Shown: positions 1-64,000 of the stretch, piece by piece
Position numbering within the stretch: the first letter of the stretch is position 1
Layout: each line of letters opens with the position of its first letter
Assembly: GCA_022821085.1 (NCBI GenBank)
Contig: JAJEEG010000006.1
Coordinates: 1,001,330 to 1,065,329 of the forward strand
Direction of reading: 5' to 3'
Length of the DNA stretch: 64,000 bases
DNA from: Candidatus Latescibacterota bacterium
GTDB taxonomy: Bacteria > JAAXHH01
The notes under the pieces: model-generated
Seen by the model: only the letters and a program-made list of their open reading frames with translations
What the model was told of the DNA's origin: nothing
Databases searched by the model: none
Made by a program: the position numbers and the translations under genes

Positions 1-2
1 CG

Positions 3-1109
3 GGTGATCCTCCAGCCTCCAAGGTGACGCGAAGGGCGGAGATGGCGCATTTCGACGAGCGTCTCGACGTCTCCGCTTTCGAAAACCGAACGCGGGCCAT
101 GCTGAAGATCCAGGACGGCTGTGATCAATTCTGCTCGTTCTGCATCATTCCCTGGGCCCGCGGCCGGCATCGAAGCCTGCCTCCGGACACCGTGATGCGC
201 CAGGTTCAGACCCTGGTGGACCGAGGTTACGCCGAGATCGTAATCACCGGCGTACATCTCGGCGAATACGGCACCGATCTGCCCACGCCCGTCACGCTCA
301 ACGACGTCATTCGTCAAATCCTGGAGCGGACCACGCTGCCCCGCCTGAGGCTGAGTTCTATCTGGCCCACGGCGGTGGACGCGGAACTGATCGACCTGTT
401 CGGAAACCACGCACCGAGGTTGTGCCGTTACACGCACCTGGCCGTGCAACACGGCGACGACCACCTGCTGGAGGCCATGCGCCGGACCTACACGGCTGGT
501 CAGGCTGCGGATGTGGTCGAACGGCTGGTCGACACGGTGCCGGATATCTGTATCGGCGCCGACGTCATGGTCGGATTCCCCGGGGAAACCGACGCCTCCT
601 TCCAACGCATGTACGACTGGCTGGACCGCCAGCCCTACGCGTATTTCCACGTGTTCTCCTATTCCAGGCGGGACCATACCCGGGCCGCCCGCATGCCGGA
701 CCAGGTTCCGCCTTCGACGGCGCGGGAGCGCAGCCGGCTGCTTCGAACGTTGAGCGATCGGAAATCAGCGGCCTATAACAGCCGGTTCAGGGGAAGGAAA
801 CTGCCTGTGTTGGTCGAGGAAGAATTGGATGAAGGGAAGATGACGGGGAGGACGGACCACGGGCTGAGATGCTGGTTCCAGGGAGAGGCGGAGCTTGTAA
901 ATACCTTCGTCGAAGTGGAAGTGGATGCGACCGACGCCCTGGGCGCGACCGGCCGGCTATCCGTACCCGTCGCCCGGGGCGCCGCCGACCGGGTTCCCGT
1001 CGCCGACACGGTACCCGCAATCCGGGGCGCCGCCGCCGACACAGTACCCGCAATCCGGGACGCCGCCGACCGGGTTCCCGTCGCCGCCGCCACCCTTGAA
1101 TTGGATTGA
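3..1109 (+). CDS. mtaB: tRNA (t6A37) methylthiotransferase MtaB, 3' part
   Basis: Radical-SAM enzyme that adds a methylthio group to t6A37 of ANN-decoding tRNAs. The frame is open to the left edge, so the N-terminal MTTase domain lies outside the window. The radical-SAM cluster motif CDQFCSFC is seen with cysteine codons at 120-122, 132-134 and 141-143. The SAM barrel follows, with GVHLGEYG and MVGFPGETD, and then a TRAM-like segment (about 790-960). The C-terminus beyond TRAM is a low-complexity Ala/Pro/Val tail encoded by direct repeats and is unusual for the family. MtaB rather than MiaB or RimO is chosen from the CIIPWARGRHRS context. Confidence in the family is high, in the subfamily good. 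Confidence 0.9.
   Translation, partial: GDPPASKVTRRAEMAHFDERLDVSAFENRTRAMLKIQDGCDQFCSFCIIPWARGRHRSLPPDTVMRQVQTLVDRGYAEIVITGVHLGEYGTDLPTPVTLNDVIRQILERTTLPRLRLSSIWPTAVDAELIDLFGNHAPRLCRYTHLAVQHGDDHLLEAMRRTYTAGQAADVVERLVDTVPDICIGADVMVGFPGETDASFQRMYDWLDRQPYAYFHVFSYSRRDHTRAARMPDQVPPSTARERSRLLRTLSDRKSAAYNSRFRGRKLPVLVEEELDEGKMTGRTDHGLRCWFQGEAELVNTFVEVEVDATDALGATGRLSVPVARGAADRVPVADTVPAIRGAAADTVPAIRDAADRVPVAAATLELD
980..1085 (+). repeat. Direct repeats in the mtaB tail
   Basis: A 25-base unit occurs at 980-1004 and is repeated exactly at 1061-1085. A 22-base unit at 1005-1026 is repeated with one mismatch at 1038-1059. All copies keep the mtaB reading frame and give the repeated Ala-Asp-Arg-Val-Pro-Val and Asp-Thr-Val-Pro-Ala-Ile tail. 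Confidence 0.85.
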
Positions 1110-1135
1110 CAGAAGAAGCAACCGCCCGTTATATT
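1106..1135 (+). promoter_or_regulatory. Sigma-70-type promoter of tRNA-Arg
   Basis: TTGACA at 1106-1111, 18-base spacer, TATATT at 1130-1135. The predicted start near 1142 lies about 10 bases before the mature tRNA 5' end. The -35 box overlaps the mtaB stop codon. Confidence 0.7.
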
Positions 1136-1152
1136 GCGGGCTGGAAAGTCCT

Positions 1153-1226
1153 GCGCCAGTAGCTCAGCTGGATAGAGCGACGGCCTCCGGAGCCGTAGGT
1201 CAGAGGTTCGAATCCTCTCTGGCGTA
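1153..1226 (+). tRNA. tRNA-Arg (anticodon CCG)
   Basis: A full cloverleaf can be folded by eye. Acceptor stem is 1153-1159 with 1219-1225, with a G-U first pair. D-stem is GCTC/GAGC. Anticodon stem is ACGGC/GCCGT with loop CTCCGGA, placing anticodon CCG at 1187-1189. The T-arm has the GGTTCGAATCC loop region and A1226 is the discriminator. CCA is not encoded. It reads CGG arginine codons. Its 3' end lies 70 bases from the 3' end of a convergent recombinase gene. Confidence 0.95.
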
Positions 1227-1295
1227 TATCCCCCAGGTTCAGTCCTTCTCCCCGGTTCGGATCCACTCGTCCCCGGACCAGTCCCGCTCTCCGTA

Positions 1296-2045
1296 TCAGC
1301 CCTGCTCTCCGGCCGGGTCGCCTTCCTCTTCTTCAGCGAGGTAGAGTTCGTTATTCAGCAGGTACCGGACCGTGGACGCGTACCAGCGGGTTTCCTTTGA
1401 AACCGCCGCGGCGCGCTTGGTAGGGATCGCCATATCGTTGAGTTCCTCCGCGATACTGCGCAGGCTCCTGCCCTGGGTTCGCCACTGCTTCACCTGCCGG
1501 ATGATCTCCTGCTCCCTGGCGTTGGGCACCAGTTGGTTGCCGGACAGGTCGTAACCGTAGGGGACCGCGCCATAGACGAACCGGTTGTTCTTCTTAAGCC
1601 GTATCCGGTTCCTCGTCCGCTCGGCGGGCAGGTCGTGGGCCATCCCGGCGAGCACATTGAGCGTGCTCATGACCAGCTTGCCCTGCTCCTGGTCGGTGCG
1701 GACGGACCGGCCGTCGAGGTCGAGGATGTGGCACGCGATGTCCTCGCCGGACCAGGCCGCGAGGCAGCCCGACATTTCCGCCGCGGACCTGAACAACCGG
1801 TCGAACCGCCAGAGGACGACATGCTGGATGCCCTTCGATTCGACCATATCGACCAGGTCCCGGCCACCCAGCCGTTCCTCGAGCGGAATGAACGCTTCGA
1901 CACGGATATCGCGTATCACCAGCATGATGTCGAGGTCGTTTTCCGCGCAGTAGGCGCGAAGCCGTTTCTCCTGGTCCGCTCTTCGAAAGGGATGCTTCCG
2001 GGTCTCCATCGAGCCGACCCTGATATAGCAAACCGCCTTGTTCAT
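1296..2045 (-). CDS. Short serine recombinase-family protein
   Basis: A 249-residue protein with a resolvase-type N-terminal domain (YIRVGSME at about 7-14, WRFDRLFRS near 80) followed by a recombinase domain (VPYGYDLSG, LVPNAREQEII, SIAEELNDMAIPTKR, STVRYLLNNELY). In the family the nucleophilic serine directly follows RV; here that position is Gly11 and a serine is one residue later, so activity is doubtful. It is about half the length of large serine integrases and lacks a zinc-ribbon/coiled-coil C-terminus, ending in an acidic tail. It is convergent with tRNA-Arg. It may be a remnant of an integrated element or a domesticated DNA-binding protein. Confidence 0.75.
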   Translation of the reverse strand: MNKAVCYIRVGSMETRKHPFRRADQEKRLRAYCAENDLDIMLVIRDIRVEAFIPLEERLGGRDLVDMVESKGIQHVVLWRFDRLFRSAAEMSGCLAAWSGEDIACHILDLDGRSVRTDQEQGKLVMSTLNVLAGMAHDLPAERTRNRIRLKKNNRFVYGAVPYGYDLSGNQLVPNAREQEIIRQVKQWRTQGRSLRSIAEELNDMAIPTKRAAAVSKETRWYASTVRYLLNNELYLAEEEEGDPAGEQG

Positions 2046-2182
2046 CCGGCGCCTCCTGGACGGTCTGGACCGTGCGATTGACTTGTCCCTTCAGGACTAA
2101 ACATATTTTGTGTCTTTTCGTGATCCAAGGACTTTTTTGGGGCCGCCCGGAACGGGCCGGGAATCGACGTAAAACTTTTTGC

Positions 2183-2211
2183 TTGCTTGGTTTAATGTGC
2201 CCCCATATATT
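2183..2211 (+). promoter_or_regulatory. Promoter of the rimP-nusA-infB operon
   Basis: TTGCTT at 2183-2188, exactly 17 bases, TATATT at 2206-2211. Predicted transcript start is near 2218, just upstream of a terminator hairpin and about 75 bases before rimP. Confidence 0.6.
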
Positions 2212-2228
2212 AGAGTGGTGCTGCAGAC

Positions 2229-2257
2229 AGTGGGCGAAGTAGTGCCCGCTTTTTTTT
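2229..2257 (+). terminator. Attenuator-type terminator in the rimP leader
   Basis: Stem AGTGGGC (2229-2235) pairs with GCCCGCT (2244-2250) around an 8-base loop and runs directly into eight T residues (2250-2257). It lies between the promoter and rimP, so transcription must read through it to express the whole operon. Short G/C hairpins with a U-tract at this place are common in front of rimP-nusA in other bacteria. Control by NusA or elongation factors is inference. Confidence 0.7.
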
Positions 2258-2291
2258 GTGTGTTTTTCGTGCTGGAACTCGAAAATACGCG

Positions 2292-2774
2292 ATGGAAACT
2301 GACCGCGATTCGATCGTCCGGATCGTCTCTTCGCTCGCCGGTCCGATCATCGACGAAGCCGGGTTCGAACAGGTGGATTTGGAACTGGCGGGCAGGCAGG
2401 GAAGTTACGTCCTCAGGCTGTTGATCGACAAGCCGGGCGGCGTTACGATCAACGACTGCGCAAAGGTAAACCGAGAACTGTCCAGCCTGCTCGATCTGGA
2501 AGACCCCATTCCATCCCGCTATACGCTCGAAGTCTCTTCACCAGGTCTCGACCGGCCGTTCAAGACGGAAAGAGACTTCCGCAGGGCCCTGGGAAAACGG
2601 GTCAAGGTCATATCCGCGGACGAAAACGGCGGATCGGTCACCCGGGTGGGTCTGCTCGAAGGCATCGAGGCCGGTACGGTTGAAATCGTCTGCGGCGAGG
2701 AGAAGCATCGCATACCCGTCGCAAGCATCAGGAAAGCCCACCGTGAACTGGAATACGGATGGGACAGAGGTTAG
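2292..2774 (+). CDS. rimP: Ribosome maturation factor RimP
   Basis: Assists 30S subunit maturation. The protein is 160 residues, normal for the family. The N-terminal alpha/beta domain has LVSSLAGPIIDEAGFEQVDLEL-like spacing, then LRLLIDKPGGVTINDC and YTLEVSSPGLDRPFKTERDF, both strong RimP signatures, followed by the SH3-like C-terminal domain. The ATG at 2292 was chosen because the protein then starts at the usual family position; the frame is open a little further upstream but into the terminator leader. First gene of the operon and 18 bases from nusA. No strong ribosome binding site is visible. Confidence 0.95.
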   Translation: METDRDSIVRIVSSLAGPIIDEAGFEQVDLELAGRQGSYVLRLLIDKPGGVTINDCAKVNRELSSLLDLEDPIPSRYTLEVSSPGLDRPFKTERDFRRALGKRVKVISADENGGSVTRVGLLEGIEAGTVEIVCGEEKHRIPVASIRKAHRELEYGWDRG

Positions 2775-2792
2775 GAGAGGGAGCCCCAGGTA

Positions 2793-4052
2793 ATGAATTA
2801 CGAGGTCATTGAGGCGCTGGCGCAGATCATACGAGAGAAAAACGTGGAGCGTGAAGTGGTCTGGGACACGGTGAAGACCGGTCTGGTCACGGCGGCCAAG
2901 AAGCGATTCGGCACCGGCGACGACAACGTCGACGTACGTGTCGACGAAAAACTGGGCACGATCGAGATGTCGGCCGTCTGGGACGTCGTGGAAGAGGTGG
3001 AGGACCCCGAAACGCAAATCACCCTCGATGCCGCGCTGAATATCAATCCGGAGGCGGAAGTCGGCGGCCGGGTCGAACAGGAACTGTCCTTCGAGGAGTT
3101 CGGGCGCAACGCCATACAGGCGGTCAAGCAGGTCGTCGTGCAGCGCGTACGGGAAGCGGAACGCGAAAACGTCTACGAACTGTACAAGGATCGGGTCAAC
3201 GAAATCGTAATCGGCAGCGTGCAGCAGGTGGACCGGGGCAATATCATCGTGAAGATCGAGCGCACCGAGGCGCTGCTGCCCTGGCGCGAGCAGATACGTC
3301 GGGAAAGATACCGCCAGGGCGAGACCATCCGCGCCTTCATCCTCGACGTGCAGAACGCAATAAAGGGCCCGCAGGTCATTCTTTCGCGGAGCTGCGAGGC
3401 GTTCCTGGAATTGCTGTTCCGAATGGAGGTGCCGGAGATCCACGAGGGCATCGTGGAAATCAAGGCGTCCGCGCGGGAGCCGGGCGACCGGTCCAAGATC
3501 GCCGTCCTTTCACACGATGACCGGGTCGACGCCGTCGGCGCGTGCGTGGGCATGAAGGGCACGCGGGTACAGGCGGTCGTCCGCGAACTCAACAACGAGC
3601 GGATCGACATCGTGCCGTGGAGCAACGACCCGTCCGCCTTCGTTACCCAGGCGCTGCGTCCCGCCGAAGTGGCCCAGGTCCAGATCCTGGACATCGAGAA
3701 GAAGGACATGCGCGTGGTCGTCGAGGATGACCAACTCTCGCTGGCCATCGGAAAGGCGGGGCAGAACGCCCGGCTTGCCGTCAAGCTTACCGGATGGAAC
3801 ATCGACCTGATCAAGCGCTCGGATCTCGAGAAGCAGCTCATTTCCGAGACCTTCGGCGCGGACGATAGCGATGGGGAAGAAGCCGGGTCGCTCGCCGATA
3901 TCGACGGCATTTCCGAGAAGCTGCGCCAGAAGCTCGAAGACGCCGGCTACACGACAGTGGAGTCCCTGCAAGAGGCCACCGCCGACGACCTGCAGTCCAT
4001 ATCCGGGATCGGCGGCGTGACGGCCGACAAGATCATGACGGCGGTTCAGTGA
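2793..4052 (+). CDS. nusA: Transcription termination/antitermination factor NusA
   Basis: RNA polymerase-binding elongation factor acting in pausing, termination and antitermination. At 419 residues it has the N-terminal RNAP-binding domain (1-125), an S1 domain (about 135-200), two KH domains (VGMKGTRVQAVVRELNNERIDIV near 250; LAIGKAGQNARLAVKLTGW near 315) and a C-terminal helix-hairpin-helix segment (ADIDGISEKLRQKLEDAG, SISGIGGVTADKI). The helix-hairpin-helix tail replaces the acidic repeats of the E. coli protein. A purine-rich AGGAGAGGGAG precedes the ATG. It overlaps the possible upstream start of the next gene. Confidence 0.97.
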   Translation: MNYEVIEALAQIIREKNVEREVVWDTVKTGLVTAAKKRFGTGDDNVDVRVDEKLGTIEMSAVWDVVEEVEDPETQITLDAALNINPEAEVGGRVEQELSFEEFGRNAIQAVKQVVVQRVREAERENVYELYKDRVNEIVIGSVQQVDRGNIIVKIERTEALLPWREQIRRERYRQGETIRAFILDVQNAIKGPQVILSRSCEAFLELLFRMEVPEIHEGIVEIKASAREPGDRSKIAVLSHDDRVDAVGACVGMKGTRVQAVVRELNNERIDIVPWSNDPSAFVTQALRPAEVAQVQILDIEKKDMRVVVEDDQLSLAIGKAGQNARLAVKLTGWNIDLIKRSDLEKQLISETFGADDSDGEEAGSLADIDGISEKLRQKLEDAGYTTVESLQEATADDLQSISGIGGVTADKIMTAVQ

Positions 4053-4072
4053 AGGTCAGGGGTAATTCAACG

Positions 4073-4399
4073 ATGCAGCGTAACGATCAACGCTCCGTGA
4101 CCGGACTCCTGGGCCTCGGCGTGCGCGCCGGCCAGGTAAGGGGCGGCGCGGAAGCCGTCAAGAAGTCCATACACGGCGGGAAGTCCCGGCTGGTCATCCT
4201 GGCCGGGGATGCCTCCGAGGGGACGAAGCGTTCATTCAGAAGACTGGCCGGTGCCCGGGGCGTACCCGTACTCGAATGTCACACCCGTCTGGAACTGGGC
4301 GCGTGCCTGGACCGGGCGCCCATGGCGGTGCTGTCCATTTCGGACCGGCACCTGGCCAGCGGAATGCTGAAGAAAGCGACTCCGGAAGGAAACGATTAG
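4073..4399 (+). CDS. L7Ae/L30e-family RNA-binding protein (YlxQ-like)
   Basis: Small protein of the L7Ae/L30e/S12e fold, placed between nusA and infB exactly where ylxQ lies in other bacteria. Visible signatures are GLLGLGVRAGQVRGGAEAV near the start and a basic KSRLVILAGDASEGTKR segment, then a loop region ending with a conserved AVLSISDRHLASG. The ATG at 4073 (about 108 residues) has AGGGG ten bases upstream; a GTG at 4049 overlapping the nusA stop is the alternative. The gene ylxR (rnpM), normally directly upstream, is absent. Role in RNA or RNase P biology is known for relatives only. Confidence 0.85.
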   Translation: MQRNDQRSVTGLLGLGVRAGQVRGGAEAVKKSIHGGKSRLVILAGDASEGTKRSFRRLAGARGVPVLECHTRLELGACLDRAPMAVLSISDRHLASGMLKKATPEGND

Positions 4400-4403
4400 G
4401 CAT

Positions 4404-6665
4404 ATGGCGTCAAAGAGAATCTACGAAGTAGCCAAGCAGTACAACATATCGAGCAACGCGCTCGTCCAGATGCTCCGTGATCTGAACCACACGGTCAAGA
4501 GCCATATGAGCATCATGGACGAGAAGATGGTCCTCGACGTCAACATGCGGTTCGAGCAGGAGAAACTGGCGGCCCGGGAGGAACAGGACCGCAAGAAGAA
4601 GATGGCCGCGTCGGACACGGCCGCCAAGCCGAAGACCGTGAAGGAGGGCCCGAGCCGGGCCCGGCCGAAGACGGAAGCGGGAAAGCCGGCCAGGAAGGAC
4701 GGAACCTCCACCACCCGGGTGGAAAAGGGTGATGGAGACGCGCGCGGGCGCCGCCGTCGATCCAAGAAGAAAAAGAAGGCGAAGGTCGACCAGAAGGAAG
4801 TGGAAGCCAGCGTACGCCGGACCATCGCGCAGATGGACAGCACCCGAACGCGCCGCCGCCGTCGCCGTGGCGACCGGGAGGATGACGAAGCCGGCGACGA
4901 GGCCGTGAGCGTCATACGGGTACCCGAGTTCATTTCGGCCGGTGAGCTGGCCGAGCACCTTTCCGTCACCCCGACGGAAATCGTCTCGAAATGCCTGCAG
5001 CTCGGACTCATGATCACGATCAACCAGCGGCTGGACATGGACACCCTGATGACCGTCGCGTCCGAGTTCGGTTTCGAAATCGAGGAGCAGTCCGAGTACG
5101 GCCTCGAGTATATCGAAGACGAGGAAGAAGAGGACGAAGGCGTTCTCGAGTCCCGTCCCCCGGTCGTCACCATCATGGGACACGTGGACCACGGCAAGAC
5201 CTCCCTCCTCGACTACATCCGCAAGAGCAACGTGATCGCCGGCGAGGCCGGGGGCATCACGCAGCATATCGGCGCCTACGAAGTCGACCTGGAAAGCGGG
5301 CAGATTACTTTCCTGGACACGCCGGGTCACGAGGCCTTTTCCGCCATGCGCGCCCGGGGCACGCAGGTCACCGACATCGTCATACTCGTGGTGGCGGCGG
5401 ACGAGGAAGTCATGCCGCAGACCATCGAGGCCATCGACCACGCCAAGGCCGCCGAAGTCCCCATCATCATCGCGCTGAACAAGATGGACCTCGAAACGGC
5501 CCGTCCCGACCGCATCAAGGAACAGCTGAGCCAGCGCGGTCTTCTGGTGGAGGACTGGGGCGGCGACGTCATCGCCTGCGAAGTGTCTGCCCTGACCGGA
5601 GCGGGCGTGGACCACATCCTTGAAATGGTGCTGCTGCAGTCGGAAATGCTGGATTTGAAAGCGAATCCCGACAGGCGGGCACAGGGCGTGGTCGTGGAGG
5701 CGGAACTGGACCGCGGCCGCGGAACGCTCGCCACCGTCCTCATCCAGCAAGGTACGCTGCGGGTCGGCGACTCGTTCGTGGCAGGCCAGTTCAGCGGACG
5801 GGTCAGGGCGCTGCTCAACGAAAGAGGCGTGCGGATCGGGGATGCGGGACCGTCGGTACCTGTGCAGATCATGGGATTCTCGGGCATGCCCCAGGTCGGC
5901 GACTCCTTCGCCGTCGTGGAATCGGAATCGCTGGCGAGGGAGATCGGCAACCGGCGCCGGCAGATGCGCAGGGAGCACGAGTTCCGCCAGGCCAGGCCCA
6001 TCACACTGGAAGACATATACGACCAGATCAAGGAAGGCGAGATACAGGAACTGCCCGTCATCGTCAAGGGCGATGTGGGAGGTTCAGTGGAAGCGTTGAG
6101 CGATTCGCTGCTGCGCCTCGAGAACGACGAGGTCAAGATCCGGATCATCCATACGGGCATCGGGGCCATCAACGAATCCGACGTCCTGCTCGCCACGGCT
6201 TCCAACGCCATAATCATCGGATTTCACGTACAGCCCAACGCCCAGGCGAGGGCGCTGGCCGAGCGGGAGAAAGTCGACATTCGCCTGTACGATATCATCT
6301 ATCGCGTCATTCAGGACGTCACGGACGCCCTGGAAGGCATGTTGAAACCGGATATCGAAGAACAGGTCGTGGGCGTTGTGGAAGTGAGAGAGATATTCAG
6401 GGCGCCGCGTGTCGGAACGATCGCGGGCTGCTACGTCCAGTCCGGCAACGTGACCCGTAACGCCAGCATCCGGCTCATACGCGACGGAATCGTCGTCTAC
6501 GAGAGCACGGTAGGTTCGCTGCGCCGGTTCAAGGAGGACGTTCGCGAGGTACAGTCCGGGTTCGAATGCGGCCTGACCGTCGACGGGTTCCAGGATATCA
6601 AGCAGGACGATACCATCGAGGTCTACGAGACCCGGGAAGTCGCCCGGCAACTGCAGACGCGTTGA
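4404..6665 (+). CDS. infB: Translation initiation factor IF-2
   Basis: GTPase that places initiator tRNA on the 30S subunit and promotes subunit joining. The protein is 753 residues. An IF2-N winged domain (1-52) precedes a Lys/Arg/Glu-rich linker (about 60-165, including runs of basic residues), a second IF2-N-like module (VIRVPEFISAGELAEHL), then the G domain with GHVDHGKTS (about 259), DTPGHEAF and NKMD, and domains II-IV. Complete and in the expected operon position. The start follows an AGGAAACGATTAGGC leader 4 bases after the ylxQ stop. Confidence 0.98.
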   Translation: MASKRIYEVAKQYNISSNALVQMLRDLNHTVKSHMSIMDEKMVLDVNMRFEQEKLAAREEQDRKKKMAASDTAAKPKTVKEGPSRARPKTEAGKPARKDGTSTTRVEKGDGDARGRRRRSKKKKKAKVDQKEVEASVRRTIAQMDSTRTRRRRRRGDREDDEAGDEAVSVIRVPEFISAGELAEHLSVTPTEIVSKCLQLGLMITINQRLDMDTLMTVASEFGFEIEEQSEYGLEYIEDEEEEDEGVLESRPPVVTIMGHVDHGKTSLLDYIRKSNVIAGEAGGITQHIGAYEVDLESGQITFLDTPGHEAFSAMRARGTQVTDIVILVVAADEEVMPQTIEAIDHAKAAEVPIIIALNKMDLETARPDRIKEQLSQRGLLVEDWGGDVIACEVSALTGAGVDHILEMVLLQSEMLDLKANPDRRAQGVVVEAELDRGRGTLATVLIQQGTLRVGDSFVAGQFSGRVRALLNERGVRIGDAGPSVPVQIMGFSGMPQVGDSFAVVESESLAREIGNRRRQMRREHEFRQARPITLEDIYDQIKEGEIQELPVIVKGDVGGSVEALSDSLLRLENDEVKIRIIHTGIGAINESDVLLATASNAIIIGFHVQPNAQARALAEREKVDIRLYDIIYRVIQDVTDALEGMLKPDIEEQVVGVVEVREIFRAPRVGTIAGCYVQSGNVTRNASIRLIRDGIVVYESTVGSLRRFKEDVREVQSGFECGLTVDGFQDIKQDDTIEVYETREVARQLQTR

Positions 6666-6672
6666 TTGAATC

Positions 6673-6972
6673 ATGATCGTAGGGTTGTGCCGAATCGACC
6701 TGTTTCTGCCCGAAAGCCGTTCGCTGAAGGCCAAGAGGCAGGTGATCAAGGGGCTCAAGGACCGGATCCGAAATCGATTCAACGTGTCGGTTGCCGAGGT
6801 GGAGCACCAATCCCTATGGCAGCGGGCCACCCTCGGACTCGCGATGGTTTCCGAAGAGAAGGGTTACATCGACCGGACGCTGCGGCAGGTGCTGAATCTG
6901 GTCCAGGCGGAACCCAGGCTGCTGGTACTGGATCATGCCATCGAGTGGAACCAGGGGCCCGAGGAGCGGTAA
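6673..6972 (+). CDS. DUF503 family protein (YlxP-like)
   Basis: A 99-residue protein of the DUF503/YlxP family, found between infB and rbfA in many bacteria. Signatures are MIVGLCRIDLFLPESRSLK at the start, KGLKDRIRNRFNVSVAEVE, and a conserved hydrophobic VVS-like strand. Role is not established; the location suggests ribosome assembly or translation. Stop codon abuts the rbfA start directly. Confidence 0.9.
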   Translation: MIVGLCRIDLFLPESRSLKAKRQVIKGLKDRIRNRFNVSVAEVEHQSLWQRATLGLAMVSEEKGYIDRTLRQVLNLVQAEPRLLVLDHAIEWNQGPEER

Positions 6973-7377
6973 ATGGCACACCGTCGAACGGCACGGGTGG
7001 CTGACCTGGTCAAACAGGAAGTCAGCCAGATCATTCAGCACGAGATGAAGGATCCCCGTATCGGATTCGTGACGGTGACTTCCGTGGAGGTATCGGTCGA
7101 CCTGAGGCACGCGCGGGTCTATTTCAGCGTGCTCGGTTCGCAGGAGGATCAGAAGGAGAGCCTGGAGGGACTCGAACGGGCGAAGGGGTACATCCGGACG
7201 CAACTCGGCCGGAGGATCAAGCTGAGGCACATTCCGGAACTGCTCTTTCGGTACGACGAGTCGTTCGACTACGCACAGCGTATTTCAAATGTCATGAGGA
7301 GCATAGAAACCACGGACGACGAATCCGGCCGCCAGGCGGACCGGGTCCCGGCGGACCAGGGGGACGACGAAGGCTGA
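6973..7377 (+). CDS. rbfA: 30S ribosome-binding factor RbfA
   Basis: KH-like cold-shock factor that binds the 30S subunit and acts in 16S 5'-end maturation. Signatures are RVADLVKQEVSQIIQHEMKD, GFVTVTSVEVSVDLRHARVY and LGRRIKLRHIPELLFRYDES. It is 134 residues, with a polar C-terminal tail of about 20 residues past the conserved core. The stop overlaps the ribF start (TGATG), suggesting translational coupling. The usual next gene, truB, is missing. Confidence 0.96.
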   Translation: MAHRRTARVADLVKQEVSQIIQHEMKDPRIGFVTVTSVEVSVDLRHARVYFSVLGSQEDQKESLEGLERAKGYIRTQLGRRIKLRHIPELLFRYDESFDYAQRISNVMRSIETTDDESGRQADRVPADQGDDEG

Positions 7378-8306
7378 TGACGGTCCTTCGCTCCGTTGAG
7401 GAAGCCGCAATCCGCTATCCCCGGGCCGTGATCGCCGTCGGCAACTTCGACGGGGTCCACCTGGGGCACGGCGCGATCATCAAGCGGGCGATAGACCGGT
7501 CGGACGCCCTGCGCGCCCCCTGCATGGTCGTGACCTTCGATCCGCATCCACAACTGGTCGTCGGCAGAAAACCGGCTCTGCCGATCCTGACGCCGACGTT
7601 CCGGAAACTGGAGCTGCTGTCGCAATTCGAAATAGATGCCGTGCTCGTTATCCCCTTCACGGACGCGTTTGCCCGGATCGAGGCGGAATCCTTCGTTAAA
7701 GCGACGTATGTAGACACACTGGATATACAGGAGATCGTCGTAGGCTATAGCCACAATTTCGGAAGACACGGACGGGGAGACCGTTTGCTGCTGGATCGGC
7801 TGAGTGCGCGCTACGGTTTCGCGGTCCACGTCGTACAGCCGGTACAGGTGGAAGGAAGGCCGGTTAACAGCAGCCAGATCCGAGCCGTCCTGTCAGAAGG
7901 AGAAATTCACGACGCCGAGCGTCTGCTCGGCCACCCCTACGGAATCACCGGCACCGTGGTCCGCGGGGACGGACGGGGGAGCGCGCTGCGGTTTCCCACC
8001 GCAAACCTGGAAACGCATGACCCCGATGTCCTGATCCCCAAGCGGGGGGTATACGCGGTTCGCGTCGGCCTGGGCGAAAGGGTGCTCAACGGCGTGATGA
8101 ACATCGGCGTCCGGCCCACGTTCGGCCAGGAGGTCGAACACTGCGAAGTGCACATTCTGGATTTCGAAGGGGACCTTTACAACCAGTCCATCCGGGTAGA
8201 ATTCGTCGAGCGTATCCGGGACGAGAAGAGGTTCGAGACCGTCGAAGCGCTCAAAGACCAGATTTCAAAGGACGTGTATACGACGTACAACATGTTGAAA
8301 GCGTGA
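7377..8306 (+). CDS. ribF: Bifunctional riboflavin kinase/FAD synthetase
   Basis: Converts riboflavin to FMN and then FAD. The N-terminal adenylyltransferase domain (about 15-190) has [14 protein letters not shown], the class-I nucleotidyl-transferase motif, and VVTFDPHP. The C-terminal flavokinase domain (about 190-309) has [13 protein letters not shown] and NIGVRPTFG. Length 309 is normal. In most bacteria truB separates rbfA and ribF; here they overlap by one base. Confidence 0.97.
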
Positions 8307-8313
8307 TCGAGAC

Positions 8314-8334
8314 GGGGGCGCCCGTGGCGCCCCC
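8314..8334. promoter_or_regulatory. Perfect 9-bp hairpin between ribF and rpsO
   Basis: GGGGGCGCC (8314-8322) is an exact inverted repeat of GGCGCCCCC (8326-8334) around a 3-base loop. No T-run follows, so it is not a classical intrinsic terminator. It may be an RNA processing or stability site, or part of the S15 leader; both are guesses. Confidence 0.6.
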
Positions 8335-8382
8335 AGGCCTCCAGGGAACCGGTCACAGTCATTCATTCAAGGAGATCGTTTA

Positions 8383-8652
8383 GTGAGCATTGAGAAAGCA
8401 CAGAAAGAGCAGATCCTTGCCGATCACGGTCGTCACGAGAAGGATACGGGATCGCCCGAGGCGCAGATCGCCCTCATGACGGCCCGGATCACCGAGCTGA
8501 CGGAGCATTTCAAGGTCCACAAGAAAGACCACCATTCGTTGCGTGGCCTGCTCAAAATCGTGGGCCGCCGGCGCCGGTTGCTTTCCTACCTGCGCAGGCA
8601 CGACCTGGAACGGTACCGGAAACTGATCAAGGAACTGGGTATCCGCGGATAG
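8383..8652 (+). CDS. rpsO: 30S ribosomal protein S15
   Basis: Primary 16S rRNA-binding protein of the small-subunit platform, 89 residues as usual. Signatures include [41 protein letters not shown] and [21 protein letters not shown] in order. The start is a GTG at 8383, about ten bases after GGAG. The roughly 75-base leader could fold for autoregulation by S15, as known in several bacteria with unrelated structures. It precedes pnp as in most bacteria. Confidence 0.97.
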
Positions 8653-8671
8653 GCGGACAGGACCCGATGAA

Positions 8672-8707
8672 GTTAGACCCATTGATGATGTAAGACCCAT
8701 TGGTGGC
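8672..8707 (+). repeat. Two-copy 18-base repeat between rpsO and pnp
   Basis: Units at 8672-8689 and 8690-8707 share the core AGACCCATTG and differ at a few bases. They sit in the 102-base rpsO-pnp spacer, where RNase III cleavage sites are found in other bacteria. Confidence 0.6.
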
Positions 8708-8754
8708 GGCACAGGCCGCTATCTGTCGACGATTTAAGGAGAAGACCAAGTATT

Positions 8755-10839
8755 ATGGCTCATCGTGTAGAACTTGAACTGGCTGGCAGGACGCTGTCCC
8801 TCGAAACCGGTAAGGTCGCCAAGCAGGCGGATTCATCCGTATGGGTGCAGTATGGCGAAAGTGTGATTCTGGCTAATGTCGTTTCAGAAAGCAAGTACGT
8901 GGAAGGTCGCGACTACCTTCCGTTGATGGTGGATTACCGCGAGCGGATGTACGCGGCGGGACGCATTCCCGGCGCGCGGCTCCGGAGAGAAGGACCGCCT
9001 TCCGAGAAAGAGATCCTGAGCGGGCGGCAGGTCGATCACGCCATCCGTCCCCTTTTCCCCAAGGACTACTTCTACGAGACGCAGGTTTCGATCATCGTGC
9101 TGTCGACGGACATGGAGAACGACCACGACATCCTGGGCGTCATCGGCGCCGCCGCGGCACTGCATATCTCGGACATTCCCGTCAAGGCGCCGCTCGCCGC
9201 CATCCGCATGGGAAGGGTCGAAGGCGAATTCGTCGTCAACCCGACCTACAGCGACCTGGAGGACAGCGACCTGGATTTCGTGGTGACCGGCACGCCGGAC
9301 TACATCATGTCGCTGGAAGGCAGCGCCCACGAGATCTCGGAAGACGACCTGACCGACGCGATCCTGCTCTGCCACGAAAACATCAAGGCGGTCATCGAGA
9401 AGATCGAGGAACTCCGCCAGATGGTCGGCGCGCCGGAGCGGCGGTCGTACGATTCGCCCAAGACGGATGCCGAACTTGCCGACAAGGTGCGCGAGATCGC
9501 CCTTCCCCTCGTACAGGAGGGCAACCGGACCCGGGAGAAGAAGGCGCGTGGAGACTGTTTCGGCCGCGCGGCCGACCTGGCCGTCGAGCAGCTGGCGGAA
9601 GCCTATCCGGACAGCGAGAATATCATTCGCGACCTGGTGCGGGACGTGCAGAGCGCCGACATGCATGACATGATCAAGAACGAAGGCGTGCGCGTCGACG
9701 GCCGGGGCATGGACGATATCCGGCCCATCTGGTCGGAAGTCGGCGTGCTGCCGAGGACCCACGGATCGGCGCTGTTTACCCGGGGAGAAACGCAAAGCCT
9801 GACCGTGACGACCCTGGGATCCAAGATGGACGAGATGAAGCAGGACGATCTCGAGGGCGATTCGCTGAAGTCCTTCATGCTGCACTACAATTTCCCGCCG
9901 TACAGCGTCGGTGAAGTGCGCATGGCCCGGGGGCCCCGGCCGCGCGACATCGGCCACGGTTCGCTGGCGGAACACGCCATCGCGCCCGTGATCCCGTCGG
10001 AGGACGCGTTCCCCTATACCATCCGCATCGTCTCCGAGATCCTGGAATCCAACAGCTCGTCGTCCATGGCCACCGTCTGCGGCGCGACCCTGTCCCTGAT
10101 GGACGCGGGCGTGCCCATCAAGAGCCCCGTCGCCGGGGTGAACATCGGCCTGATCCCGGACGATCCCAAGCCCCAGTACCTGACCGACATCCAGGGCGTG
10201 GAGGATCACCTGGGCGGCATGGATTTCAAGGTGGCCGGCACGCGCGAGGGCATCACTTCCGTGCAGCTCGACGTCAAGGTAATGGCCGTCAACGAGGAGA
10301 TTCTCCGCGAGTCCTTCGCCCGGGCGAAAAAGGCACGGGTGTTCATACTGGACAAGATGGCCGAGACCATCGCCGAGACGCGGACGCAACTCTCCGATTA
10401 CGCGCCCCGCATCCTGACCGTACAGGTCAAGCAGGACCAGATCGGTTCCGTGATCGGTCCGGGCGGCAAGGTGGTGCGCGGTATCCAGGAGGAGACGGGC
10501 GCCCAGATCAATATCGAAAACGATGGAACGATAACGATCGCCGCCGTGGACGCGGCCGCCGGAGAGAAGGCCAAGCAGATCATCGAAAGCATGACGGAAG
10601 AGCCCGAGATCGGCAAGGTCTACCAGGGCACCGTGAAGCGGATCGTCGATTTCGGCGCCTTTGTCGAAATCCTGCCGGGCAAGGACGGCCTGGTGCACAT
10701 TTCCGAATGGGAAAATCACCGGACGAATTCCATGCAGGATGTGACCAACGAAGGCGACGAGGTGACCGTCAAGATCATCAATATCGACAATCAGGGCAAA
10801 GTCAAGCTGAGTCGAAAGCAGGTGCTCTCCGCGAACTGA
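8755..10839 (+). CDS. pnp: Polyribonucleotide nucleotidyltransferase (PNPase)
   Basis: Phosphorolytic 3'-5' exoribonuclease, normally a trimer and degradosome partner. The protein is 694 residues: first RNase PH domain (about 10-140), helical domain (about 240-310), second RNase PH domain (about 320-540, with GRPRPRDIGHGSLAEHA-like text), then KH (QIGSVIGPGGKVVRGIQEETG) and S1 (GTVKRIVDFGAFVEILPGKDGLVHISEW). Complete, with a weak upstream AAGGAGAAG ribosome binding site. Confidence 0.98.
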   Translation: MAHRVELELAGRTLSLETGKVAKQADSSVWVQYGESVILANVVSESKYVEGRDYLPLMVDYRERMYAAGRIPGARLRREGPPSEKEILSGRQVDHAIRPLFPKDYFYETQVSIIVLSTDMENDHDILGVIGAAAALHISDIPVKAPLAAIRMGRVEGEFVVNPTYSDLEDSDLDFVVTGTPDYIMSLEGSAHEISEDDLTDAILLCHENIKAVIEKIEELRQMVGAPERRSYDSPKTDAELADKVREIALPLVQEGNRTREKKARGDCFGRAADLAVEQLAEAYPDSENIIRDLVRDVQSADMHDMIKNEGVRVDGRGMDDIRPIWSEVGVLPRTHGSALFTRGETQSLTVTTLGSKMDEMKQDDLEGDSLKSFMLHYNFPPYSVGEVRMARGPRPRDIGHGSLAEHAIAPVIPSEDAFPYTIRIVSEILESNSSSSMATVCGATLSLMDAGVPIKSPVAGVNIGLIPDDPKPQYLTDIQGVEDHLGGMDFKVAGTREGITSVQLDVKVMAVNEEILRESFARAKKARVFILDKMAETIAETRTQLSDYAPRILTVQVKQDQIGSVIGPGGKVVRGIQEETGAQINIENDGTITIAAVDAAAGEKAKQIIESMTEEPEIGKVYQGTVKRIVDFGAFVEILPGKDGLVHISEWENHRTNSMQDVTNEGDEVTVKIINIDNQGKVKLSRKQVLSAN

Positions 10840-10886
10840 CCGGAGCGTACGAAGCGAACCGCCAGTATGATCCGAACATCGCCGCC

Positions 10887-12278
10887 GTGGGAATCGTCCT
10901 ATCCGGGCGCCATGGCGGCGGTCTTACCTTGTACGGCCCTCCCTTGCCAGAATCCACCGACCGCACCAGAAAAACCGTGCTTCCCAACGGCATCCGGGTG
11001 GTTACGGAGCACATGCCGCACGTCCGATCCGTGACGATGGGCGTCTGGGTGTGGTCCGGCACGCGGTTCGAACCCGCCGAGAAGCCCGGTATCGCCCACT
11101 TTCTCGAGCACGCGGTATTCAAGGGCACCGAGAAGCGCAACGCGTTCCAGATCGCCCAGAGCATCGAAAGTCTCGGCGGATACCTCAACGCCTTTACCGG
11201 CCGGGAACTCAACTGCTACTTCGCCCGCGTGATGGACAGCCACCTGCCCGTCGCGGTGGACGTGATCGGCGACTTGCTGCAGTCCTCGAAGTTCGACCCC
11301 CATGAGATCGAGAAGGAAAAGATGGTGGTCATCGAGGAAATACACGGCCTCGAAGACAACCCGGAAGACCTGGTCAGCGAGCTTTACGCCAACCTGATCT
11401 GGCGGCCCCATCCCCTGAGCCGGCCGATCCTGGGCGACGCGCCTTCCGTATCGTCCCTCACGCGGAACCACCTGGTCGCGTACCTTGCAGCCCGTTACCG
11501 GAACGACCGCATATACGTCATCGCGGCGGGCAGCGTGGATCACGAGGCCCTGGTCGATCTCGTGCGGGAACAGTACGATTTCCCTGGCGAAGGCCACCCT
11601 GCGGATGCGGACGTCGACGGGGACGTTGAAGGCGATGTCCACGCGGATGTTGACGGGGATGTCGACGCGGACGTCCGGCTTGATTCTACGCAGCATAAGA
11701 AGCGTCACAAGAAGCGGGTATTGAGCAAGGACATCGCCCAGGTACACCTCTGCCTTGGGGGCGTCGCCCTGCCCTACGGCCATCCGTCGAAACACGCCCT
11801 GTTCCTGCTGAACGCCATATTGGGCGGCGGGATGACCTCGCGGCTGTTTCAGAAGATCCGCGAGGAGGCCGGGCTGGCCTACTCGATCTATTCGGACCTG
11901 GATTTCTACCGGGATACGGGCCAGATCTGCATCAGCGCCGGCGTGGACCCGAAGGACGCGCAGCGTACGGTCGACCTGATCCGGCAGGAATGCCGGGTGT
12001 TATGCGAGCAACCCGTTCCGGAGGAGGAACTCCGCGATACACGGTCCCAGCTGACCGGCGGCCTGTACCTGTCGCTGGAGGAGTCCGGCAGCGTAATGAA
12101 CCGGCTCGCCAGGGCGGAGATCTACGAAAACGCCCATTCCAGCGTGGACGAGACCGTCCGGAAGCTGGAAGAGGTGACCACCGCCGACATCGCCGAACTG
12201 GCCGCGACGGTTTTCGCGCCGGAAAACACGTACCTGACGGCCGTCGGTCCCGTGTCGGAAGGCGATATCGCCCTGTGA
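10887..12278 (+). CDS. M16 family zinc peptidase (MlpA/YmfH-like)
   Basis: Processing peptidase of the insulinase/MPP family, a usual neighbour of pnp and dut. The inverted zinc motif HFLEH is at about residues 71-75 (histidine codon 11097), with the distal Glu in the GLEDNPEDLVSE region. The C-terminal M16 domain has GGGMTSRLFQKIREEAGLAYSIYS. The start is uncertain: GTG 10887 or TTG 10929 both lie after the pnp stop. A roughly 30-residue acidic DVDGDV-type repeat (nucleotides about 11600-11685) followed by a Lys/His-rich patch is inserted between the two M16 halves. This is not a family feature. Confidence 0.9.
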   Translation: MGIVLSGRHGGGLTLYGPPLPESTDRTRKTVLPNGIRVVTEHMPHVRSVTMGVWVWSGTRFEPAEKPGIAHFLEHAVFKGTEKRNAFQIAQSIESLGGYLNAFTGRELNCYFARVMDSHLPVAVDVIGDLLQSSKFDPHEIEKEKMVVIEEIHGLEDNPEDLVSELYANLIWRPHPLSRPILGDAPSVSSLTRNHLVAYLAARYRNDRIYVIAAGSVDHEALVDLVREQYDFPGEGHPADADVDGDVEGDVHADVDGDVDADVRLDSTQHKKRHKKRVLSKDIAQVHLCLGGVALPYGHPSKHALFLLNAILGGGMTSRLFQKIREEAGLAYSIYSDLDFYRDTGQICISAGVDPKDAQRTVDLIRQECRVLCEQPVPEEELRDTRSQLTGGLYLSLEESGSVMNRLARAEIYENAHSSVDETVRKLEEVTTADIAELAATVFAPENTYLTAVGPVSEGDIAL

Positions 12279-12285
12279 GCGGCCC

Positions 12286-12738
12286 ATGAGCACGCCCGTC
12301 GTCATACCCATCGCCTCGACCCGGCCCGACAGAGTGCATCCGGCGCCGCGAAGAATGACGCCCGGATCCGCGGGGCTCGACCTGTACGCCTGCGTCGACG
12401 AACCGGTGGAAATCGCGCCGAAACAGCTCGAACTGATCGGGACGGGATACGCCATCGCATTGCCCCCGGGATTCGAAGGGCAGGTGCGTCCGCGGAGCGG
12501 CCTGGCGCTCAATCACAAGATCGGCGTGCTGAACAGCCCGGGCACGATCGACTCGGACTACCGCGGAGAGATCAAGGTGATTCTCTTCAATTTCGGAGAT
12601 CAGCCGTACAGTGTGAGCGACCGGGAAAGAATCGCCCAGCTCGTCATCGCCGCCGTACCTTTCGTCGTCTTCGAAGAGGTCGACCGTCTCGATGAAACCG
12701 GGCGCGGCGCGGGTGGATACGGCCACACGGGAGTATAA
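12286..12738 (+). CDS. dut: dUTP diphosphatase
   Basis: Homotrimeric dUTPase that hydrolyses dUTP to dUMP and pyrophosphate. All five motifs are present: GSAGLDLYA (1), PRSGLAL (2), GTIDSDYRGE (3, with the catalytic Asp), RIAQLVI (4) and RGAGGYGHTG (5). It is 150 residues, normal. It starts 7 bases after the M16 peptidase stop and is probably the end of the conserved operon, together with the next small membrane protein 2 bases downstream. Confidence 0.97.
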   Translation: MSTPVVIPIASTRPDRVHPAPRRMTPGSAGLDLYACVDEPVEIAPKQLELIGTGYAIALPPGFEGQVRPRSGLALNHKIGVLNSPGTIDSDYRGEIKVILFNFGDQPYSVSDRERIAQLVIAAVPFVVFEEVDRLDETGRGAGGYGHTGV

Positions 12739-12740
12739 TC

Positions 12741-13079
12741 ATGCTGCTGAGACTCGTTTTTACGACCCTGGCCATCCTGCTGGTGACCAACGTGTACAAC
12801 GGCATCCAAGTCGACACGGTCACCACCGCGATCATCGCGGCCGTCGTCCTGGCCCTCATCAATACGATTGTGCGGCCCGTCGTCGTCTTCCTGACCCTGC
12901 CCATCAGCATGCTTACGCTGGGCCTCTTTCTCCTCGTCATCAACGCGGCCATGCTGTACCTGACCGCCTGGCTCGTCAACGGGTTCGACGTGGGCGGCTT
13001 CTGGGACGCCCTGATCGCATCCTTCATCATCTCGGTCGTCGTGGCGCTGCTGCACGGGATGATCAAGAGCAGGAGCTGA
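12741..13079 (+). CDS. Phage-holin-4_2-type membrane protein (YvlD family)
   Basis: A 112-residue integral membrane protein with four predicted hydrophobic helices, conserved ALINTIVRPVVVFLTLPISM and a GFDVGGFWDALIASFIISVV segment. This matches the PF04020 family (YvlD). Despite the name, relatives are chromosomal proteins and there are no phage genes nearby. Function unknown. It follows dut by 2 bases and may be cotranscribed. Confidence 0.85.
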   Translation: MLLRLVFTTLAILLVTNVYNGIQVDTVTTAIIAAVVLALINTIVRPVVVFLTLPISMLTLGLFLLVINAAMLYLTAWLVNGFDVGGFWDALIASFIISVVVALLHGMIKSRS

Positions 13080-13117
13080 CCAACCACTCGATCGTAAGAA
13101 ACGAATTCCAAAACGAG

Positions 13118-14392
13118 ATGTATACCGCATCCTTTAAATCTTCCCTCACCGCGATGACCGCGGGGTTGCTGTTGGCTGCCTTCGCAGTGGCCTGTACGGG
13201 CGGTCAGGACCCTCCCGAGCCGAACGGCGCCGGAGGCGGATCGAATCCGCCGGCCCCGGCTACGGAGCCGGATGAAGGCCAGGGGGACCCCGGGATTGCC
13301 GGCGACTACGTCCTTTTTGGTCAATCGGCCGCGTTCACCGGGCCGGCCCGGGAACTGGGCAGTGCGATGCGCCTTGGTATCGAGGCGGCATTTCACGAGG
13401 CCAATCGGGAAGGTGGTGTCCATGGCCGCGAACTGCGGCTCAAGTCGTTGAACGACGGCTACGAAACCGGCTTTGCCGCTTCCAATACGCAGCGTCTGAT
13501 TGAGATCGAAGGCGTGTTCGCGCTGATCGGAGCGGTGGGCACGCCTACGTCCCGTGCCGCATCACCGCTGGCCCAGGCCGCCGGGGTGCCCTTCCTGGCT
13601 CCCTTCACGGGGGCCGAATTCCTGCGTGGCCCGACGCTGGACCACGTGCTCAATGTCCGGGCTTCCTATTACCAGGAAACCGAGGAGATGGTGGCGCGCC
13701 TCACCGAGGATCTGGGAATCACCCGCGTCGCCGTCCTATATCAGGATGATTCCTTCGGCCTGAACGGGCTGGAGGGCGTGCGAATGGCGCTGGAGCGCCG
13801 CGGATTGGAACCGGTCGCGGCCTCGCATTACCCACGCAATACCCGCGCCGTGAAGGGCGCTTCGCTCCGGATCACGGCGGCCGACCCGGAAGCGGTGATC
13901 CTGATCGGCGCCTACAACCCGGTGGTCAGGACCATAGAACTGGTACGGCGGGAACTGGACCCGGTATTCATGACGGTATCCTTCGTGGGGAGCAACGTAT
14001 TGGCGAAGGCGCTGGGGCCCGATGGGGCCGGCGTATATGTGACGCAGGTCGTCCCTCTCCCCGAAGACGGGAACATCCCCGTCGTGGCCCGGTACCACCG
14101 GGCGCTCGCCGCGTACGATCCTCAGGCGGAACCCGGATTCGTTTCGCTGGAAGGTTATCTGGCCGGACGCCTCGCCGTCGCCGGTCTGAAAGCCTGCGGT
14201 CCCGAACTGAGCCGGGCGTGTTTCCTCCGCGCGGTGCGAGATTCAGGCACCATCGAAATCGATGGCATGCGACTCGAATTCGGACCGGGTGACAACCAGG
14301 GATCGGACGCCGTTTTCCTGACCGTGATCGGAACCGACGGCAAGTACCACGGGGTCGAAAAACTGATCGGCCCGATGCCCGTTCCTGACTGA
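13118..14392 (+). CDS. ABC transporter substrate-binding lipoprotein (LivJ-like)
   Basis: Periplasmic binding protein of the branched-chain amino acid/amide class (type 1 fold). The ATG at 13118 gives 424 residues with a signal peptide ending in an AFAVACTGG lipobox, a Pro/Gly-rich linker (about 30-55), then GQSAAFTGPARELGSAMRLGIEAAFHEANREGG and GAVGTPTSRAASPLAQAAGVPFLAPFTGA typical of Peripla_BP_6. No permease or ATPase lies nearby, so it is orphan or acts with distant genes, or serves as a sensor. A longer reading frame into the upstream membrane gene is overlap only. Confidence 0.88.
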   Translation: MYTASFKSSLTAMTAGLLLAAFAVACTGGQDPPEPNGAGGGSNPPAPATEPDEGQGDPGIAGDYVLFGQSAAFTGPARELGSAMRLGIEAAFHEANREGGVHGRELRLKSLNDGYETGFAASNTQRLIEIEGVFALIGAVGTPTSRAASPLAQAAGVPFLAPFTGAEFLRGPTLDHVLNVRASYYQETEEMVARLTEDLGITRVAVLYQDDSFGLNGLEGVRMALERRGLEPVAASHYPRNTRAVKGASLRITAADPEAVILIGAYNPVVRTIELVRRELDPVFMTVSFVGSNVLAKALGPDGAGVYVTQVVPLPEDGNIPVVARYHRALAAYDPQAEPGFVSLEGYLAGRLAVAGLKACGPELSRACFLRAVRDSGTIEIDGMRLEFGPGDNQGSDAVFLTVIGTDGKYHGVEKLIGPMPVPD

Positions 14393-14426
14393 AGAAACTT
14401 GAACGGTACCATAGGAGAACCTCTAT

Positions 14427-16205
14427 ATGCCCGCGGAAGGCTTCTCGCTCCAGGGGATAGTGGATCTGTTCAGACTTTCTGATCACACGCCCGATCTACA
14501 CCAATCGCTCCTGACATTGGGGATGCTCATCATCGTCGCCAAGTTGGCCGAGGGCGTTTTTCGCAGGCTGCGGCTGAACTCCATCCTCGCCTATGCGGTT
14601 GCCGGTATGTTTCTGGGACCCGTCATGGAACTGACCGGCATATGGTGGGTCGAGTCTACGCTGCACCTCGAGCTGGTGCTGGCATTGGGCGTGTTTGTGT
14701 TCTTCTTTCTGATCGGCCTGGACGAAGTGGATATATCCAGCTTCATGTCCTCCCTCAAGGGCCATTACTTCCTCGCGGCCGTATTGTCCGTGACCGTGTC
14801 GCTCGGTATTGCGATGCTCGTCACCACCGAATGGGTTTTCGATTTCGGACTGCAACTGAACTTCACCGAATCGCTGGCGTTGGCCGGCGTGCTGTCGATG
14901 ACCAGCCTGGGGATCGTGGCCAAGGTGCTGACCGATGGCGGTTACCTGAAAAAGCCGGTCGGGCTGCAGATCTTCACGGTAGTGATCATCGCCGAGTTGA
15001 TTGCCCTGCTGCTGATCGGGTTCAGCATCGGCGAACACGCCCACCAGGTTACGCCGGTCGGAATCCTGGTTCTGCTGGGCAAGGTGGCCGGTTTATCCGT
15101 GGTAACCTGGGTCCTTTCGTCGAGGGTGCTTCCACCCTTGGTGGCGCTGTTGCAGCGATTGATCCACGTGCCGCAGCTCTCCCTGGGACTGCTGCTGGGC
15201 ATGCTCTTCCTGATCGTATACGGGGCGGAAGCAGCGGGACTTCACGGCTCACTGGGCGCCTTGCTGTTCGGGGCGTCACTCTCGAGTCTTCCCTACCAGG
15301 TGCAGCGGGAGATCATCCCGGGGATCCGCAGTGTCGCCGAGGGGCTGTTCGTGCCCCTCTTCTTCGCTTCCGCCGAACTGAATTTCAGCTTTACCTTCGC
15401 AACCCTGCCGCTGGCGGCCATGGCGGGATTGGCGTTCATCCCGTTTATCGGCAACTTCACCGGCGCGTTCATCGGCGCCTACGTGTCACGCCTCACCGTC
15501 CCCTACGCCGTGGCCACCGGGCTGATGGGCAAGGGCGTCGCTGAAATCGCCTTGCTGCTGGTCATGTGGGATTCCGGGATTATAGACGAGGCGGTTTTCT
15601 CCTTCCTGGTGCTGGTGATGTTCTGCTATATCCTGTTCATGCCGGGCGTGATCAACTTCGCGGTGAGCCGGGCAAGTGCCAGGACCGACCTGCCCGCGAA
15701 GCTCGATGACATTCCTTTGGGCGTGATCCGCTTCGCGCTGGAAGACATCAAGATCGATGATATCCTGGACCGCGCGCATCAGTACCCGGCGCCTTCGGTC
15801 ACGGTGCGGGATTTCACGGAGCAGTGGATCGATCCGCAACAGACTCACTACGTCGTGGCGGACAGGGAAGCGCTGATCGGGATTGTTTCCGTGGAGATGT
15901 TGCGTTACCTTCCCAAGGAAGCCTGGGGCCACACACCGCTCGATGCGGTAGTACGCCGGAAACCCCCTTTGGCCTGGCCCGACGAGCTGGTCGAAGACGT
16001 ACTGCAGCGTATGTCGGAGGAATCGGTTTCCGTCATTCCCGTGGTGGAAAGAGATACGGAACGGTTCCTGGGCGCGGTCAGTACCAGCGACATTACCCAG
16101 CTCATTACGATGGAGACGATGGGCGAGAGCAGACCGCCGCACCGGCAGGTCGATTCAGCGGTGCGGGCTCGACGGAATCAAGGGACGCAGAGCGCATCTG
16201 AATAA
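14427..16205 (+). CDS. CPA2-family cation:proton antiporter with CBS domains
   Basis: Probable monovalent cation/H+ antiporter, 592 residues. The first 410 residues form a Na_H_Exchanger domain with about 12 hydrophobic segments, including LRLNSILAYAVAGMFLGP and SLGALLFGASLSSLP. The C-terminal soluble part carries a pair of CBS modules (about 470-580; IGIVSVEMLRYLP and FLGAVSTSDITQLI), which bind adenosyl ligands in other proteins and could gate transport. The TrkA-type domain seen in KefB is not evident. AGGAGA lies 8 bases before the ATG. Ion specificity cannot be inferred. Confidence 0.85.
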   Translation: MPAEGFSLQGIVDLFRLSDHTPDLHQSLLTLGMLIIVAKLAEGVFRRLRLNSILAYAVAGMFLGPVMELTGIWWVESTLHLELVLALGVFVFFFLIGLDEVDISSFMSSLKGHYFLAAVLSVTVSLGIAMLVTTEWVFDFGLQLNFTESLALAGVLSMTSLGIVAKVLTDGGYLKKPVGLQIFTVVIIAELIALLLIGFSIGEHAHQVTPVGILVLLGKVAGLSVVTWVLSSRVLPPLVALLQRLIHVPQLSLGLLLGMLFLIVYGAEAAGLHGSLGALLFGASLSSLPYQVQREIIPGIRSVAEGLFVPLFFASAELNFSFTFATLPLAAMAGLAFIPFIGNFTGAFIGAYVSRLTVPYAVATGLMGKGVAEIALLLVMWDSGIIDEAVFSFLVLVMFCYILFMPGVINFAVSRASARTDLPAKLDDIPLGVIRFALEDIKIDDILDRAHQYPAPSVTVRDFTEQWIDPQQTHYVVADREALIGIVSVEMLRYLPKEAWGHTPLDAVVRRKPPLAWPDELVEDVLQRMSEESVSVIPVVERDTERFLGAVSTSDITQLITMETMGESRPPHRQVDSAVRARRNQGTQSASE

Positions 16206-16212
16206 TCCAGAT

Positions 16213-17670
16213 ATGATCCAGATAAAAGAAATCGACCTCCGCATCCAGAACATGCGCACGCGCATGCCCTTCAAATTCGGCATATCGACCATGACGGCCG
16301 TGCCGCACCTGGTGCTCGGCATGGCACTGGAGGAAGACGGCCGCACGGGCAGGGGTTATTCGGCGGACCACCTTCCTCCGAAATGGTTCACCAAGAATCC
16401 CGATACGTCCCTGGAAGATGAAGTGGGGGACATGATCGACGTCATCCGTCACGCCAGCGACGCCGCGCTGACCATCGGCCCCGCGCCCGGTCCGTTCGCC
16501 CTCTGGCAGGCACTGTACGAAGCACAGAAGTCCTGGGGCACCGCGCGCGGTTTTGCGCCGCTTCTGTGGGGCCTGGGTACCAGCCTGGTGGAAAGAGCCA
16601 TGATCGAGGCTTTCTGCCGCCTGCAGGGCACGAATTTCGGCCAGGCCGTGCGATCCAACGCCTTCGGCCTCCGACTGGACGCTATCAACCCGGAACTGAA
16701 GGGTCTGGAACCTGCCGATGTGCTGCCCGGCTCCCCGATCACCGTCACGAACGTGCGCCATACCGTGGGACTGGGAGACCCCCTGACCCGGCCGGACATA
16801 CCGCCGGAGGAGCGGTGCGATGATGGGCTGCCCCAGTCGCTGGACGAGGTCATCGACACCTATGGCATATCCTACTTCAAGATCAAGCTGTTCGGCGATG
16901 AAGCGCGGGATTTCGACCGCTTGAAACGGACGGCCGGGATCATCGGCGGGCGCCTGGACCGCTACGCTTTCACCCTGGATGGCAATGAGAATTACGGCGA
17001 TATGGAATCGTTCCGGTCATTCTGGGAAGCACTGCGGGCGGATCGCGACCTGTCCGGGTTTCTGCGGCGTCTGATCTGCATCGAGCAGCCTCTTCACCGC
17101 AACATTGCGCTGGACGATGAAGTAAAGCGGCACTTCCAGGCCTGGCCGGACCGTCCTTCCTTCATCATCGACGAATCCGACGGCGATATCGGCGATGTGA
17201 CAAGGGCCGTCGATATCGGGTATGCGGGGACGAGCTACAAGAACTGCAAAGGGGTATTCAAGGGACTGTCCAACGCGGCCTACCTGAAGCACCGGTCGAA
17301 CCAGTACCCGGAACGCACGTACATTATGACGAGCGAAGACCTTTCCAACATCGCACCGATCGCGCTGATGCAGGATCTCGCGGTACTGGCCACATTAGGG
17401 GTTGACCACAGCGAGCGAAACAGCCACCATTACTTCAAAGGGATAACGGTCTGGCCGGATGATATACAGGAACAAGTCGTGAAATACCATCCAGACCTGT
17501 TCAGCTTGCATGCCGGTGGATTTCCTTGCATGAGTATCCAGAATGGCCGGATAAACATGGAGAGTGTCACGACCAGTCCCTTCGGGGTGGGATTCGAGTT
17601 CGTTGGGCCGCTTGGTTCGCAACTGACCCCGCTGGATGACTGGAATTATGCTTCCCTGGAGGTTGATTGA
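16213..17670 (+). CDS. Enolase-superfamily (mandelate racemase/MLE-like) enzyme
   Basis: A 485-residue member of the enolase superfamily acting by proton abstraction alpha to a carboxylate. An N-terminal capping domain precedes the barrel with YFKIKLFG (Lys general base pair), LDGNENYG (metal Asp, about 258), CIEQPL (metal Glu) and IIDESDGD (metal Asp). These are consistent with an intact metal site. It is longer than typical MLE enzymes (about 370-400) because of insertions in the capping domain. It starts 7 bases after the antiporter stop, but no convincing ribosome binding site is visible. Substrate unknown. Confidence 0.8.
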   Translation: MIQIKEIDLRIQNMRTRMPFKFGISTMTAVPHLVLGMALEEDGRTGRGYSADHLPPKWFTKNPDTSLEDEVGDMIDVIRHASDAALTIGPAPGPFALWQALYEAQKSWGTARGFAPLLWGLGTSLVERAMIEAFCRLQGTNFGQAVRSNAFGLRLDAINPELKGLEPADVLPGSPITVTNVRHTVGLGDPLTRPDIPPEERCDDGLPQSLDEVIDTYGISYFKIKLFGDEARDFDRLKRTAGIIGGRLDRYAFTLDGNENYGDMESFRSFWEALRADRDLSGFLRRLICIEQPLHRNIALDDEVKRHFQAWPDRPSFIIDESDGDIGDVTRAVDIGYAGTSYKNCKGVFKGLSNAAYLKHRSNQYPERTYIMTSEDLSNIAPIALMQDLAVLATLGVDHSERNSHHYFKGITVWPDDIQEQVVKYHPDLFSLHAGGFPCMSIQNGRINMESVTTSPFGVGFEFVGPLGSQLTPLDDWNYASLEVD

Positions 17671-17750
17671 TCGATTGGGCTGCGTTCATCGGCTTGCCGG
17701 TAGCCTGGTCGTGAATTTCCCAGGTCGGAAGTCTCAAGGTGAGGGCAAGC

Positions 17751-17860
17751 TGTACAACACACTGCTTGATTGTACTAAAACAATAACGGATTGTACAATT
17801 AATATTATGTTTGTACGATATCCGCCTGCGATTTGTACAGAACATATATCTTTTGTACGA
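17751..17860. repeat. Phased TTGTAC(A/G)A array, left part (6 sites)
   Basis: Six GTAC-centred sites have the G of GTAC at 17752, 17772, 17793, 17813, 17835 and 17855, giving spacings of 20, 21, 20, 22 and 20 bases. Site forms are TGTACAAC, TTGTACTA, TTGTACAA, TTGTACGA, TTGTACAG and TTGTACGA. The site is palindromic at its core, the bases between sites are not conserved, and two helical turns separate neighbours. This looks like a cooperative protein-binding array, not CRISPR. Confidence 0.8.
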
Positions 17861-17909
17861 TAGCAAAAAACACGCATGAAACGCCAAAAGGGACCTGCGA
17901 ATAGCGCCC

Positions 17910-18030
17910 GAAACCGGATTACGACCGTTTTCACCAGGAGCGAGGTGCTGGATTTCGCACTTTTCAGGCCGAAAATCGGGTGTTCGAGGGTAGTTTCGAG
18001 CCACCCCTTGACCCTATGGAAACCGGATTA
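17910..18030. repeat. 12-base direct repeat GAAACCGGATTA (two copies)
   Basis: Exact copies at 17910-17921 and 18019-18030, 109 bases apart, both in the segment between the two phased arrays. No coding context. Confidence 0.65.
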
Positions 18031-18047
18031 GAGTCGAAATAGATTTA

Positions 18048-18063
18048 CATAATATCTATTATG
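18048..18063. repeat. 16-base palindrome CATAATATCTATTATG
   Basis: CATAATA (18048-18054) and TATTATG (18057-18063) are exact inverted repeats around TC. It lies between the two phased arrays and could be an operator of a dimeric regulator. Confidence 0.55.
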
Positions 18064-18146
18064 CGAAGTAGGGTTTTGGAGGGGTAAACGAGGGATTTGG
18101 GGACCAGGGGCTATAAATCGAGCCCGTGTGGAACAAAAACGCCTAA

Positions 18147-18331
18147 TGTACAAAATAAAATAGGTTTGTACACACCACGTGTGCATGTTGTACAAATATA
18201 ACTATATTAGTATGATCGTGTGTTTGACGTGTACAAAAAGACATAGAGTAGTACAACTGTAATTATACAAATCATATAGTAATTGTACAATGATTGGGCA
18301 CGGACGTAATAAACAATGTAGATTTGTACGA
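18147..18331. repeat. Phased TTGTAC(A/G)A array, right part (7 clear sites)
   Basis: GTAC sites have their G at 18148, 18168, 18190, 18231, 18251, 18285 and 18326. Degenerate versions fill missing phases at 18210 (GTAT) and 18306 (GTAA), and a TTATACAA lies at 18263-18270. Spacings are 20, 22, 41 (20+21), 20, 34 and 41 (21+20). The last site ends about 36 bases before the next gene, so the array could control that gene or overlap its promoter. Confidence 0.75.
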
Positions 18332-18367
18332 CATGCTATGGTAAAGTGAAAGCAGTCTCCAGAGCGA

Positions 18368-19381
18368 TTGCCTCAAAAAGTTAAATCCTTGCGTTCAAAA
18401 CACCTCATCAACAATGGTTTTCGAAATATCGAGCTGGAGGAGTTTGATCTCTCCCCAGTACCGGATGACGGCGTACTTGTACGTAACGAATATACGGCCG
18501 TCAGCGTGGGCACGGAAATCTACAATTATATAAATGGAAGTGAATTTGGCGGCGAACCAAGATTTCCACGTACTACTGGCTATTGCAATGCAGGGGTTGT
18601 TGTCGAGGTTGGGCGGAATGTGCGGGATCTTGCACCGGGCGATCGCGTAGCGGGCCAGGGGAATCATGCAAGACATTCGGTAATGACCGGCTTGATAAAC
18701 AAGGTTCCGGAGAACGTGTCATCCAGGGCTGCTGCGTTCATGGTCATGTGCGCGACGTCATTGCACGGTCACCGCGTGGTCCGGCCGGAGTTGGGAGAGT
18801 CCGTCGTCGTGACTGGTATGGGGATCGTGGGCCAGTTGGCCGCCACTTTTGCCAGATTGAGTGGCGCCACACCCGTCATTGGCGTGGATCTGGACGACTT
18901 CCGTCTTCAGAAAGCCCGAGAACGTGGGGTTGACGTATGTATCAACCCGAATAGTGAGCCCGATGTGGCCGGGGCAGTCCGTCGGCACTGTGTGGCAGAC
19001 GGTGCGGACCTGGTCATCGAAGCCACCGGCGTGCCCTCTGTCTACCCCATGGCGCTGACCCTGCCGAGACTCGGCGGCCGCCTGCTCGCCCTCGGTTCCC
19101 CGCGCGGTTCGGTGGAAGTGAGCTTTTTCGCCGAGGTCCATCTGCGCGAGATCACGGTCCTGGGCGCCCACCAGCCCAAGACACCCGATGAGGCCGACCT
19201 GTACTATCCCTGGAGCAAGCGCAGGGACCGAGACCTGGTGCTCCGCCTCATGAATGAAGGCAAACTGCCGATCGAAGACCTGATCACCCACGAAGTCAGT
19301 CCCGCCGATTGCCAGTCCGTTTACGATATGCTTGCTGACCATCCCAGGGAGGTTCTGGGTGTGGTGTTCGACTGGAACTGA
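18368..19381 (+). CDS. MDR-family zinc-binding-type dehydrogenase
   Basis: A 337-residue medium-chain dehydrogenase/reductase. The N-terminal GroES-like fold has YTAVSVGTEIYNY in place of the catalytic Cys-containing motif, and the structural four-Cys zinc lobe is missing. The Rossmann domain has GMGIVGQLAATFARLSGA and VIGVDLDDFRLQKA. It is therefore likely zinc-free or with an unusual site. The first in-frame start is TTG 18368; no good ribosome binding site is seen, and a somewhat later start is possible. The first 200 bases share the low GC of the upstream array region. Confidence 0.78.
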   Translation: MPQKVKSLRSKHLINNGFRNIELEEFDLSPVPDDGVLVRNEYTAVSVGTEIYNYINGSEFGGEPRFPRTTGYCNAGVVVEVGRNVRDLAPGDRVAGQGNHARHSVMTGLINKVPENVSSRAAAFMVMCATSLHGHRVVRPELGESVVVTGMGIVGQLAATFARLSGATPVIGVDLDDFRLQKARERGVDVCINPNSEPDVAGAVRRHCVADGADLVIEATGVPSVYPMALTLPRLGGRLLALGSPRGSVEVSFFAEVHLREITVLGAHQPKTPDEADLYYPWSKRRDRDLVLRLMNEGKLPIEDLITHEVSPADCQSVYDMLADHPREVLGVVFDWN

Positions 19382-19547
19382 AGCCTCCCGCACAGTGTGA
19401 CAGTTGTGTTCACGCCACCAATGGTACAAACGCCCTGCGATTCATGTGTAAAGGATTACCTTATCAGTACATAGTCGAGCCGTTGAGGATCCGCGGATCA
19501 CGCCTTCTGCAACGCACAATCATAGCGACGGGAAGGAGTACCACGAA

Positions 19548-20033
19548 ATGAGATCGTTCTTTGCCGTATTTGCTGGTTTGATGGCCATGATGATCGTCCT
19601 GTCCATGGGAATCTCCGCCTGTGGTGATTCACCCACGGCGCCGGCCGACGAGAATCACGAGGACGAGCACGAGCACGAGGAAATGGAGCGGCCACCCGGC
19701 ATGTTGATGCCCACGTTATCGAGCATACAGAGCCTGGTGTTCAATCCCTCGTGCGTTACGCACCATGGTTTAGACGACCCCGCCGCTGGTCTCAATCTCG
19801 CCGAAGGCCACTCGTTCAAGAACATCGTGAACGTACGCAGCACCCAGGCAATGCTCGACCTGGTACGACCCGGTGATGCGGAAAACAGCTATCTTGTCCA
19901 CAAGCTCGAAGGTCGCGAGGGCATTAAGGGCAAACAGATGCCGATAGGCAGTGCTCCCCTCACGGCCGCAGATATCGCCGTCATCAAGCAGTGGATAAAC
20001 AATGGCGCAAAGGAGCACGAGGATGATCACTGA
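19548..20033 (+). CDS. Cytochrome-c-like lipoprotein with degenerate haem motif
   Basis: A 161-residue exported protein with a signal peptide ending at a GISACGDS lipobox, then a His/Glu-rich linker (EDEHEHEE). The remainder resembles small cytochrome-c-like domains of FCB/Planctomycete proteins (LVFNPSCVTHHG, PAAGLNLAEG, DAENSYLVHKLEG, MPIGSAPLTAADIAVIKQWINNGA). The haem site reads CVTHH, not CxxCH, so covalent haem attachment in the usual way is unlikely. GGAAGGAG lies just upstream of the ATG. Confidence 0.7.
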   Translation: MRSFFAVFAGLMAMMIVLSMGISACGDSPTAPADENHEDEHEHEEMERPPGMLMPTLSSIQSLVFNPSCVTHHGLDDPAAGLNLAEGHSFKNIVNVRSTQAMLDLVRPGDAENSYLVHKLEGREGIKGKQMPIGSAPLTAADIAVIKQWINNGAKEHEDDH

Positions 20034-20256
20034 GAAGACAGACCTCGACGACACGCTTTCCCGGCCGGTGGTCTACGCTCCGGCACGGCAGCCTGAGTCG
20101 GCATTCCACTTTCTACCTGGTTTTTCTCCTTGATTGAACCGTGATTTCCCCGTTAAGTTAACGGTCGGATACCACCTGTGCAATGGTGTGTCCAGCCTTT
20201 CATAACCAACTGTAATACATGCATTTACCAATTAACTGAACTAGAGAGGATGCCTC

Positions 20257-20499
20257 ATGACCGTTTCCGTCAAGCTCTTTGCCACCCTGAGAAAATACCT
20301 GCCCGAGGACGCGGTCAACAAGACGGCTACGCTTGAGTTCGGCGACGAGGCCAAGGCGAGCGACATCATCGCGCAATTGGAAATCCCCGACGGCCACATA
20401 CACCTGATCCTGATCGACGGTAAACATTCTTCAGAGGATACTCCCCTTACGGATGGCGCGGTGGTCAGCTTCTTCCCGCCGATTGCCGGCGGGGCCTAG
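20257..20499 (+). CDS. MoaD/ThiS-family sulfur carrier
   Basis: An 80-residue beta-grasp protein: VSVKLFATLRKYLP at the start and FFPPIAGGA at the end. The family ends in a Gly-Gly whose carboxylate is adenylated and thiolated; here one Ala follows the diglycine, so trimming would be needed for the usual chemistry. AGAGAGGATG lies just upstream. Partner activating enzyme is not adjacent. It could serve molybdopterin, thiamin or tungsten/cysteine pathways. Confidence 0.8.
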   Translation: MTVSVKLFATLRKYLPEDAVNKTATLEFGDEAKASDIIAQLEIPDGHIHLILIDGKHSSEDTPLTDGAVVSFFPPIAGGA

Positions 20500-20504
20500 G
20501 GCCG

Positions 20505-20798
20505 GTGTCCTGCCACACTTATTTCGGATTCAAGCTGGAAGACGCCGTCCGGGGCCTGAAACGGGCGCTGCGGGACGAGAACATCCCGGTGGTGTCCGTC
20601 CGCGAGACCGATGACCAGGTCGTTTTCGCGATCGATGTCGCATCCGAAACCGGGGAAATCAGCCTGGCTTACCATACCACGAAGACCCATCCGCTGGCCA
20701 GGCTGGGCGATATACCCGCGATCGAAGTCACGGTCGACGATCACCTGCCCGATGTCAAACCCGTGCTGACCATGGCCTTCCTGAGAGGCGGAGGTTGA
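20505..20798 (+). CDS. Small protein of unknown function
   Basis: A 97-residue protein I do not recognise. It starts at GTG 20505, 5 bases after the sulfur-carrier stop, and ends 4 bases before the OmpA-family gene, so it is likely cotranscribed. There is no signal peptide or membrane segment. The sequence alternates beta-strand-like stretches (VVFAIDVAS, AIEVTVDDHL) with a helix (EDAVRGLKRALRDENI) and ends in RGGG. The glycine tail next to a MoaD-like carrier is notable but no beta-grasp similarity is evident. Confidence 0.6.
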   Translation: MSCHTYFGFKLEDAVRGLKRALRDENIPVVSVRETDDQVVFAIDVASETGEISLAYHTTKTHPLARLGDIPAIEVTVDDHLPDVKPVLTMAFLRGGG

Positions 20799-20802
20799 CC
20801 TC

Positions 20803-22341
20803 ATGCGTGCCGGTTTCCTGGTTGCCCTGTACCTGTGCATTTGCGCTTTCCTGACGACTCCCCAGCCGATATCGGCGCAAGGCTCCGGTGGCAGTGGCAG
20901 CAGCAGCGCGGCCGGTCGGATCGCCGCGGCCACTTCCTCCCTGAACCAGCTTGCCGATCTCGACGCCGGGTTCCTGATCCCCGATACCTTCAATGAGGTC
21001 CGGGAGGCCTACGATCGATATACCCGTGATATCAGGGAAGGCAAATCGACCCGTGATATCGACCGGGCCTATGCGGAATACGACGCCGCACTGGTCCTGG
21101 CGCGGGAACGGCTGGAACGCGTGAACGAGATGCTGATGATACCGCTGGAGAAACGGGCGGCGGCCCAGCGGGCGAATGCGCCGGCGATGGTACCGGATGC
21201 CTACGAGGCGGCCGAGAGACGCCTCGAACGAGCAATTTCCAGGTTGGAAGACGATCGGATTTCCGATGCATTCGCCGAGGGACAGGAAGCGGCCATGCTC
21301 TACGATTCCGCGAGGTCGTCGGTGATCGAGATGTCGCTTATCGGATCGGCGCAGATCGGCCTGGCCGAAGCCGAGAACCAGGATTGGGACCGGTTGGCCC
21401 CGGCGTCCTTCGAACGGGCCCGCCGGTTGGTGGACGAAGTAACCGGTGCCCTGGACCGCGGGGAACCCCTGTCTGCCGCGCTCCGGAACAAAGCCCAGGC
21501 CGCCGATTACGCGGTACGGCGCGCTATCGAGATTGCGGCAAAAGTCGACGGGCTCCGCAGCGATCCCGGGAACTGGGAGCGCGTGTTGATGGAACAGGAG
21601 GAACTCGCCCGGCAAGCCGCCGACGTGGCCGGGATCACCGCCGACTTCCTGGCGGATGATCCACAGGCGATCATGACGGAAAGCCTGCGCACGCTCGCCG
21701 TGCGACAGGATTCCGTCGTCCTGCTTCTACAACGGGCGGAGGGGGATGCCGCGGCACTCGGCGCCGAGGTCGATTCCCTGCGCCAGGCGATCGAGGAACA
21801 GCAGATTCGCCTGTCCTCCATGGTGGAAAGCTACCAGCAGGACCTGCAACGGAGAAAAGAGGAACTGGACCGGGAACGCCGGGAACTCAGGGAGTACCTG
21901 TACGAAAAGACCCAGCTGGATGCCGCCGCGCAGGCCCAGGAGCGTTTTTCGGACGGTGAAGCGATCGTGGTGCGCGACGCAGACCGGCTCACCCTGCGGC
22001 TCATCGGGCTGTCATTCCAGGCGGGAAGAACGGAAATACCTGGAGGCGCGCGCGGACTGCTCGCGAAACTCGGGGAATTCCTCGTATTGTATCCCCAGGC
22101 CCGCGTTGCCCTGGAGGGCCATACCGACGCCACCGGCGCTGAGGATAAGAACATCGAACTGTCCAGGTCCCGCGCCGCCGCGGTCATGCAGTTTCTGGCG
22201 GACCAATCCGGTATTGAGGCCGAGCGCATGACGTCCTCCGGCCTTGGCAGCGCGCAGCCTGTCGCCAGCAATAACACGCGCAGGGGCAGGGAACAGAATC
22301 GAAGAATCGACGTGATCCTGACCTTCACCAGGGATCTTTAA
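20803..22341 (+). CDS. OmpA-family peptidoglycan-binding protein
   Basis: A 512-residue envelope protein. A signal peptide (about 1-26, ending ISAQ) is followed by a long helical region with repeats rich in Ala, Glu and Arg (40-300), a coiled-coil segment (about 310-370, SYQQDLQRRKEELDRERREL), and a C-terminal OmpA domain (about 395-505) with LEGHTDATGAEDKNIELSRS and GREQNRRIDVIL. The Asp and Arg that bind diaminopimelate in the family are kept. No N-terminal beta-barrel is evident, so it is probably periplasmic or lipid-anchor-free, linking to peptidoglycan. Confidence 0.88.
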   Translation: MRAGFLVALYLCICAFLTTPQPISAQGSGGSGSSSAAGRIAAATSSLNQLADLDAGFLIPDTFNEVREAYDRYTRDIREGKSTRDIDRAYAEYDAALVLARERLERVNEMLMIPLEKRAAAQRANAPAMVPDAYEAAERRLERAISRLEDDRISDAFAEGQEAAMLYDSARSSVIEMSLIGSAQIGLAEAENQDWDRLAPASFERARRLVDEVTGALDRGEPLSAALRNKAQAADYAVRRAIEIAAKVDGLRSDPGNWERVLMEQEELARQAADVAGITADFLADDPQAIMTESLRTLAVRQDSVVLLLQRAEGDAAALGAEVDSLRQAIEEQQIRLSSMVESYQQDLQRRKEELDRERRELREYLYEKTQLDAAAQAQERFSDGEAIVVRDADRLTLRLIGLSFQAGRTEIPGGARGLLAKLGEFLVLYPQARVALEGHTDATGAEDKNIELSRSRAAAVMQFLADQSGIEAERMTSSGLGSAQPVASNNTRRGREQNRRIDVILTFTRDL

Positions 22342-22365
22342 ATCATCGGCGGGGAGAATGCTAAA

Positions 22366-23031
22366 TTGAGCAAAGAAACCGGCAGCGAAATGTACGAAGA
22401 GATGAAGGAGAAGCTGTTTTCGGCGGTGATCGCGGACGCCCTGGACGCCTGCGGATATCGCGACCAGATCCTCCGGCACGACATCCGGCCCCTGTTTCCG
22501 GACGCCGTGGTCGTGGGCCGGGCGCTGACGGTCTTGTCCGTCGACGTCTACGAGATTCCCGACGAGCCCTACAAGCTGGAACTGGAGGCGGTGGATGCGC
22601 TGAAGGCCGGAGACGTCCTCGTGGCGCAGACCAACGGCACGACGCGGAGCAGTCTCTGGGGCGAGCTCCTCTCGACCGCCGCGGAGGCCCGGGGCGCGCG
22701 GGGTGCCGTGATCGACGGGTTTACCCGGGATTCGCAGGCCATCGCCGACATGGGCTTTCCGCTGTTCGTCCGCGGCATCGCGCCCTATGATTCCAAGGGC
22801 AGGAGTGACGTCATCGCCTACAATACGCCCATCGACTGCGGCGGCGTGAAGGTCTGTCCGGGCGATCTCGTTTTCGGCGACTTCGACGGGGTCGTGGTCG
22901 TTCCCCGGGCCGCGGAAGCGCAGGTACTGAAAGCGGCGTTTGAGAAGGCGGCCGAAGAGAAAGCGGTCAAGCAGGCCCTTCAGAACGGCATGTCCGCCAC
23001 CGCCGCCTTCGAGAAATACGGTATTCTCTGA
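22366..23031 (+). CDS. RraA-family protein/HMG-aldolase-like
   Basis: A 221-residue RraA-like protein. Characteristic text is VVGRALTV, GDVLVAQTNG, ARGARGAVIDGFTRDSQAI (the G...RD metal/substrate motif of HMG/CHA aldolases) and GGVKVCPGDLVFGDFDGVVVVP. Relatives are class II aldolases for 4-hydroxy-4-methyl-2-oxoglutarate, or regulators of RNase E. It has a TTG start at 22366 after GGGGAG; ATG 22390 is the alternative. The stop overlaps the FtcD start by one base, so the pair is translationally coupled. Confidence 0.85.
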   Translation: MSKETGSEMYEEMKEKLFSAVIADALDACGYRDQILRHDIRPLFPDAVVVGRALTVLSVDVYEIPDEPYKLELEAVDALKAGDVLVAQTNGTTRSSLWGELLSTAAEARGARGAVIDGFTRDSQAIADMGFPLFVRGIAPYDSKGRSDVIAYNTPIDCGGVKVCPGDLVFGDFDGVVVVPRAAEAQVLKAAFEKAAEEKAVKQALQNGMSATAAFEKYGIL

Positions 23032-23936
23032 TGAAGCCCCTTGTCGAGTGCGTGCCCAATTTCAGTGAAGGGCGCGATTCGGGCTTGGTGGAGGACATTG
23101 CCGCCCGTATCGCCGCAATCGACGGTGTTCACCTGGCCGGCATGGAGATGGACAGCGATCACAACCGTTCCGTGATCACCTTCATGGGGGCGCCCGAAGA
23201 CGTAGCCCGGGGTGCATACGAGGCCTGCCGGACGGCTCGGGACCTCATCGACCTGAGGCACCACCGCGGCGTCCATCCCCGTATCGGGGCCACGGACGTC
23301 ATCCCCTTCATACCCCTTTCCGACTACGCGATCACCGACTGTGTCGCCCTCGCCCTGACCTGCGGTGGGGAGATCGGCCGATCTCTCGAGATACCGGTGT
23401 ATTTCTACGGTCATGCCGCCCTGGATGCGCGGCGGAGCGAGCTTTCCGCGATTCGCCGGGGTGGATTCGAACGTCTGGACGGGGAGATGGAAGAAAACCA
23501 GGACCTCGCGCCTGACGCGGGGCCGGCTACCGCTCATGTTTCCGCCGGCGCCACGGCGGTCGGCGTCCGCGATGTACTCGTCGCGTTCAACGTGAACCTG
23601 GACACCGACGACGTGCGTGTCGCCCGGACGATCGCGCAGGAGATCCGGGAGAAGAACGGCGGCCTGCCCGGGGTCCGGGCCCTTGGACTGCTGCTGCCGG
23701 AAAGGCACCTCGCCCAGGTGTCCATGAACCTGACCGACTACCGTCAGACGAACATGGCCCGGGCTTTCGACACCGTCGTGCGCCTCGCGGAAGCCGAAGG
23801 CGTCGAGGTCCTGGAGAGCGAACTGGTCGGACTCGCCCCTCGCGCAGCCTTGGGTGAAGCGGCACCCGAGGACCTGCGCATGGAAACGCTGGATCCCGGC
23901 CGGTTCCTGGAATACCACATCGATTTGTTCGACTGA
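23031..23936 (+). CDS. ftcD: Glutamate formimidoyltransferase
   Basis: Transfers the formimino group from N-formimino-glutamate to tetrahydrofolate in histidine degradation. Signatures are LVECVPNFSEGRD at the N-terminus, DSDHNRSVITF, HHRGVHPRIGATDVIPFIP and VNLDTDDVRVARTIAQEIRE. It is 301 residues and corresponds only to the transferase domain; the cyclodeaminase domain of the fused eukaryotic enzyme is absent. No other hut genes are seen in the window. Confidence 0.92.
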   Translation: MKPLVECVPNFSEGRDSGLVEDIAARIAAIDGVHLAGMEMDSDHNRSVITFMGAPEDVARGAYEACRTARDLIDLRHHRGVHPRIGATDVIPFIPLSDYAITDCVALALTCGGEIGRSLEIPVYFYGHAALDARRSELSAIRRGGFERLDGEMEENQDLAPDAGPATAHVSAGATAVGVRDVLVAFNVNLDTDDVRVARTIAQEIREKNGGLPGVRALGLLLPERHLAQVSMNLTDYRQTNMARAFDTVVRLAEAEGVEVLESELVGLAPRAALGEAAPEDLRMETLDPGRFLEYHIDLFD

Positions 23937-23941
23937 TCCGC

Positions 23942-23974
23942 CCCACTTCCGACCCACTTCCAACCCACTGCCGA
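23942..23974. repeat. Three-copy 11-base tandem repeat
   Basis: Units CCCACTTCCGA (23942-23952), CCCACTTCCAA (23953-23963) and CCCACTGCCGA (23964-23974) lie just after ftcD and before the Rrf2 promoter. Confidence 0.75.
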
Positions 23975-23985
23975 TCCGTATTTTC

Positions 23986-24014
23986 TTGACTCTGGTCCGC
24001 CCAGTTCATATAAT
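23986..24014 (+). promoter_or_regulatory. Promoter of the rrf2-cysK operon
   Basis: TTGACT at 23986-23991, 17-base spacer, consensus TATAAT at 24009-24014. The predicted start near 24021 falls inside the inverted repeat described next. Confidence 0.85.
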
Positions 24015-24033
24015 GTTGACTAAATTAGTAAAC
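24015..24033. promoter_or_regulatory. Inverted repeat, likely Rrf2 operator
   Basis: GTTGACTAA (24015-24023) and TTAGTAAAC (24025-24033) form an inverted repeat with 8 of 9 pairs around one A. It directly abuts the -10 box and covers the transcription start, the expected place for repression by the Rrf2 regulator encoded next. Confidence 0.65.
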
Positions 24034-24059
24034 TAAAACCCGACGGCCACGGAGGACGC

Positions 24060-24500
24060 ATGAGGGTTTCAGCCAAGGCGGAGTACGCTTGCAGGGCGGT
24101 ACTGGAGTTGACGCGCTATCACGACAAGGCGGAAGTCATCCATATCAGCGATATCGCCGTCCGCCAATCCATCCCCGAGAAATACCTCGTTCAGATCCTC
24201 CTGCAATTGCAACGCGCCGGCCTGGTACGGAGCAAGCGCGGAGCGACCGGCGGCTACTCGTTGGCGCGGGCTCCGGGCGAGATCTCGCTGGGCGACGTGA
24301 TAAGGGCCATGGACGGCGCCCTGATCTCCGTAGAAAGCCTGTCCGGCGACGCCGAGATAACGGACCAGCTGAGCGGCCAGCACGTATTGAAGGACGTGTG
24401 GATGGGTGTGCAGGAGAAGCTCGGCGAGATCATGGACGGCATCACGTTCGAAGACATTTCCAGGCAGGCGCAGAAGAGCCTGTCCATGTACTACATCTGA
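24060..24500 (+). CDS. Rrf2-family transcriptional regulator (CymR-like)
   Basis: A 146-residue winged-helix regulator: MRVSAKAEYACRAVLELTRY at the start, IPEKYLVQILLQLQRAGLVR helix, and the wing KRGATGGYSLARAP. The three cysteines that hold the iron-sulfur cluster of IscR/NsrR are absent (only one Cys, in the N-terminal helix), so it is CymR-like. It lies directly upstream of cysK. In Bacillus, CymR works with CysK to sense cysteine supply, so a similar local circuit is a reasonable inference. GGAGG precedes the ATG. Confidence 0.9.
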   Translation: MRVSAKAEYACRAVLELTRYHDKAEVIHISDIAVRQSIPEKYLVQILLQLQRAGLVRSKRGATGGYSLARAPGEISLGDVIRAMDGALISVESLSGDAEITDQLSGQHVLKDVWMGVQEKLGEIMDGITFEDISRQAQKSLSMYYI

Positions 24501-24510
24501 AGGGTAGCCC

Positions 24511-25458
24511 GTGGCGTCCGGGAACGGAATATACGACAGTGCGCTCGACCTGATCGGCAACACCCCCCTGGTTCGCCTGAACCGGATCAACCAGGTAGCT
24601 GGGGTTGACCTGCTCGGCAAACTCGAATCGGACAACCCCGGCGGCAGCGTCAAGGACCGCGTCGGCCTGAGCATGATCCGGGACGCCGAGCAGCAAGGCC
24701 TGCTCAAGCCGGGCGGCACCATCGTAGAGCCGACGAGCGGCAACACGGGGCTCGGTCTGAGCATGGTGGCCGCGGTACGGGGCTACAAGGTCATCCTCGT
24801 GATGCCGGACAACATGAGTTCGGAGCGGCGCGTGCTGCTGACCTCCTACGGCGCGGAACTGGTGCTGACGCCGGGCATGCTCGGCATGGCCGGCGCCGTG
24901 CAGAAGGCGGAGGAGATACTCGCCGAACATCCCGACTACTTCATGCCCCAGCAGTTCAAGAACCCCGCCAACGTTGAAATCCACCGTAAGACCACGGCCG
25001 AGGAGATCTGGGAGGCGACGGGCGGAAATATCGACACCTTTGTGGCCGCTGTGGGCACAGGGGGCACGCTGACCGGCGTGGGGCAGTACCTGAAGGAGAA
25101 GGACGAACGCATCCGCGTGATCGCGGTGGAACCCTCGTTGTCCCCCGTGATATCGGGCAAACCCGTGGAAAGCCTGGTGCACGCCATCCAGGGCATCGGC
25201 GCGGGGTTCATTCCCGATATCCTGGACCGGTCGATCATTGACGACGTGATGTTGATCGATGACGAGGAGGCCTACCAGACGGCCCGCCGCATGGGCCTGG
25301 AGGAAGGGCTCCTGGTGGGCATATCGGCAGGCGCCAACGTCTGCGCCGGCCTGAAGTTGGCGGAGGACATGGGAGAAGGCCGAATCGTGACCATTCTGTG
25401 CGATACGGGAGAAAGATACCTGAGCATCCGGGAGTATTTCGAAGGACAGAGCGATTAA
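24511..25458 (+). CDS. cysK: Cysteine synthase (O-acetylserine sulfhydrylase type)
   Basis: PLP enzyme making cysteine from an activated serine and sulfide or a protein-bound thiocarboxylate. The PLP lysine is in GGSVKDRVG (Lys48). The phosphate-binding PTSGNTGLGL and the GTGGTLTGVGQYL loops are intact. It is 315 residues and starts at GTG 24511. It is cotranscribed with a MoaD-like carrier, which may act like mycobacterial CysO with CysM, so the sulfur donor may be carrier-bound rather than free sulfide. Confidence 0.95.
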   Translation: MASGNGIYDSALDLIGNTPLVRLNRINQVAGVDLLGKLESDNPGGSVKDRVGLSMIRDAEQQGLLKPGGTIVEPTSGNTGLGLSMVAAVRGYKVILVMPDNMSSERRVLLTSYGAELVLTPGMLGMAGAVQKAEEILAEHPDYFMPQQFKNPANVEIHRKTTAEEIWEATGGNIDTFVAAVGTGGTLTGVGQYLKEKDERIRVIAVEPSLSPVISGKPVESLVHAIQGIGAGFIPDILDRSIIDDVMLIDDEEAYQTARRMGLEEGLLVGISAGANVCAGLKLAEDMGEGRIVTILCDTGERYLSIREYFEGQSD

Positions 25459-25506
25459 GCGCGATAAAAAACGAGATAAAGCACGACTGAGAGGAGGATC
25501 CGCTAG

Positions 25507-25860
25507 ATGGCCGTTACCGTTCGCATACCAACCCCGCTGCGCAAGTTGACTGCCAACCAGTCCGAGATTGAAATCGACGGCGAGACCGTCGAATCGCTGA
25601 TCGGAAACATGGAGGCATCCTACCCCGGCATCAAGGATCGCATCTGCGACGAGTCCGGAAAAGTGCGGCGGTTCATCAACATCTACATCAACGAAGAAGA
25701 CATCCGGTTTATGGATGGTACGGACACCGCGGTCAAGGCCGGAGACCGGATTTCCATCGTGCCCGCCATCGCGGGCGGCCTGGGCGGTTTGGGAGGCGTG
25801 AGCGGCCTGGGCAGTCCGGGCAGTCCGGGCGGTCCAGGCAGTCCGCGGGACCGCGGCTGA
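25507..25860 (+). CDS. MoaD/ThiS-family sulfur carrier with long Gly-rich tail (CysO-like)
   Basis: A 117-residue beta-grasp protein; the core (1-90) resembles CysO/MoaD, with [16 protein letters not shown] and [11 protein letters not shown] at the expected C-terminal diglycine. About 27 further residues follow, rich in Gly, Ser and Pro ([18 protein letters not shown]). The standard reaction needs a free C-terminal Gly-Gly, so a protease (for example a JAMM peptidase, as for relatives) would have to cut it. AGGAGG lies 6 bases before the ATG. It overlaps the thrB start by one base. Confidence 0.85.
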
Positions 25861-26765
25861 TGTCCTCCGTGCGGGTGCGCGTTCCCGCGACCACGGGCAA
25901 CCTGGGTTCCGGTTACGACTGTGCCGGCATGGCCCTCGGTCTCCACAACACCATCGAGTTTACCGAAACGGAATCCGGCCTGGACGTGGTCGTGGAGGGT
26001 GAGGGGGCCGAAGCGGTGCCTCTTGATGAAGGCAATCTGTGCATCGTCTCCGCCCGGGCCGTTTTCGACGCCGCGGACTGGCAGCCCGCCGGTCTCAAGG
26101 CGCGCATGCACCACGCCATCCCCGTCTCACGGGGCCTGGGCAGCAGCGGAGTCGCTATCGTGGCGGGCGCCGTGGCAGCCAATGCCCTCGCGGGGCGACC
26201 GCTGGGAACCCCCGAACTCCTTCGCATCTGCTCCGACCTGGAAGGCCATCCCGATAACGTCGTTCCGTCCCTGCTCGGCGGGCTCTCCGTAAGCGGCGAG
26301 CGTGCGGGAACGATCGTTTACCAGACCTTCTCCGTGCCCTCCGACCTCCAGGCCGTCGTCGCGATTCCCGAATTCACCCTCGATACGAAGGTTGCCCGCG
26401 GCGTCCTGCCGGAAGCGGTATCCATGGAGGACGCGGTCTTCAACCTGTGCAGCGTGGGCCTGCTGGTGGGCGGGATGGTGACGGGGAATTACGCCCTGCT
26501 CCGGGAGGGCATGGCCGACCGCCTGCATCAGCCCTACCGGAAGCACCTGGTTCCCGGACTCGCCGAGGTCACCAGGGACGCCCTGGACGCCGGCGCTCAC
26601 GGCGCGGCCCTCAGCGGCGCCGGACCCACGGCCATCGCCCTGGCCTCGGAAAACCACGAGGCGATCGGCGAAGCCATGGTCGATGCCTTCGCCCGGCACG
26701 GCGTTTCCGGGCAATACCGGATCCTCCCCATCGACAACGAAGGTTGCCAGGTCCTGTCGGACTGA
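25860..26765 (+). CDS. thrB: Homoserine kinase
   Basis: GHMP-family kinase phosphorylating homoserine for threonine synthesis. Visible are VRVPATTGNLGSGYDCAGMAL, the ATP-binding PVSRGLGSSGVAIVAGA and C-terminal GAALSGAGPTAIALA. It is 301 residues, normal. The start overlaps the sulfur-carrier stop (TGATG), an unusual partner for thrB. Whether phosphohomoserine feeds sulfur metabolism here is speculation. Confidence 0.94.
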   Translation: MSSVRVRVPATTGNLGSGYDCAGMALGLHNTIEFTETESGLDVVVEGEGAEAVPLDEGNLCIVSARAVFDAADWQPAGLKARMHHAIPVSRGLGSSGVAIVAGAVAANALAGRPLGTPELLRICSDLEGHPDNVVPSLLGGLSVSGERAGTIVYQTFSVPSDLQAVVAIPEFTLDTKVARGVLPEAVSMEDAVFNLCSVGLLVGGMVTGNYALLREGMADRLHQPYRKHLVPGLAEVTRDALDAGAHGAALSGAGPTAIALASENHEAIGEAMVDAFARHGVSGQYRILPIDNEGCQVLSD

Positions 26766-26769
26766 TGCC

Positions 26770-27954
26770 ATGGGCGCTCTCAAGGACATTCGCGTCATTG
26801 ACCTGACCCGGGTGCTCGCGGGTCCCTTCACGACCATGACCCTGGGCGACCTGGGCGCCGACGTCATCAAGGTCGAGCCCTTCGGCGGGGACGAGGCGCG
26901 GGGATTCGGTCCCTTCAAAGAAGGCGTGAGCGGCTACTTCGAGAACGTCAACCGGGGCAAGCAGAGCATCGCGATCGATCTGAAGCATCCCGACGGCCGC
27001 GAACTGCTCCTCAAATTGATCGGCAAGTCGGACGTCCTGGTGGAGAATTTCAGGCCGGGCGTGATGAAGAAACTCGGACTGGATTACGAGACGCTGAAGA
27101 CACGGTTCCCCGGACTGATCTATGCGGCCTGTTCCGGGTTCGGTCAGACCGGACCCTACGCCCGGCGCGGCGCCTACGACATGATCATCCAGGGCATGGG
27201 CGGCATCGTCAGCATTACGGGCGAACCGGACCGTCCGCCCGTCCGGGTGGGCGTGTCCATCGGGGATATCGCCGCCGCGCTCTACTCGTGCATCGGCATT
27301 TTAACGGCGCTCTTTACGCGGACGCAAACGGGCCGGGGACAGATGGTGGATATCGGCATGATGGACTGCCAGGTCGCCCTGCTCGAGAACGCCATCGCCC
27401 GCTACGACATGACGGACACCGTGCCGGAACCACTCGGGGCCCGGCATCCGTCCATCACGCCCTTCCAGGCCGTCGCGACGCGGGATGGGTGGATCATGAT
27501 CGCGGCTGGAAACAACGTCCTCTGGCGCCGGTTGTGCGAAGTCATGGGGCGGGAGGACCTGGCCGGCGACGGTCGGTTCAGGGACAACAACCTGCGCACC
27601 GAGCACCACGAAGAACTGCACGGGATATTGACCGGTGTGTTCCGGGAGAGCACTTCGGAAGACTGGCTGCAGCGTCTCGACGCGGCCGAGATCCCCTGCG
27701 GTCCCATCCAGAACGTGAAGCAGGTCGTGAACGATCCCCAGGTACTGGCCCGCGAAATGATCGTGAAGATCCTGCATCCCATTGCCGGCTCACTTCGCGT
27801 GGCCGGCTCACCCCTCAAGCTGTCGGACACTCCGCCCGAAGTCACCCGGCACGCCCCCGCCCTGGGTGAGCACACCGACCAGGTTCTTCAGACGCTGCTC
27901 GAGGCGTCTTCGGACGATCTGGCGCGGTGGCGCGAGGCCGGGGTGATCCAATAA
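26770..27954 (+). CDS. CaiB/BaiF-type CoA transferase
   Basis: Family III CoA transferase of 394 residues. Family text is VIDLTRVLAGPFTTMTLGDLGADVIKVE at the N-terminus, NRGKQSIAIDLKHPDGRELL, LVENFRPGVMKKLGLDYE, GQTGPYARRGAYDMIIQGMGG and the region carrying the catalytic Asp (MMDCQVALLEN). The ATG at 26770 was chosen over a longer frame that runs through thrB. It lies 4 bases after thrB. Substrate unknown; followed by a terminator-like hairpin. Confidence 0.9.
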   Translation: MGALKDIRVIDLTRVLAGPFTTMTLGDLGADVIKVEPFGGDEARGFGPFKEGVSGYFENVNRGKQSIAIDLKHPDGRELLLKLIGKSDVLVENFRPGVMKKLGLDYETLKTRFPGLIYAACSGFGQTGPYARRGAYDMIIQGMGGIVSITGEPDRPPVRVGVSIGDIAAALYSCIGILTALFTRTQTGRGQMVDIGMMDCQVALLENAIARYDMTDTVPEPLGARHPSITPFQAVATRDGWIMIAAGNNVLWRRLCEVMGREDLAGDGRFRDNNLRTEHHEELHGILTGVFRESTSEDWLQRLDAAEIPCGPIQNVKQVVNDPQVLAREMIVKILHPIAGSLRVAGSPLKLSDTPPEVTRHAPALGEHTDQVLQTLLEASSDDLARWREAGVIQ

Positions 27955-27957
27955 AAT

Positions 27958-27986
27958 GCCCTCCGGTTACGGGAGGGCTTCCTCCC
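27958..27986 (+). terminator. Hairpin after the CoA-transferase gene
   Basis: GCCCTCC (27958-27964) pairs with GGAGGGC (27972-27978). A second, mutually exclusive stem is GGGAGG (27971-27976) with CCTCCC (27981-27986), then GTTT. U-tract weak, so termination may be partial or Rho-assisted. Confidence 0.5.
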
Positions 27987-28291
27987 GTTTGGGACTGCTC
28001 GTTAAAGCAAGCAGGTCCGATGAGCACGCCAATCCTTGAAAGGCGCTCATTCAAGGGCATTGCCCTGTCCTTGAGCCGATTGATTTTCCGCGACCCAGAT
28101 TCCTAGATTAAACTCAAAAAAAACGACTAATAATCAATAAGCCGGTTTCGGATCGTGTATGCGTTCGATATTCGGGGCATAATACTGCGCTTGGTCTCAC
28201 CGTATTGCGCGTCATACCGAGATCAACGCTAGGGATCAGGCGAACGGTTCATACATCATATCAGGGCGAGCAGAGGAACGCGGAAACTACA
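27987..28291. other. AT-rich gene-free spacer
   Basis: About 300 bases with lower GC and a run of eight A residues near 28118-28125. I see no gene, RNA or regular repeat; it precedes the membrane protein with Glu-Gly-Arg repeats. Confidence 0.5.
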
Positions 28292-28747
28292 ATGGACGAA
28301 TACCAAAATCAAAACCGGGTCGCCGTCTGGGGTGTTCCCGAAAACACACGATGGTGGTTTACCGTTGTCTTTCTGACCATCACGGCTGGAAGCCATGTTG
28401 TGTTCTGGAAGTTCGGGGTTTACATCTTTTCAATTGAGCTTGTCTTCGACTATAATATCAAGGTCGGAGGATCATCGGTATTCGCCACGTTTACAATTAT
28501 AGAAGGAGTGGACTTCATGGGATGGCTCTACGAATACATAAAGCGACGACACAGGGAGGAAGGTCGTGCCGAAGGCCGCGAGGAGGGTCGCGCGGAAGGC
28601 CGTGAGGAAGGTCAGAGAGAACGAGACCAGGCTTACAGGGAGTGGATCAAAAGGGAACAGGAGGCTGGTACGCTTGGCACGCCGAAGCAAAGCCCTCCCC
28701 CGTTTCTTGATGACGTGGTCACGCAATCAGAACGGGGCTCTGCATAA
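28292..28747 (+). CDS. Membrane protein with Arg/Glu-rich heptad-like repeats
   Basis: A 151-residue protein of unknown function. Two hydrophobic segments (about 23-55, including WWFTVVFLTITAGSHVVF) are followed by an amphipathic MGWLYEYIKRRHREEG segment and tandem EGRAEGREEG repeats (about 90-110), then a Pro-rich tail. The repeats suggest a highly charged helix or coiled-coil. The ATG at 28292 is inferred; an AGAAGGAG sits 9 bases before an internal ATG at 28518, which could give a shorter soluble product. Flanking DNA is AT-rich. Confidence 0.6.
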   Translation: MDEYQNQNRVAVWGVPENTRWWFTVVFLTITAGSHVVFWKFGVYIFSIELVFDYNIKVGGSSVFATFTIIEGVDFMGWLYEYIKRRHREEGRAEGREEGRAEGREEGQRERDQAYREWIKREQEAGTLGTPKQSPPPFLDDVVTQSERGSA

Positions 28748-28898
28748 GCCTGCAAAGAAGCAATAAAGCACATGTAAATTACCCCTCCTCGTACTGCTTA
28801 CATCTCGTGTTTGCCGCTAATGCGAGCCATACCGCTTCCCCGTGAGCATCGCAACTGAAAACTGACGGTCATCCGTGCCGGGATCCTACCCCACCGCC

Positions 28899-29957
28899 TC
28901 AATCCACAGCAACAGCTTCAGCCACGAGGTCGCCGACTTCGCTGGTGCTGTACCCCATCCGGCCGGCGTCCATGCTCTTCATTTTGGTGCTCACCACGTC
29001 GATGATGGCCCGTTCCACGGAGTCGGCGGCCTGCGTTTCGCCCAGCTGCGCCAGCATCATCTGGCAGGAGGCGATGGCCGCAATGGGATTGATGACGTTC
29101 TGGTCCGTGTATTTCGGCGCCGAACCCCCGATGGGTTCAAACATGGCGGTGCCTTCGGGGTTGATGTTGCCTCCCGCTGCGATGCCCATGCCGCCCTGGA
29201 TCATGGCGCCGAGGTCCGTAATGATATCGCCGAACATGTTGGTCGTGACGATGACGTCGAACCACTCGGGGTTCTTCACCATCCACATGCAAGTCGCGTC
29301 CACGTGGGCGTAATCGGCCGTGATGCCCGGATATTCTTCCGCGACTTCATAGAAGGTCCGCTCCCAGAGGTCGTGGGCGTAGGTCAGCACGTTGGTCTTG
29401 GCGCAGAGCGTCACCTTGTTCTGCCGGTTGCGTGCCTTGGCGGTCTCGAAGGCGTAGCGGACGCACCGTTCGACACCCTTCCGGGTATTGATGGACTCCT
29501 GCACCGCGACCTCGTCAGGCGTGCCCTTCTTGTACACGCCGCCGGCGCCGACGTAAAGGTCCTCGGTATTCTCCCGGACCACGACGAAGTCCACGTCATC
29601 GGGACCCTTGTCCTTCAGCGGGCAGTCCACGCCCGGGTACAGCTTGACGGGACGCAGGTTGATATAGAGGTCCAGTTCGAACCGGATGGTCAGGAGGATG
29701 CCCTTTTCCAGCAGGCCCGGCGGGCAGTCCGGATGTCCGATGGCGCCGAGGTAGATGGCGTCGTAGTGGCCAAGTTCCTGCAGGCCTTCCCGCGGCAGTA
29801 TTTCTCCTGTCCTCAGGTATCTTTCACCGCCGAAATCGTATTCCGTGAGTTCATAGTCGAATGAGAACTTCTGCGAGGCCGCGTTGAGCACTTTCAGCCC
29901 CTCACGCACGACCTCCGGGCCGGTTCCGTCGCCCGGAATGACCGCGATATTGTACAA
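28899..29957 (-). CDS. leuB: 3-isopropylmalate dehydrogenase
   Basis: Oxidises and decarboxylates 3-isopropylmalate in leucine synthesis. Isocitrate/isopropylmalate dehydrogenase family: IAVIPGDGTGPEVVREG, VVRENTEDLYVGAGG (substrate arginines upstream), DVIVTTNMFGDIITDL (metal Asp) and GGSAPKYTDQ. The family includes tartrate and homoisocitrate enzymes, but the position after leuA supports LeuB. Start is TTG at 29957 behind a perfect AGGAGG. Last gene of the ilv-leu operon; leuCD are not in the window. Confidence 0.9.
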   Translation of the reverse strand: MYNIAVIPGDGTGPEVVREGLKVLNAASQKFSFDYELTEYDFGGERYLRTGEILPREGLQELGHYDAIYLGAIGHPDCPPGLLEKGILLTIRFELDLYINLRPVKLYPGVDCPLKDKGPDDVDFVVVRENTEDLYVGAGGVYKKGTPDEVAVQESINTRKGVERCVRYAFETAKARNRQNKVTLCAKTNVLTYAHDLWERTFYEVAEEYPGITADYAHVDATCMWMVKNPEWFDVIVTTNMFGDIITDLGAMIQGGMGIAAGGNINPEGTAMFEPIGGSAPKYTDQNVINPIAAIASCQMMLAQLGETQAADSVERAIIDVVSTKMKSMDAGRMGYSTSEVGDLVAEAVAVD

Positions 29958-29993
29958 GTGTTCCTCCTGCGTATGTGGGAATGTAGGGTTGGG

Positions 29994-31520
29994 TTATTCG
30001 ACGATCAGCCCGCCGTGCCGTGCAACGAGCTGATTGAGGGAATGCAGGTATGCCTGGATGCTGGCTTTCACCACGTCGGTGTCCGATGCGTGACTGTTGA
30101 AGGACTGGTCGTGGAAACCCACGGAGACCTGGACGTGGTGGGCGCCGTCCCGGCCGTTCGACGAGGTCTGGATATCTTTCACGTAGGTGGGCAGCTTGGT
30201 GATCCGGTCGACGGCGTTCAGCGCGGCGAGAATCTGGTTGTCGCCTACGCCGCCTTCTTCGATCGTCTCGCCGCTGACGTGGAGGCGTACGCTCGCATCG
30301 GCCTGGCCGGAGTGCGAGGAGGTCACCCTGAAATCTTCCAGCAGGTACTGTTCGGGCACTTCGACCGGTGAGTCGGATACGATCCGGTGGAGGTCCTCGT
30401 CCGCCACCTCCTTCTGCCGGTCCGCCACGTTCAGGAAGCGCACGTGCACCTTTTCGAACTCTTCCTTCCGGGTCTCGTCGTACGTGTAGCCCAACAGCTC
30501 GAGCCGGTGCCGCAGGGCGTGCCGTCCGGACCGTGCCGTCAGCACGATGTCGCTCTTCTCGATGCCCACGTCAGACGGGCTCATGATCTCGTAGTTCTCC
30601 CGGTGCTTCAGGAACCCGTCCTGGTGAATGCCCGAAGAATGGGCGAAGGCGTTGCTGCCCACGATGGCCTTGTTGCGCTGCACGGGCATGTGCATAAGGT
30701 CCCGCACCAGCAGGCTCGTGGAATAGATCTGCGTGGTTTCGATATCGGTGCGCGCGTCGTAGAAATCCCCGCGCATCTTGACCGCCATGACGATCTCTTC
30801 CAGGGAGGCGTTGCCCGCCCGCTCGCCCACGCCGTTCACCGTGCATTCGACCTGGGTCGCACCCGCTTTTATGGCCGCCAGGGAATTGGCCGTCGCCATG
30901 CCCAGGTCGTTGTGGCAGTGCACGCTGACCTTGGCCTTCTCGATGTTCGGCACGGTCGCGATCAGGCGGGAGATCAGGCTGCCCCACTGTTCCGGGACGG
31001 CGTATCCCACCGTATCGGGGATGTTCACCACGGTGGCGCCGGCGTCGATGACCGCCTCGACGGTCTCGCACAGGTAGTCGAAATCGCTCCGCGAGGCGTC
31101 CTCGGTCGAATACTCGATGTCCTCGCAGAGATCCTTCGCGAAGAGGACGGCCTGCACGCCCATGTCCATGATCTGCTGCCGGGATTTACGGAATTTGTGC
31201 TTCAGGTGGGTGTCGGACGTGCCCAGGACGATGTGGATCCGGGGCCGTTTCGCGGGCTTGACGGCCTCGGCCACGGCCACGATATCCGATTCCACCGCCC
31301 GTGCGAGGGCCGTGATCACGGGGCCTTCGACCTGCTCGGCGATGTTCTTGACCGCGGCGAAGTCACCGGGCGAGGACGCGGCGAAACCCGCTTCGATCAC
31401 GTCGACGCCGAGTTCGGCCAGCTGGTGCGCGACCTGGATCTTCTCGTCCCGGTTCAGCGAGGCGCCGGGGACCTGCTCCCCGTCACGCAACGTGGTGTCG
31501 AAGATATCCACTTTTCGCAT
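29994..31520 (-). CDS. leuA: 2-isopropylmalate synthase
   Basis: Condenses acetyl-CoA with 2-oxoisovalerate. The TIM-barrel HMGL domain has FDTTLRDGEQVPG and VSVHCHNDLGMATANSLAA; the C-terminal LeuA regulatory domain (about 390-508) has LEDFRVTSSHSGQ and ends in LNQLVARHGGLIVE. At 508 residues it is of the usual bacterial leucine-feedback-controlled type. It follows ilvC in the operon with an 82-base gap. Confidence 0.96.
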   Translation of the reverse strand: MRKVDIFDTTLRDGEQVPGASLNRDEKIQVAHQLAELGVDVIEAGFAASSPGDFAAVKNIAEQVEGPVITALARAVESDIVAVAEAVKPAKRPRIHIVLGTSDTHLKHKFRKSRQQIMDMGVQAVLFAKDLCEDIEYSTEDASRSDFDYLCETVEAVIDAGATVVNIPDTVGYAVPEQWGSLISRLIATVPNIEKAKVSVHCHNDLGMATANSLAAIKAGATQVECTVNGVGERAGNASLEEIVMAVKMRGDFYDARTDIETTQIYSTSLLVRDLMHMPVQRNKAIVGSNAFAHSSGIHQDGFLKHRENYEIMSPSDVGIEKSDIVLTARSGRHALRHRLELLGYTYDETRKEEFEKVHVRFLNVADRQKEVADEDLHRIVSDSPVEVPEQYLLEDFRVTSSHSGQADASVRLHVSGETIEEGGVGDNQILAALNAVDRITKLPTYVKDIQTSSNGRDGAHHVQVSVGFHDQSFNSHASDTDVVKASIQAYLHSLNQLVARHGGLIVE

Positions 31521-31602
31521 CGCCGCGTGCTCCTGTAGACTACCGGGTTACGCCGACCGGGCGGTCGGGACAGCCTGTTGATTTGGCCTGGCCTGGGGAC
31601 GC

Positions 31603-32598
31603 CTACTTCTTCTCTTCGATCCAGCTCATCATGCTGCGCAGTTGCCGTCCGACCTCGACGATCTTCTTTTCCGACGCATTGCGTCTGAGGGCGTTCATGA
31701 CGGGCGCGTTGGCCTGGTTCTCGAGCATCCACTCGCGGGCGAAGGCACCGGACTGGATTTCGGCGAGAATGCGCTTCATTTCGGCGCGGGTCTCTTCGTT
31801 GACGATCCGCGGGCCGCGCGTCAGGTCGCCGAATTCGGCCGTGTTGCTGACGGAATACCGCATGCCTTCAATACCGCCTTCGTACATGAGGTCCACGATG
31901 AGCTTCAGTTCGTGCAGGCATTCGAAGTAGGCGACCTCGGGCTGGTAACCCGCCTCGACCAGGGTCTCGAATCCGGCCATGACGAGTTCGGAAGTGCCGC
32001 CGCACAGGACGGACTGCTCGCCGAAGAGATCGGTCTCGGTTTCTTCGCGGAAGGTCGTCTCGATGACCCCGCCCCGGGTGCCGCCGATGCCCTTGGCGTA
32101 GGCCAGGCCGATGTCGCGGGCGCGGCCCGTGTGGTCCTGGTGGACCGCCAGCAGGCAGGGCACGCCGCCGCCTTCTTCGAAGACCCGGCGCACGAGGTGG
32201 CCCGGTCCCTTGGGCGCGACCATGAAGACGTCCACGTTTTCGGGCGGGACGACCTGGTTGAAATGGATATTGAATCCGTGGGCGAAGGCCAGGGCGTTGC
32301 CCTCCGCCAGGTTCGGCGCCACGAAGTCATTGAAAAGACGGGACTGAAGCTCGTCGTTGACCAGCATCATGATGATGTCGGCCTCGGCGGCCGCCTGTTC
32401 CACGGTACGGGGCTCGAATCCGTCCTCTACGGCCTGGTCCCACGAGCCGCCCTTCCGCAATCCCACGATGACGTCCAGTCCGGAATCGCGCAGGGAAAGG
32501 GCGTGGGCGTGTCCCTGGCTGCCGTAACCGACAACCGCGATGGTCTTGCCGTCCAGTATGCCCAGATCGGCGTCCTGATCATAATACAGTCGAGCCAT
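31603..32598 (-). CDS. ilvC: Ketol-acid reductoisomerase, class I
   Basis: NADPH-dependent isomeroreductase for valine and isoleucine synthesis. The Rossmann part has [39 protein letters not shown] follows, and the knotted C-domain has [13 protein letters not shown] (metal-binding Glu) and [17 protein letters not shown]. The 331 residues fit class I. In the operon between ilvH and leuA. Confidence 0.98.
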
Positions 32599-32635
32599 TG
32601 GTTCTCCTTCATGCCAAACCTGCGGCCATGCTTGA

Positions 32636-33196
32636 TCAGGCCAGGTCGGCGGTGATCTGCTTGCGTTCCCGCTCCCAGACGGGCAGCGGGGCTTCCGGTG
32701 ACGGCGTGTCCTTGCTGGTCGATTCGCGGGCCAGCGCCACCCGGCCGGTCCGGGCGATCTCCCGGACGCCGAAGGGCCGCACCATGCTGATGACGGCGTC
32801 GATCTTGTCCTCGTTGCCCGTGGCTTCCAGCATGATCGTCTTCTGGTTGATGTCGACGATCTTCGCCTTGAAGATGTCGGCGATCTGCACGAGTTCCTGC
32901 CGCGTGGCCTGGCTGGCGTTCACCTTGATGAGGGCGAGTTCGCGGTTGATGAAGTTCTCCCCGGTGAGATCCACGACCCGGATCACGTCCACCAGGCGGT
33001 TCAACTGCTTGATGATCTGTTCGATGATCATTTCGTCGCCCTGCGTGACGATGGTCATGCGCGCCGTGCCGGGTTCCGCGGCTTCGCCGACGGCGATGCT
33101 GTCGATGTTGAAGCCCCGGCCGCTGAACAGCCCGGAAATGCGGGCCAGGACCCCGAACCGGTTCTCGACCACCATGGATATGGTATGGCGTGCCAT
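32636..33196 (-). CDS. ilvH: Acetolactate synthase small (regulatory) subunit
   Basis: ACT-domain subunit that binds valine and activates IlvB. N-terminal ACT domain (about 5-75): [20 protein letters not shown] and [16 protein letters not shown] second ACT-like C-terminal domain has [20 protein letters not shown]. It is 186 residues, longer than the smallest IlvH/IlvN forms, with a polar tail. Begins 11 bases after the ilvB stop. Confidence 0.96.
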
Positions 33197-33207
33197 CGTT
33201 TAATCCT

Positions 33208-34947
33208 CTATTCTTCGATCATTTCGTGGGATGCCGCCCCCGCGGGGATCATGGGATACACGTTGCCTTCTTCGGCGATCACCATGTCGAGCATCACGGG
33301 ACGGTCCTTGACCTTGCAGGCCTCGAGCCAGGCGCCTTCCACGTCTTCATCCTTGAAGACCCGGATACCCACGGCACCGTAGGCCTCCGCCAGCTTCACG
33401 AAGTCCGGGTTGGAGTCACGCAGGTCCACCTCCGAATAACGCTGCGCGTAGAACAGCTCCTGCCACTGGCGCACCATGCCGAGGTAGCCGTTGTTCAACA
33501 GCACGATCTTGATGGGCAGATCGCAGGCCACGGCGGTGGCCATTTCCTGGATGTTCATCTGGATGCTTCCGTCGCCCGAAAACACGATGACGTCGCGGTC
33601 GGGAAAGGCGAACTGGGCGCCGATCGCCGCGGGCAGTCCGAAGCCCATGGTGCCGAGCCCGCCGGAAGTGATCATCGACCGGGGGTTCGAGAAGCCATAC
33701 CACTGGGCCGCCCACATCTGGTGCTGGCCGACGTCGGTGACCACGAAGGCCTCGCCCTTCGTGAGCTGCCCGATACGCTCGATGGCGTACTGGGCACACA
33801 GCGGAAACTGATCCGTCTCTTTCTCGACGGTCTCCCGGTCTACGCCCTCCAGGCCTTCCTCGTGGAGCCCTATCGTGTTCGCGTAGGTCAGCGGGTGGTC
33901 GCGTTTCCATTCCTCGATCTGCTGGAGCCACTCGGCCGTATCGGCCCGTTCCACCAGGGGAATCAACTGCTGCAGCACCTGCTTCACGTCGCCCACGATG
34001 GGGAGGTCTACCCGCACGTTCTTGTTGAGGGACGACGGATCGATATCGATGTGGATCTTCTTCGAATTGGGCGAAAAATCCTCCAGCTTGCCGGTCACCC
34101 GGTCGTCGAACCGGGCGCCGATGCAGACCAGCAGGTCGCACATCATCACGGCGGTATTCGCGTACCAGGTGCCGTGCATGCCGAGCATCTTGAGCGAAAG
34201 CGGGTCGTTTTCCGGGTAGGCGCCGAGGCCCATCAGCGTCGTCGTCACCGGGGCGTTGAGCTTGCGGGACAGCGTACGGATTTCCTCCGACGCCTCGGAG
34301 ATGATCGCGCCGCCGCCCACGTAGATCACCGGCTTCCTGGCCGAGGTGAGCATCTCCGCGGCCTTGCGGATCTGCTTCGGATGCCCCTCGGTCCGGGGCT
34401 TGTACCCGCGGATGTCCGGCCGTTCGGGGTAGGAGAACTCGGCCTCCCCGATCTGGACGTCCTTGGGCACGTCGATCAGGACGGGGCCGGGCCTGCCGGT
34501 CGTCGCGATATGGAACGCCTCGGCGAAAACCTGCGCGATATCTTCGGTTTCCTTGATGAGGAAATTATGCTTCGTGATCGGCCGCGTGATGCCCACGGTG
34601 TCCGATTCCTGAAAGGCGTCGTTTCCGATCAGGTGCACCGGTACCTGTCCAGTGATCACGATCATCGGGATCGAATCCATGTACGCGGTCGCGATGCCGG
34701 TTACCGTGTTGGTGGCGCCCGGGCCGGAGGAGACGAGGACCACGCCGGGCTTGCCGGTCGCCCGCGCATAGCCGTCGGCCATGTGGGTCGCACCCTGCTC
34801 GTGCCGTACGAGGATGTGCTTCAGGCCGGTGGTGCGCTGAATGACGTCATAAGTCGGGATCACCACGCCGCCGGGATACCCGAAGACGATATCGACCCCC
34901 TCTTGCTTCAGACACTCTATGACAATCTCAGCACCCGACAGTTTCAT
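33208..34947 (-). CDS. ilvB: Acetolactate synthase large (catalytic) subunit
   Basis: ThDP- and FAD-dependent enzyme making acetolactate or acetohydroxybutyrate. 579 residues. Landmarks: the catalytic Glu in YPGGVVIPTYDVIQR context, GPGATNTVTGIATAYMDSIP, the FAD region FDDRVTGKLEDF, and the ThDP motif beginning GDGSIQMNIQEMATAV and ending NN. First gene of ilvB-ilvH-ilvC-leuA-leuB. AAAGGAGAGG precedes the ATG. Confidence 0.97.
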   Translation of the reverse strand: MKLSGAEIVIECLKQEGVDIVFGYPGGVVIPTYDVIQRTTGLKHILVRHEQGATHMADGYARATGKPGVVLVSSGPGATNTVTGIATAYMDSIPMIVITGQVPVHLIGNDAFQESDTVGITRPITKHNFLIKETEDIAQVFAEAFHIATTGRPGPVLIDVPKDVQIGEAEFSYPERPDIRGYKPRTEGHPKQIRKAAEMLTSARKPVIYVGGGAIISEASEEIRTLSRKLNAPVTTTLMGLGAYPENDPLSLKMLGMHGTWYANTAVMMCDLLVCIGARFDDRVTGKLEDFSPNSKKIHIDIDPSSLNKNVRVDLPIVGDVKQVLQQLIPLVERADTAEWLQQIEEWKRDHPLTYANTIGLHEEGLEGVDRETVEKETDQFPLCAQYAIERIGQLTKGEAFVVTDVGQHQMWAAQWYGFSNPRSMITSGGLGTMGFGLPAAIGAQFAFPDRDVIVFSGDGSIQMNIQEMATAVACDLPIKIVLLNNGYLGMVRQWQELFYAQRYSEVDLRDSNPDFVKLAEAYGAVGIRVFKDEDVEGAWLEACKVKDRPVMLDMVIAEEGNVYPMIPAGAASHEMIEE

Positions 34948-35052
34948 CGACCCTCTCCTTTTTAAAAACGAGGATATCCCGCGCAGGACGTGATCTACCG
35001 TTCACGAAACCGGCTGGATTTCGTCATGTTCAAAACCCGACTTGTGCCTCGT

Positions 35053-35080
35053 AAAATACGCCAGGAGCGCTTGTTGTCAA
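35053..35080 (-). promoter_or_regulatory. Promoter of the ilvB-leuB operon
   Basis: On the minus strand TTGACA (35075-35080), 16-base spacer, TATTTT (35053-35058). Predicted leader about 100 bases to ilvB. A 10-codon leader frame exists but is not rich in branched-chain codons. Confidence 0.65.
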
Positions 35081-35102
35081 GTTAAAACTCCATAGAAACC
35101 AC

Positions 35103-35131
35103 TTGACGAAAAGCCCCGATTCTCTTATATG
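35103..35131 (+). promoter_or_regulatory. Promoter of the TPR protein gene
   Basis: TTGACG (35103-35108), 17-base spacer, TATATG (35126-35131). Its -35 lies 23 bases from that of the divergent ilvB promoter. The leader before the gene is about 130 bases. Confidence 0.65.
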
Positions 35132-35268
35132 TTTTAGGCTTTGCACCAGGGTCCGAATTCCTGTCGATTCGATGTATGGCCTGTGTAATTTACGACGTTC
35201 GACCAGCACGATTGTACCGTATTCAAACCGGCAGTTTTACGCAACCCATATCCTGGAGGACCGGGTCG

Positions 35269-35940
35269 ATGGCAAGAACGAGACGGCGCATCAGCCGTCG
35301 TGAAATGAAAGAAGACCGCTTTATTCTGTGGCTGTATGAAATGAGCAGCGAGATCGACAGGCACTGGAAATCGCTCACCGCGGCCGTCGTCCTGGTGGTT
35401 GCCTGCGTGGTCGGCTGGTACTACTGGACCAACAAGCAGACCGATGACCTGGTGGAGGCGGGAAAGGTCTTCGCGCCGGGCCAGACGGCGATGCAGGACA
35501 GCCGCTATGAAGACGCCATTTCCATATTCGAGCGGGTCGTGACCGAATTCGGCGGCACTTCAGTGGCCCTCGAGGCCACGATCGAGCTGGCCAACGCCAG
35601 TTTTCAGACCGGCAATTTCGAAAAGGCGCGCACCTACTACCAAACCTACCTGGACGAATACGGCCGGCAGAACGCGCATTTCTGGCTGGCCGCGCGCTCG
35701 GGACTGGCCGCGTGTGACGAAGAGGAAGAAAAGTACGAAGAGGCGGCCAACCAGTATCTCGCCCTGGCGGACGAAGATCCGGACAGCTATCTCGCCCCCG
35801 GTTTTCTCCTCGACGCCGCGCGGTGTTTCGGAGCTGCCGACCAGAAGGACCGGGCACGGGTCCTGTACGACCGCGTGGTTGAAAACTACGAATCGACGCC
35901 TTACGCCCGGGATGCCCGGATCGCATTGACCGCGCTCTAA
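35269..35940 (+). CDS. TPR-repeat membrane-anchored protein
   Basis: A 223-residue protein: basic N-terminus, a single membrane helix (LTAAVVLVVACVVGWYYW, about 36-53), then tetratricopeptide-type helices (about 65-220) with DSRYEDAISIFERVV, GNFEKARTYYQTYLDEYG and QKDRARVLYDRVVENYEST. This resembles YfgM-like inner-membrane TPR proteins, but the family cannot be fixed. ATG 35269 is chosen for its GGAGGA eight bases upstream. Probably in an operon with the next aminotransferase 10 bases downstream. Confidence 0.82.
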   Translation: MARTRRRISRREMKEDRFILWLYEMSSEIDRHWKSLTAAVVLVVACVVGWYYWTNKQTDDLVEAGKVFAPGQTAMQDSRYEDAISIFERVVTEFGGTSVALEATIELANASFQTGNFEKARTYYQTYLDEYGRQNAHFWLAARSGLAACDEEEEKYEEAANQYLALADEDPDSYLAPGFLLDAARCFGAADQKDRARVLYDRVVENYESTPYARDARIALTAL

Positions 35941-35950
35941 CGGAGATCGC

Positions 35951-37090
35951 GTGAAGGTTACCAACTTCGCCCCCGGACCCACACCGGTACCCGACCGGGT
36001 CGTCCGGAAGATGTCGGCGCCGATCCTCACCCACCGCTCCAGCGAATTCAGCGACCTGCTCAGACAAGTCGCCTCGGGGCTTCAGCACGTTTTCCGGACA
36101 GAGAACGATGTGCTCGTGCTCACGGCCTCCGGCAGCGGCGCCATGGAGGCCGCGGTCGTCAACCTGCTTTCGCCGGGAGATCGGGTGCTGGCGATCAGCG
36201 GCGGCAAATTCGGCGGCAGGTGGGTCGAACTGTGCGCGACCTACGGGATCGACGCCCTGACGTTCGACGTGGAGTGGGGGACCGCCGCGGATCCCGACGA
36301 GATCGACCGTATCCTGGGGGAACAGGGACCCTTCGAAGCGGTGCTGGCCACCCACAGCGAGACATCGACGGGCGTGCTTCACGACATCGAGGTCCTGGGC
36401 AGGGTCGCCCGCGGTCACGGCTGCTACCTGGTCGTGGATGCCATCAGCGGCCTGGGCGCCAATGAACTCAGGACGGACGACTGGCACGTCGACATCGCCC
36501 TGACGGGTTCGCAGAAAGCGCTCATGATCCCGCCCGGACTGGCCTTCATCAGCGTCAGCGAACGGGCGTGGCAACGCATCGAAGAAAGCCGCCAGCCTTC
36601 CTACTATCTGAACCTGATACGGGCCAGGGATTCGTTCACGAAGGGGCTGACGCCCTATACGCCGGCCGTGTCCCTGCTCATGGGACTGGCCGAATCGTTG
36701 AAGATGATGAAGGAACTCGGCCTGGAGGAAATCTACCGGATTCACGAGCGAAACGCCCTGGTGACCCGCGCGGGCGTCGGAGCCCTTGGCCTGGATCTCT
36801 TTGCGCGCAGGCCATCCAACGTGCTGACCTCGGTCGTCATGCCGCCCGGTATCGACGGCTCCGAATTGTTGAAGACGATCAAGCAGGAGTGCGGCGTGAC
36901 CATCGCCAACGGGATGGATCACTACAGGGGCAAGTACATTCGCATCGCCCACCTGGGGTACAATGTCGCCCCGTCGGACATGATCGTCGCCCTTGAGGCC
37001 CTCGAGCACGGACTTGGCCGCCACGGGTACGAGTTCGAGTCCGGAGCGGGTGTCGCCGTCGCGGAGCGGGTGATACGGGAGACGGGGTGA
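35951..37090 (+). CDS. Class V aminotransferase (alanine-glyoxylate/serine-pyruvate type)
   Basis: PLP enzyme, 379 residues. N-terminal FAPGPTPVPDRVVRKM and HRSSEFSDLL, the glycine-rich TASGSGAMEAAVVNL, HSETSTGVLHDI, DAISGLGANELRTDDW, and the PLP lysine in GSQKALMIPPGLAF. It is of the SPT/AGT subgroup, which includes enzymes of glyoxylate, serine and purine-ureide metabolism; which one cannot be told. Start is GTG at 35951 after GGAGAT. GTG start and short gap point to cotranscription with the TPR gene. Confidence 0.88.
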   Translation: MKVTNFAPGPTPVPDRVVRKMSAPILTHRSSEFSDLLRQVASGLQHVFRTENDVLVLTASGSGAMEAAVVNLLSPGDRVLAISGGKFGGRWVELCATYGIDALTFDVEWGTAADPDEIDRILGEQGPFEAVLATHSETSTGVLHDIEVLGRVARGHGCYLVVDAISGLGANELRTDDWHVDIALTGSQKALMIPPGLAFISVSERAWQRIEESRQPSYYLNLIRARDSFTKGLTPYTPAVSLLMGLAESLKMMKELGLEEIYRIHERNALVTRAGVGALGLDLFARRPSNVLTSVVMPPGIDGSELLKTIKQECGVTIANGMDHYRGKYIRIAHLGYNVAPSDMIVALEALEHGLGRHGYEFESGAGVAVAERVIRETG

Positions 37091-37169
37091 GCGGGCAGGA
37101 CGCCGGTACGTTCAGTGGGCTGGTCGCGATCGGTGAACGCTGCGACCTTTGATCAGTTTGCGCTTCTCT

Positions 37170-38648
37170 TTATTTATTCAACTCGCGTATCTCGATGTTG
37201 CTGTCACTGGTTTCGAGCCAGATCCTGGCGCCGCCGCCGTTGAGCATGTACGTAGCGCTTATTTCCCCTTCTTCCGCGTCTTCCTCGTAGCGCTCCGCTT
37301 CGAAATCGGACCGAATCCTGTACCGCAGGGTGCCCATGAGGGAGTTACGGGTCCGGATCATCTTCTTCTGCGCTTCGACCGACTTCCTTTGTGCGGCCTG
37401 TAATTCCCGCTGTGCCGACCGCAATTCCTTTTGAATCTCTTGCAGAAGCCGCTGCGCCTCTTCGGCCGACAACTGTACCGCATCGTTCACGCTTTTCGTC
37501 AGCTTATCGACGATCTCCTGCAACTTCTCCTCGTCGATCTCGGTGTCGGACGGATCAAGGTTAATCGTCGGAATCTCGGGTATGTCGATCTCTATCCGGT
37601 CGTTCCCGCCTGGAGGAAGGCGCATTTGAAACACGCCCGACTGCGATCTTTTATCCACGCGTATCCGCGCTTCGATGGTCGCCTTCGCTTCCGGATCCAC
37701 GTAGAGCACGATGTCGCCGCCAGCCGAAACCAGTGAGCTGCCCTTGGAACCCTGCGGAGTGATTTCCGCCAGGACATCGCCGCCCGCGGTACGTGCATCG
37801 ATTGAGCCCGTTACATTCAGAAGGTCCAGTTCGCCCCCGGCGGTTTTCACCTGCAATTCACCCTTCGCGTTTCGCAGTTCGATGTCACCGCCGGACGTGG
37901 TGATTCGGGCGTTCTCCAAGAGTTCGCCTATCTCGATATCGCCTCCGGATGTCCTGATCCGGGATTCACCGCCTACGTAATCAATGGTGATGTCTCCACC
38001 GGAAGTCTGAGCTTCCAGTTCATTGCCTACGTGGCCGATCCGGATGTCGCCGCCGGATGTCTGGACGTCCAGGTCGGCCGAGGCCTTCTCGACCCGGATG
38101 TCGCCCCCCGACGTCTGCAGGTGAACGTCGCCACCTACCGTGCCCACCCGGATGTCTCCGCCGGAAGTAGTCAGCTCCACGTCACCGCCGATATCCCGGA
38201 GCGTTACGTCTCCGCCGGAAGTATGGCTTCTCACGTCTCCGCCCAGGTTGCCCACGACCTCGATATCGCCACCGCCGGTGCGCAGGTCCAGGTCGAAATC
38301 CGATGGCAGATCGATCTTGAATCGCAGGCCCCTTCTTCGATTCATCGACCATCCCCTGGGGTCGTAATCGACGCGCAGTATGCCGCCTTCGTAACGTATT
38401 CTCAGATCATCCGCGCCGCTTACCGGGATGCCTTGAACGTTCACGACCGCTTCGTTCTTGCTCCACGTGGAGATCGTGATATCGCCCGCCCGGGTGTTCA
38501 GGTCGAGCCGTCCGTCCCTTTCCACCTGGAAGGTCTCCGTCCGGTTCCCGGTGGCCCTGTTCTGATCCTCCATGAGCGCCAGGGCTTCTTGCGCCAGGGT
38601 TTGCTGCACAAACAACAATACACCGAATGTACAAATCCATAATTTCAT
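37170..38648 (-). CDS. DUF4097-type beta-repeat exported protein
   Basis: A 492-residue exported protein with signal peptide (LLFVQQTLAQ). From about 45 to 300 it has eleven roughly 18-residue repeats carrying T-(S/A/G)-G-G-(D/E)-(I/V/L), compatible with a right-handed beta-helix as in DUF4097 proteins. A coiled-coil rich in Gln/Lys/Arg (about 390-430, LLQEIQKELRSAQRELQAA) and a last beta segment (about 450-492) follow. It is the third gene after the ECF sigma and anti-sigma genes, suggesting an envelope-stress effector or sensor. Coiled-coil plus beta-helix is an uncommon pairing. Confidence 0.82.
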   Translation of the reverse strand: MKLWICTFGVLLFVQQTLAQEALALMEDQNRATGNRTETFQVERDGRLDLNTRAGDITISTWSKNEAVVNVQGIPVSGADDLRIRYEGGILRVDYDPRGWSMNRRRGLRFKIDLPSDFDLDLRTGGGDIEVVGNLGGDVRSHTSGGDVTLRDIGGDVELTTSGGDIRVGTVGGDVHLQTSGGDIRVEKASADLDVQTSGGDIRIGHVGNELEAQTSGGDITIDYVGGESRIRTSGGDIEIGELLENARITTSGGDIELRNAKGELQVKTAGGELDLLNVTGSIDARTAGGDVLAEITPQGSKGSSLVSAGGDIVLYVDPEAKATIEARIRVDKRSQSGVFQMRLPPGGNDRIEIDIPEIPTINLDPSDTEIDEEKLQEIVDKLTKSVNDAVQLSAEEAQRLLQEIQKELRSAQRELQAAQRKSVEAQKKMIRTRNSLMGTLRYRIRSDFEAERYEEDAEEGEISATYMLNGGGARIWLETSDSNIEIRELNK

Positions 38649-38678
38649 GATCGATACTCCTCGGTCGGCCGCGTCCCG

Positions 38679-39674
38679 TTACGGTGCGGCCAGATTGCTC
38701 AGCACGGTCCTTGCCTTCGTGCGGATGTAAGCGTTATCGTCGAGAACCATCCGGGTCCTGAGTACACTTTCCAGCTGTTCGTCGAATGAGGCCGGTACCT
38801 GGTCCTGCAGCCGGTTGATCGCATTTATTCTGAGGGCCGGGTTTTCGTCAAATACCAGCGTGTGAATCATGGCGTCCCTGATTTCCTCGTCGAAGGGATA
38901 CCGGGACAGCGCGTTGAACGCCTCGCCGCGGACCCCCGCATTCGAATCGGTCTTCAAGGCCGTGACGAGTGCATCCCTGATCTCGTGATCCGACTGAAGG
39001 CCTTCCGAGGCACTCACGGCGTTCACCGCCCGCAGCCTGACGCCGGGGTTCTGCTCGTTGAGCACGGCAAAGGTGAGTACGCGTTGAATATCCGGATCGT
39101 CGACCGGTCCCATGATCTGTACGGGACGGACGGCTTCGAACCGGATACCCAGCGTGCCGTCGGGCACGTCCGAGTCCACGAACCGGACATTGGATATGGC
39201 CACGTCCTCGTTGCTCAGCAGGTCCGTCTGGCCCATGCCCGGCACCGCGAATCCAGGCGTCCGGCCATCCTGGAAGGCCAGGTAGTAACCGCCGGCCAGG
39301 CCGACAAACAGCAGAAGCGCGCCCGCGAGAACCGTTCGGTATTGTGGAAAAACGCTGATCGTAAGTCCTTGCAGGCCATCGACAAAACGACTCAACCATC
39401 CTCCGGGAAGCCGGTGTTCCGGTCGGCCGAGTGTCAAGTTGGACCACAGGTTGGCACGGGCATCGAGGAGGTCGGTTTCTCCAGGGCTCGCAGGGGCGGC
39501 CTGCTCCATGACCATCCTGAATTGATTCAGCTCGTTGCGAAAGGTCCGGCATCGCTGGCACGATTCGAGATGGACGTCCAGCTGCCGCTGATCCGCGTCC
39601 GACAGTTCACCGTACTGGGAGAGTTCCAGCCATTCCTCCCACTTCGCGTGAGATCGGTCCTTGTCTTCTTTCAT
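38679..39674 (-). CDS. Anti-sigma factor with zinc finger and HEAT repeats
   Basis: A 331-residue membrane protein. The N-terminal anti-sigma zinc finger has the H-x3-C-x2-C motif (LDVHLESCQRC, about 33-43). One membrane helix (VLAGALLLFVGLAGGYYLAF, about 109-128) precedes a C-terminal domain with repeated helical HEAT-like units (RVLTFAVLNEQNPGVRLRAV and RDALVTALKTDSNAGVRGEA). It overlaps the sigma gene stop by 4 bases. It should hold the ECF sigma factor inactive at the membrane. HEAT repeats as the periplasmic sensor part are unusual. Confidence 0.85.
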   Translation of the reverse strand: MKEDKDRSHAKWEEWLELSQYGELSDADQRQLDVHLESCQRCRTFRNELNQFRMVMEQAAPASPGETDLLDARANLWSNLTLGRPEHRLPGGWLSRFVDGLQGLTISVFPQYRTVLAGALLLFVGLAGGYYLAFQDGRTPGFAVPGMGQTDLLSNEDVAISNVRFVDSDVPDGTLGIRFEAVRPVQIMGPVDDPDIQRVLTFAVLNEQNPGVRLRAVNAVSASEGLQSDHEIRDALVTALKTDSNAGVRGEAFNALSRYPFDEEIRDAMIHTLVFDENPALRINAINRLQDQVPASFDEQLESVLRTRMVLDDNAYIRTKARTVLSNLAAP

Positions 39675-40273
39675 GTTCGTATGTCCTCGAGTTGACTGCG
39701 CATCCGTCGAGTGGCGTCGAATAAGTATTTTTTAACGGTGCCTTCGGCGCATTCCATGATGCCTGCGATTTCCCTCAGCTTGAACCCTTCGTGGTGACGC
39801 AGCACGAACACGGTGCGCAGCCGGGGCGAAAGGGTGCCGACGGCAGCACGTATCCGTGAAGCGATTTCGTGGTTGATGACGGCCGCGTCCGGCCGGTCGG
39901 GGGAATGGAGTGTAACCCCCAGTTTCGTCGGGTCATGGTCTTCTCCCTGCTCGTCTTCGATCGGGACGAAGCGCCTTTTTCCATCTCGCGTTCGGTGCGT
40001 AATGCAGACATTGGTGACGATCCGGTACAAGTAGGTCGAAAACCGGCTGCGGAATTCGAATTTCGGCAAGGCCTTTAACACCCGTATGAAGACTTCCTGG
40101 TAAATGTCCTTGGCATCGTCCATGTCCCCCACGAAGGACATGGCCATGGACAGCACTTTCTCGTCGTATCGGTAGACCAGTTCCTCCACTGCCCGCATGT
40201 CGCCGCCCCTTGCCTTGAGAATCAGCCTGCGATCCTCCAGGTCCGCGCGATCCCTTGCCGAATCGATCTTCAT
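39671..40273 (-). CDS. ECF-family RNA polymerase sigma factor
   Basis: A 200-residue ECF sigma factor: region 2 (about 25-90, VYRYDEKVLSMAMSFVGD, DIYQEVFIRVLKALPKF, FSTYLYRIVTNVC) and region 4 (about 140-195, LSPRLRTVFVLRHHEGFKL and REIAGIMECAEGTVKKYLFD). The ATG at 40273 has AGGA 10 bases upstream; the frame extends 19 codons further upstream without support. In front of the anti-sigma and DUF4097 genes, all on the minus strand. Confidence 0.93.
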   Translation of the reverse strand: MKIDSARDRADLEDRRLILKARGGDMRAVEELVYRYDEKVLSMAMSFVGDMDDAKDIYQEVFIRVLKALPKFEFRSRFSTYLYRIVTNVCITHRTRDGKRRFVPIEDEQGEDHDPTKLGVTLHSPDRPDAAVINHEIASRIRAAVGTLSPRLRTVFVLRHHEGFKLREIAGIMECAEGTVKKYLFDATRRMRSQLEDIRT

Positions 40274-40330
40274 GTTTTCATCCTGATGATCCGGTGCGAT
40301 TCGGCCGTCGAGTCTGAGGGCAGTTTCCAC

Positions 40331-40808
40331 GTTGTTACCTGGCGTCGAGTGCCGTATGCGGTCGCCTTCTGTTGTATGAGACCGGCTATGGTCCGGATTG
40401 GTTGTGTGCGAATGTGTTTTTTGTGGGGAAACCGCTGTTATGCGCGGTCGAGTGTGTCAGGAATATAACGTACAGGAAAGAGGAAAGTCGCGGGAATTAC
40501 GGTACAGGCAATCGGCAAGGTTCGCCCGGCGGTGCAGGATAGTGTCTTGCAGCGGACGGAATGCGACGGCAGGATCTGAATTGGCGGACCGGAATGCAGG
40601 AACAGCGGGTTGCTGCGAGGAAATGCCGGCTGGTCGGCGTATGTCGCCGCGCCAGCATCCGCTGCCTCGACCATCGGCAGATATCCCAAGACTCCGGCAA
40701 ACGTCCCGGACCACCGATAGGCGACCAATCGGTCAGCCCGGCCGAACCGCGCGAAAGGACGTGCATCGGCGCTCAATCGGCAAAACCGTTGCACGCTGTG
40801 GCAGGCGT
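40331..40808. other. Gene-free spacer between sigma gene and tatA
   Basis: About 480 bases at normal GC. Several overlapping frames on both strands are 60-200 codons long, but none shows a family signature, a good ribosome binding site or codon bias, and they contradict each other. I see no tRNA, array or terminator. It should hold the promoter of the ECF operon. Confidence 0.5.
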
Positions 40809-41003
40809 TCAGCCGTCCTTAGAGGCGGACGTACCGGAGGTACCCTGTTTCTCTTCGGCGGGATCTTTGTTCTGTGCTTTCTTGAACTCGGTGATCCCCT
40901 GGCCCAGACCCTTTGCCAGTTCGGGAAGCTTCTTCGCGCCGAAAAGGATCATGACGATGACAAGAATGATAATCAGTTCTGTCGTGCCGAAACTACCTAG
41001 CAT
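40809..41003 (-). CDS. tatA: Sec-independent translocase subunit TatA
   Basis: Small membrane protein of the twin-arginine pore. A 64-residue product from ATG 41003 has a membrane helix ([16 protein letters not shown]), the [23 protein letters not shown] hinge and amphipathic helix in shorter form, and a polar tail. AGGAGGTGA lies 5 bases before this ATG, so it is preferred over an upstream ATT. tatC is not in the window. Monocistronic as seen here. Confidence 0.93.
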
Positions 41004-41097
41004 GTAAATCACCTCCTCGCATTGAGAATACCCTTATTGACCCCTCTTGTCAAGCGCGAATGAATAGACCAGGGGCGGGCCTGTCCAGGAATGTACC

Positions 41098-41127
41098 TTG
41101 CCATGTCGTCTATCCGATGTTTATATA
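41098..41127 (+). promoter_or_regulatory. Possible promoter of the selW-like/STAS genes
   Basis: TTGCCA (41098-41103), 18-base spacer, TATATA (41122-41127). About 60 bases before the GTG start. Confidence 0.4.
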
Positions 41128-41186
41128 GTTTCTGACGTTTGCAGCCGATCCGGCTGCCGGACGCACCTACGTTCAAGGAGGACACG

Positions 41187-41426
41187 GTGATCGTACGAAT
41201 CGTTTACTGCGCTGATTGAAGCTACGAACAAGACGCCGCCGGGTTGGCGGTGAAACTGCTGGAGTACTACAAACACGATATCGAACAGCTGCAGCTCTTG
41301 CCGTCCGGAGGAGGCAAGTTCGAAGTCACGGTGGACGACTCGCTGATCTTCTCCAAGCTGGCGAACGACCGGTTTCCGGAATACGCGGAGGTCAAGGACG
41401 CCATCGAGGCATCGATCGCGGGCTGA
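41187..41426 (+). CDS. Selenoprotein W-like Rdx protein, selenocysteine at TGA 41217-41219
   Basis: The frame from GTG 41187 (AAGGAGG 7 bases upstream) begins VIVRIVYCAD, meets TGA at 41217-41219, and continues as SYEQDAAGLAVKLLEYYKH to the stop at 41424-41426. This gives 79 residues with a C-x-x-U motif at the exact place of the C-x-x-U/C redox motif of the SelW/SelT/SelH (Rdx) family. Downstream GKFEVTVDDSLIFSK and YAEVKDAIEA match the family's core. A hairpin suited to a bacterial SECIS follows the TGA. Ordinary gene calls truncate it to the 60-residue 3' part. Probable thioredoxin-like redox protein. selA/B/C/D are not in the window. A real nonsense mutation is the alternative, but the motif makes that unlikely. 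Confidence 0.8.
41234..41252 (+). promoter_or_regulatory. bSECIS-like hairpin after in-frame TGA
   Basis: CGCCGCC (41234-41240) pairs with GGCGGTG (41246-41252; seven pairs including one G-U) around apical loop GGGTT. The loop begins 22 bases after the TGA and has G at its first positions, as in known bacterial SECIS elements read by SelB. Confidence 0.65.
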
Positions 41427-41460
41427 CGCGCATCCATACGCAGCGAGGATTAAGGTTGGT

Positions 41461-41802
41461 ATGAACATTTATGTTTCGCTGGAAGACGAGATCGCCGTGC
41501 TTCGCATCGAGGGCAGGTTGTGGGAAGAAGGAGACACCGTCGAGCTGGACCGGATGGTCGACGACACCCTCGCCCGGGGCTGCACGCGGTTCGTCGCCGA
41601 TCTGACCGGCGTGCCCATCATGAACAGTTCCGGACTGGGTTCGCTGATCGCGGCCATGAAGAAAATACGATCCAGGGACGGGGAGATGGTGCTCACGGGC
41701 GTCAACGACCGACTGGATCACCTGTTCCGGATCACCCGGCTGTATACGGTCTTCAAGACGTATGACGACGTGGACGCCGCCGTGGAGCACATGCTCGCCT
41801 GA
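41461..41802 (+). CDS. STAS-domain anti-sigma factor antagonist
   Basis: A 113-residue STAS protein: IAVLRIEGRLWEEGDTVEL, the phosphorylatable serine region IMNSSGLGSLIAAMKKIRSR and a C-terminal helix YDDVDAAVEHML. This fits SpoIIAA/RsbV-type partner-switching proteins. No serine kinase or PP2C phosphatase gene is adjacent. It lies 34 bases after the selenoprotein gene and may be cotranscribed. Confidence 0.9.
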   Translation: MNIYVSLEDEIAVLRIEGRLWEEGDTVELDRMVDDTLARGCTRFVADLTGVPIMNSSGLGSLIAAMKKIRSRDGEMVLTGVNDRLDHLFRITRLYTVFKTYDDVDAAVEHMLA

Positions 41803-41828
41803 CGATCCAACCGAAGCCCGAGGCCGCC

Positions 41829-44333
41829 ATGCCGGACTACCAGCCCCTGGACCTCACCCCGGTTTACAACGCGAACCGCGGCGTATACGATGACATTGCA
41901 GACCCTCCGCTGGGATCGCAGTTGTTTTACGGCCTTCCTTTTCAAATCGGAGACGGCACGGGAGAAACCGACTGCTTCATCGGCTTCGGGTCCGAGGTGG
42001 GCTGTCCGGCCGATCCCGTAGCGATTCCGGTCGGCCAGGCCGCGGTCAACGTGGTTTTCGCCCACGCGGTGATCCGTTCGGAGATCGAGGCGGGTGGCCC
42101 GATCGCCCTTCCCGTGGCCACGTACCGGTTCGAATGGGACGATGGACGCGCCGAGTCCGTAACGATCCGAGAACGATTCGAGATCGGCTACATGCCGCTG
42201 CCCTGGGGGCAGTATCCCTTTCTCTGCGTCCCGGACGAGAAGCCGTCGACCTACAACCGGTCGGGCGGCGACTGGAGCGATGCGGGCCGCCGGCAGACGG
42301 AGGCCGAGCAGGGATGGCCGCGCGGTTACTATCTCTGGGCCTGGCGCAATCCCCGCCCCGACCAAAGCATCCGTTCGATTGAGATCTCTCCGCAGGGCCC
42401 GCCCTTCGTCGTGGCCGCCGTTACGCTCGGCCATGTCGACGAAGATCCTATCTGCCGGTGGGCCGCCCGTGACGTCCAGATCGAGCTCAAGAACCCGGAA
42501 GCCGCCGGGAAACCCTTCAACCTGGACGTGGAGGTGGACCGGGGCTATGCGACCTACGCCTATCCGCTGCCCGGGGAGGTCGACCGGGCCTTCCTGACCG
42601 ACACGCACCGCGGCTGGGGACAGGCGGACACCGATCGCGCCAGTCCCGCCCACGTGGGCGTGGCCGGCACGCCGTCGGCCACCGTAACCGTTAAACAGGA
42701 TGGGAAGGCGGTCGGTTCGGCCAACTGGGGCGAACTGGAAGCCAAAGAGGTCGTCGAAACCCCCTCGGTTCGGTTCAAAGTCATCGACACGGGCCGGAAC
42801 TGGGTGCACACCACGGTCCTGGACGACGAGACGGGCCTTCCCGTGCCCTGCCGCGTCCACTTCCGCTCGGCCCGCGGCGTGCCCTATGCCCCTCACGGCC
42901 ACCATGCCCACGTGAATTCGAACCTCGAGACGTGGCACGTGGATGTGGGCGGCGACGTGCGCCTGGGACAGATGTCCTACGCCTACATCGATGGCAAATG
43001 CCAGGGCTGGCTGCCCCGGGGCGACGTGCACGTAGACGTGGCCCGCGGCTTCGAGTACGAGCCGATTCGCGAGCGTGTCCACATCGAACCCGGGCAACGC
43101 GAACTCACCCTCAGGCTGAAGCGGTGGACCGATCTGAACGCGGAACGGTACTTCAGCGGGGACACCCACGTACATTTCCTCTCGACCCAGGGCGCCCAGC
43201 TCGAGGCCCGCGGGGAGGACCTGAACGTCGTCAACCTCCTGCTTTCCCAGTGGGGCGGCCTCTTCACGAATACCGAGGAATTCACGGGATCGGCGAACGT
43301 GGCGCACGACGGAGACACGATCGTCTATGCCTCGCAGGAGAACCGGCAGCACATCCTGGGCCACCTGTCGCTCCTCGGCCTGAAGGAACCTGTCATGCCC
43401 TGGTGTTCGGACGGTCCGGGTGAAGCCGAACTGGGAGGCAACCTGGAAACCACCCTGTCCTACTGGGCCGACGCCTGCCACGCGCAGGGCGGGACGGTCG
43501 TGATTCCCCACATCCCCAATCCGAATTGCGAGCCGGCGGTCCTCATCGCCACGGACCGTGCCGACGCCGTGGAGATGCTGGTGCACAGCGAGTACAACCA
43601 CCTGGAATACTATCGGTACCTGAATTGCGGGTACAGGCTGCCGCTGGCTGGCGGGACGGACAAGATGTCCAGCGACGTGCCCGTGGGGATCTACCGGACC
43701 TATGCCTACATCCCGCCGGACGAGCCCTTTACCTACGACAACTGGTGCAAGGCGCTGCGCGGCGGGAACACCTTCCTGAGCGCGGGGCCCATCATCCGGT
43801 TCAAGGTGAACGGCCAGGCCATCGGCGACACGGTGAATCTACCCGGCAACGGCGGGACGGTCGAGATCGAGGCGTCGGCGGATTCGACCCTGCCGATCCA
43901 TACGCTGGAGATTGTGCGGCAGGGCCGGGTGGTCGCCTCGACCGAAGACCGCAAAGGTGCCCGGCGGCTGTCGCTGAAGACGTCTCTCAAGATCGAAGGC
44001 CACACCTGGCTGGCGGCCCGGTGCGCCGGACCGAACTACACGAGCATCCCGCATCACGACGGCTGGCGCCGGGGCATCATGGCCCACACCTCACCGGTAT
44101 ACGTGGCCTGCGGCGGCCCCTACTGGCTGTTCGACCTGGAAAACGCCCAGTACATGCTGAGTCTGATCGAAGGAGGCTTGTCCTACATCAAGCGCCGCAG
44201 CTGGCAGCACAAGCCGGGCACGACCACGCATCACCACGGCGCGGACGATCACGAAGCTTTTTTGGAAGCACCTTACGTGCAGGCCCGGGAAGCCATCCAC
44301 CGGCGCATGCACGAGCTGAACATCCCGCATTGA
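41829..44333 (+). CDS. CehA/McbA-type metallohydrolase (PHP-like)
   Basis: An 834-residue protein. The first 420 residues form beta-rich domains without a recognised family. The catalytic part (about 440-680) has the PHP-like FSGDTHVHF metal motif, GTVVIPHIPNPNCEPAV, SEYNHLEYYRYLNCGYRLPLAGGTDKMSS and later GIYRTYAYIPPDEPFT. CehA (carbaryl hydrolase)/McbA relatives share this. No signal peptide is seen. Substrate unknown; the next gene is a BCCT transporter, and the two may form a uptake-and-use pair. Confidence 0.72.
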   Translation: MPDYQPLDLTPVYNANRGVYDDIADPPLGSQLFYGLPFQIGDGTGETDCFIGFGSEVGCPADPVAIPVGQAAVNVVFAHAVIRSEIEAGGPIALPVATYRFEWDDGRAESVTIRERFEIGYMPLPWGQYPFLCVPDEKPSTYNRSGGDWSDAGRRQTEAEQGWPRGYYLWAWRNPRPDQSIRSIEISPQGPPFVVAAVTLGHVDEDPICRWAARDVQIELKNPEAAGKPFNLDVEVDRGYATYAYPLPGEVDRAFLTDTHRGWGQADTDRASPAHVGVAGTPSATVTVKQDGKAVGSANWGELEAKEVVETPSVRFKVIDTGRNWVHTTVLDDETGLPVPCRVHFRSARGVPYAPHGHHAHVNSNLETWHVDVGGDVRLGQMSYAYIDGKCQGWLPRGDVHVDVARGFEYEPIRERVHIEPGQRELTLRLKRWTDLNAERYFSGDTHVHFLSTQGAQLEARGEDLNVVNLLLSQWGGLFTNTEEFTGSANVAHDGDTIVYASQENRQHILGHLSLLGLKEPVMPWCSDGPGEAELGGNLETTLSYWADACHAQGGTVVIPHIPNPNCEPAVLIATDRADAVEMLVHSEYNHLEYYRYLNCGYRLPLAGGTDKMSSDVPVGIYRTYAYIPPDEPFTYDNWCKALRGGNTFLSAGPIIRFKVNGQAIGDTVNLPGNGGTVEIEASADSTLPIHTLEIVRQGRVVASTEDRKGARRLSLKTSLKIEGHTWLAARCAGPNYTSIPHHDGWRRGIMAHTSPVYVACGGPYWLFDLENAQYMLSLIEGGLSYIKRRSWQHKPGTTTHHHGADDHEAFLEAPYVQAREAIHRRMHELNIPH

Positions 44334-44385
44334 GCGCCTGTGCGGGGGCGTACCGCACCCACCCGACAGAACCGGAGCGCACGAC

Positions 44386-45966
44386 ATGCAAGGACCCCGC
44401 GTCGACCGGGTCATATTCTGGGTCGCGTTGCCGCTGATCACAGGCGTTTCGGTACCCCTGGTATTGTTTCCCGTCGAGGGGGAAGCCCTGCTGAGCGCGG
44501 CCTTCGGCTGGCTGACCCGGGTCCTGGGATGGGCCTACCTCTGGTTCACCATCGCCGCCTTCGCACTCCTCGTCTACTACGCCCTCGGCAAGTACGGAAA
44601 CGTGCGGTTCGGCGGCCCCAACGCCAAACCCGAATTCTCCCTGGTCAGCTGGATCGCCATGATCTTCTGCGCCGGCATCGGCGCCAGTGTCCTGTACTGG
44701 GGCACCATCGAGTGGGCGTATTACTACATGAATCCGCCGTTCGGTCTCGAACCCCGGTCCGCCGAGGCCACGGAGTGGGCGGCGACCTACGGACTGTTCC
44801 ACTGGGGATTCACGGCGTGGGCGATCTACTGCATTCCCACCCTGCCCCTCGCCTACCTCTTCTGGAACCGGCGGCGGCCGGTCCTGCGCATGTCGGCGGC
44901 CTGCGAAGGCGTGATCGGCGAGCAGGCGGCCCGGAGTCTGCCGGGCAAGTTCATCGACATGCTGTTCATGTTCGGCCTGCTCGGTGGGGTCGGGACGTCC
45001 ATCGGGCTGAGCACGCCCATGATCTCGGCGGGACTGTCGGAGATGCTGGGCGTCGCCAGGGGGTTCTGGCTGGACGCCTCGGTGGTGATTACGCTGGGGG
45101 TGATCTTCGGAGTGAGCGTCTACACCGGGCTGCAGCGCGGTATCCGCATGCTGAGCAGGTTCAACCTCTGGCTCACCATCGCACTGCTCGCATTCGTGTT
45201 CCTGGTGGGACCGACGCTGTTCATCATAGACACGTTCACCAACAGCATCGGCCTGCTGGTGCAGAACTTCGTCAAGATGAGCCTGTACCTGGATCCGGTC
45301 GCGAAGTGGGATTCGCTGATTTCGGCAACGGGGGCAGGGAGTCCGGGCCCACAGGCTACCTTCCCGGAGCAGTGGACCGTTTTCTACTGGGCGTGGTGGA
45401 TCGCCTTCGCGCCGTTCATGGGACTGTTCGTCGCCCGCATCTCCCGGGGCCGCACGATCCGCGAACTGATCGGCGCCGAGATCATCGGCGGCGCGATGGG
45501 TTGCTGGCTGTTCTTCGCGGTGCTCGGCAACACGAGCCTGTTCCTGCAGCTGGAAGGCTCACAGGACCTCACCGGCCTGGTCGCCGGCAACATGACGCCG
45601 GAGGCGATCATTGCCACGGTGGTCGCCGTGGGAGACCGGGTGATCCCCTTCGCCGTGCCGCTACTGCTGGTCTTCGTGACCCTGGCGATCATCTTCGCCG
45701 CCACCACCCTGGATTCCGCATCCTACATCCTGGCGTCGGTGGCGACCCGGGAACAGGCCGAAGTGCGGGAGCCCGCGCGCTGGCACCGCTGCTTCTGGGC
45801 GGTCGTGCTCAGTTCCGTGGCGCTGTCGTTGATGTTCGTGGGAGGGACGGAAAGCCTGCGGGCGGTCCAGTCGGCTTCCCTGATCGTGGCGCTTCCGCTC
45901 ATCGCTGTGCTGGTCCTGATGACCCTGTCCTTCATCCGGTGGCTGAGACAGGATCACGGCGATTGA
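44386..45966 (+). CDS. BCCT-family transporter
   Basis: Betaine/carnitine/choline-type secondary transporter of 526 residues with about 12 membrane helices. Signature WTVFYWAWWIAFAPFMGLFV followed by ARISRGRTIREL is intact, as is FSLVSWIAMIFCAGIGASVL. Long hydrophilic N- and C-tails (as in osmosensing BetP) are absent. Substrate is unknown. Starts 52 bases after the metallohydrolase and ends in a hairpin. Confidence 0.93.
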   Translation: MQGPRVDRVIFWVALPLITGVSVPLVLFPVEGEALLSAAFGWLTRVLGWAYLWFTIAAFALLVYYALGKYGNVRFGGPNAKPEFSLVSWIAMIFCAGIGASVLYWGTIEWAYYYMNPPFGLEPRSAEATEWAATYGLFHWGFTAWAIYCIPTLPLAYLFWNRRRPVLRMSAACEGVIGEQAARSLPGKFIDMLFMFGLLGGVGTSIGLSTPMISAGLSEMLGVARGFWLDASVVITLGVIFGVSVYTGLQRGIRMLSRFNLWLTIALLAFVFLVGPTLFIIDTFTNSIGLLVQNFVKMSLYLDPVAKWDSLISATGAGSPGPQATFPEQWTVFYWAWWIAFAPFMGLFVARISRGRTIRELIGAEIIGGAMGCWLFFAVLGNTSLFLQLEGSQDLTGLVAGNMTPEAIIATVVAVGDRVIPFAVPLLLVFVTLAIIFAATTLDSASYILASVATREQAEVREPARWHRCFWAVVLSSVALSLMFVGGTESLRAVQSASLIVALPLIAVLVLMTLSFIRWLRQDHGD

Positions 45967-45973
45967 AAAGCAA

Positions 45974-45998
45974 CGGGCGGACCATGAAGGCCCGCCCG
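45974..45998. terminator. Convergent hairpin after BCCT gene
   Basis: CGGGCGG (45974-45980) pairs with CCGCCCG (45992-45998). It lies between convergent genes; a short GGTTGTT follows. No long T-run. Confidence 0.5.
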
Positions 45999-46068
45999 GT
46001 TGTTCAGTAGCGACTTTCTTCCTGCGATATACACCGGTCTTCGCGCTCAGCGTTTCGTGCCTACCCGA

Positions 46069-49038
46069 CTACCTGAAACTGTACGTCACGCCCAGCTTGA
46101 TCCGCCGGCCCTTGGGATCATGGGTCAGTGCGTCGAAGGCCAGCTCCTGGTTCACATACGGCGGCGGCGCGTCGGCCAGGTTGAACAGCGACAGCGTTGC
46201 GATCACGCCGGTATCGGGGATCCGCCACTGGAAGTTCATGTCGAAGGTCAGGAACGGGTCGATCTGCGTCCAGTCTTCTCCCGAAGGCCCCGTGTCGAAC
46301 CAGTAGTCTCCGTTCTCGTACGACGAGATGTAATGACCTCTGACGATGGCGCTGTAGTCGCTCCAGTGGTATCCGACGGTCGCGTTCATGCGCAGCGGAG
46401 GCAGTGGCGGCGCCAGGGGATTCGTCGCGTTGAGGAAACCCACGGCCTCGTTCTCGGCGACGAGCTCCACGCCGTTGTGCATGAGCGCTTCGATGGTATA
46501 GTCCAGCGTGTAGCTGCCGTCCAGGTGGGCGTCGATCGCGCCGTCGCCCCACACCTGCCGCGCTCCGATGTGCCAGTCGATCCCCGAGGTCTTGAGTCCG
46601 GGCCAGTTGATGTGGTTGATCCGGATCCGCTCCATGTCGGCCGGGGCGCAGCTCCCGTCGTTCCGGTTTCCGGGACAGTAGATGCGGTCCTGCACCGCGG
46701 CGCGGGTCGACGGGTTCACGTAGGCGGCGGCCAGCGCCGCGTCGGGAAGCACGCCGATGGGATTGTCGAAATCGAAATTCCAGTAGTCGACCGCCATCTC
46801 GAAACCGGTATCGTTCTCGATGATCACGCCCAGGTTATAGGTAAGCGCTTCTTCCGGCTCGAGATCTTCGACGCCCCTGTTCTCGATGGCCTTCCAGGCA
46901 TCGGTCGGTCCCACGTACGCCGTGTAGATGACGACGTCCGTGTTGAGATCGTCCACTGAAGGCGTCCGGAAGGTGGTCTGCACCGTGCCTCGCAGGGCCA
47001 GGAAGTCGTTGACCTGCGCCCGCAGCGAGATCTTCGGATCCAGGCTGTTCGCGAAGCCGTAGTCCTCGAAATGCAACGCGGCCTGGCTGTCCAGCCAGTC
47101 CATGGGTTTGAGCGCCAGTTCGGCGAACACGGCGTGGGTCGTCTGGTTGGCTTCGTAGGGATGGATCCCGGACGTGAAAGTAAAGGATCCGGTCTGGATC
47201 GCGCAGCTTCTGTCTCCCGGTATGCGGCAGGGATTGATGGAGAGGTCGCCGGGCTCGTTGGGCACGGCGGAGACATCGACCCGGCGCAGCTGGTACCCCG
47301 TGGCGTAGCTGGCGACGCCTTCCTTGATCACGCCGTTCAGTATGGCTTCCATCGACAGCAGACTGGCCTCGCTGGTCGTGACGACCTTTTCGTTGATCCA
47401 GTCGATCAAATCGGCTCTGTTGGCCAGTTCGGAGCGGTAGTTCGGATTCGGACTGTCCGTCCAGGGGGCGTCCGGTTGCGCGGAATACTGGATGCCGTTG
47501 CTGAAGGGATTGAAGTACGAGCAGTACCCCGTTCCCGGCACGACACCGCCAGGGATGGTCCCGAGGGCAAGACCCGAAGGCGCACTCGGGTCCGGTACGA
47601 CCGGGACGCCGCAATTCGGACCGCCGAAACCGCGAAATGCCAGAAATTTACGGTAGGCATATTCCGCTGGTTGACGTACCGTGCCCTTCGTATCGGAATA
47701 AGAGATGCCCAGGTCATAACTCAGGCTGGACTCGCCGATCGGACCTGTGAGGGAGCCGGCCAGGCGGCGGGTGCGGGACTCCCTGCCCTGGACGCGGCCG
47801 GGTCCGGCGTTTCCGACCAGGCGGCCGAAGAAGTACCAGGGCTGATCGCCGGTAAGGTCCAGCGTTAACCCGCTGTCGTTCGTGTAGGTCGGGTTTTCCG
47901 CTACGAAGGCGACCCGGCCCGGATGGTAGACGGGCACCTGCTGTACACCGTCATAGAAGGCGATCGGGGGAAAAGAAGGGGTGGTCTCCCATTCGGGAAC
48001 CCGGGCATCGTGGTAGAGCGCTTCCAGGTGGTAATTCGCTTCACCGAACGAGCCGTTCAACTCCGCGAATCCCCGGGTGTGCTGGAGTTTCTCGATGATG
48101 CTGTCCCAGGGCTGGTAGCGGAACCGACACGTGCTGGCGCCCACCTGGTACCCGCCCAGTCCCGAACACCCCGGATCGACGAATCTCGGCTCGCTCGCGA
48201 GGATGCTCTCATCGGTCACCAGCGCATGTCTCGGTATGATGAACGCGCCGGGATTCCCGTACCAGGACCAGCCCCATCCGTAATTCGGAAAGGGGCGCAG
48301 CGCCCAGTCCCGCTCTTCGGCGCGCAGGTTGCCGCGGCGCTTGTGTTCCAGGGAGATCACCAGGTTGGAATCGCCGACCTTGCCGCCCCAGATCCCGCCC
48401 AGCATGGCGTCTCCGGCCGCGTCGAAATAGTCATAGGACACATCCAGTTCAAACCCCTCGAAACTGCCGCGCGTGATAAAGTTGGCGACGCCCGCGATCG
48501 CATCCGATCCATACACGGCCCCCGCGCCTTCCTTGAGGATATCCATCCGTTCGATGGAGATGGACGGGAAGGCGTTCACGTCGACGAACCGTCCCCCCAC
48601 GAGCCGGCCGGGCACGTAGGTCTGCCGCCGGCCGTTGATCAGCACCAGGCTGCGCGAGGCGCCGAGGCCGCGAAGGTTGATGTTCGCCACGGTTTCCGGG
48701 ATGTCACCCGACTGCGCGTTGTACCAGCTGTTGGCCTCGCCGATGACGCCGCTGCTCGCACTCAGGTTCTTGAACAGGTCGACCATGGACGGCGACCCCT
48801 GCTCGGCCAGCGACGCACGGTCGATGCGGGCGACGGCATAGGGGAGTTCGATCGGGGATTCGCGGACCGCCGTTCCGGTAACGACGATCGCTTCCGCTTC
48901 CAGCACCGGCAGCAGGAAGAGGGAATCCGGCATCGCTTCTTCCTGTTGATCGGCAAGCGCGGCGGAGCATGGCATCCCGGCCAGGTAAAGCCAGCCGAAC
49001 ACCATCAAGGCGAACGAAAGCCTGTTCGATGTGTACAT
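46069..49038 (-). CDS. TonB-dependent outer-membrane receptor
   Basis: From ATG 49038 the protein has 989 residues: signal peptide (ends PCSAALA), a TonB-box-like AEAIVVTGTAV, a plug domain (about 45-190; VANINLRGLGASRSLVLINGRR, GAGAVYGSDAIAGVANFITRG) and a 22-strand-type barrel. The frame runs further upstream, but the promoter and signal peptide fix 49038. It ends in YSFR, one residue past the usual terminal Phe. No ligand genes are adjacent. Substrate unknown. Confidence 0.92.
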   Translation of the reverse strand: MYTSNRLSFALMVFGWLYLAGMPCSAALADQQEEAMPDSLFLLPVLEAEAIVVTGTAVRESPIELPYAVARIDRASLAEQGSPSMVDLFKNLSASSGVIGEANSWYNAQSGDIPETVANINLRGLGASRSLVLINGRRQTYVPGRLVGGRFVDVNAFPSISIERMDILKEGAGAVYGSDAIAGVANFITRGSFEGFELDVSYDYFDAAGDAMLGGIWGGKVGDSNLVISLEHKRRGNLRAEERDWALRPFPNYGWGWSWYGNPGAFIIPRHALVTDESILASEPRFVDPGCSGLGGYQVGASTCRFRYQPWDSIIEKLQHTRGFAELNGSFGEANYHLEALYHDARVPEWETTPSFPPIAFYDGVQQVPVYHPGRVAFVAENPTYTNDSGLTLDLTGDQPWYFFGRLVGNAGPGRVQGRESRTRRLAGSLTGPIGESSLSYDLGISYSDTKGTVRQPAEYAYRKFLAFRGFGGPNCGVPVVPDPSAPSGLALGTIPGGVVPGTGYCSYFNPFSNGIQYSAQPDAPWTDSPNPNYRSELANRADLIDWINEKVVTTSEASLLSMEAILNGVIKEGVASYATGYQLRRVDVSAVPNEPGDLSINPCRIPGDRSCAIQTGSFTFTSGIHPYEANQTTHAVFAELALKPMDWLDSQAALHFEDYGFANSLDPKISLRAQVNDFLALRGTVQTTFRTPSVDDLNTDVVIYTAYVGPTDAWKAIENRGVEDLEPEEALTYNLGVIIENDTGFEMAVDYWNFDFDNPIGVLPDAALAAAYVNPSTRAAVQDRIYCPGNRNDGSCAPADMERIRINHINWPGLKTSGIDWHIGARQVWGDGAIDAHLDGSYTLDYTIEALMHNGVELVAENEAVGFLNATNPLAPPLPPLRMNATVGYHWSDYSAIVRGHYISSYENGDYWFDTGPSGEDWTQIDPFLTFDMNFQWRIPDTGVIATLSLFNLADAPPPYVNQELAFDALTHDPKGRRIKLGVTYSFR

Positions 49039-49107
49039 GAGAGGCCGCCTGTAGCTATGAGTTTTTGTGATTTTATTGTATTTAATGCGTACAGGAATTG
49101 GGCAGGT

Positions 49108-49136
49108 AGTATATGTAAAAAACTTCATAATGTCAA
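49108..49136 (-). promoter_or_regulatory. Promoter of the TonB-receptor gene
   Basis: On the minus strand TTGACA (49131-49136), exactly 17 bases, TATACT (49108-49113). The predicted leader is about 65 bases. Surrounding DNA is AT-rich. Confidence 0.85.
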
Positions 49137-49214
49137 GGATTTTTAAGGACTTATACAGACGTTACGAAATATCACAAATCACGGAGTAAATACCTGAACC
49201 CGTTTGTGGTCCGC

Positions 49215-50111
49215 TCAACCTTGCCTGCTCAGATGCAGGCACCAGAACAGGGGCGGCAGGGCGTACACGTCGCCGCGCCCTTCCACGTACCGTTGCTGCT
49301 GGTCGGCCGGTGAATCGTTGCGGACGACGTCCCAGATGCCGCCGGCGTTGAAATCTGTTTCCACCCTGGCCGGGTCAAAGGACGTGATCATGGGTTCGCC
49401 CAGCTTGCCCACATAGTTCTTCATGCGCAGGGCCAGGGATCGTTCGTCCTCCGGAATGCTGTCCGTATCGGCGAGGTAGTCGAAGACGATCTCCGAACCG
49501 GGGCACGTTATCCCGGCCACTTGATTCAGCGTGTCCTGAATCGCATCCCGGGACAGGTAGTACGTCACGCCCAGCCAGTTGAAGAAGGAACGTTTTGACG
49601 GGTCGAATCCATGGGCGGTCAGCCGGTCCGCGAGGTCATCTTTTTCGAAGTCGATGGGGATCAGTTTCAGACTGTCCGGCAACGCCAGTCCGGCGGCCCC
49701 GGCCCGTTCCCGTTTCAGGGCGATCGTGGAAACGAGATCGATTTCGTAGATGGTTACGTCAAGACCGGGATGCCGTAGGGCGAACGTATCGTAGCCGGAA
49801 CCGAGAATGACGTACTGGCCCACCCCGTCCTCGATCGCCGCCAGCAGGCAGTCTTCGGTAAAGCGGGCGCGGGTCAGCGGCTGGGTGGTGATCGGCATGA
49901 GCCTTCGCAGCACGATGCCGGAGACGAAGGCGTCGATCAACCTGTAACCGAGGATACGTTGCCACCGTTTGCTCAGAAACCGGAAAGCGAAGGGATCGTG
50001 GAAGATATAGGGCGGGTTGTGCCGGAGGAGGTGACGGGCGCGGCTTACCGCCACGAGTTCGGCGGTCCGGCTTCCGTGGGTCTGGACCTGGCCGGGGTGC
50101 TGATCAGCCAT
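49215..50111 (-). CDS. Class I SAM-dependent methyltransferase (LCM-like family)
   Basis: A 298-residue member of the leucine carboxyl methyltransferase-like group (TIGR00027-type). Signatures: SRTAELVAVSRARHLLR at the N-terminus, YVILGSGYDTFALR (SAM-binding), YEIDLVSTIALKRER and RSFFNWLGVTYYLSRDAI. Substrate unknown. 22 bases downstream of the STAS gene, on the same strand, so it may be cotranscribed with it. Confidence 0.85.
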   Translation of the reverse strand: MADQHPGQVQTHGSRTAELVAVSRARHLLRHNPPYIFHDPFAFRFLSKRWQRILGYRLIDAFVSGIVLRRLMPITTQPLTRARFTEDCLLAAIEDGVGQYVILGSGYDTFALRHPGLDVTIYEIDLVSTIALKRERAGAAGLALPDSLKLIPIDFEKDDLADRLTAHGFDPSKRSFFNWLGVTYYLSRDAIQDTLNQVAGITCPGSEIVFDYLADTDSIPEDERSLALRMKNYVGKLGEPMITSFDPARVETDFNAGGIWDVVRNDSPADQQQRYVEGRGDVYALPPLFWCLHLSRQG

Positions 50112-50133
50112 GTTGGGTATCAGTCCGCCCGGA

Positions 50134-50475
50134 TCAGGTTCCGAAGGCCTCGATAGCGCCTTCCAGCGTATCGTGGACGGCGAAAACGGTCGTCAACTTG
50201 GTCATCTGCAGGAGGCTGCTGACGCTGCGCGTCACGCGCGCGAGCTTCAGGTCGCCTCCGACCTTCTGCATGCGGGTATAGGCGCGAATGAGCAGTCCCA
50301 GCCCCGAACTGTCGATCCAGTACACTTTACTCAGATCGAAGATGATCTTCCTGGAACCCTGGTCGGCCAGCCGGTTGATGCGTTCGCTCAGGGCGTCGGT
50401 GTCCCTTCCCTCGGCCATGCGGCCGCTCAGTTCCAGCACCGTGACGTCCCCGTGTTTTAATTCTCTGACTTTCAC
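50134..50475 (-). CDS. STAS-domain anti-sigma factor antagonist (second)
   Basis: A 113-residue STAS protein: VTVLELSGRMAEGRDTDAL, then DLSKVYWIDSSGLGLLIRAY with the phosphorylatable serine, and C-terminal DTLEGAIEAF. It is a paralogue in type of the protein at 41461 but quite different in sequence. Its promoter overlaps the divergent RibD-like one, giving a leader of about 220 bases. Confidence 0.9.
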   Translation of the reverse strand: MKVRELKHGDVTVLELSGRMAEGRDTDALSERINRLADQGSRKIIFDLSKVYWIDSSGLGLLIRAYTRMQKVGGDLKLARVTRSVSSLLQMTKLTTVFAVHDTLEGAIEAFGT

Positions 50476-50686
50476 AAAATCCTGCCTCTCTCAAGCGGAA
50501 CCATCTACACAATACGCTGGCGCTTTCGCACGCGAGTCAAACGGCTTCAGGAATGATTTACCTGGGTGTGGCAGGGTACTGACGCTGATAGGGCGATCCG
50601 CAGGCCAGGACCGGAAAGCCGGCCGACCGCGGATGCGCTTCCTTCTGCCGGATGCCATCCCGGGGAATGAATCCGGACTTTGTCTT

Positions 50687-50715
50687 GCTGAAATTCGACT
50701 TGAATAATATACTGG
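50687..50715 (+). promoter_or_regulatory. Promoter of the RibD-C gene
   Basis: TTGCTG (50687-50692), 17-base spacer, TATACT (50710-50715). Leader about 75 bases. Confidence 0.65.
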
Positions 50716-50734
50716 CTTTGTTTATCTGTCAAGA
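50706..50734 (-). promoter_or_regulatory. Divergent promoter of the STAS/methyltransferase genes
   Basis: On the minus strand TTGACA (50729-50734), 17-base spacer, TATTAT (50706-50711). Its -10 overlaps the -10 of the plus-strand promoter by two bases, so the two cannot both be occupied at once. Confidence 0.8.
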
Positions 50735-50797
50735 CGATTTTATGTGTGTTTCCAATAAACAGGACGCCGAAACAGGACGCCAACCAAAGCGCTTCAA

Positions 50798-51493
50798 ATG
50801 AAGTCCGACAGACGACCGTACATCCTGCTGAACTACGCCTTGAGCCTGGATGGCAAGTTATCCACGGAGCAACGCGATCCGGTTCGCTTCACGAGCAGAA
50901 TCGACCGCGGGTTGATGGACGAGATCAGGGCGGACGCCGATGCCGTGCTTATCGGCGCCGGTACGCTCCGGGCGGAGGATCCGCCGGTCAGGATCAAGTC
51001 GGCCCGGCGGAGGGATGAACGCAGGCGCCTGGGCAAACCGCCCCATCCGGTCTCGGTGATCCTGTCCCGGTCGATGCAACTGCCCCGCACCGGGAGATAC
51101 TGGGAAGACGACCAGGTCGAACGAATCATCGCGACGACGCAGCAGGCGAAGGACGAACAGGTCCTGGCCTTTCAGGATTTGGCCGAAGTGATCCAGGCGG
51201 GCCGGACCAGCGTGGACCTTCACGAATTCTGCCGGATGCTGGCCGACCGCGGCATAGGCCGGTTGCTCGTCGAAGGCGGAGGCGAGGTAAACATGGCCTT
51301 CTGGGAGGCCGGACTGGTGGACGAGGTATACCTGACCCTGTGTCCCGTCGTGATCGGCGGAAGTACCGCGCCGACGGCGGCGGACGGCAAGGGCTTCGCC
51401 AGCGACGGACTTCGCAAACTCAGACTGGTAGAGACCAGGCGGGTTGGACAGGAGTTGTTCCTGAGATACCGGGCGGTGCGGTCGAAATCGTAG
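50798..51493 (+). CDS. RibD C-terminal-domain reductase
   Basis: A 231-residue stand-alone reductase of the RibD-C/dihydrofolate reductase-like fold. Typical text: RPYILLNYALSLDGKLS, DAVLIGAGTLRAEDPPV, GIGRLLVEGGGEVNMAFW and EVYLTLCPVVIGG. It could reduce the 5-amino-uracil intermediate of riboflavin synthesis or another substrate; the deaminase half of RibD is absent. No other rib genes are adjacent. Confidence 0.88.
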   Translation: MKSDRRPYILLNYALSLDGKLSTEQRDPVRFTSRIDRGLMDEIRADADAVLIGAGTLRAEDPPVRIKSARRRDERRRLGKPPHPVSVILSRSMQLPRTGRYWEDDQVERIIATTQQAKDEQVLAFQDLAEVIQAGRTSVDLHEFCRMLADRGIGRLLVEGGGEVNMAFWEAGLVDEVYLTLCPVVIGGSTAPTAADGKGFASDGLRKLRLVETRRVGQELFLRYRAVRSKS

Positions 51494-51518
51494 CCCGCGT
51501 GGTATTCGACGGGTTGAA

Positions 51519-51986
51519 TCACTTGAGGGTGTGCACCTTGATCCGGACGGACCCGTCCTGCACGCTCAGGGTGGATTCGGCCAGGTTCAGCGGGACGTTG
51601 ACGGGACCACCCTCCGCGCTTTCCGGTTCCAGCGTCACGTCCAGCCTCGAAGGTTTGAGTCCTTCCCACGTTCCCCAATAGATATCGATGAAGAGGCCGA
51701 TGCCGAGGGTGAGCAGAATGTCCGCGACGATCACCGAGGGCAGCTTGACCTTCTGCAGGACGATCCACTTCGTCTCGTAGCCCGGCTTGGTGATCTCCAC
51801 AAGGTGGGACTCGTTCCGGGGAAGTTCGATCGTGAAGGGATTCGTGTCCCGGTCGATGCGGTCCGGGATCTTTATCCGGGCGTCCGCGGGGGTCACGTTG
51901 ATCTCCACTTTCTGGGTGTCGCCCAGAAACACCCGTCCACATCCGGCGGTGAAGAAGAGCAGAAGGCATAACGTCAAGCGCCGCAT
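51519..51986 (-). CDS. PEGA-type lipoprotein
   Basis: A 155-residue exported protein; ATG 51986 follows GGAGG. The signal peptide ends in a FFTAGCGR lipobox. Residues 27-70 (VEINVTPADARIKIPDRI, TIELPRNESHLVEITKPGYET) match a PEGA-like beta fold; a hydrophobic segment (LPSVIVADILLTLGIGLFID) and a short beta tail follow. Function unknown; convergent with the RibD-C gene. Confidence 0.78.
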   Translation of the reverse strand: MRRLTLCLLLFFTAGCGRVFLGDTQKVEINVTPADARIKIPDRIDRDTNPFTIELPRNESHLVEITKPGYETKWIVLQKVKLPSVIVADILLTLGIGLFIDIYWGTWEGLKPSRLDVTLEPESAEGGPVNVPLNLAESTLSVQDGSVRIKVHTLK

Positions 51987-52140
51987 CGATTTCCTCCGAT
52001 AAGCTAATATGTAGAGCCGGTCATCGACTCGTGAGGACGCGCGCATCGCGTCGGGAACGGCCTTGCCGGTCACGAACGAAACGGTTGCGACAGTCGCGGA
52101 CGTATGGCTGCGCGGGGCACGTTCGGGTCGACCGCATACC

Positions 52141-53106
52141 TCACGTCCAGCTCGTATAGGGCGGCAGCGGCCAGTTCGCTTCCCCTCCGATGGCCAGCGC
52201 CCGCGCCCGTTCGTCGTCGGTCAACGGGGTTACGTTGTCGGCGCCCGCATTCTCTTCCAGTTGCGCGCGGTTCTTCGCGCCGGGAATCACCGAGGTCACG
52301 CCCGGCGTGTCCAGCACGAACCGTAGCGCCGCCTGCACCATGGTGCGCTTTCCGCCTGCCGTCAGAAAGGACAGTTCCGACAGTTTCTTCAGTGCGGCAC
52401 GGATCCGGGGATTGTCGAAACGCCCGTGCCGGCGGTCCTGAGGATCGAGCCGGGACAAGGAACCGAAATACTTGCCGGTCAGCGCGCCCTGTGCGAGCGG
52501 CACGCGGATGAGCGTCCCCAGATTATGCGCTTTCGCGAACTGAAGCCCCGGCTGTCCCACCGGATTTACGATGCTGTAGCCGATCTGGGCCATCGAAAGT
52601 TCGCCCAGCGCCAGCAGGGCCCGCATGACTTCCGTTTCGTAGGTCGAGATGCCGAAGCACCGTATCTTGCCTGCTTCGACCAGCCGCGTCAACGCCTCCA
52701 CGATCGCCGGCATGCCGGCCTCGTCCGGTTCGCCGTGCAACTGGTAGATGTCGATATACTCGGTCCGCAGTCTTTCCAGGCTTCCTTCGCAGTTCCGCGC
52801 GATGTACCGCTGCAGCGGCTCTTCCGGGTCGTCGGACCGGGGCGCGACCTTTGTGGCGACCACGTAGCGGTCCCGCCTGCCTTGAAGTGCCCGGCCGATG
52901 ATCCTTTCGCTGTGGCCGGCGCCGTACCCGTTGGCCGTGTCGAGCAGGTTGATGCCGAGGGATTCCGCGTGTTGAATGGTGGCGATGGACTCTTCGTCGT
53001 CGATCCCCGACCAGTTCGCCCCGCCGGCCATCCCGGCCATGGGCCAGCAGCCCAGGCCGACGGACGAGACCTCGATCCCGGTCTTCCCCAGAACGCGGTG
53101 CTCCAC
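52141..53106 (-). CDS. Aldo/keto reductase
   Basis: A 321-residue NADPH-type oxidoreductase with the (beta/alpha)8 AKR fold: EHRVLGKTGIEVSSVGLG, LLDTANGYGAGHSERIIG (catalytic Asp and Tyr), VVATKVAPR (Lys) and DIYQLHGEPDE (His); the tail has TSVIPGAKNRAQLEENAGA. GTG 53106 is preferred because the protein then begins at the family position; a TTG start at 53139 adds 11 residues. Substrate unknown. Confidence 0.88.
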   Translation of the reverse strand: MEHRVLGKTGIEVSSVGLGCWPMAGMAGGANWSGIDDEESIATIQHAESLGINLLDTANGYGAGHSERIIGRALQGRRDRYVVATKVAPRSDDPEEPLQRYIARNCEGSLERLRTEYIDIYQLHGEPDEAGMPAIVEALTRLVEAGKIRCFGISTYETEVMRALLALGELSMAQIGYSIVNPVGQPGLQFAKAHNLGTLIRVPLAQGALTGKYFGSLSRLDPQDRRHGRFDNPRIRAALKKLSELSFLTAGGKRTMVQAALRFVLDTPGVTSVIPGAKNRAQLEENAGADNVTPLTDDERARALAIGGEANWPLPPYTSWT

Positions 53107-53142
53107 TGATCTAACGTCCCTTCGGCAACAAAGTTTCAATAT

Positions 53143-53184
53143 CGGCTGATCGTCAACGGCCGATCGTCAACGGCCGATCGTCGT
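53143..53184. repeat. Three-copy 14-base tandem repeat
   Basis: CGGCTGATCGTCAA (53143-53156), CGGCCGATCGTCAA (53157-53170) and CGGCCGATCGTCGT (53171-53184), each with a palindromic GATC core. It lies between the aldo/keto reductase start and the acylase stop. Confidence 0.8.
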
Positions 53185-53190
53185 CGCTAC

Positions 53191-55530
53191 TCAGCGAGGC
53201 GACAGCGTGAGCCGGTGCCCCTCGAGTGCTTCCACCGCATCCCGGCTGAACGCCAGTTGTAGATACTCGTCGTTCCCCCAGGTCTCCAGCAGGCTGCCGT
53301 AATAGGGACTACCAGGCTGGCCCGACTGCCCCGGCGTGATGATGAAGACCGACCGGTCCCAGTCTTCCGTGTCCAGGATGTGACGGAAGCTCACCGACGT
53401 GGCGGCGATGGTGCCGAACCCGCCCGACCGCTCCACGGCGGGCAGGGAGAAGGCATCGGACAGGAGATGGGTAAAGGGGCTTTTCTGCAGCCGGCCGTAC
53501 CGCCACTGGCTCCAGTCCTCGCCCAGTTCCGACTTCAGCCGGTCCACGGCTTTGCGCAGTCCGGCTTCCACGAGGGGCTGGCGTTCGTCATCCGGCGTCT
53601 CCGGGTCATAGGCGGCGGCTTCGGCCTCCCCCCGCCACCGGTACCAGACGGCCGCGCCAGCGCTGTCGCGATTCAGCACGCCGTTCCAGTCGGCTACGAG
53701 TGCGCGGGCCCGTTCGACTTCCGGGTCGTCCGACGTCCAGCCCTGAAACGACGGGATATCGGCCTCGGCCCGGAGCGAATAGGCATCCAGCTGGATCCGC
53801 TTGTGGTCTTCGATGGTGTATTTGCGGTTGGATTGCAGCAACTGTTTCATGCGCTCGATGCGGGAGTATTCGACGCCTCTTGATGAGTGGAACATGACCG
53901 GGCGTCCCGTGTAGTCCGGCGGATGGGAATCGTTATTGGCCGTCCCGACCCAGCCGCGCTGGGGGTTGTATTCCCTGGGCAGGTCCTCCCTGAATCCCTG
54001 CCACTCGTACCGCCCGTCGCCGGGGACGGGCAGCCGGCCGTTCCAGCCCTCGCGGTCCGGCGTGAGGGCCGATACCTGGAAGGCGATGTTGCCCTCCACG
54101 TCGCCGAAAACCAGGTTATGCGTCGGCACCTTCCAGAACATGGCCCGTTCGAAGAAGTCCTCGGCGCTTTCGGCCTGGGCCATGCGGAAGCAACCCAGGT
54201 ACGGCGCGGTGCCCGGCTCGTGGGTAATGGAACGCACGGCATAGACCACGCCGTTCTCCGGATCTTCGTAGAATACGGGACCGTGGCGGCTGTACTTCAG
54301 CACGACTTCCCGCGGCTCCTCGCCCTTTACCGGTATCTCCTCCGTGATGACGCGCAGGGGTTCCCATCCGCCCCGCCACCGCACCATGTCCGGCTGGTCG
54401 GGGTGGAGCTCCTCCACATACACGTCGTTCACGTCGACCCCCGCGAAGGTGAATCCCCAGGCGACCCGGTCGTTATGGCCGGCGTTCACGCCCACGAAGG
54501 GCGGCTCGCTGGCCCCGATCACGTTCCAGCCCGGGGCGTTCAGATGGGCATAGTACCGCAGCGAGGGGTTCTCCAGGCGGCGATGGGGGTCGTTGACGAC
54601 CATGACCTGGCCCGTGATGGACAGGGCACCGCTCACGGCCCAGTTGTTGCTGCCGATCTCGAGCAGCTGTTCTTCAGTGGGCGCTTCGGCCTGGCGGTCC
54701 GGGGGGACCAGGCCCGTATACGGTTCCACGAGTTCCAATTGCGGCAGGCGGCCGGGTACCAGGGGATCGCCCTCCCCTTTCCGCATTGCGGCCACGATGT
54801 CCTCGTGGACGATGGTCACGTCCAGGCCTTCCGGCACCACGAGATCATCCCAGGGCAGGGGCGCCGCGCGGAGATTGGCCTCCTCGACCCCCAGCTCCGC
54901 TACCGACCGGGCCAGCCGGATCTCGTCCCCGGCATCGTTTCCCGCACTCGGGAAGAAGAGACCGGTCCAGCGCCGAACCACCGTCTCCTTCGACCAACGG
55001 CCGGGCTGGATGCCCGTCAGCTTGAACTCCACCGGCAGATTGTCGGCGTGTGTGTCGATGTAGGCGTTGACGCCGTTCGCATAGGCCGTGAAGATGCGCT
55101 CGCCCTCGGCGTGGTAGCTGGTCCACTCCCGGTCGTCGAAGGGGCCGCGATACATCATGAGCCGCGTCCGGGCGTCGTAGTCGAAGGCCTCGGGGCCGAA
55201 GATCTCCGCGAGGCGGCCTTCCCGCCACCGCCGCCAAAGTTCCATCTGCCACAGGCGGTCCTGGGCCATGACGTAGCCCTGGGCAAAGAAGAGGTCATCC
55301 GTGTTCTGCGCGTAGATGTGCGGAATGCCGTGCCGGTCGCGGATCACCTCGACGGGCTCCTGCAGCCCTTCCAGGGTCAGCTCCCCCTCGATCTGGGTGA
55401 GGGACGCGCGGGCCAGGGAAAGCAACTGCTCGTCTGAATCCACGGTTTCCACCTCCTCGCCGCAGCCCATGGCCAACAGGGGAATTACAACGAGCACGGC
55501 AATATAATGCATGCATTTCGTAAACGACAT
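53191..55530 (-). CDS. Penicillin acylase-family lipoprotein
   Basis: A 779-residue N-terminal nucleophile hydrolase precursor. Signal peptide with LLAMGCGEE lipobox; VIRDRHGIPHIYAQNTDDL and QGYVMAQDRLWQMELWRR mark the alpha chain; the catalytic serine of the beta chain is in GSNNWAVSGALS (about 295), where self-cleavage is expected; NDPHRRLENPSLRYYAHL follows. Family members cut acyl amides, including penicillins and acyl-homoserine lactones; the true substrate is unknown. GGAGGAG lies 9 bases before the ATG. Confidence 0.92.
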   Translation of the reverse strand: MSFTKCMHYIAVLVVIPLLAMGCGEEVETVDSDEQLLSLARASLTQIEGELTLEGLQEPVEVIRDRHGIPHIYAQNTDDLFFAQGYVMAQDRLWQMELWRRWREGRLAEIFGPEAFDYDARTRLMMYRGPFDDREWTSYHAEGERIFTAYANGVNAYIDTHADNLPVEFKLTGIQPGRWSKETVVRRWTGLFFPSAGNDAGDEIRLARSVAELGVEEANLRAAPLPWDDLVVPEGLDVTIVHEDIVAAMRKGEGDPLVPGRLPQLELVEPYTGLVPPDRQAEAPTEEQLLEIGSNNWAVSGALSITGQVMVVNDPHRRLENPSLRYYAHLNAPGWNVIGASEPPFVGVNAGHNDRVAWGFTFAGVDVNDVYVEELHPDQPDMVRWRGGWEPLRVITEEIPVKGEEPREVVLKYSRHGPVFYEDPENGVVYAVRSITHEPGTAPYLGCFRMAQAESAEDFFERAMFWKVPTHNLVFGDVEGNIAFQVSALTPDREGWNGRLPVPGDGRYEWQGFREDLPREYNPQRGWVGTANNDSHPPDYTGRPVMFHSSRGVEYSRIERMKQLLQSNRKYTIEDHKRIQLDAYSLRAEADIPSFQGWTSDDPEVERARALVADWNGVLNRDSAGAAVWYRWRGEAEAAAYDPETPDDERQPLVEAGLRKAVDRLKSELGEDWSQWRYGRLQKSPFTHLLSDAFSLPAVERSGGFGTIAATSVSFRHILDTEDWDRSVFIITPGQSGQPGSPYYGSLLETWGNDEYLQLAFSRDAVEALEGHRLTLSPR

Positions 55531-55702
55531 GGATGGCTCCTCCCGCTACCCGCCGGCGTGTTGCTCAGTTCATATCAAGGCTGATATCACATGGTTACAA
55601 AAAACCGAAAAGTCGCCGCCGAACTTCCCTTAGCATCCTATCATGCGGCCGTCCGGATGTCAAGAATCCGAAGACCTGATGAGTCGAGCAACCTGGTTTG
55701 GC

Positions 55703-56659
55703 TCAGTCGCGCAACTCCGCCCGGATGCGGTCGGCCAGTTTCATCGTCTCGACGGCCTCGTCCAGGCCCGCCGCGGGCAGGCTGACCGGCCGGTCTTCCT
55801 TGATGCAATCGACCAGGAAGCGGGCCTGTTCGGCGGTGCCGGCCGATTCCAACTCGTCGAAAACCTGTTCTTTCCCATCGCGTTGCACCACGACTCGCCT
55901 GACGCCTTCCAGGTAGGCCGAACAGTCTCTGCCATGAATTTCGTAACGTTCCAGGCGGGCATCTGTCGTGAAATTGGCCGTAAGCTGGGCCACGCACCCG
56001 TTCTCGAAGCGGATGAGGGCCGCGTAGACGTCGACGAATGGGGAATTCACCCGGCGGGCGACGGCGTGCAGCTCGGCGATGGGAGAACTGCCGGCCAGGG
56101 ACCGGGTCAGGTCGATGGCATGGATCGGCGTCTCGTAGATGAAGTTGTCCAGCAGGTGATCGGGGAAGCCCCGCGCCTGCAGATCTGTCATGCTCTTGTG
56201 GAATTCCGCCACGATCTGGGTAATGGGTCCCCGCTCTTCGATCATGCCCCGCGCCTTGCAGATCAGCGAATGGAAACGGCGGTTCCAGCCGACCAGCACC
56301 TTCGCGCCGGACGCGTTGGCGGCGTCGCGAAGCCCCTCGGTCTCCGCGCCGGACAGCCCGGGCGGCTTCTCCAGCAGCGTGTGGACCCCGGCCTGGATCA
56401 CCGGCAGCGCGCACCGGCCGTTCAGGTGGGCCGGCGTCGCGATGACCGCCAGGTCCAGTTCCTCATTCGCCAGCATATCCCCGATGTCTTCATACCTTCG
56501 CGGAACGGCGTGCTCGGAAGCCACCCGGTCTCTCAGTTCCTCCACCGGATCGCACACGGCCACGAACCGCAGGTCGTCGAAGGGCTTCATGGTTTCGATA
56601 TGACCCCGACCCCTGCCGCCGCACCCGATCAGGGCGGTTTTAAGGACTGCTTCAGGCAT
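55703..56659 (-). CDS. Gfo/Idh/MocA-family oxidoreductase
   Basis: A 318-residue NAD(P)-dependent sugar-type dehydrogenase. Rossmann motif LIGCGGRGRGHIETMK, VAVCDPVEE, the EKPPGLSG motif (EKP with catalytic Lys) and the C-terminal dimerisation fold. ATG 56659 has AGGAG eight bases upstream. It is divergent from the phytanoyl-CoA dioxygenase gene and probably belongs to the same catabolic set. Confidence 0.9.
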   Translation of the reverse strand: MPEAVLKTALIGCGGRGRGHIETMKPFDDLRFVAVCDPVEELRDRVASEHAVPRRYEDIGDMLANEELDLAVIATPAHLNGRCALPVIQAGVHTLLEKPPGLSGAETEGLRDAANASGAKVLVGWNRRFHSLICKARGMIEERGPITQIVAEFHKSMTDLQARGFPDHLLDNFIYETPIHAIDLTRSLAGSSPIAELHAVARRVNSPFVDVYAALIRFENGCVAQLTANFTTDARLERYEIHGRDCSAYLEGVRRVVVQRDGKEQVFDELESAGTAEQARFLVDCIKEDRPVSLPAAGLDEAVETMKLADRIRAELRD

Positions 56660-56805
56660 TTGAGTTGCTCCTGGCGCGCTGGCAAGACCAGTAGTGAGAT
56701 GCGGCATTGTTTGTGTAGCGATAATCGCAGTGAACTACTTGACGCTAGCAATGTATGATCATTTCTTTTGCATGTAAACAAACCAATTCGAAGCCTAATC
56801 GTCGC

Positions 56806-57543
56806 ATGCCAGATCTCGAGTTTTTTAAACAGAACGGTTACGTCAACCTCGGTCAGGTATTTACCGGCGAGGAACTGAGTCGATTCATCGACCTGTACGA
56901 CCGCGATCGGTCGGAATCGGGATGCTTCTGGCATCCCATTTCCAATCACGGCCACCAGACCCTGAACTGCGATCCGCTGATCTCTTCGCCGGAAATCGAC
57001 AGCCTCATCCGCCATCCCGCCCTGATCGGTCCCATCGAGACTATCCTCGAAGGCCCCAGCTGGCTCGGGGAGGTGTGCCTGCGTCACATGGTCCCGCGCG
57101 ACGGCAATCCGGAGGAGATCTGGCACCGCGACCGTCCGCACGCGACGGACCGGCCCTACCGGTGCGGCTATTTGCAGATGATGCTCTACCTGACCGATGT
57201 CCACGAGGGTACGCACTGCTTTTCCATTTCGCCGGAGCCGTGCGACGGTCCCATCCTCGATACCCCGGAGCAACTCGCGCAGCGCGGCAAGGTCCATCTG
57301 CACGGCCCGGCGGGCACCGTCATCCTGTTCAACCTGTCCGTGCTTCACGCCGCGACCGTACGGATCACCCCGCATGAGCGCAAGACGGTTCAGATCTACT
57401 ACGGCCATCGCGATGGCCCTGCACTCAGCGACTGTACCATGATTCCCACCCGGCTCTGGCGGGACCATCCCGACCCGGAGGTACGGGGCTTCTACGGTAT
57501 GATGACCAGCCGTACCCGGAAGTATGCCGAGGCCTTCGGTTGA
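56806..57543 (+). CDS. Phytanoyl-CoA dioxygenase-family protein
   Basis: A 245-residue Fe(II)/2-oxoglutarate oxygenase. Double-stranded beta-helix with metal ligands H-x-D in IWHRDRPHATD and the distal His in LSVLHAATVRITPHERK (the Arg binds 2-oxoglutarate). An upstream ATG at 56755 is in frame but lies in the divergent promoter region, so ATG 56806 is preferred. Followed by a 2-hydroxyacid dehydrogenase, sulfatase and MDR enzyme on the same strand. Confidence 0.88.
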   Translation: MPDLEFFKQNGYVNLGQVFTGEELSRFIDLYDRDRSESGCFWHPISNHGHQTLNCDPLISSPEIDSLIRHPALIGPIETILEGPSWLGEVCLRHMVPRDGNPEEIWHRDRPHATDRPYRCGYLQMMLYLTDVHEGTHCFSISPEPCDGPILDTPEQLAQRGKVHLHGPAGTVILFNLSVLHAATVRITPHERKTVQIYYGHRDGPALSDCTMIPTRLWRDHPDPEVRGFYGMMTSRTRKYAEAFG

Positions 57544-57635
57544 GAAACGGAAGCCGTGCTGGCCAATCCGATCGATACCGACAATCCGGCCGATAGCGTC
57601 ATTTCCGGCCGATGCCTGCACATTAAGGAGAGTGA

Positions 57636-58694
57636 ATGTCGAACAACCGACCGCGAGTAGTCATCGCCTGCAGTGAACGGGTACGCAACGGCTACCTGCC
57701 GCCAATGGAGCTGTCCCGCCTCGAGGCGTTTGCCGATTGGGCATGGTTCCACAGCGAGAGCGGCGGCGGAATCTACGATACCAGCACGGATCCCGAGACT
57801 GCGGCGCGGTTGGCGAAGGAAATGTCCGGCGTGGATGCGCTCGTCGTCTGCCACGGCGCGCCGCGGATCGATGCCACGATCCTCGACGCCGCGCCCCGGC
57901 TGCGATTCGTCGGCGAACTGGAAGGCGACCGGTTTGCGGCGAGACTGGACCTGGATACGCTATGGGCCCGGGGCATCCGCACGGTAGATACGACGAACGG
58001 GTCCACCTATCCCGTGGCCGAATGGGCCCTGGCCCTGACGCTGATTTCCATGCGCAACGCCGGCGCGCTTTTCCGCCGCATCGTCGACCGCAACACGCAG
58101 GATCGAAGCCTCATTCCGCCCATGGCGGGCATCCTCACCGGCAAGCGGGTGGGGCTGATCGGCGGCGGACACATGGGCCGGCGGCTGATGAAGCTGCTGC
58201 GCCCATTCGAAGTCGAGCTCTGGGTGCACGATCCATACCTGCCGCAGGAGATGCCCGAAGCCCTGGGATTCATTCAAACGTCGCTTGAAAACGTGCTTTC
58301 ACAGTGTGACGCGATCATTTGCGTGGCACCCCTCACCCCCCATACCCGGGGCATGATCGGCCCGCGAGAGCTGGAACTCATACCATCCGGCGCGGTGTTC
58401 GTAAACGTTTCGCGCGGGGCCATCGTCGATTCCGCGGCCCTGATCGAACGCCTCAAGCGCGGGGACATCGCCGCGGGGCTGGACGTTTTCGACCCGGAAC
58501 CCATCCCCGAAGGCAGCGAGATCATCGGACTGCCGAACGTTTTTCTGACCCCGCACTTCTCCGGTCGGACGGGAGAGGACTATCCCCACTTCTTCCACTA
58601 CATGGTCGATGAGCTGGACCGGTTCTTCTCCGGTCACGAGACCTGGTTCAACCTGACGCCGCGCTCGAAGGCCAACCGCGAAGGGAACGCATGA
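57636..58694 (+). CDS. D-2-hydroxyacid dehydrogenase family protein
   Basis: A 352-residue NAD-dependent dehydrogenase: GKRVGLIGGGHMGRRLMKLLRPFEVELWVHDPY (split NAD motif, about 170-200), CVAPLTPHTRGMIG (substrate Arg), FVNVSRGAIVDSAALI and a C-terminal LTPHFSGRTGEDYPHF (catalytic His). AAGGAGAG precedes the ATG. It overlaps the sulfatase start by 4 bases, so the two are translationally coupled. Substrate unknown. Confidence 0.9.
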   Translation: MSNNRPRVVIACSERVRNGYLPPMELSRLEAFADWAWFHSESGGGIYDTSTDPETAARLAKEMSGVDALVVCHGAPRIDATILDAAPRLRFVGELEGDRFAARLDLDTLWARGIRTVDTTNGSTYPVAEWALALTLISMRNAGALFRRIVDRNTQDRSLIPPMAGILTGKRVGLIGGGHMGRRLMKLLRPFEVELWVHDPYLPQEMPEALGFIQTSLENVLSQCDAIICVAPLTPHTRGMIGPRELELIPSGAVFVNVSRGAIVDSAALIERLKRGDIAAGLDVFDPEPIPEGSEIIGLPNVFLTPHFSGRTGEDYPHFFHYMVDELDRFFSGHETWFNLTPRSKANREGNA

Positions 58695-60118
58695 AAAGCC
58701 CCAACCTGCTCTACATCTTCACCGATCAGCAGCGCGCGGATACATTGGGGTGTTATGGGAACCACCAGATCGAAACTCCCGCGCTCAACGCGCTGGCGTC
58801 GGACAGCTTCGTGTTCGAAAACGCCTACGTGAGCCAGCCCGTATGCAGCCCGGCCCGGGCCACTATGCTTACGGGACTGTGGCCCCATACGGCAGGCGTT
58901 CCGTCCTGCAACGTGCCCCTGGGCGCCGACACGCCGACCATCGCCGAAATGCTGCCCGAAACATACGAAACGGCTTTCATGGGGAAATGGCACCTGGGGG
59001 ACGAGATCTTCCCGCAGCACGGCTTCAAGACCTGGGTGGGCACGGAAGACCAGTATCGCCGCGGTTACTCGGAAGCGGATCGGCTCTCCGAAGTCAGCGA
59101 CTATCATCATTTCCTGGCGGATAAGGGATACGCGCCGGACATCGAGCTGCTGGGACAAAAGGTCTTCTCGCGGCACTACGCGGCCTCCCTGCCGGAGGAA
59201 TGCACCAAGGCGTGGTATCTTGGCGAGCGCGCGGCCGACTACATTCGCCAAAGCGGCGACGACCCCTTTGCCCTCTGCGTCAGCTACCTCGAGCCCCATC
59301 CCCCGCACACCGGTCCGTTGAACGAATACTACGATCCGGATAGCCTGCCTACCGGCCCGGCGTTCATGCGGCAGCCTTCCGACGACGCGCCGCTTCTCGT
59401 CCGCCTGATGGCCGCCTACTACATGCAGTCGGAGAACTACGGGCTGGACCTGCGTACCGAGGCGGGCTGGCGGGCGCTCATGGCACGGTACTGGGGCAAC
59501 ATCACCCTGGTGGACCGTTCGGTCGGGAGGATCCTCAAGGCCCTGGAGGAAAGCGGCAAGGCCGATGACACCATCGTCGTCTTCACGTCGGACCACGGCG
59601 AGCTGATGGGCGATCACGGCATCCTGGGCAAGACGCTCATGTACGAGGAGTCCATCAAGGTACCCATGGTGCTGCGCGCGCCGATGGTGGATCAACCCCC
59701 GCGCCGAGTAGGCGGCCGGTTCAGCCATATCGACCTGGTCCCCACGCTGATGGAATTGCTTGGCCTCGATCGGCCGGACCGGCTGCAGGGTCGGAGCCGG
59801 GTTCCGGTATTGCAGGGGCGCGAAAACCTGGACGCCGCCGACGTATTCGTCGAATGGAGCGGCGCCGACGGCCACGCTCCGGCCGGATTCGGCGAAGCGG
59901 AACCGAACCGGAGCATGGTCCACCCGTATCGGACCATCGTGGCCGCGGACGGCTGGAAGCTCAACCTGTATGGGAAGGGGCAGGGGGAATTGTACGATCT
60001 GAACAGCGATCCCCATGAGCTGGAGAATCTGTATCACCGGGGCGAGCAGACCGGCCGGATCGCGGATCTGACGGAGCGGATCCGGGCCTGGCAGGAGGAG
60101 ACGGAGGATCAGCCATGA
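58691..60118 (+). CDS. Type I sulfatase (arylsulfatase family)
   Basis: A 475-residue formylglycine sulfatase: LLYIFTDQQRADTLGCYGN (metal Asps), QPVCSPARATMLTG (CxPxR maturation motif, Cys to formylglycine), FMGKWHLGD and FTSDHGELMGDHG. No signal peptide is seen, so it may act in the cytoplasm on imported sulfated compounds. The C-terminal end resembles choline-sulfatase-like members, but substrate cannot be told. Overlaps the next gene's start by 4 bases. Confidence 0.92.
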   Translation: MKSPNLLYIFTDQQRADTLGCYGNHQIETPALNALASDSFVFENAYVSQPVCSPARATMLTGLWPHTAGVPSCNVPLGADTPTIAEMLPETYETAFMGKWHLGDEIFPQHGFKTWVGTEDQYRRGYSEADRLSEVSDYHHFLADKGYAPDIELLGQKVFSRHYAASLPEECTKAWYLGERAADYIRQSGDDPFALCVSYLEPHPPHTGPLNEYYDPDSLPTGPAFMRQPSDDAPLLVRLMAAYYMQSENYGLDLRTEAGWRALMARYWGNITLVDRSVGRILKALEESGKADDTIVVFTSDHGELMGDHGILGKTLMYEESIKVPMVLRAPMVDQPPRRVGGRFSHIDLVPTLMELLGLDRPDRLQGRSRVPVLQGRENLDAADVFVEWSGADGHAPAGFGEAEPNRSMVHPYRTIVAADGWKLNLYGKGQGELYDLNSDPHELENLYHRGEQTGRIADLTERIRAWQEETEDQP

Positions 60119-61218
60119 AAACTGGAAAAGTCGCGGTCTTTACCCAGGCCCAGGCACCGATGGAGATTCGTGAGTACCCCGTACCATCGGTTGCGGCGGA
60201 CGACATGCTCGTCCGGATGCGCGTGGCGAATATCTGCGGATCCGACCTGCACATCTGGCGTGGACACGGCCCCAGGATAGAGACCGGTATCCCCCAGGTA
60301 CTCGGACATGAGATGGTCGGTACCATCGACGCCATGGGGCGCAACGTCACCACGGACAGTGTCGGTCAGCCATTGTCCGAAGGGGACCGCATCGTCTACT
60401 CCTATTTCAAACCGTGTCAAAAATGCTGGACGTGCCTCAACGGCAAGCCAGGATGCCCCGACCGCTACAGAGACTGGATCGGCGTCTCGAGTGATCAGAC
60501 GCCGCACTTCCACGGCGCTTACGGCGAATACTACTATATGAAACGCGGCCACTGGGTCTTCAAGGTGCCCGATGATCTCTCGGACGCGATCGTATCCCCG
60601 ATCAATTGCGCCCTGTCGGAAGTGATTTACGGTCTTAACCAGATCGGCGTCACCCTGGGCGACACGGTGGTCATTCAGGGGGCGGGCGGACTCGGACTCT
60701 ACGCGACCGCGGTAGCCCGGGAGATGGGGGCGGGCCGGATCATCGTCCTCGACCGGTTCCCGGCGCGTCTCGCACTCGCCCGGGAATTCGGCGCCGACGA
60801 CACCCTCAACGTCGATGAGATCGAAATGAAGTCACGCGTCGAGTTCGTACTCGACCATACGGGCGGAGTCGGCGCCGACCTGGTCGCCGAGTTCGTGGGA
60901 TCGCCCCACGTGCTCGCCGAAGGCATAGACATGCTCAGGTGGGGCGGCCGCTATCTCTGGATCGGCAACATAAACCTCGAATTCCCGACGGAGATCGATC
61001 CGGGCAACATCGTCCGGTGCAGCAAGGCGATTCGCGGGGTAATCGTCTACGAACCCTGGGTCATCCCGCGCGCCCTCGAATTCCTGAGTCGCACCCAGGA
61101 CAAGTACCCGTTCCACAAGATCATCTCCGATACCTTCTCATTCATCGATATCAACGAGGCATTCACCTATGCGGGCGCGGGTTCGGCGATTCGCGTCGGG
61201 CTGGAGTTTGACGCGTAG
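60115..61218 (+). CDS. Zinc-dependent MDR dehydrogenase
   Basis: A 367-residue alcohol/polyol dehydrogenase with both zinc sites: catalytic Cys in ANICGSDLHIWRG, GHEMVG (His-Glu) and the structural cysteines in PCQKCWTCLNGKPGC. Rossmann motif GAGGLGLYATAVAREMGAG. It differs from the zinc-poor MDR at 18368. Its start overlaps the sulfatase stop, forming the end of a tightly packed unit. Confidence 0.92.
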   Translation: MKTGKVAVFTQAQAPMEIREYPVPSVAADDMLVRMRVANICGSDLHIWRGHGPRIETGIPQVLGHEMVGTIDAMGRNVTTDSVGQPLSEGDRIVYSYFKPCQKCWTCLNGKPGCPDRYRDWIGVSSDQTPHFHGAYGEYYYMKRGHWVFKVPDDLSDAIVSPINCALSEVIYGLNQIGVTLGDTVVIQGAGGLGLYATAVAREMGAGRIIVLDRFPARLALAREFGADDTLNVDEIEMKSRVEFVLDHTGGVGADLVAEFVGSPHVLAEGIDMLRWGGRYLWIGNINLEFPTEIDPGNIVRCSKAIRGVIVYEPWVIPRALEFLSRTQDKYPFHKIISDTFSFIDINEAFTYAGAGSAIRVGLEFDA

Positions 61219-61534
61219 TTCCAGTAGTCTTAGGATATAATGAGAATCCGTGCAAGGAACACCATACTAGCGACGAAGGCAAACGGATACTCCAATATAA
61301 CGGTGCTTTTGCTGCAAGATTTGACTCGCACGCAATCTAGTGTATGAATGATAACTTGTTTGACTTCATATTTCCTTTGGTAGGCGGATGCGGTAGACGT
61401 GAAAATATTACATGAGCAACAAGAGGGATTTTTGTTTGTAAGGATTGGTCGATTGAGTACATATATGGCGATTAAATCGTAGCATATCTTGCCGACTCCT
61501 ATATTGATCATTCATAGCATAAGGAGTAGAATCG
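61219..61534. other. AT-rich spacer before hicBA
   Basis: About 315 bases at much lower GC than neighbours. No credible gene. It holds an 11-base palindrome CGATTAAATCG (61469-61479), 56 bases before hicB, that could be an antitoxin operator. Confidence 0.5.
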
Positions 61535-61741
61535 ATGCGACAAGTGGTTCTTTATCCTGGAGAGGACGGCTTTTGGATTGCAGAATGTCCCAGTCTGGCA
61601 GGTTGCGTAAGTCAGGGCGAATCTCGGCAAGCGGCGATTGAAAGTATCAGAGAGGCTATCGAAGCATACATCGAGGCTTTGGAAGACGATGATCTTCCAG
61701 TTCCTGAGGACAAATTCGAGGCCTTGGTCGTAGCCGTATGA
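61535..61741 (+). CDS. hicB: HicB-family antitoxin
   Basis: A 68-residue partial-RNase-H-fold antitoxin: RQVVLYPGEDGFWIAECPSL and GCVSQGESRQAAIESIREAI, matching HicB. The protein has little beyond the core domain, so DNA binding may need a partner or a small tail. AGGAG lies 9 bases upstream. Antitoxin-first order; it overlaps hicA by 4 bases. Confidence 0.88.
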   Translation: MRQVVLYPGEDGFWIAECPSLAGCVSQGESRQAAIESIREAIEAYIEALEDDDLPVPEDKFEALVVAV

Positions 61742-61959
61742 ACGTTCTACCCGCAATTTCAGGTCGCGAATGTGTCAAAGCACTTGCCAAAGCGGGGTTT
61801 TATGTCAGACGACAACGCGGCAGTCACATCGTTTTGCGTCGAGACGACCCATTGACACAAGTTGTAGTCCCGGACCACCGGACACTTGACCGGGGAACAC
61901 TACGCGCCATAATAAGACAATGTGGTTTGGGAGTAGAGGAGTTTAACGGGTTGCTGTGA
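61738..61959 (+). CDS. hicA: HicA-family mRNA interferase toxin
   Basis: A 73-residue dsRBD-like toxin with GRECVKALAKAGFYVRRQRGSHIVLRRD; the catalytic His is in GSHIVLR. It cleaves mRNA and tmRNA in relatives. ATG overlaps the hicB stop (ATGA). The pair lies in low-GC DNA, consistent with transfer. Confidence 0.9.
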   Translation: MNVLPAISGRECVKALAKAGFYVRRQRGSHIVLRRDDPLTQVVVPDHRTLDRGTLRAIIRQCGLGVEEFNGLL

Positions 61960-62070
61960 CGCTCTTGCCAACGTGAGCCGGGAAAGCCTGTTCACTCTAG
62001 TCTGCTATTTAATTCCCATAGTAAACTGGTAAAAACATCGGGAATCAGTCACTTTGAAGGACCACCCCCC

Positions 62071-62877
62071 ATGTCCATGACCGACGAAGAACGCTTCCGA
62101 TTCGACCTGACCGGGTTTCTGGTCCGGCCGGCCATACTCACCGCGGATGAGGTCAAGGCCATCCGCGAGCAGATCTACCTGATCAAGCACGACCCGGAAT
62201 CACTTCCGCCTGAACACCGCGACGTGCCGGGGGGACCGTCGAGCGTGCTCATCGATCATCCGGCCGTCGTGGACGTGATCGAGGAGATTATAAGTCCCGA
62301 CTTTCGGCTGGAGAACTGTTCCTGCGTGTGGCGCAAGAAGGGGGAGGAGCACGGTGAACTGCACGGCGGCGGTCCCAGGCAGATCGATCCGATCTTCGGG
62401 TACCGGGTGCAGCGCGATCAGATCTACGCCGGCATGGTGCGGGTGATCTTCGAGTTTACGGATATCCGCCTGGAGGACCAGAGCACGCACTTCGTGGTGG
62501 GGAGCCACAAGGCGAATTTCCCCATGCATCCCGACCACATGTCACTGGAGGAGGGTAAGCGAAGCCAATTCCTGATGACCTATGCCTGCCCTGCGGGCAG
62601 CGCGGTATTCTTCACCGAGAACACCTGTCACGCCGGTCCCAAGTGGAATCGGGACGAACCCCGCGTGACCGTACTCAACGCCTATTCACACCTGGCCACC
62701 CACTGGCACCGTTTAAAAACGCCCCCCGCGGTCATAGCCGGCCTTCCCCGCGAGAAGCAGGTTTACTTCCGCGAACCGTGGATCGCCGATTTCCGAACCA
62801 GTCCGGCTACCAGGAACACGGCGGAGCGGTTCATGGGCAATGACGAGCCGCCGGTCAACGCCGACACGAAGCCCTAG
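62071..62877 (+). CDS. Phytanoyl-CoA dioxygenase-family protein (second)
   Basis: A 268-residue member of the same oxygenase family as the gene at 56806 but only distantly similar. It has FRFDLTGFLVRPAILTADEV, GELHGGGPRQIDPIF (first His; the acid ligand is less clear) and ENTCHAGPKWNRDEPRVTVLNAYS (distal His, 2-oxoglutarate Arg). AAGGA lies upstream of the ATG. Relatives are abundant in sponge-associated and marine uncultured bacteria. Substrate unknown. Confidence 0.85.
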   Translation: MSMTDEERFRFDLTGFLVRPAILTADEVKAIREQIYLIKHDPESLPPEHRDVPGGPSSVLIDHPAVVDVIEEIISPDFRLENCSCVWRKKGEEHGELHGGGPRQIDPIFGYRVQRDQIYAGMVRVIFEFTDIRLEDQSTHFVVGSHKANFPMHPDHMSLEEGKRSQFLMTYACPAGSAVFFTENTCHAGPKWNRDEPRVTVLNAYSHLATHWHRLKTPPAVIAGLPREKQVYFREPWIADFRTSPATRNTAERFMGNDEPPVNADTKP

Positions 62878-62992
62878 CCGTAACTTTTCTTACGAGACCA
62901 TAGCCGGAAGTTACGTCCAATCTATAAAGTGGGCTTTGTGTCTGTGACGGCCCTGTATGGATGTTACCCTTTATCCCAGGCGGTGAATTAGC

Positions 62993-63451
62993 ATGCATTC
63001 GATTTGTACGACTGAAGACCATTCGGGGGTACTGCGAAATGCACACACCCGGAATGTGGCGATAGCGTTTGCGGACGACATAGCCCACGACTTGGGGCTC
63101 GAAATGGTCCGGGTATTGCGCGGCGCAGAGATAAGGACGTTGGCCAAATCGAAGGGAACGAAGGACATTCCCGCAAACGACCTGCGCAGTTTCGGCGCCG
63201 CCGATCTGATCATCGAGGCCAGGGACGGCAAGGACGAGACCTGCTACGTCGCCGTCGAGGTTTCATTCACCGCCAATGGAAGGGATACGCGCAGAGCCAT
63301 CAGGAACGCGGGTTTCATGGCCCGCCTCACTGGCAGACGCGCGTATTCAGTAGTGACGGGTCTCAGGAAAGACGACGGTATTCAGAAGGCCATCGCATCC
63401 GGGGACGTGTACTGGTATCAACTTTCCCCGGAAGCGTTCGATATAGACTAA
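62993..63451 (+). CDS. Hypothetical protein, PD-(D/E)XK-like
   Basis: A 152-residue protein I cannot assign firmly. The pattern AADLIIEARDG...CYVAVEVSFTAN resembles the D-x(n)-E-x-K core of PD-(D/E)XK-type proteins, with Ser where Lys is expected. It begins after an in-frame stop, at ATG 62993, with only a weak ribosome binding site. Similar but longer proteins with an N-terminal coiled-coil exist, so this may be a shortened form. Confidence 0.6.
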   Translation: MHSICTTEDHSGVLRNAHTRNVAIAFADDIAHDLGLEMVRVLRGAEIRTLAKSKGTKDIPANDLRSFGAADLIIEARDGKDETCYVAVEVSFTANGRDTRRAIRNAGFMARLTGRRAYSVVTGLRKDDGIQKAIASGDVYWYQLSPEAFDID

Positions 63452-63460
63452 AGTTGGTCT

Positions 63461-64000
63461 CTAGGGCCGCACGATACTGCCATCCGCCCTGCGATCCTCT
63501 GCGGCGTACCGGGGCGTCGCCGCGTCCTCCGCGTTCAGCAACCTCGCGGCCGCATCCTCGTCGATATCCAACCCCAGTCCGGGACTGTCGTTGGCGTAGA
63601 GGTGGCCTTCCCTTAGCTCGCAGGCGCCGGGGAACGCCGCGTATTCTTCCTCGCTGAAGGTGTTCTCTTCCTGGATCCCGAAACTCCAGCTCGCCATGTC
63701 GAGGTGAACGGCCGCGGCCTGGTTGACCGGGTCGTTGTCGCCCCCTTCCTGCCAGGCGGTGTTGATGCCGAAGGACTCGCACAGGTTCGCGATCTTCCGG
63801 CACGGCGTGATGCCGCCCGCCTTGGATACGCGCACGCGGACGTAGTCGATAAGGCGCTCGGTGATGAGGGGCGTCCATTCGTGGGGATTCACGAAGAGTT
63901 CACCCATGGCCTGGGGCGTCGTGCACTGCTCCCGGATGAGGCGGTACCACTGCACCTGTTCGGGCGAAAGGACGTCCTCGAGGAAGAAGAGCCGGTAGGG
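63461..64000 (-). CDS. RspA/ManD-type enolase-superfamily enzyme, 3' part
   Basis: The C-terminal part of a mandelate racemase/mannonate dehydratase-like protein; the 5' part lies past the right edge. Seen are PYRLFFLEDVLSPEQVQWYR, GELFVNPHEWTPLI, RVRVSKAGGITPCRKIANL (metal and catalytic region), TAWQEGGDNDPVNQAAAVHL and SFGIQEENTF, all characteristic of the RspA/ManD group. The canonical catalytic His in the TAWHGPGD-like motif is Gln here. It starts the next minus-strand unit. Confidence 0.87.
   Translation of the reverse strand, partial: PYRLFFLEDVLSPEQVQWYRLIREQCTTPQAMGELFVNPHEWTPLITERLIDYVRVRVSKAGGITPCRKIANLCESFGINTAWQEGGDNDPVNQAAAVHLDMASWSFGIQEENTFSEEEYAAFPGACELREGHLYANDSPGLGLDIDEDAAARLLNAEDAATPRYAAEDRRADGSIVRP

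Follow-up and report, generated by a model that had tools for sequence, protein, structure and literature searches.

What are two phased arrays of GTAC sites doing in a gene-free stretch of a bacterial chromosome, and to what do they belong? The locus comes from the 3.75-Mb genome (7 contigs) of a Candidatus Latescibacterota-type bacterium, and we analysed it by sequence comparison within a window of 64 kb, meaning the whole stretch of DNA under study. A sequence-only reading had described thirteen periodic GTAC sites in a gene-free, AT-rich setting, and both parts of this description were borne out. In the left array, GTAC starts at 17752, 17772, 17793, 17813, 17835, and 17855 (gaps of 20, 21, 20, 22, and 20); in the right array, at 18148, 18168, 18190, 18231, 18251, 18285, and 18326 (gaps of 20, 22, 41, 20, 34, and 41). 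The array region has a GC content of 0.36–0.50, while that of the whole window is 0.615. When 17691–18360 was dinucleotide-shuffled 5000 times, GTAC occurred 3.8 times on average and at most 11 times, compared with 13 observed, and pairs at 20–22 bp occurred 0.06 times on average and at most twice, compared with 8 observed. None of the 5000 shuffles equalled either the observed number or the observed pair count; the spacing is thus not a common product of shuffled sequence, an outcome that would have spoken against the array. The proposed site consensus, TTGTAC(A/G)A, stands as to its GTAC core, whereas exact TTGTACRA is present at only 6 of the 13 sites.

A dif site lies between the two arrays

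The earlier reading had overlooked that a dif site separates the two arrays and that all these parts form a single module centred on it. dif is the site where dimerised bacterial chromosomes are cut apart, a reaction normally controlled by the FtsK motor. Here it lies on the minus strand and reads ACTTCGCATAA-TAGATA-TTATGTAAATC (XerC arm, 6-bp centre, and XerD arm, in an 11-6-11 layout). The dif pattern is met with 0 mismatches over 27 bases at 18043–18069, where 0 matches are expected by chance. The genome holds a single dif, as does each relative with a match among the 59 genomes searched at up to 3 mismatches; no match was found in G005, G006, G009, and G013, all fragmented assemblies. In every relative of the genus with the whole locus assembled, dif sits between two GTAC arrays. 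The genus relatives that share its exact sequence are publicly available MAGs carrying the label Candidatus Latescibacterota or Gemmatimonadetes. The features of the locus are as follows, with the offsets of the units given relative to dif.

16213–17670, plus strand: left neighbour gene, genus-conserved; no Pfam/NCBIfam match, enolase/mandelate-racemase-like by eye
17752–17775: unit U1, XerD side, outermost, GTACAA-N12-TTGTAC; offset -291 (-290 or -291 in relatives)
17793–17816: unit U2, XerD side; offset -250 (-249 or -250 in relatives)
17835–17858: unit U3, XerD side, proximal; offset -208 in all five complete arrays
17859–18147: conserved core between the arrays; ~17988–18075 nearly invariant in 9 genomes
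18042–18069, minus strand: dif, XerC arm, 6-bp centre, XerD arm
18148–18171: unit U4, XerC side, proximal, 78 bp from dif; offset 103–105
18190–18213: unit U5, right half-site degenerate (GTAT); offset 145–147
18231–18254: unit U6; offset 186–188
18265–18288: unit U7, left half-site ATAC; offset 221–222
18306–18329: unit U8, left half-site GTAA; offset 262–263
18368–19381, plus strand: right neighbour gene, zinc-type alcohol dehydrogenase, genus-conserved

The repeating unit is an inverted pair of half-sites

With the arrays aligned on dif, the repeating unit is an inverted pair, TGTACAA-N12-TTGTACA, whose half-sites lie 20 bp apart. The previously noted rhythm of one site per 20–22 bases is real, but the single site is not the repeating unit, as the units recur every 41–42 bp. 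There are eight units, of which the XerD side carries three and the XerC side five, at unit-to-unit distances of 41, 42, ~312 across dif, 42, 41, 35, and 41, so that the spacing between most of them is about four helical turns. Across the five complete arrays compared (the window, G001, G003, G008, and G010), the offsets of the units to dif vary by only 0–2 bp despite diverged spacers. The 34-base gap that had looked odd is a genuine unit junction, constant at 34–35 bp in all five, and the degenerate sites at 18210 and 18306, which had been proposed to fill empty phases, are indeed missing half-sites, joined by a third at 18265.

Half-site columns are 95% conserved, spacers 60–68%, and the sequence outside 59%, in agreement with the original observation that the core is kept while the spacer sequence is free; the array is neither a CRISPR nor a satellite, as had also been recognised. 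Since the inner flanking AA is better conserved than the outer one, the half-site is defined as TGTACAA, pointing inward. A spacing not conserved in relatives would have counted against the array; the 2-bp constancy of the offsets to dif instead supports the suggestion of a putative protein-binding type of array.

The core of ~290 bp is conserved well past dif. Mean conservation over 9 genomes is 0.87 to the left of dif, 1.00 in dif, 0.76 to its right, and 0.59 outside, and the nearly invariant stretch adjoins the XerD arm and spans dif. About 50 bases on the XerD side of dif are nearly invariant, with the consensus GGTAGTTTCGAGCCACCCCCTGACCCTCCGGGAACCGGATTAGAG, in which GAACCGGATT occurs twice; this stretch may bind a further protein. 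An RNA gene in the core was considered and rejected, as the covariation term was 0.05 with only two pairs changed on both sides, and an Rfam scan of the window returned one tRNA and nothing else.

The sampled GC skew is +0.013 (s.e. 0.005) left of dif and -0.005 (s.e. 0.003) right of it, a weak switch that is consistent with, and not proof of, a likely position of dif at the replication terminus. The dnaA gene is located on a contig other than that of dif. For the KOPS-like sequence GGGNAGGG, which may not be the KOPS of this group, no polarity toward dif was seen.

The arrays belong to dif

A two-half-site matrix found exactly eight units in the 64-kb window and 0 in 819 kb sampled elsewhere in the genome. 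A pattern search of the whole genome returned six of the array units plus two poor matches, compared with four for the reversed-pattern control. Neither the whole-genome pattern search nor the 819-kb matrix scan revealed, beyond chance, extra copies of the unit that could mark the gene of an autoregulated binder.

Units also surround dif in more distant relatives. G012, from another genus of the same family, has three units around its own dif, and G015, from another family, has seven. On its proximal side, the G015 units are centred 102.5, 146.5, and 184.5 bp away from the middle of dif, compared with 104, 146, and 187 bp here; unlike in the host, it is the XerD side of G015 that bears the longer proximal array. 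The genes that neighbour the element in the genus have no counterpart at the G012 and G015 loci. Because the arrays stay with dif in both genomes while the neighbours differ, we conclude that they belong to dif and not to the adjacent genes. In the genus itself, G007 appears from its sequence to have lost U4: its proximal unit matches U5, and yet the nearest remaining unit is still at the usual 104 bp.

These results leave the functions suggested by the sequence-only reading (ParR/parC, plasmid iterons, silencing, or an operator) unsupported, as the units are confined to dif and the neighbours differ in other genera and families. A segregation or replication-initiator gene, expected beside ParR/parC or iteron arrays, is absent from the adjacent positions, where the flanking genes are metabolic. 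An operator array for the downstream alcohol dehydrogenase gene is very improbable for the same reason, since the arrays of G012 and G015 remain with dif next to other genes, and the left array lies ~500 bp upstream, beyond the conserved dif core, even though U8 ends 38 bp before the open reading frame starts at 18368 and this neighbour is conserved in the genus.

Arrays are present in G000–G004, G006–G008, G010–G012, and G015. One genome departs from the pattern: G014 (an 83% complete assembly) has dif and no detected FtsK, yet no array. A palindrome in G014, GTACAAAGAGGTACCTCTTTGTAC, was set aside as a likely hairpin, being at a contig end and upstream of a rimP-like gene. A literature search on dif-flanking arrays, TTGTACAA motifs, and FtsK in Latescibacterota found nothing relevant.

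Xer recombinases are present and FtsK is not detected

Both Xer recombinases are encoded. XerD scores 367.8 bits, above the curated cut-off of 329.6, and XerC 330.4 bits, just under its cut-off of 335.15; the xerC gene adjoins a topA-like gene, and both proteins are conserved in G010 and G012. By contrast, the search for the FtsK motor (PF01580) in the order's 16 genomes gave no match in 15, among them every one of the 12 genus members; the sole match was an 828-aa protein of G015 that corresponds to the defence protein SspH. FtsK gamma (PF09397), the domain that activates XerD, was searched for in 12 of the 16 and detected in none. The controls and four distant genomes (G016–G019) were positive in these searches, and, although the order genomes are draft assemblies, the non-detection is consistent across all of them. 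A motor of the FtsK/SpoIIIE type was likewise undetectable in G000–G014.

The G002 locus bears on whether dif is in use. It is split over two contigs. On the first, the left array and an intact dif lead into foreign sequence; on the second, a hybrid dif precedes the right array. The XerD arm of the hybrid is altered at five positions, and its centre and XerC arm are identical to dif. Read from the sequence, this two-ended pattern is the signature expected of an element integrated at dif by Xer recombination, as known from IMEX elements and the gonococcal island (PMC9765430). Since a mobile element has evidently entered there, dif looks active, a live Xer target. The element itself (L026/G002:C1 and L027/G002:C76), which parts the two arrays, carries a Rad52/22-family gene.

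A third tyrosine recombinase, Cre-like and catalytically complete-looking, is encoded at L164:9772-10740 (G000:C5), with 83–94% identity across the genus. It adjoins tandem lipoprotein-like genes with collagen-like and Ig-like domains, three in G000 and apparently one in G003. Contigs often end near this recombinase, which suggests that the locus is a variable surface-protein cassette. A small open reading frame at 62993–63451 of the window has no Pfam match and is PD-(D/E)XK-like by eye.

Proposed control of recombination and its alternatives

Two modes of XerCD control have been described. Chromosomes and large replicons rely on FtsK, and small plasmids on accessory sequences (PMC11724359; PMC5357621). 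In the latter mode, ~200-bp accessory sequences are bound by ArgR or ArcA with PepA, and FtsK is not needed (PMC11724359; PMC5357621). The locus described here shares features with both. Like the E. coli-type dif/XerCD system, it has one 28-bp site of 11-6-11 layout, which may well sit at the terminus, the genome encodes XerC and XerD, and dif is a target of integrative elements; it differs in that FtsK and FtsK gamma are not detected and in that phased palindromic units lie on both sides of a ~290-bp core. Like cer of ColE1 and psi of pSC101, it combines an Xer core site with long non-coding accessory DNA bearing putative protein sites at fixed distances, and FtsK independence there is matched by undetected FtsK here. 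The accessory DNA of cer and psi, however, lies on the XerC side only and contains one ArgR or ArcA site, whereas here both sides carry units, eight in all, of a new motif (by eye unlike the ARG box) in a 3.75-Mb genome.

We propose, with a probability of about 0.5, that this chromosomal dif works without FtsK by means of an accessory nucleoprotein complex that controls XerCD recombination or brings about its synapsis. Three palindromic units, dif, and five further units at fixed distances would act as one dif-centred module. A sequence-specific DNA-binding protein would occupy the units, with dimers or tetramers contacting the TGTACAA half-sites two turns apart. The unit-bound protein and the conserved core would then shape the DNA around dif into this complex, which would bring two dif sites into synapsis and let XerC and XerD recombine them only if both belong to the same dimer. 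Such a complex would stand in for FtsK, its counterpart being ArgR or ArcA plus PepA at cer and psi. From the anatomy of the locus, we infer that control of recombination is the most likely role of the arrays: because a cer/psi-type arrangement is found on a chromosome without detected FtsK, the unit-bound protein probably selects and synapses dif pairs. The fuller scenario, in which the order has lost FtsK and a dedicated array-bound protein controls XerCD/dif through a two-sided complex, is one we hold tentatively, at slightly under even odds. Given G014, the link between FtsK loss and the arrays rests on one lineage at most.

Several points count against an accessory complex, including the presence of units on both sides of dif, the opposite placement of the longer proximal array in G015, and G014. 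To our knowledge, accessory-controlled Xer recombination occurs on small plasmids only, and a 2025 study of enterobacterial replicons came to the view that large ones cannot do without FtsK control (PMC11724359). FtsK-independent recombination at a chromosomal dif has been described for archaeal XerA/dif (PMC5357621, PMC2958812). That system uses a single recombinase, whereas the host has XerC and XerD. We know of no flanking arrays at archaeal dif sites.

Of the four alternatives, the likeliest is a terminus tether, followed by a fork trap, then by recombinase core sites, and last by the operator considered above. A terminus organiser or tether is unlikely, while keeping appreciable weight. 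A MatP-like or ParB-like binder would join sister termini or anchor them to the division machinery, and any effect on dif recombination would be indirect. The arrays are at the likely terminus, the units are limited to the dif locus, clustering proteins suit multi-site arrays, and cells without FtsK may need some other way of connecting the terminus to the septum. The units also resemble matS, the target of MatP, in being palindromic and specific to the terminus region, but they form one cluster within 580 bp around dif, whereas matS sites are scattered. In the window, matS-like sequences show no enrichment and stay at chance level (GTGACRNYGTCAC, 8 matches at 2 mismatches against 11.6 expected), and mere tethering would need no exact distances to dif. 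At the element, parS TGTTNCACGTGNAACA was not found, as the window holds none with fewer than 3 mismatches, and 5 at 3 mismatches against 1.5 expected. One 3-mismatch parS-like sequence, at 18221–18236, overlaps U6.

We consider a replication fork trap improbable. A terminator protein on the arrays would stop replication forks close to dif, in the manner of RTP or Tus at Ter, and the position at the likely terminus, with arrays on both sides of dif, would suit such a role; the Bacillus RTP/Ter system, too, has multi-dimer sites to either side of the terminus, and the B-site of Bacillus Ter likewise has a GTAC core. The RTP family was not found in the host genome, however, with B. subtilis positive as a control, and the near-palindromic units have no clear polarity and are tightly spaced to dif, unlike Ter.

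Slightly less probable again is that the units are core-type sites for a tyrosine recombinase, a Xer homologue or a Cre-like enzyme, which would bind them without strand exchange since their centres differ. Inverted arms around a 6–8-bp centre recall the geometry of dif, TACA is common to the half-site and the XerD arm ATTTACATAA, and the Cre-like recombinase is conserved in the genus. The palindromic GTAC core nevertheless fits one dimer per half-site, and the Cre-like enzyme was rejected as the array binder, as no orthologue was found in G012 or G015, both of which bear arrays.

Significance

FtsK is regarded as controlling chromosomal XerCD recombination in nearly all bacteria. In this 3.75-Mb genome, XerC, XerD, and a canonical dif are present, FtsK is not detected, and likely protein sites are precisely spaced around dif. 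The eight palindromic copies around dif, together with undetected FtsK, suggest a different, undescribed control of dimer resolution. If the arrays do control recombination, they show one way in which dimer resolution can be coupled or restricted on a chromosome that has no septal translocase for the task, and they offer a compact DNA bait for the missing factor. Array-bound control would, if true, be a third mode for chromosome dimer resolution.
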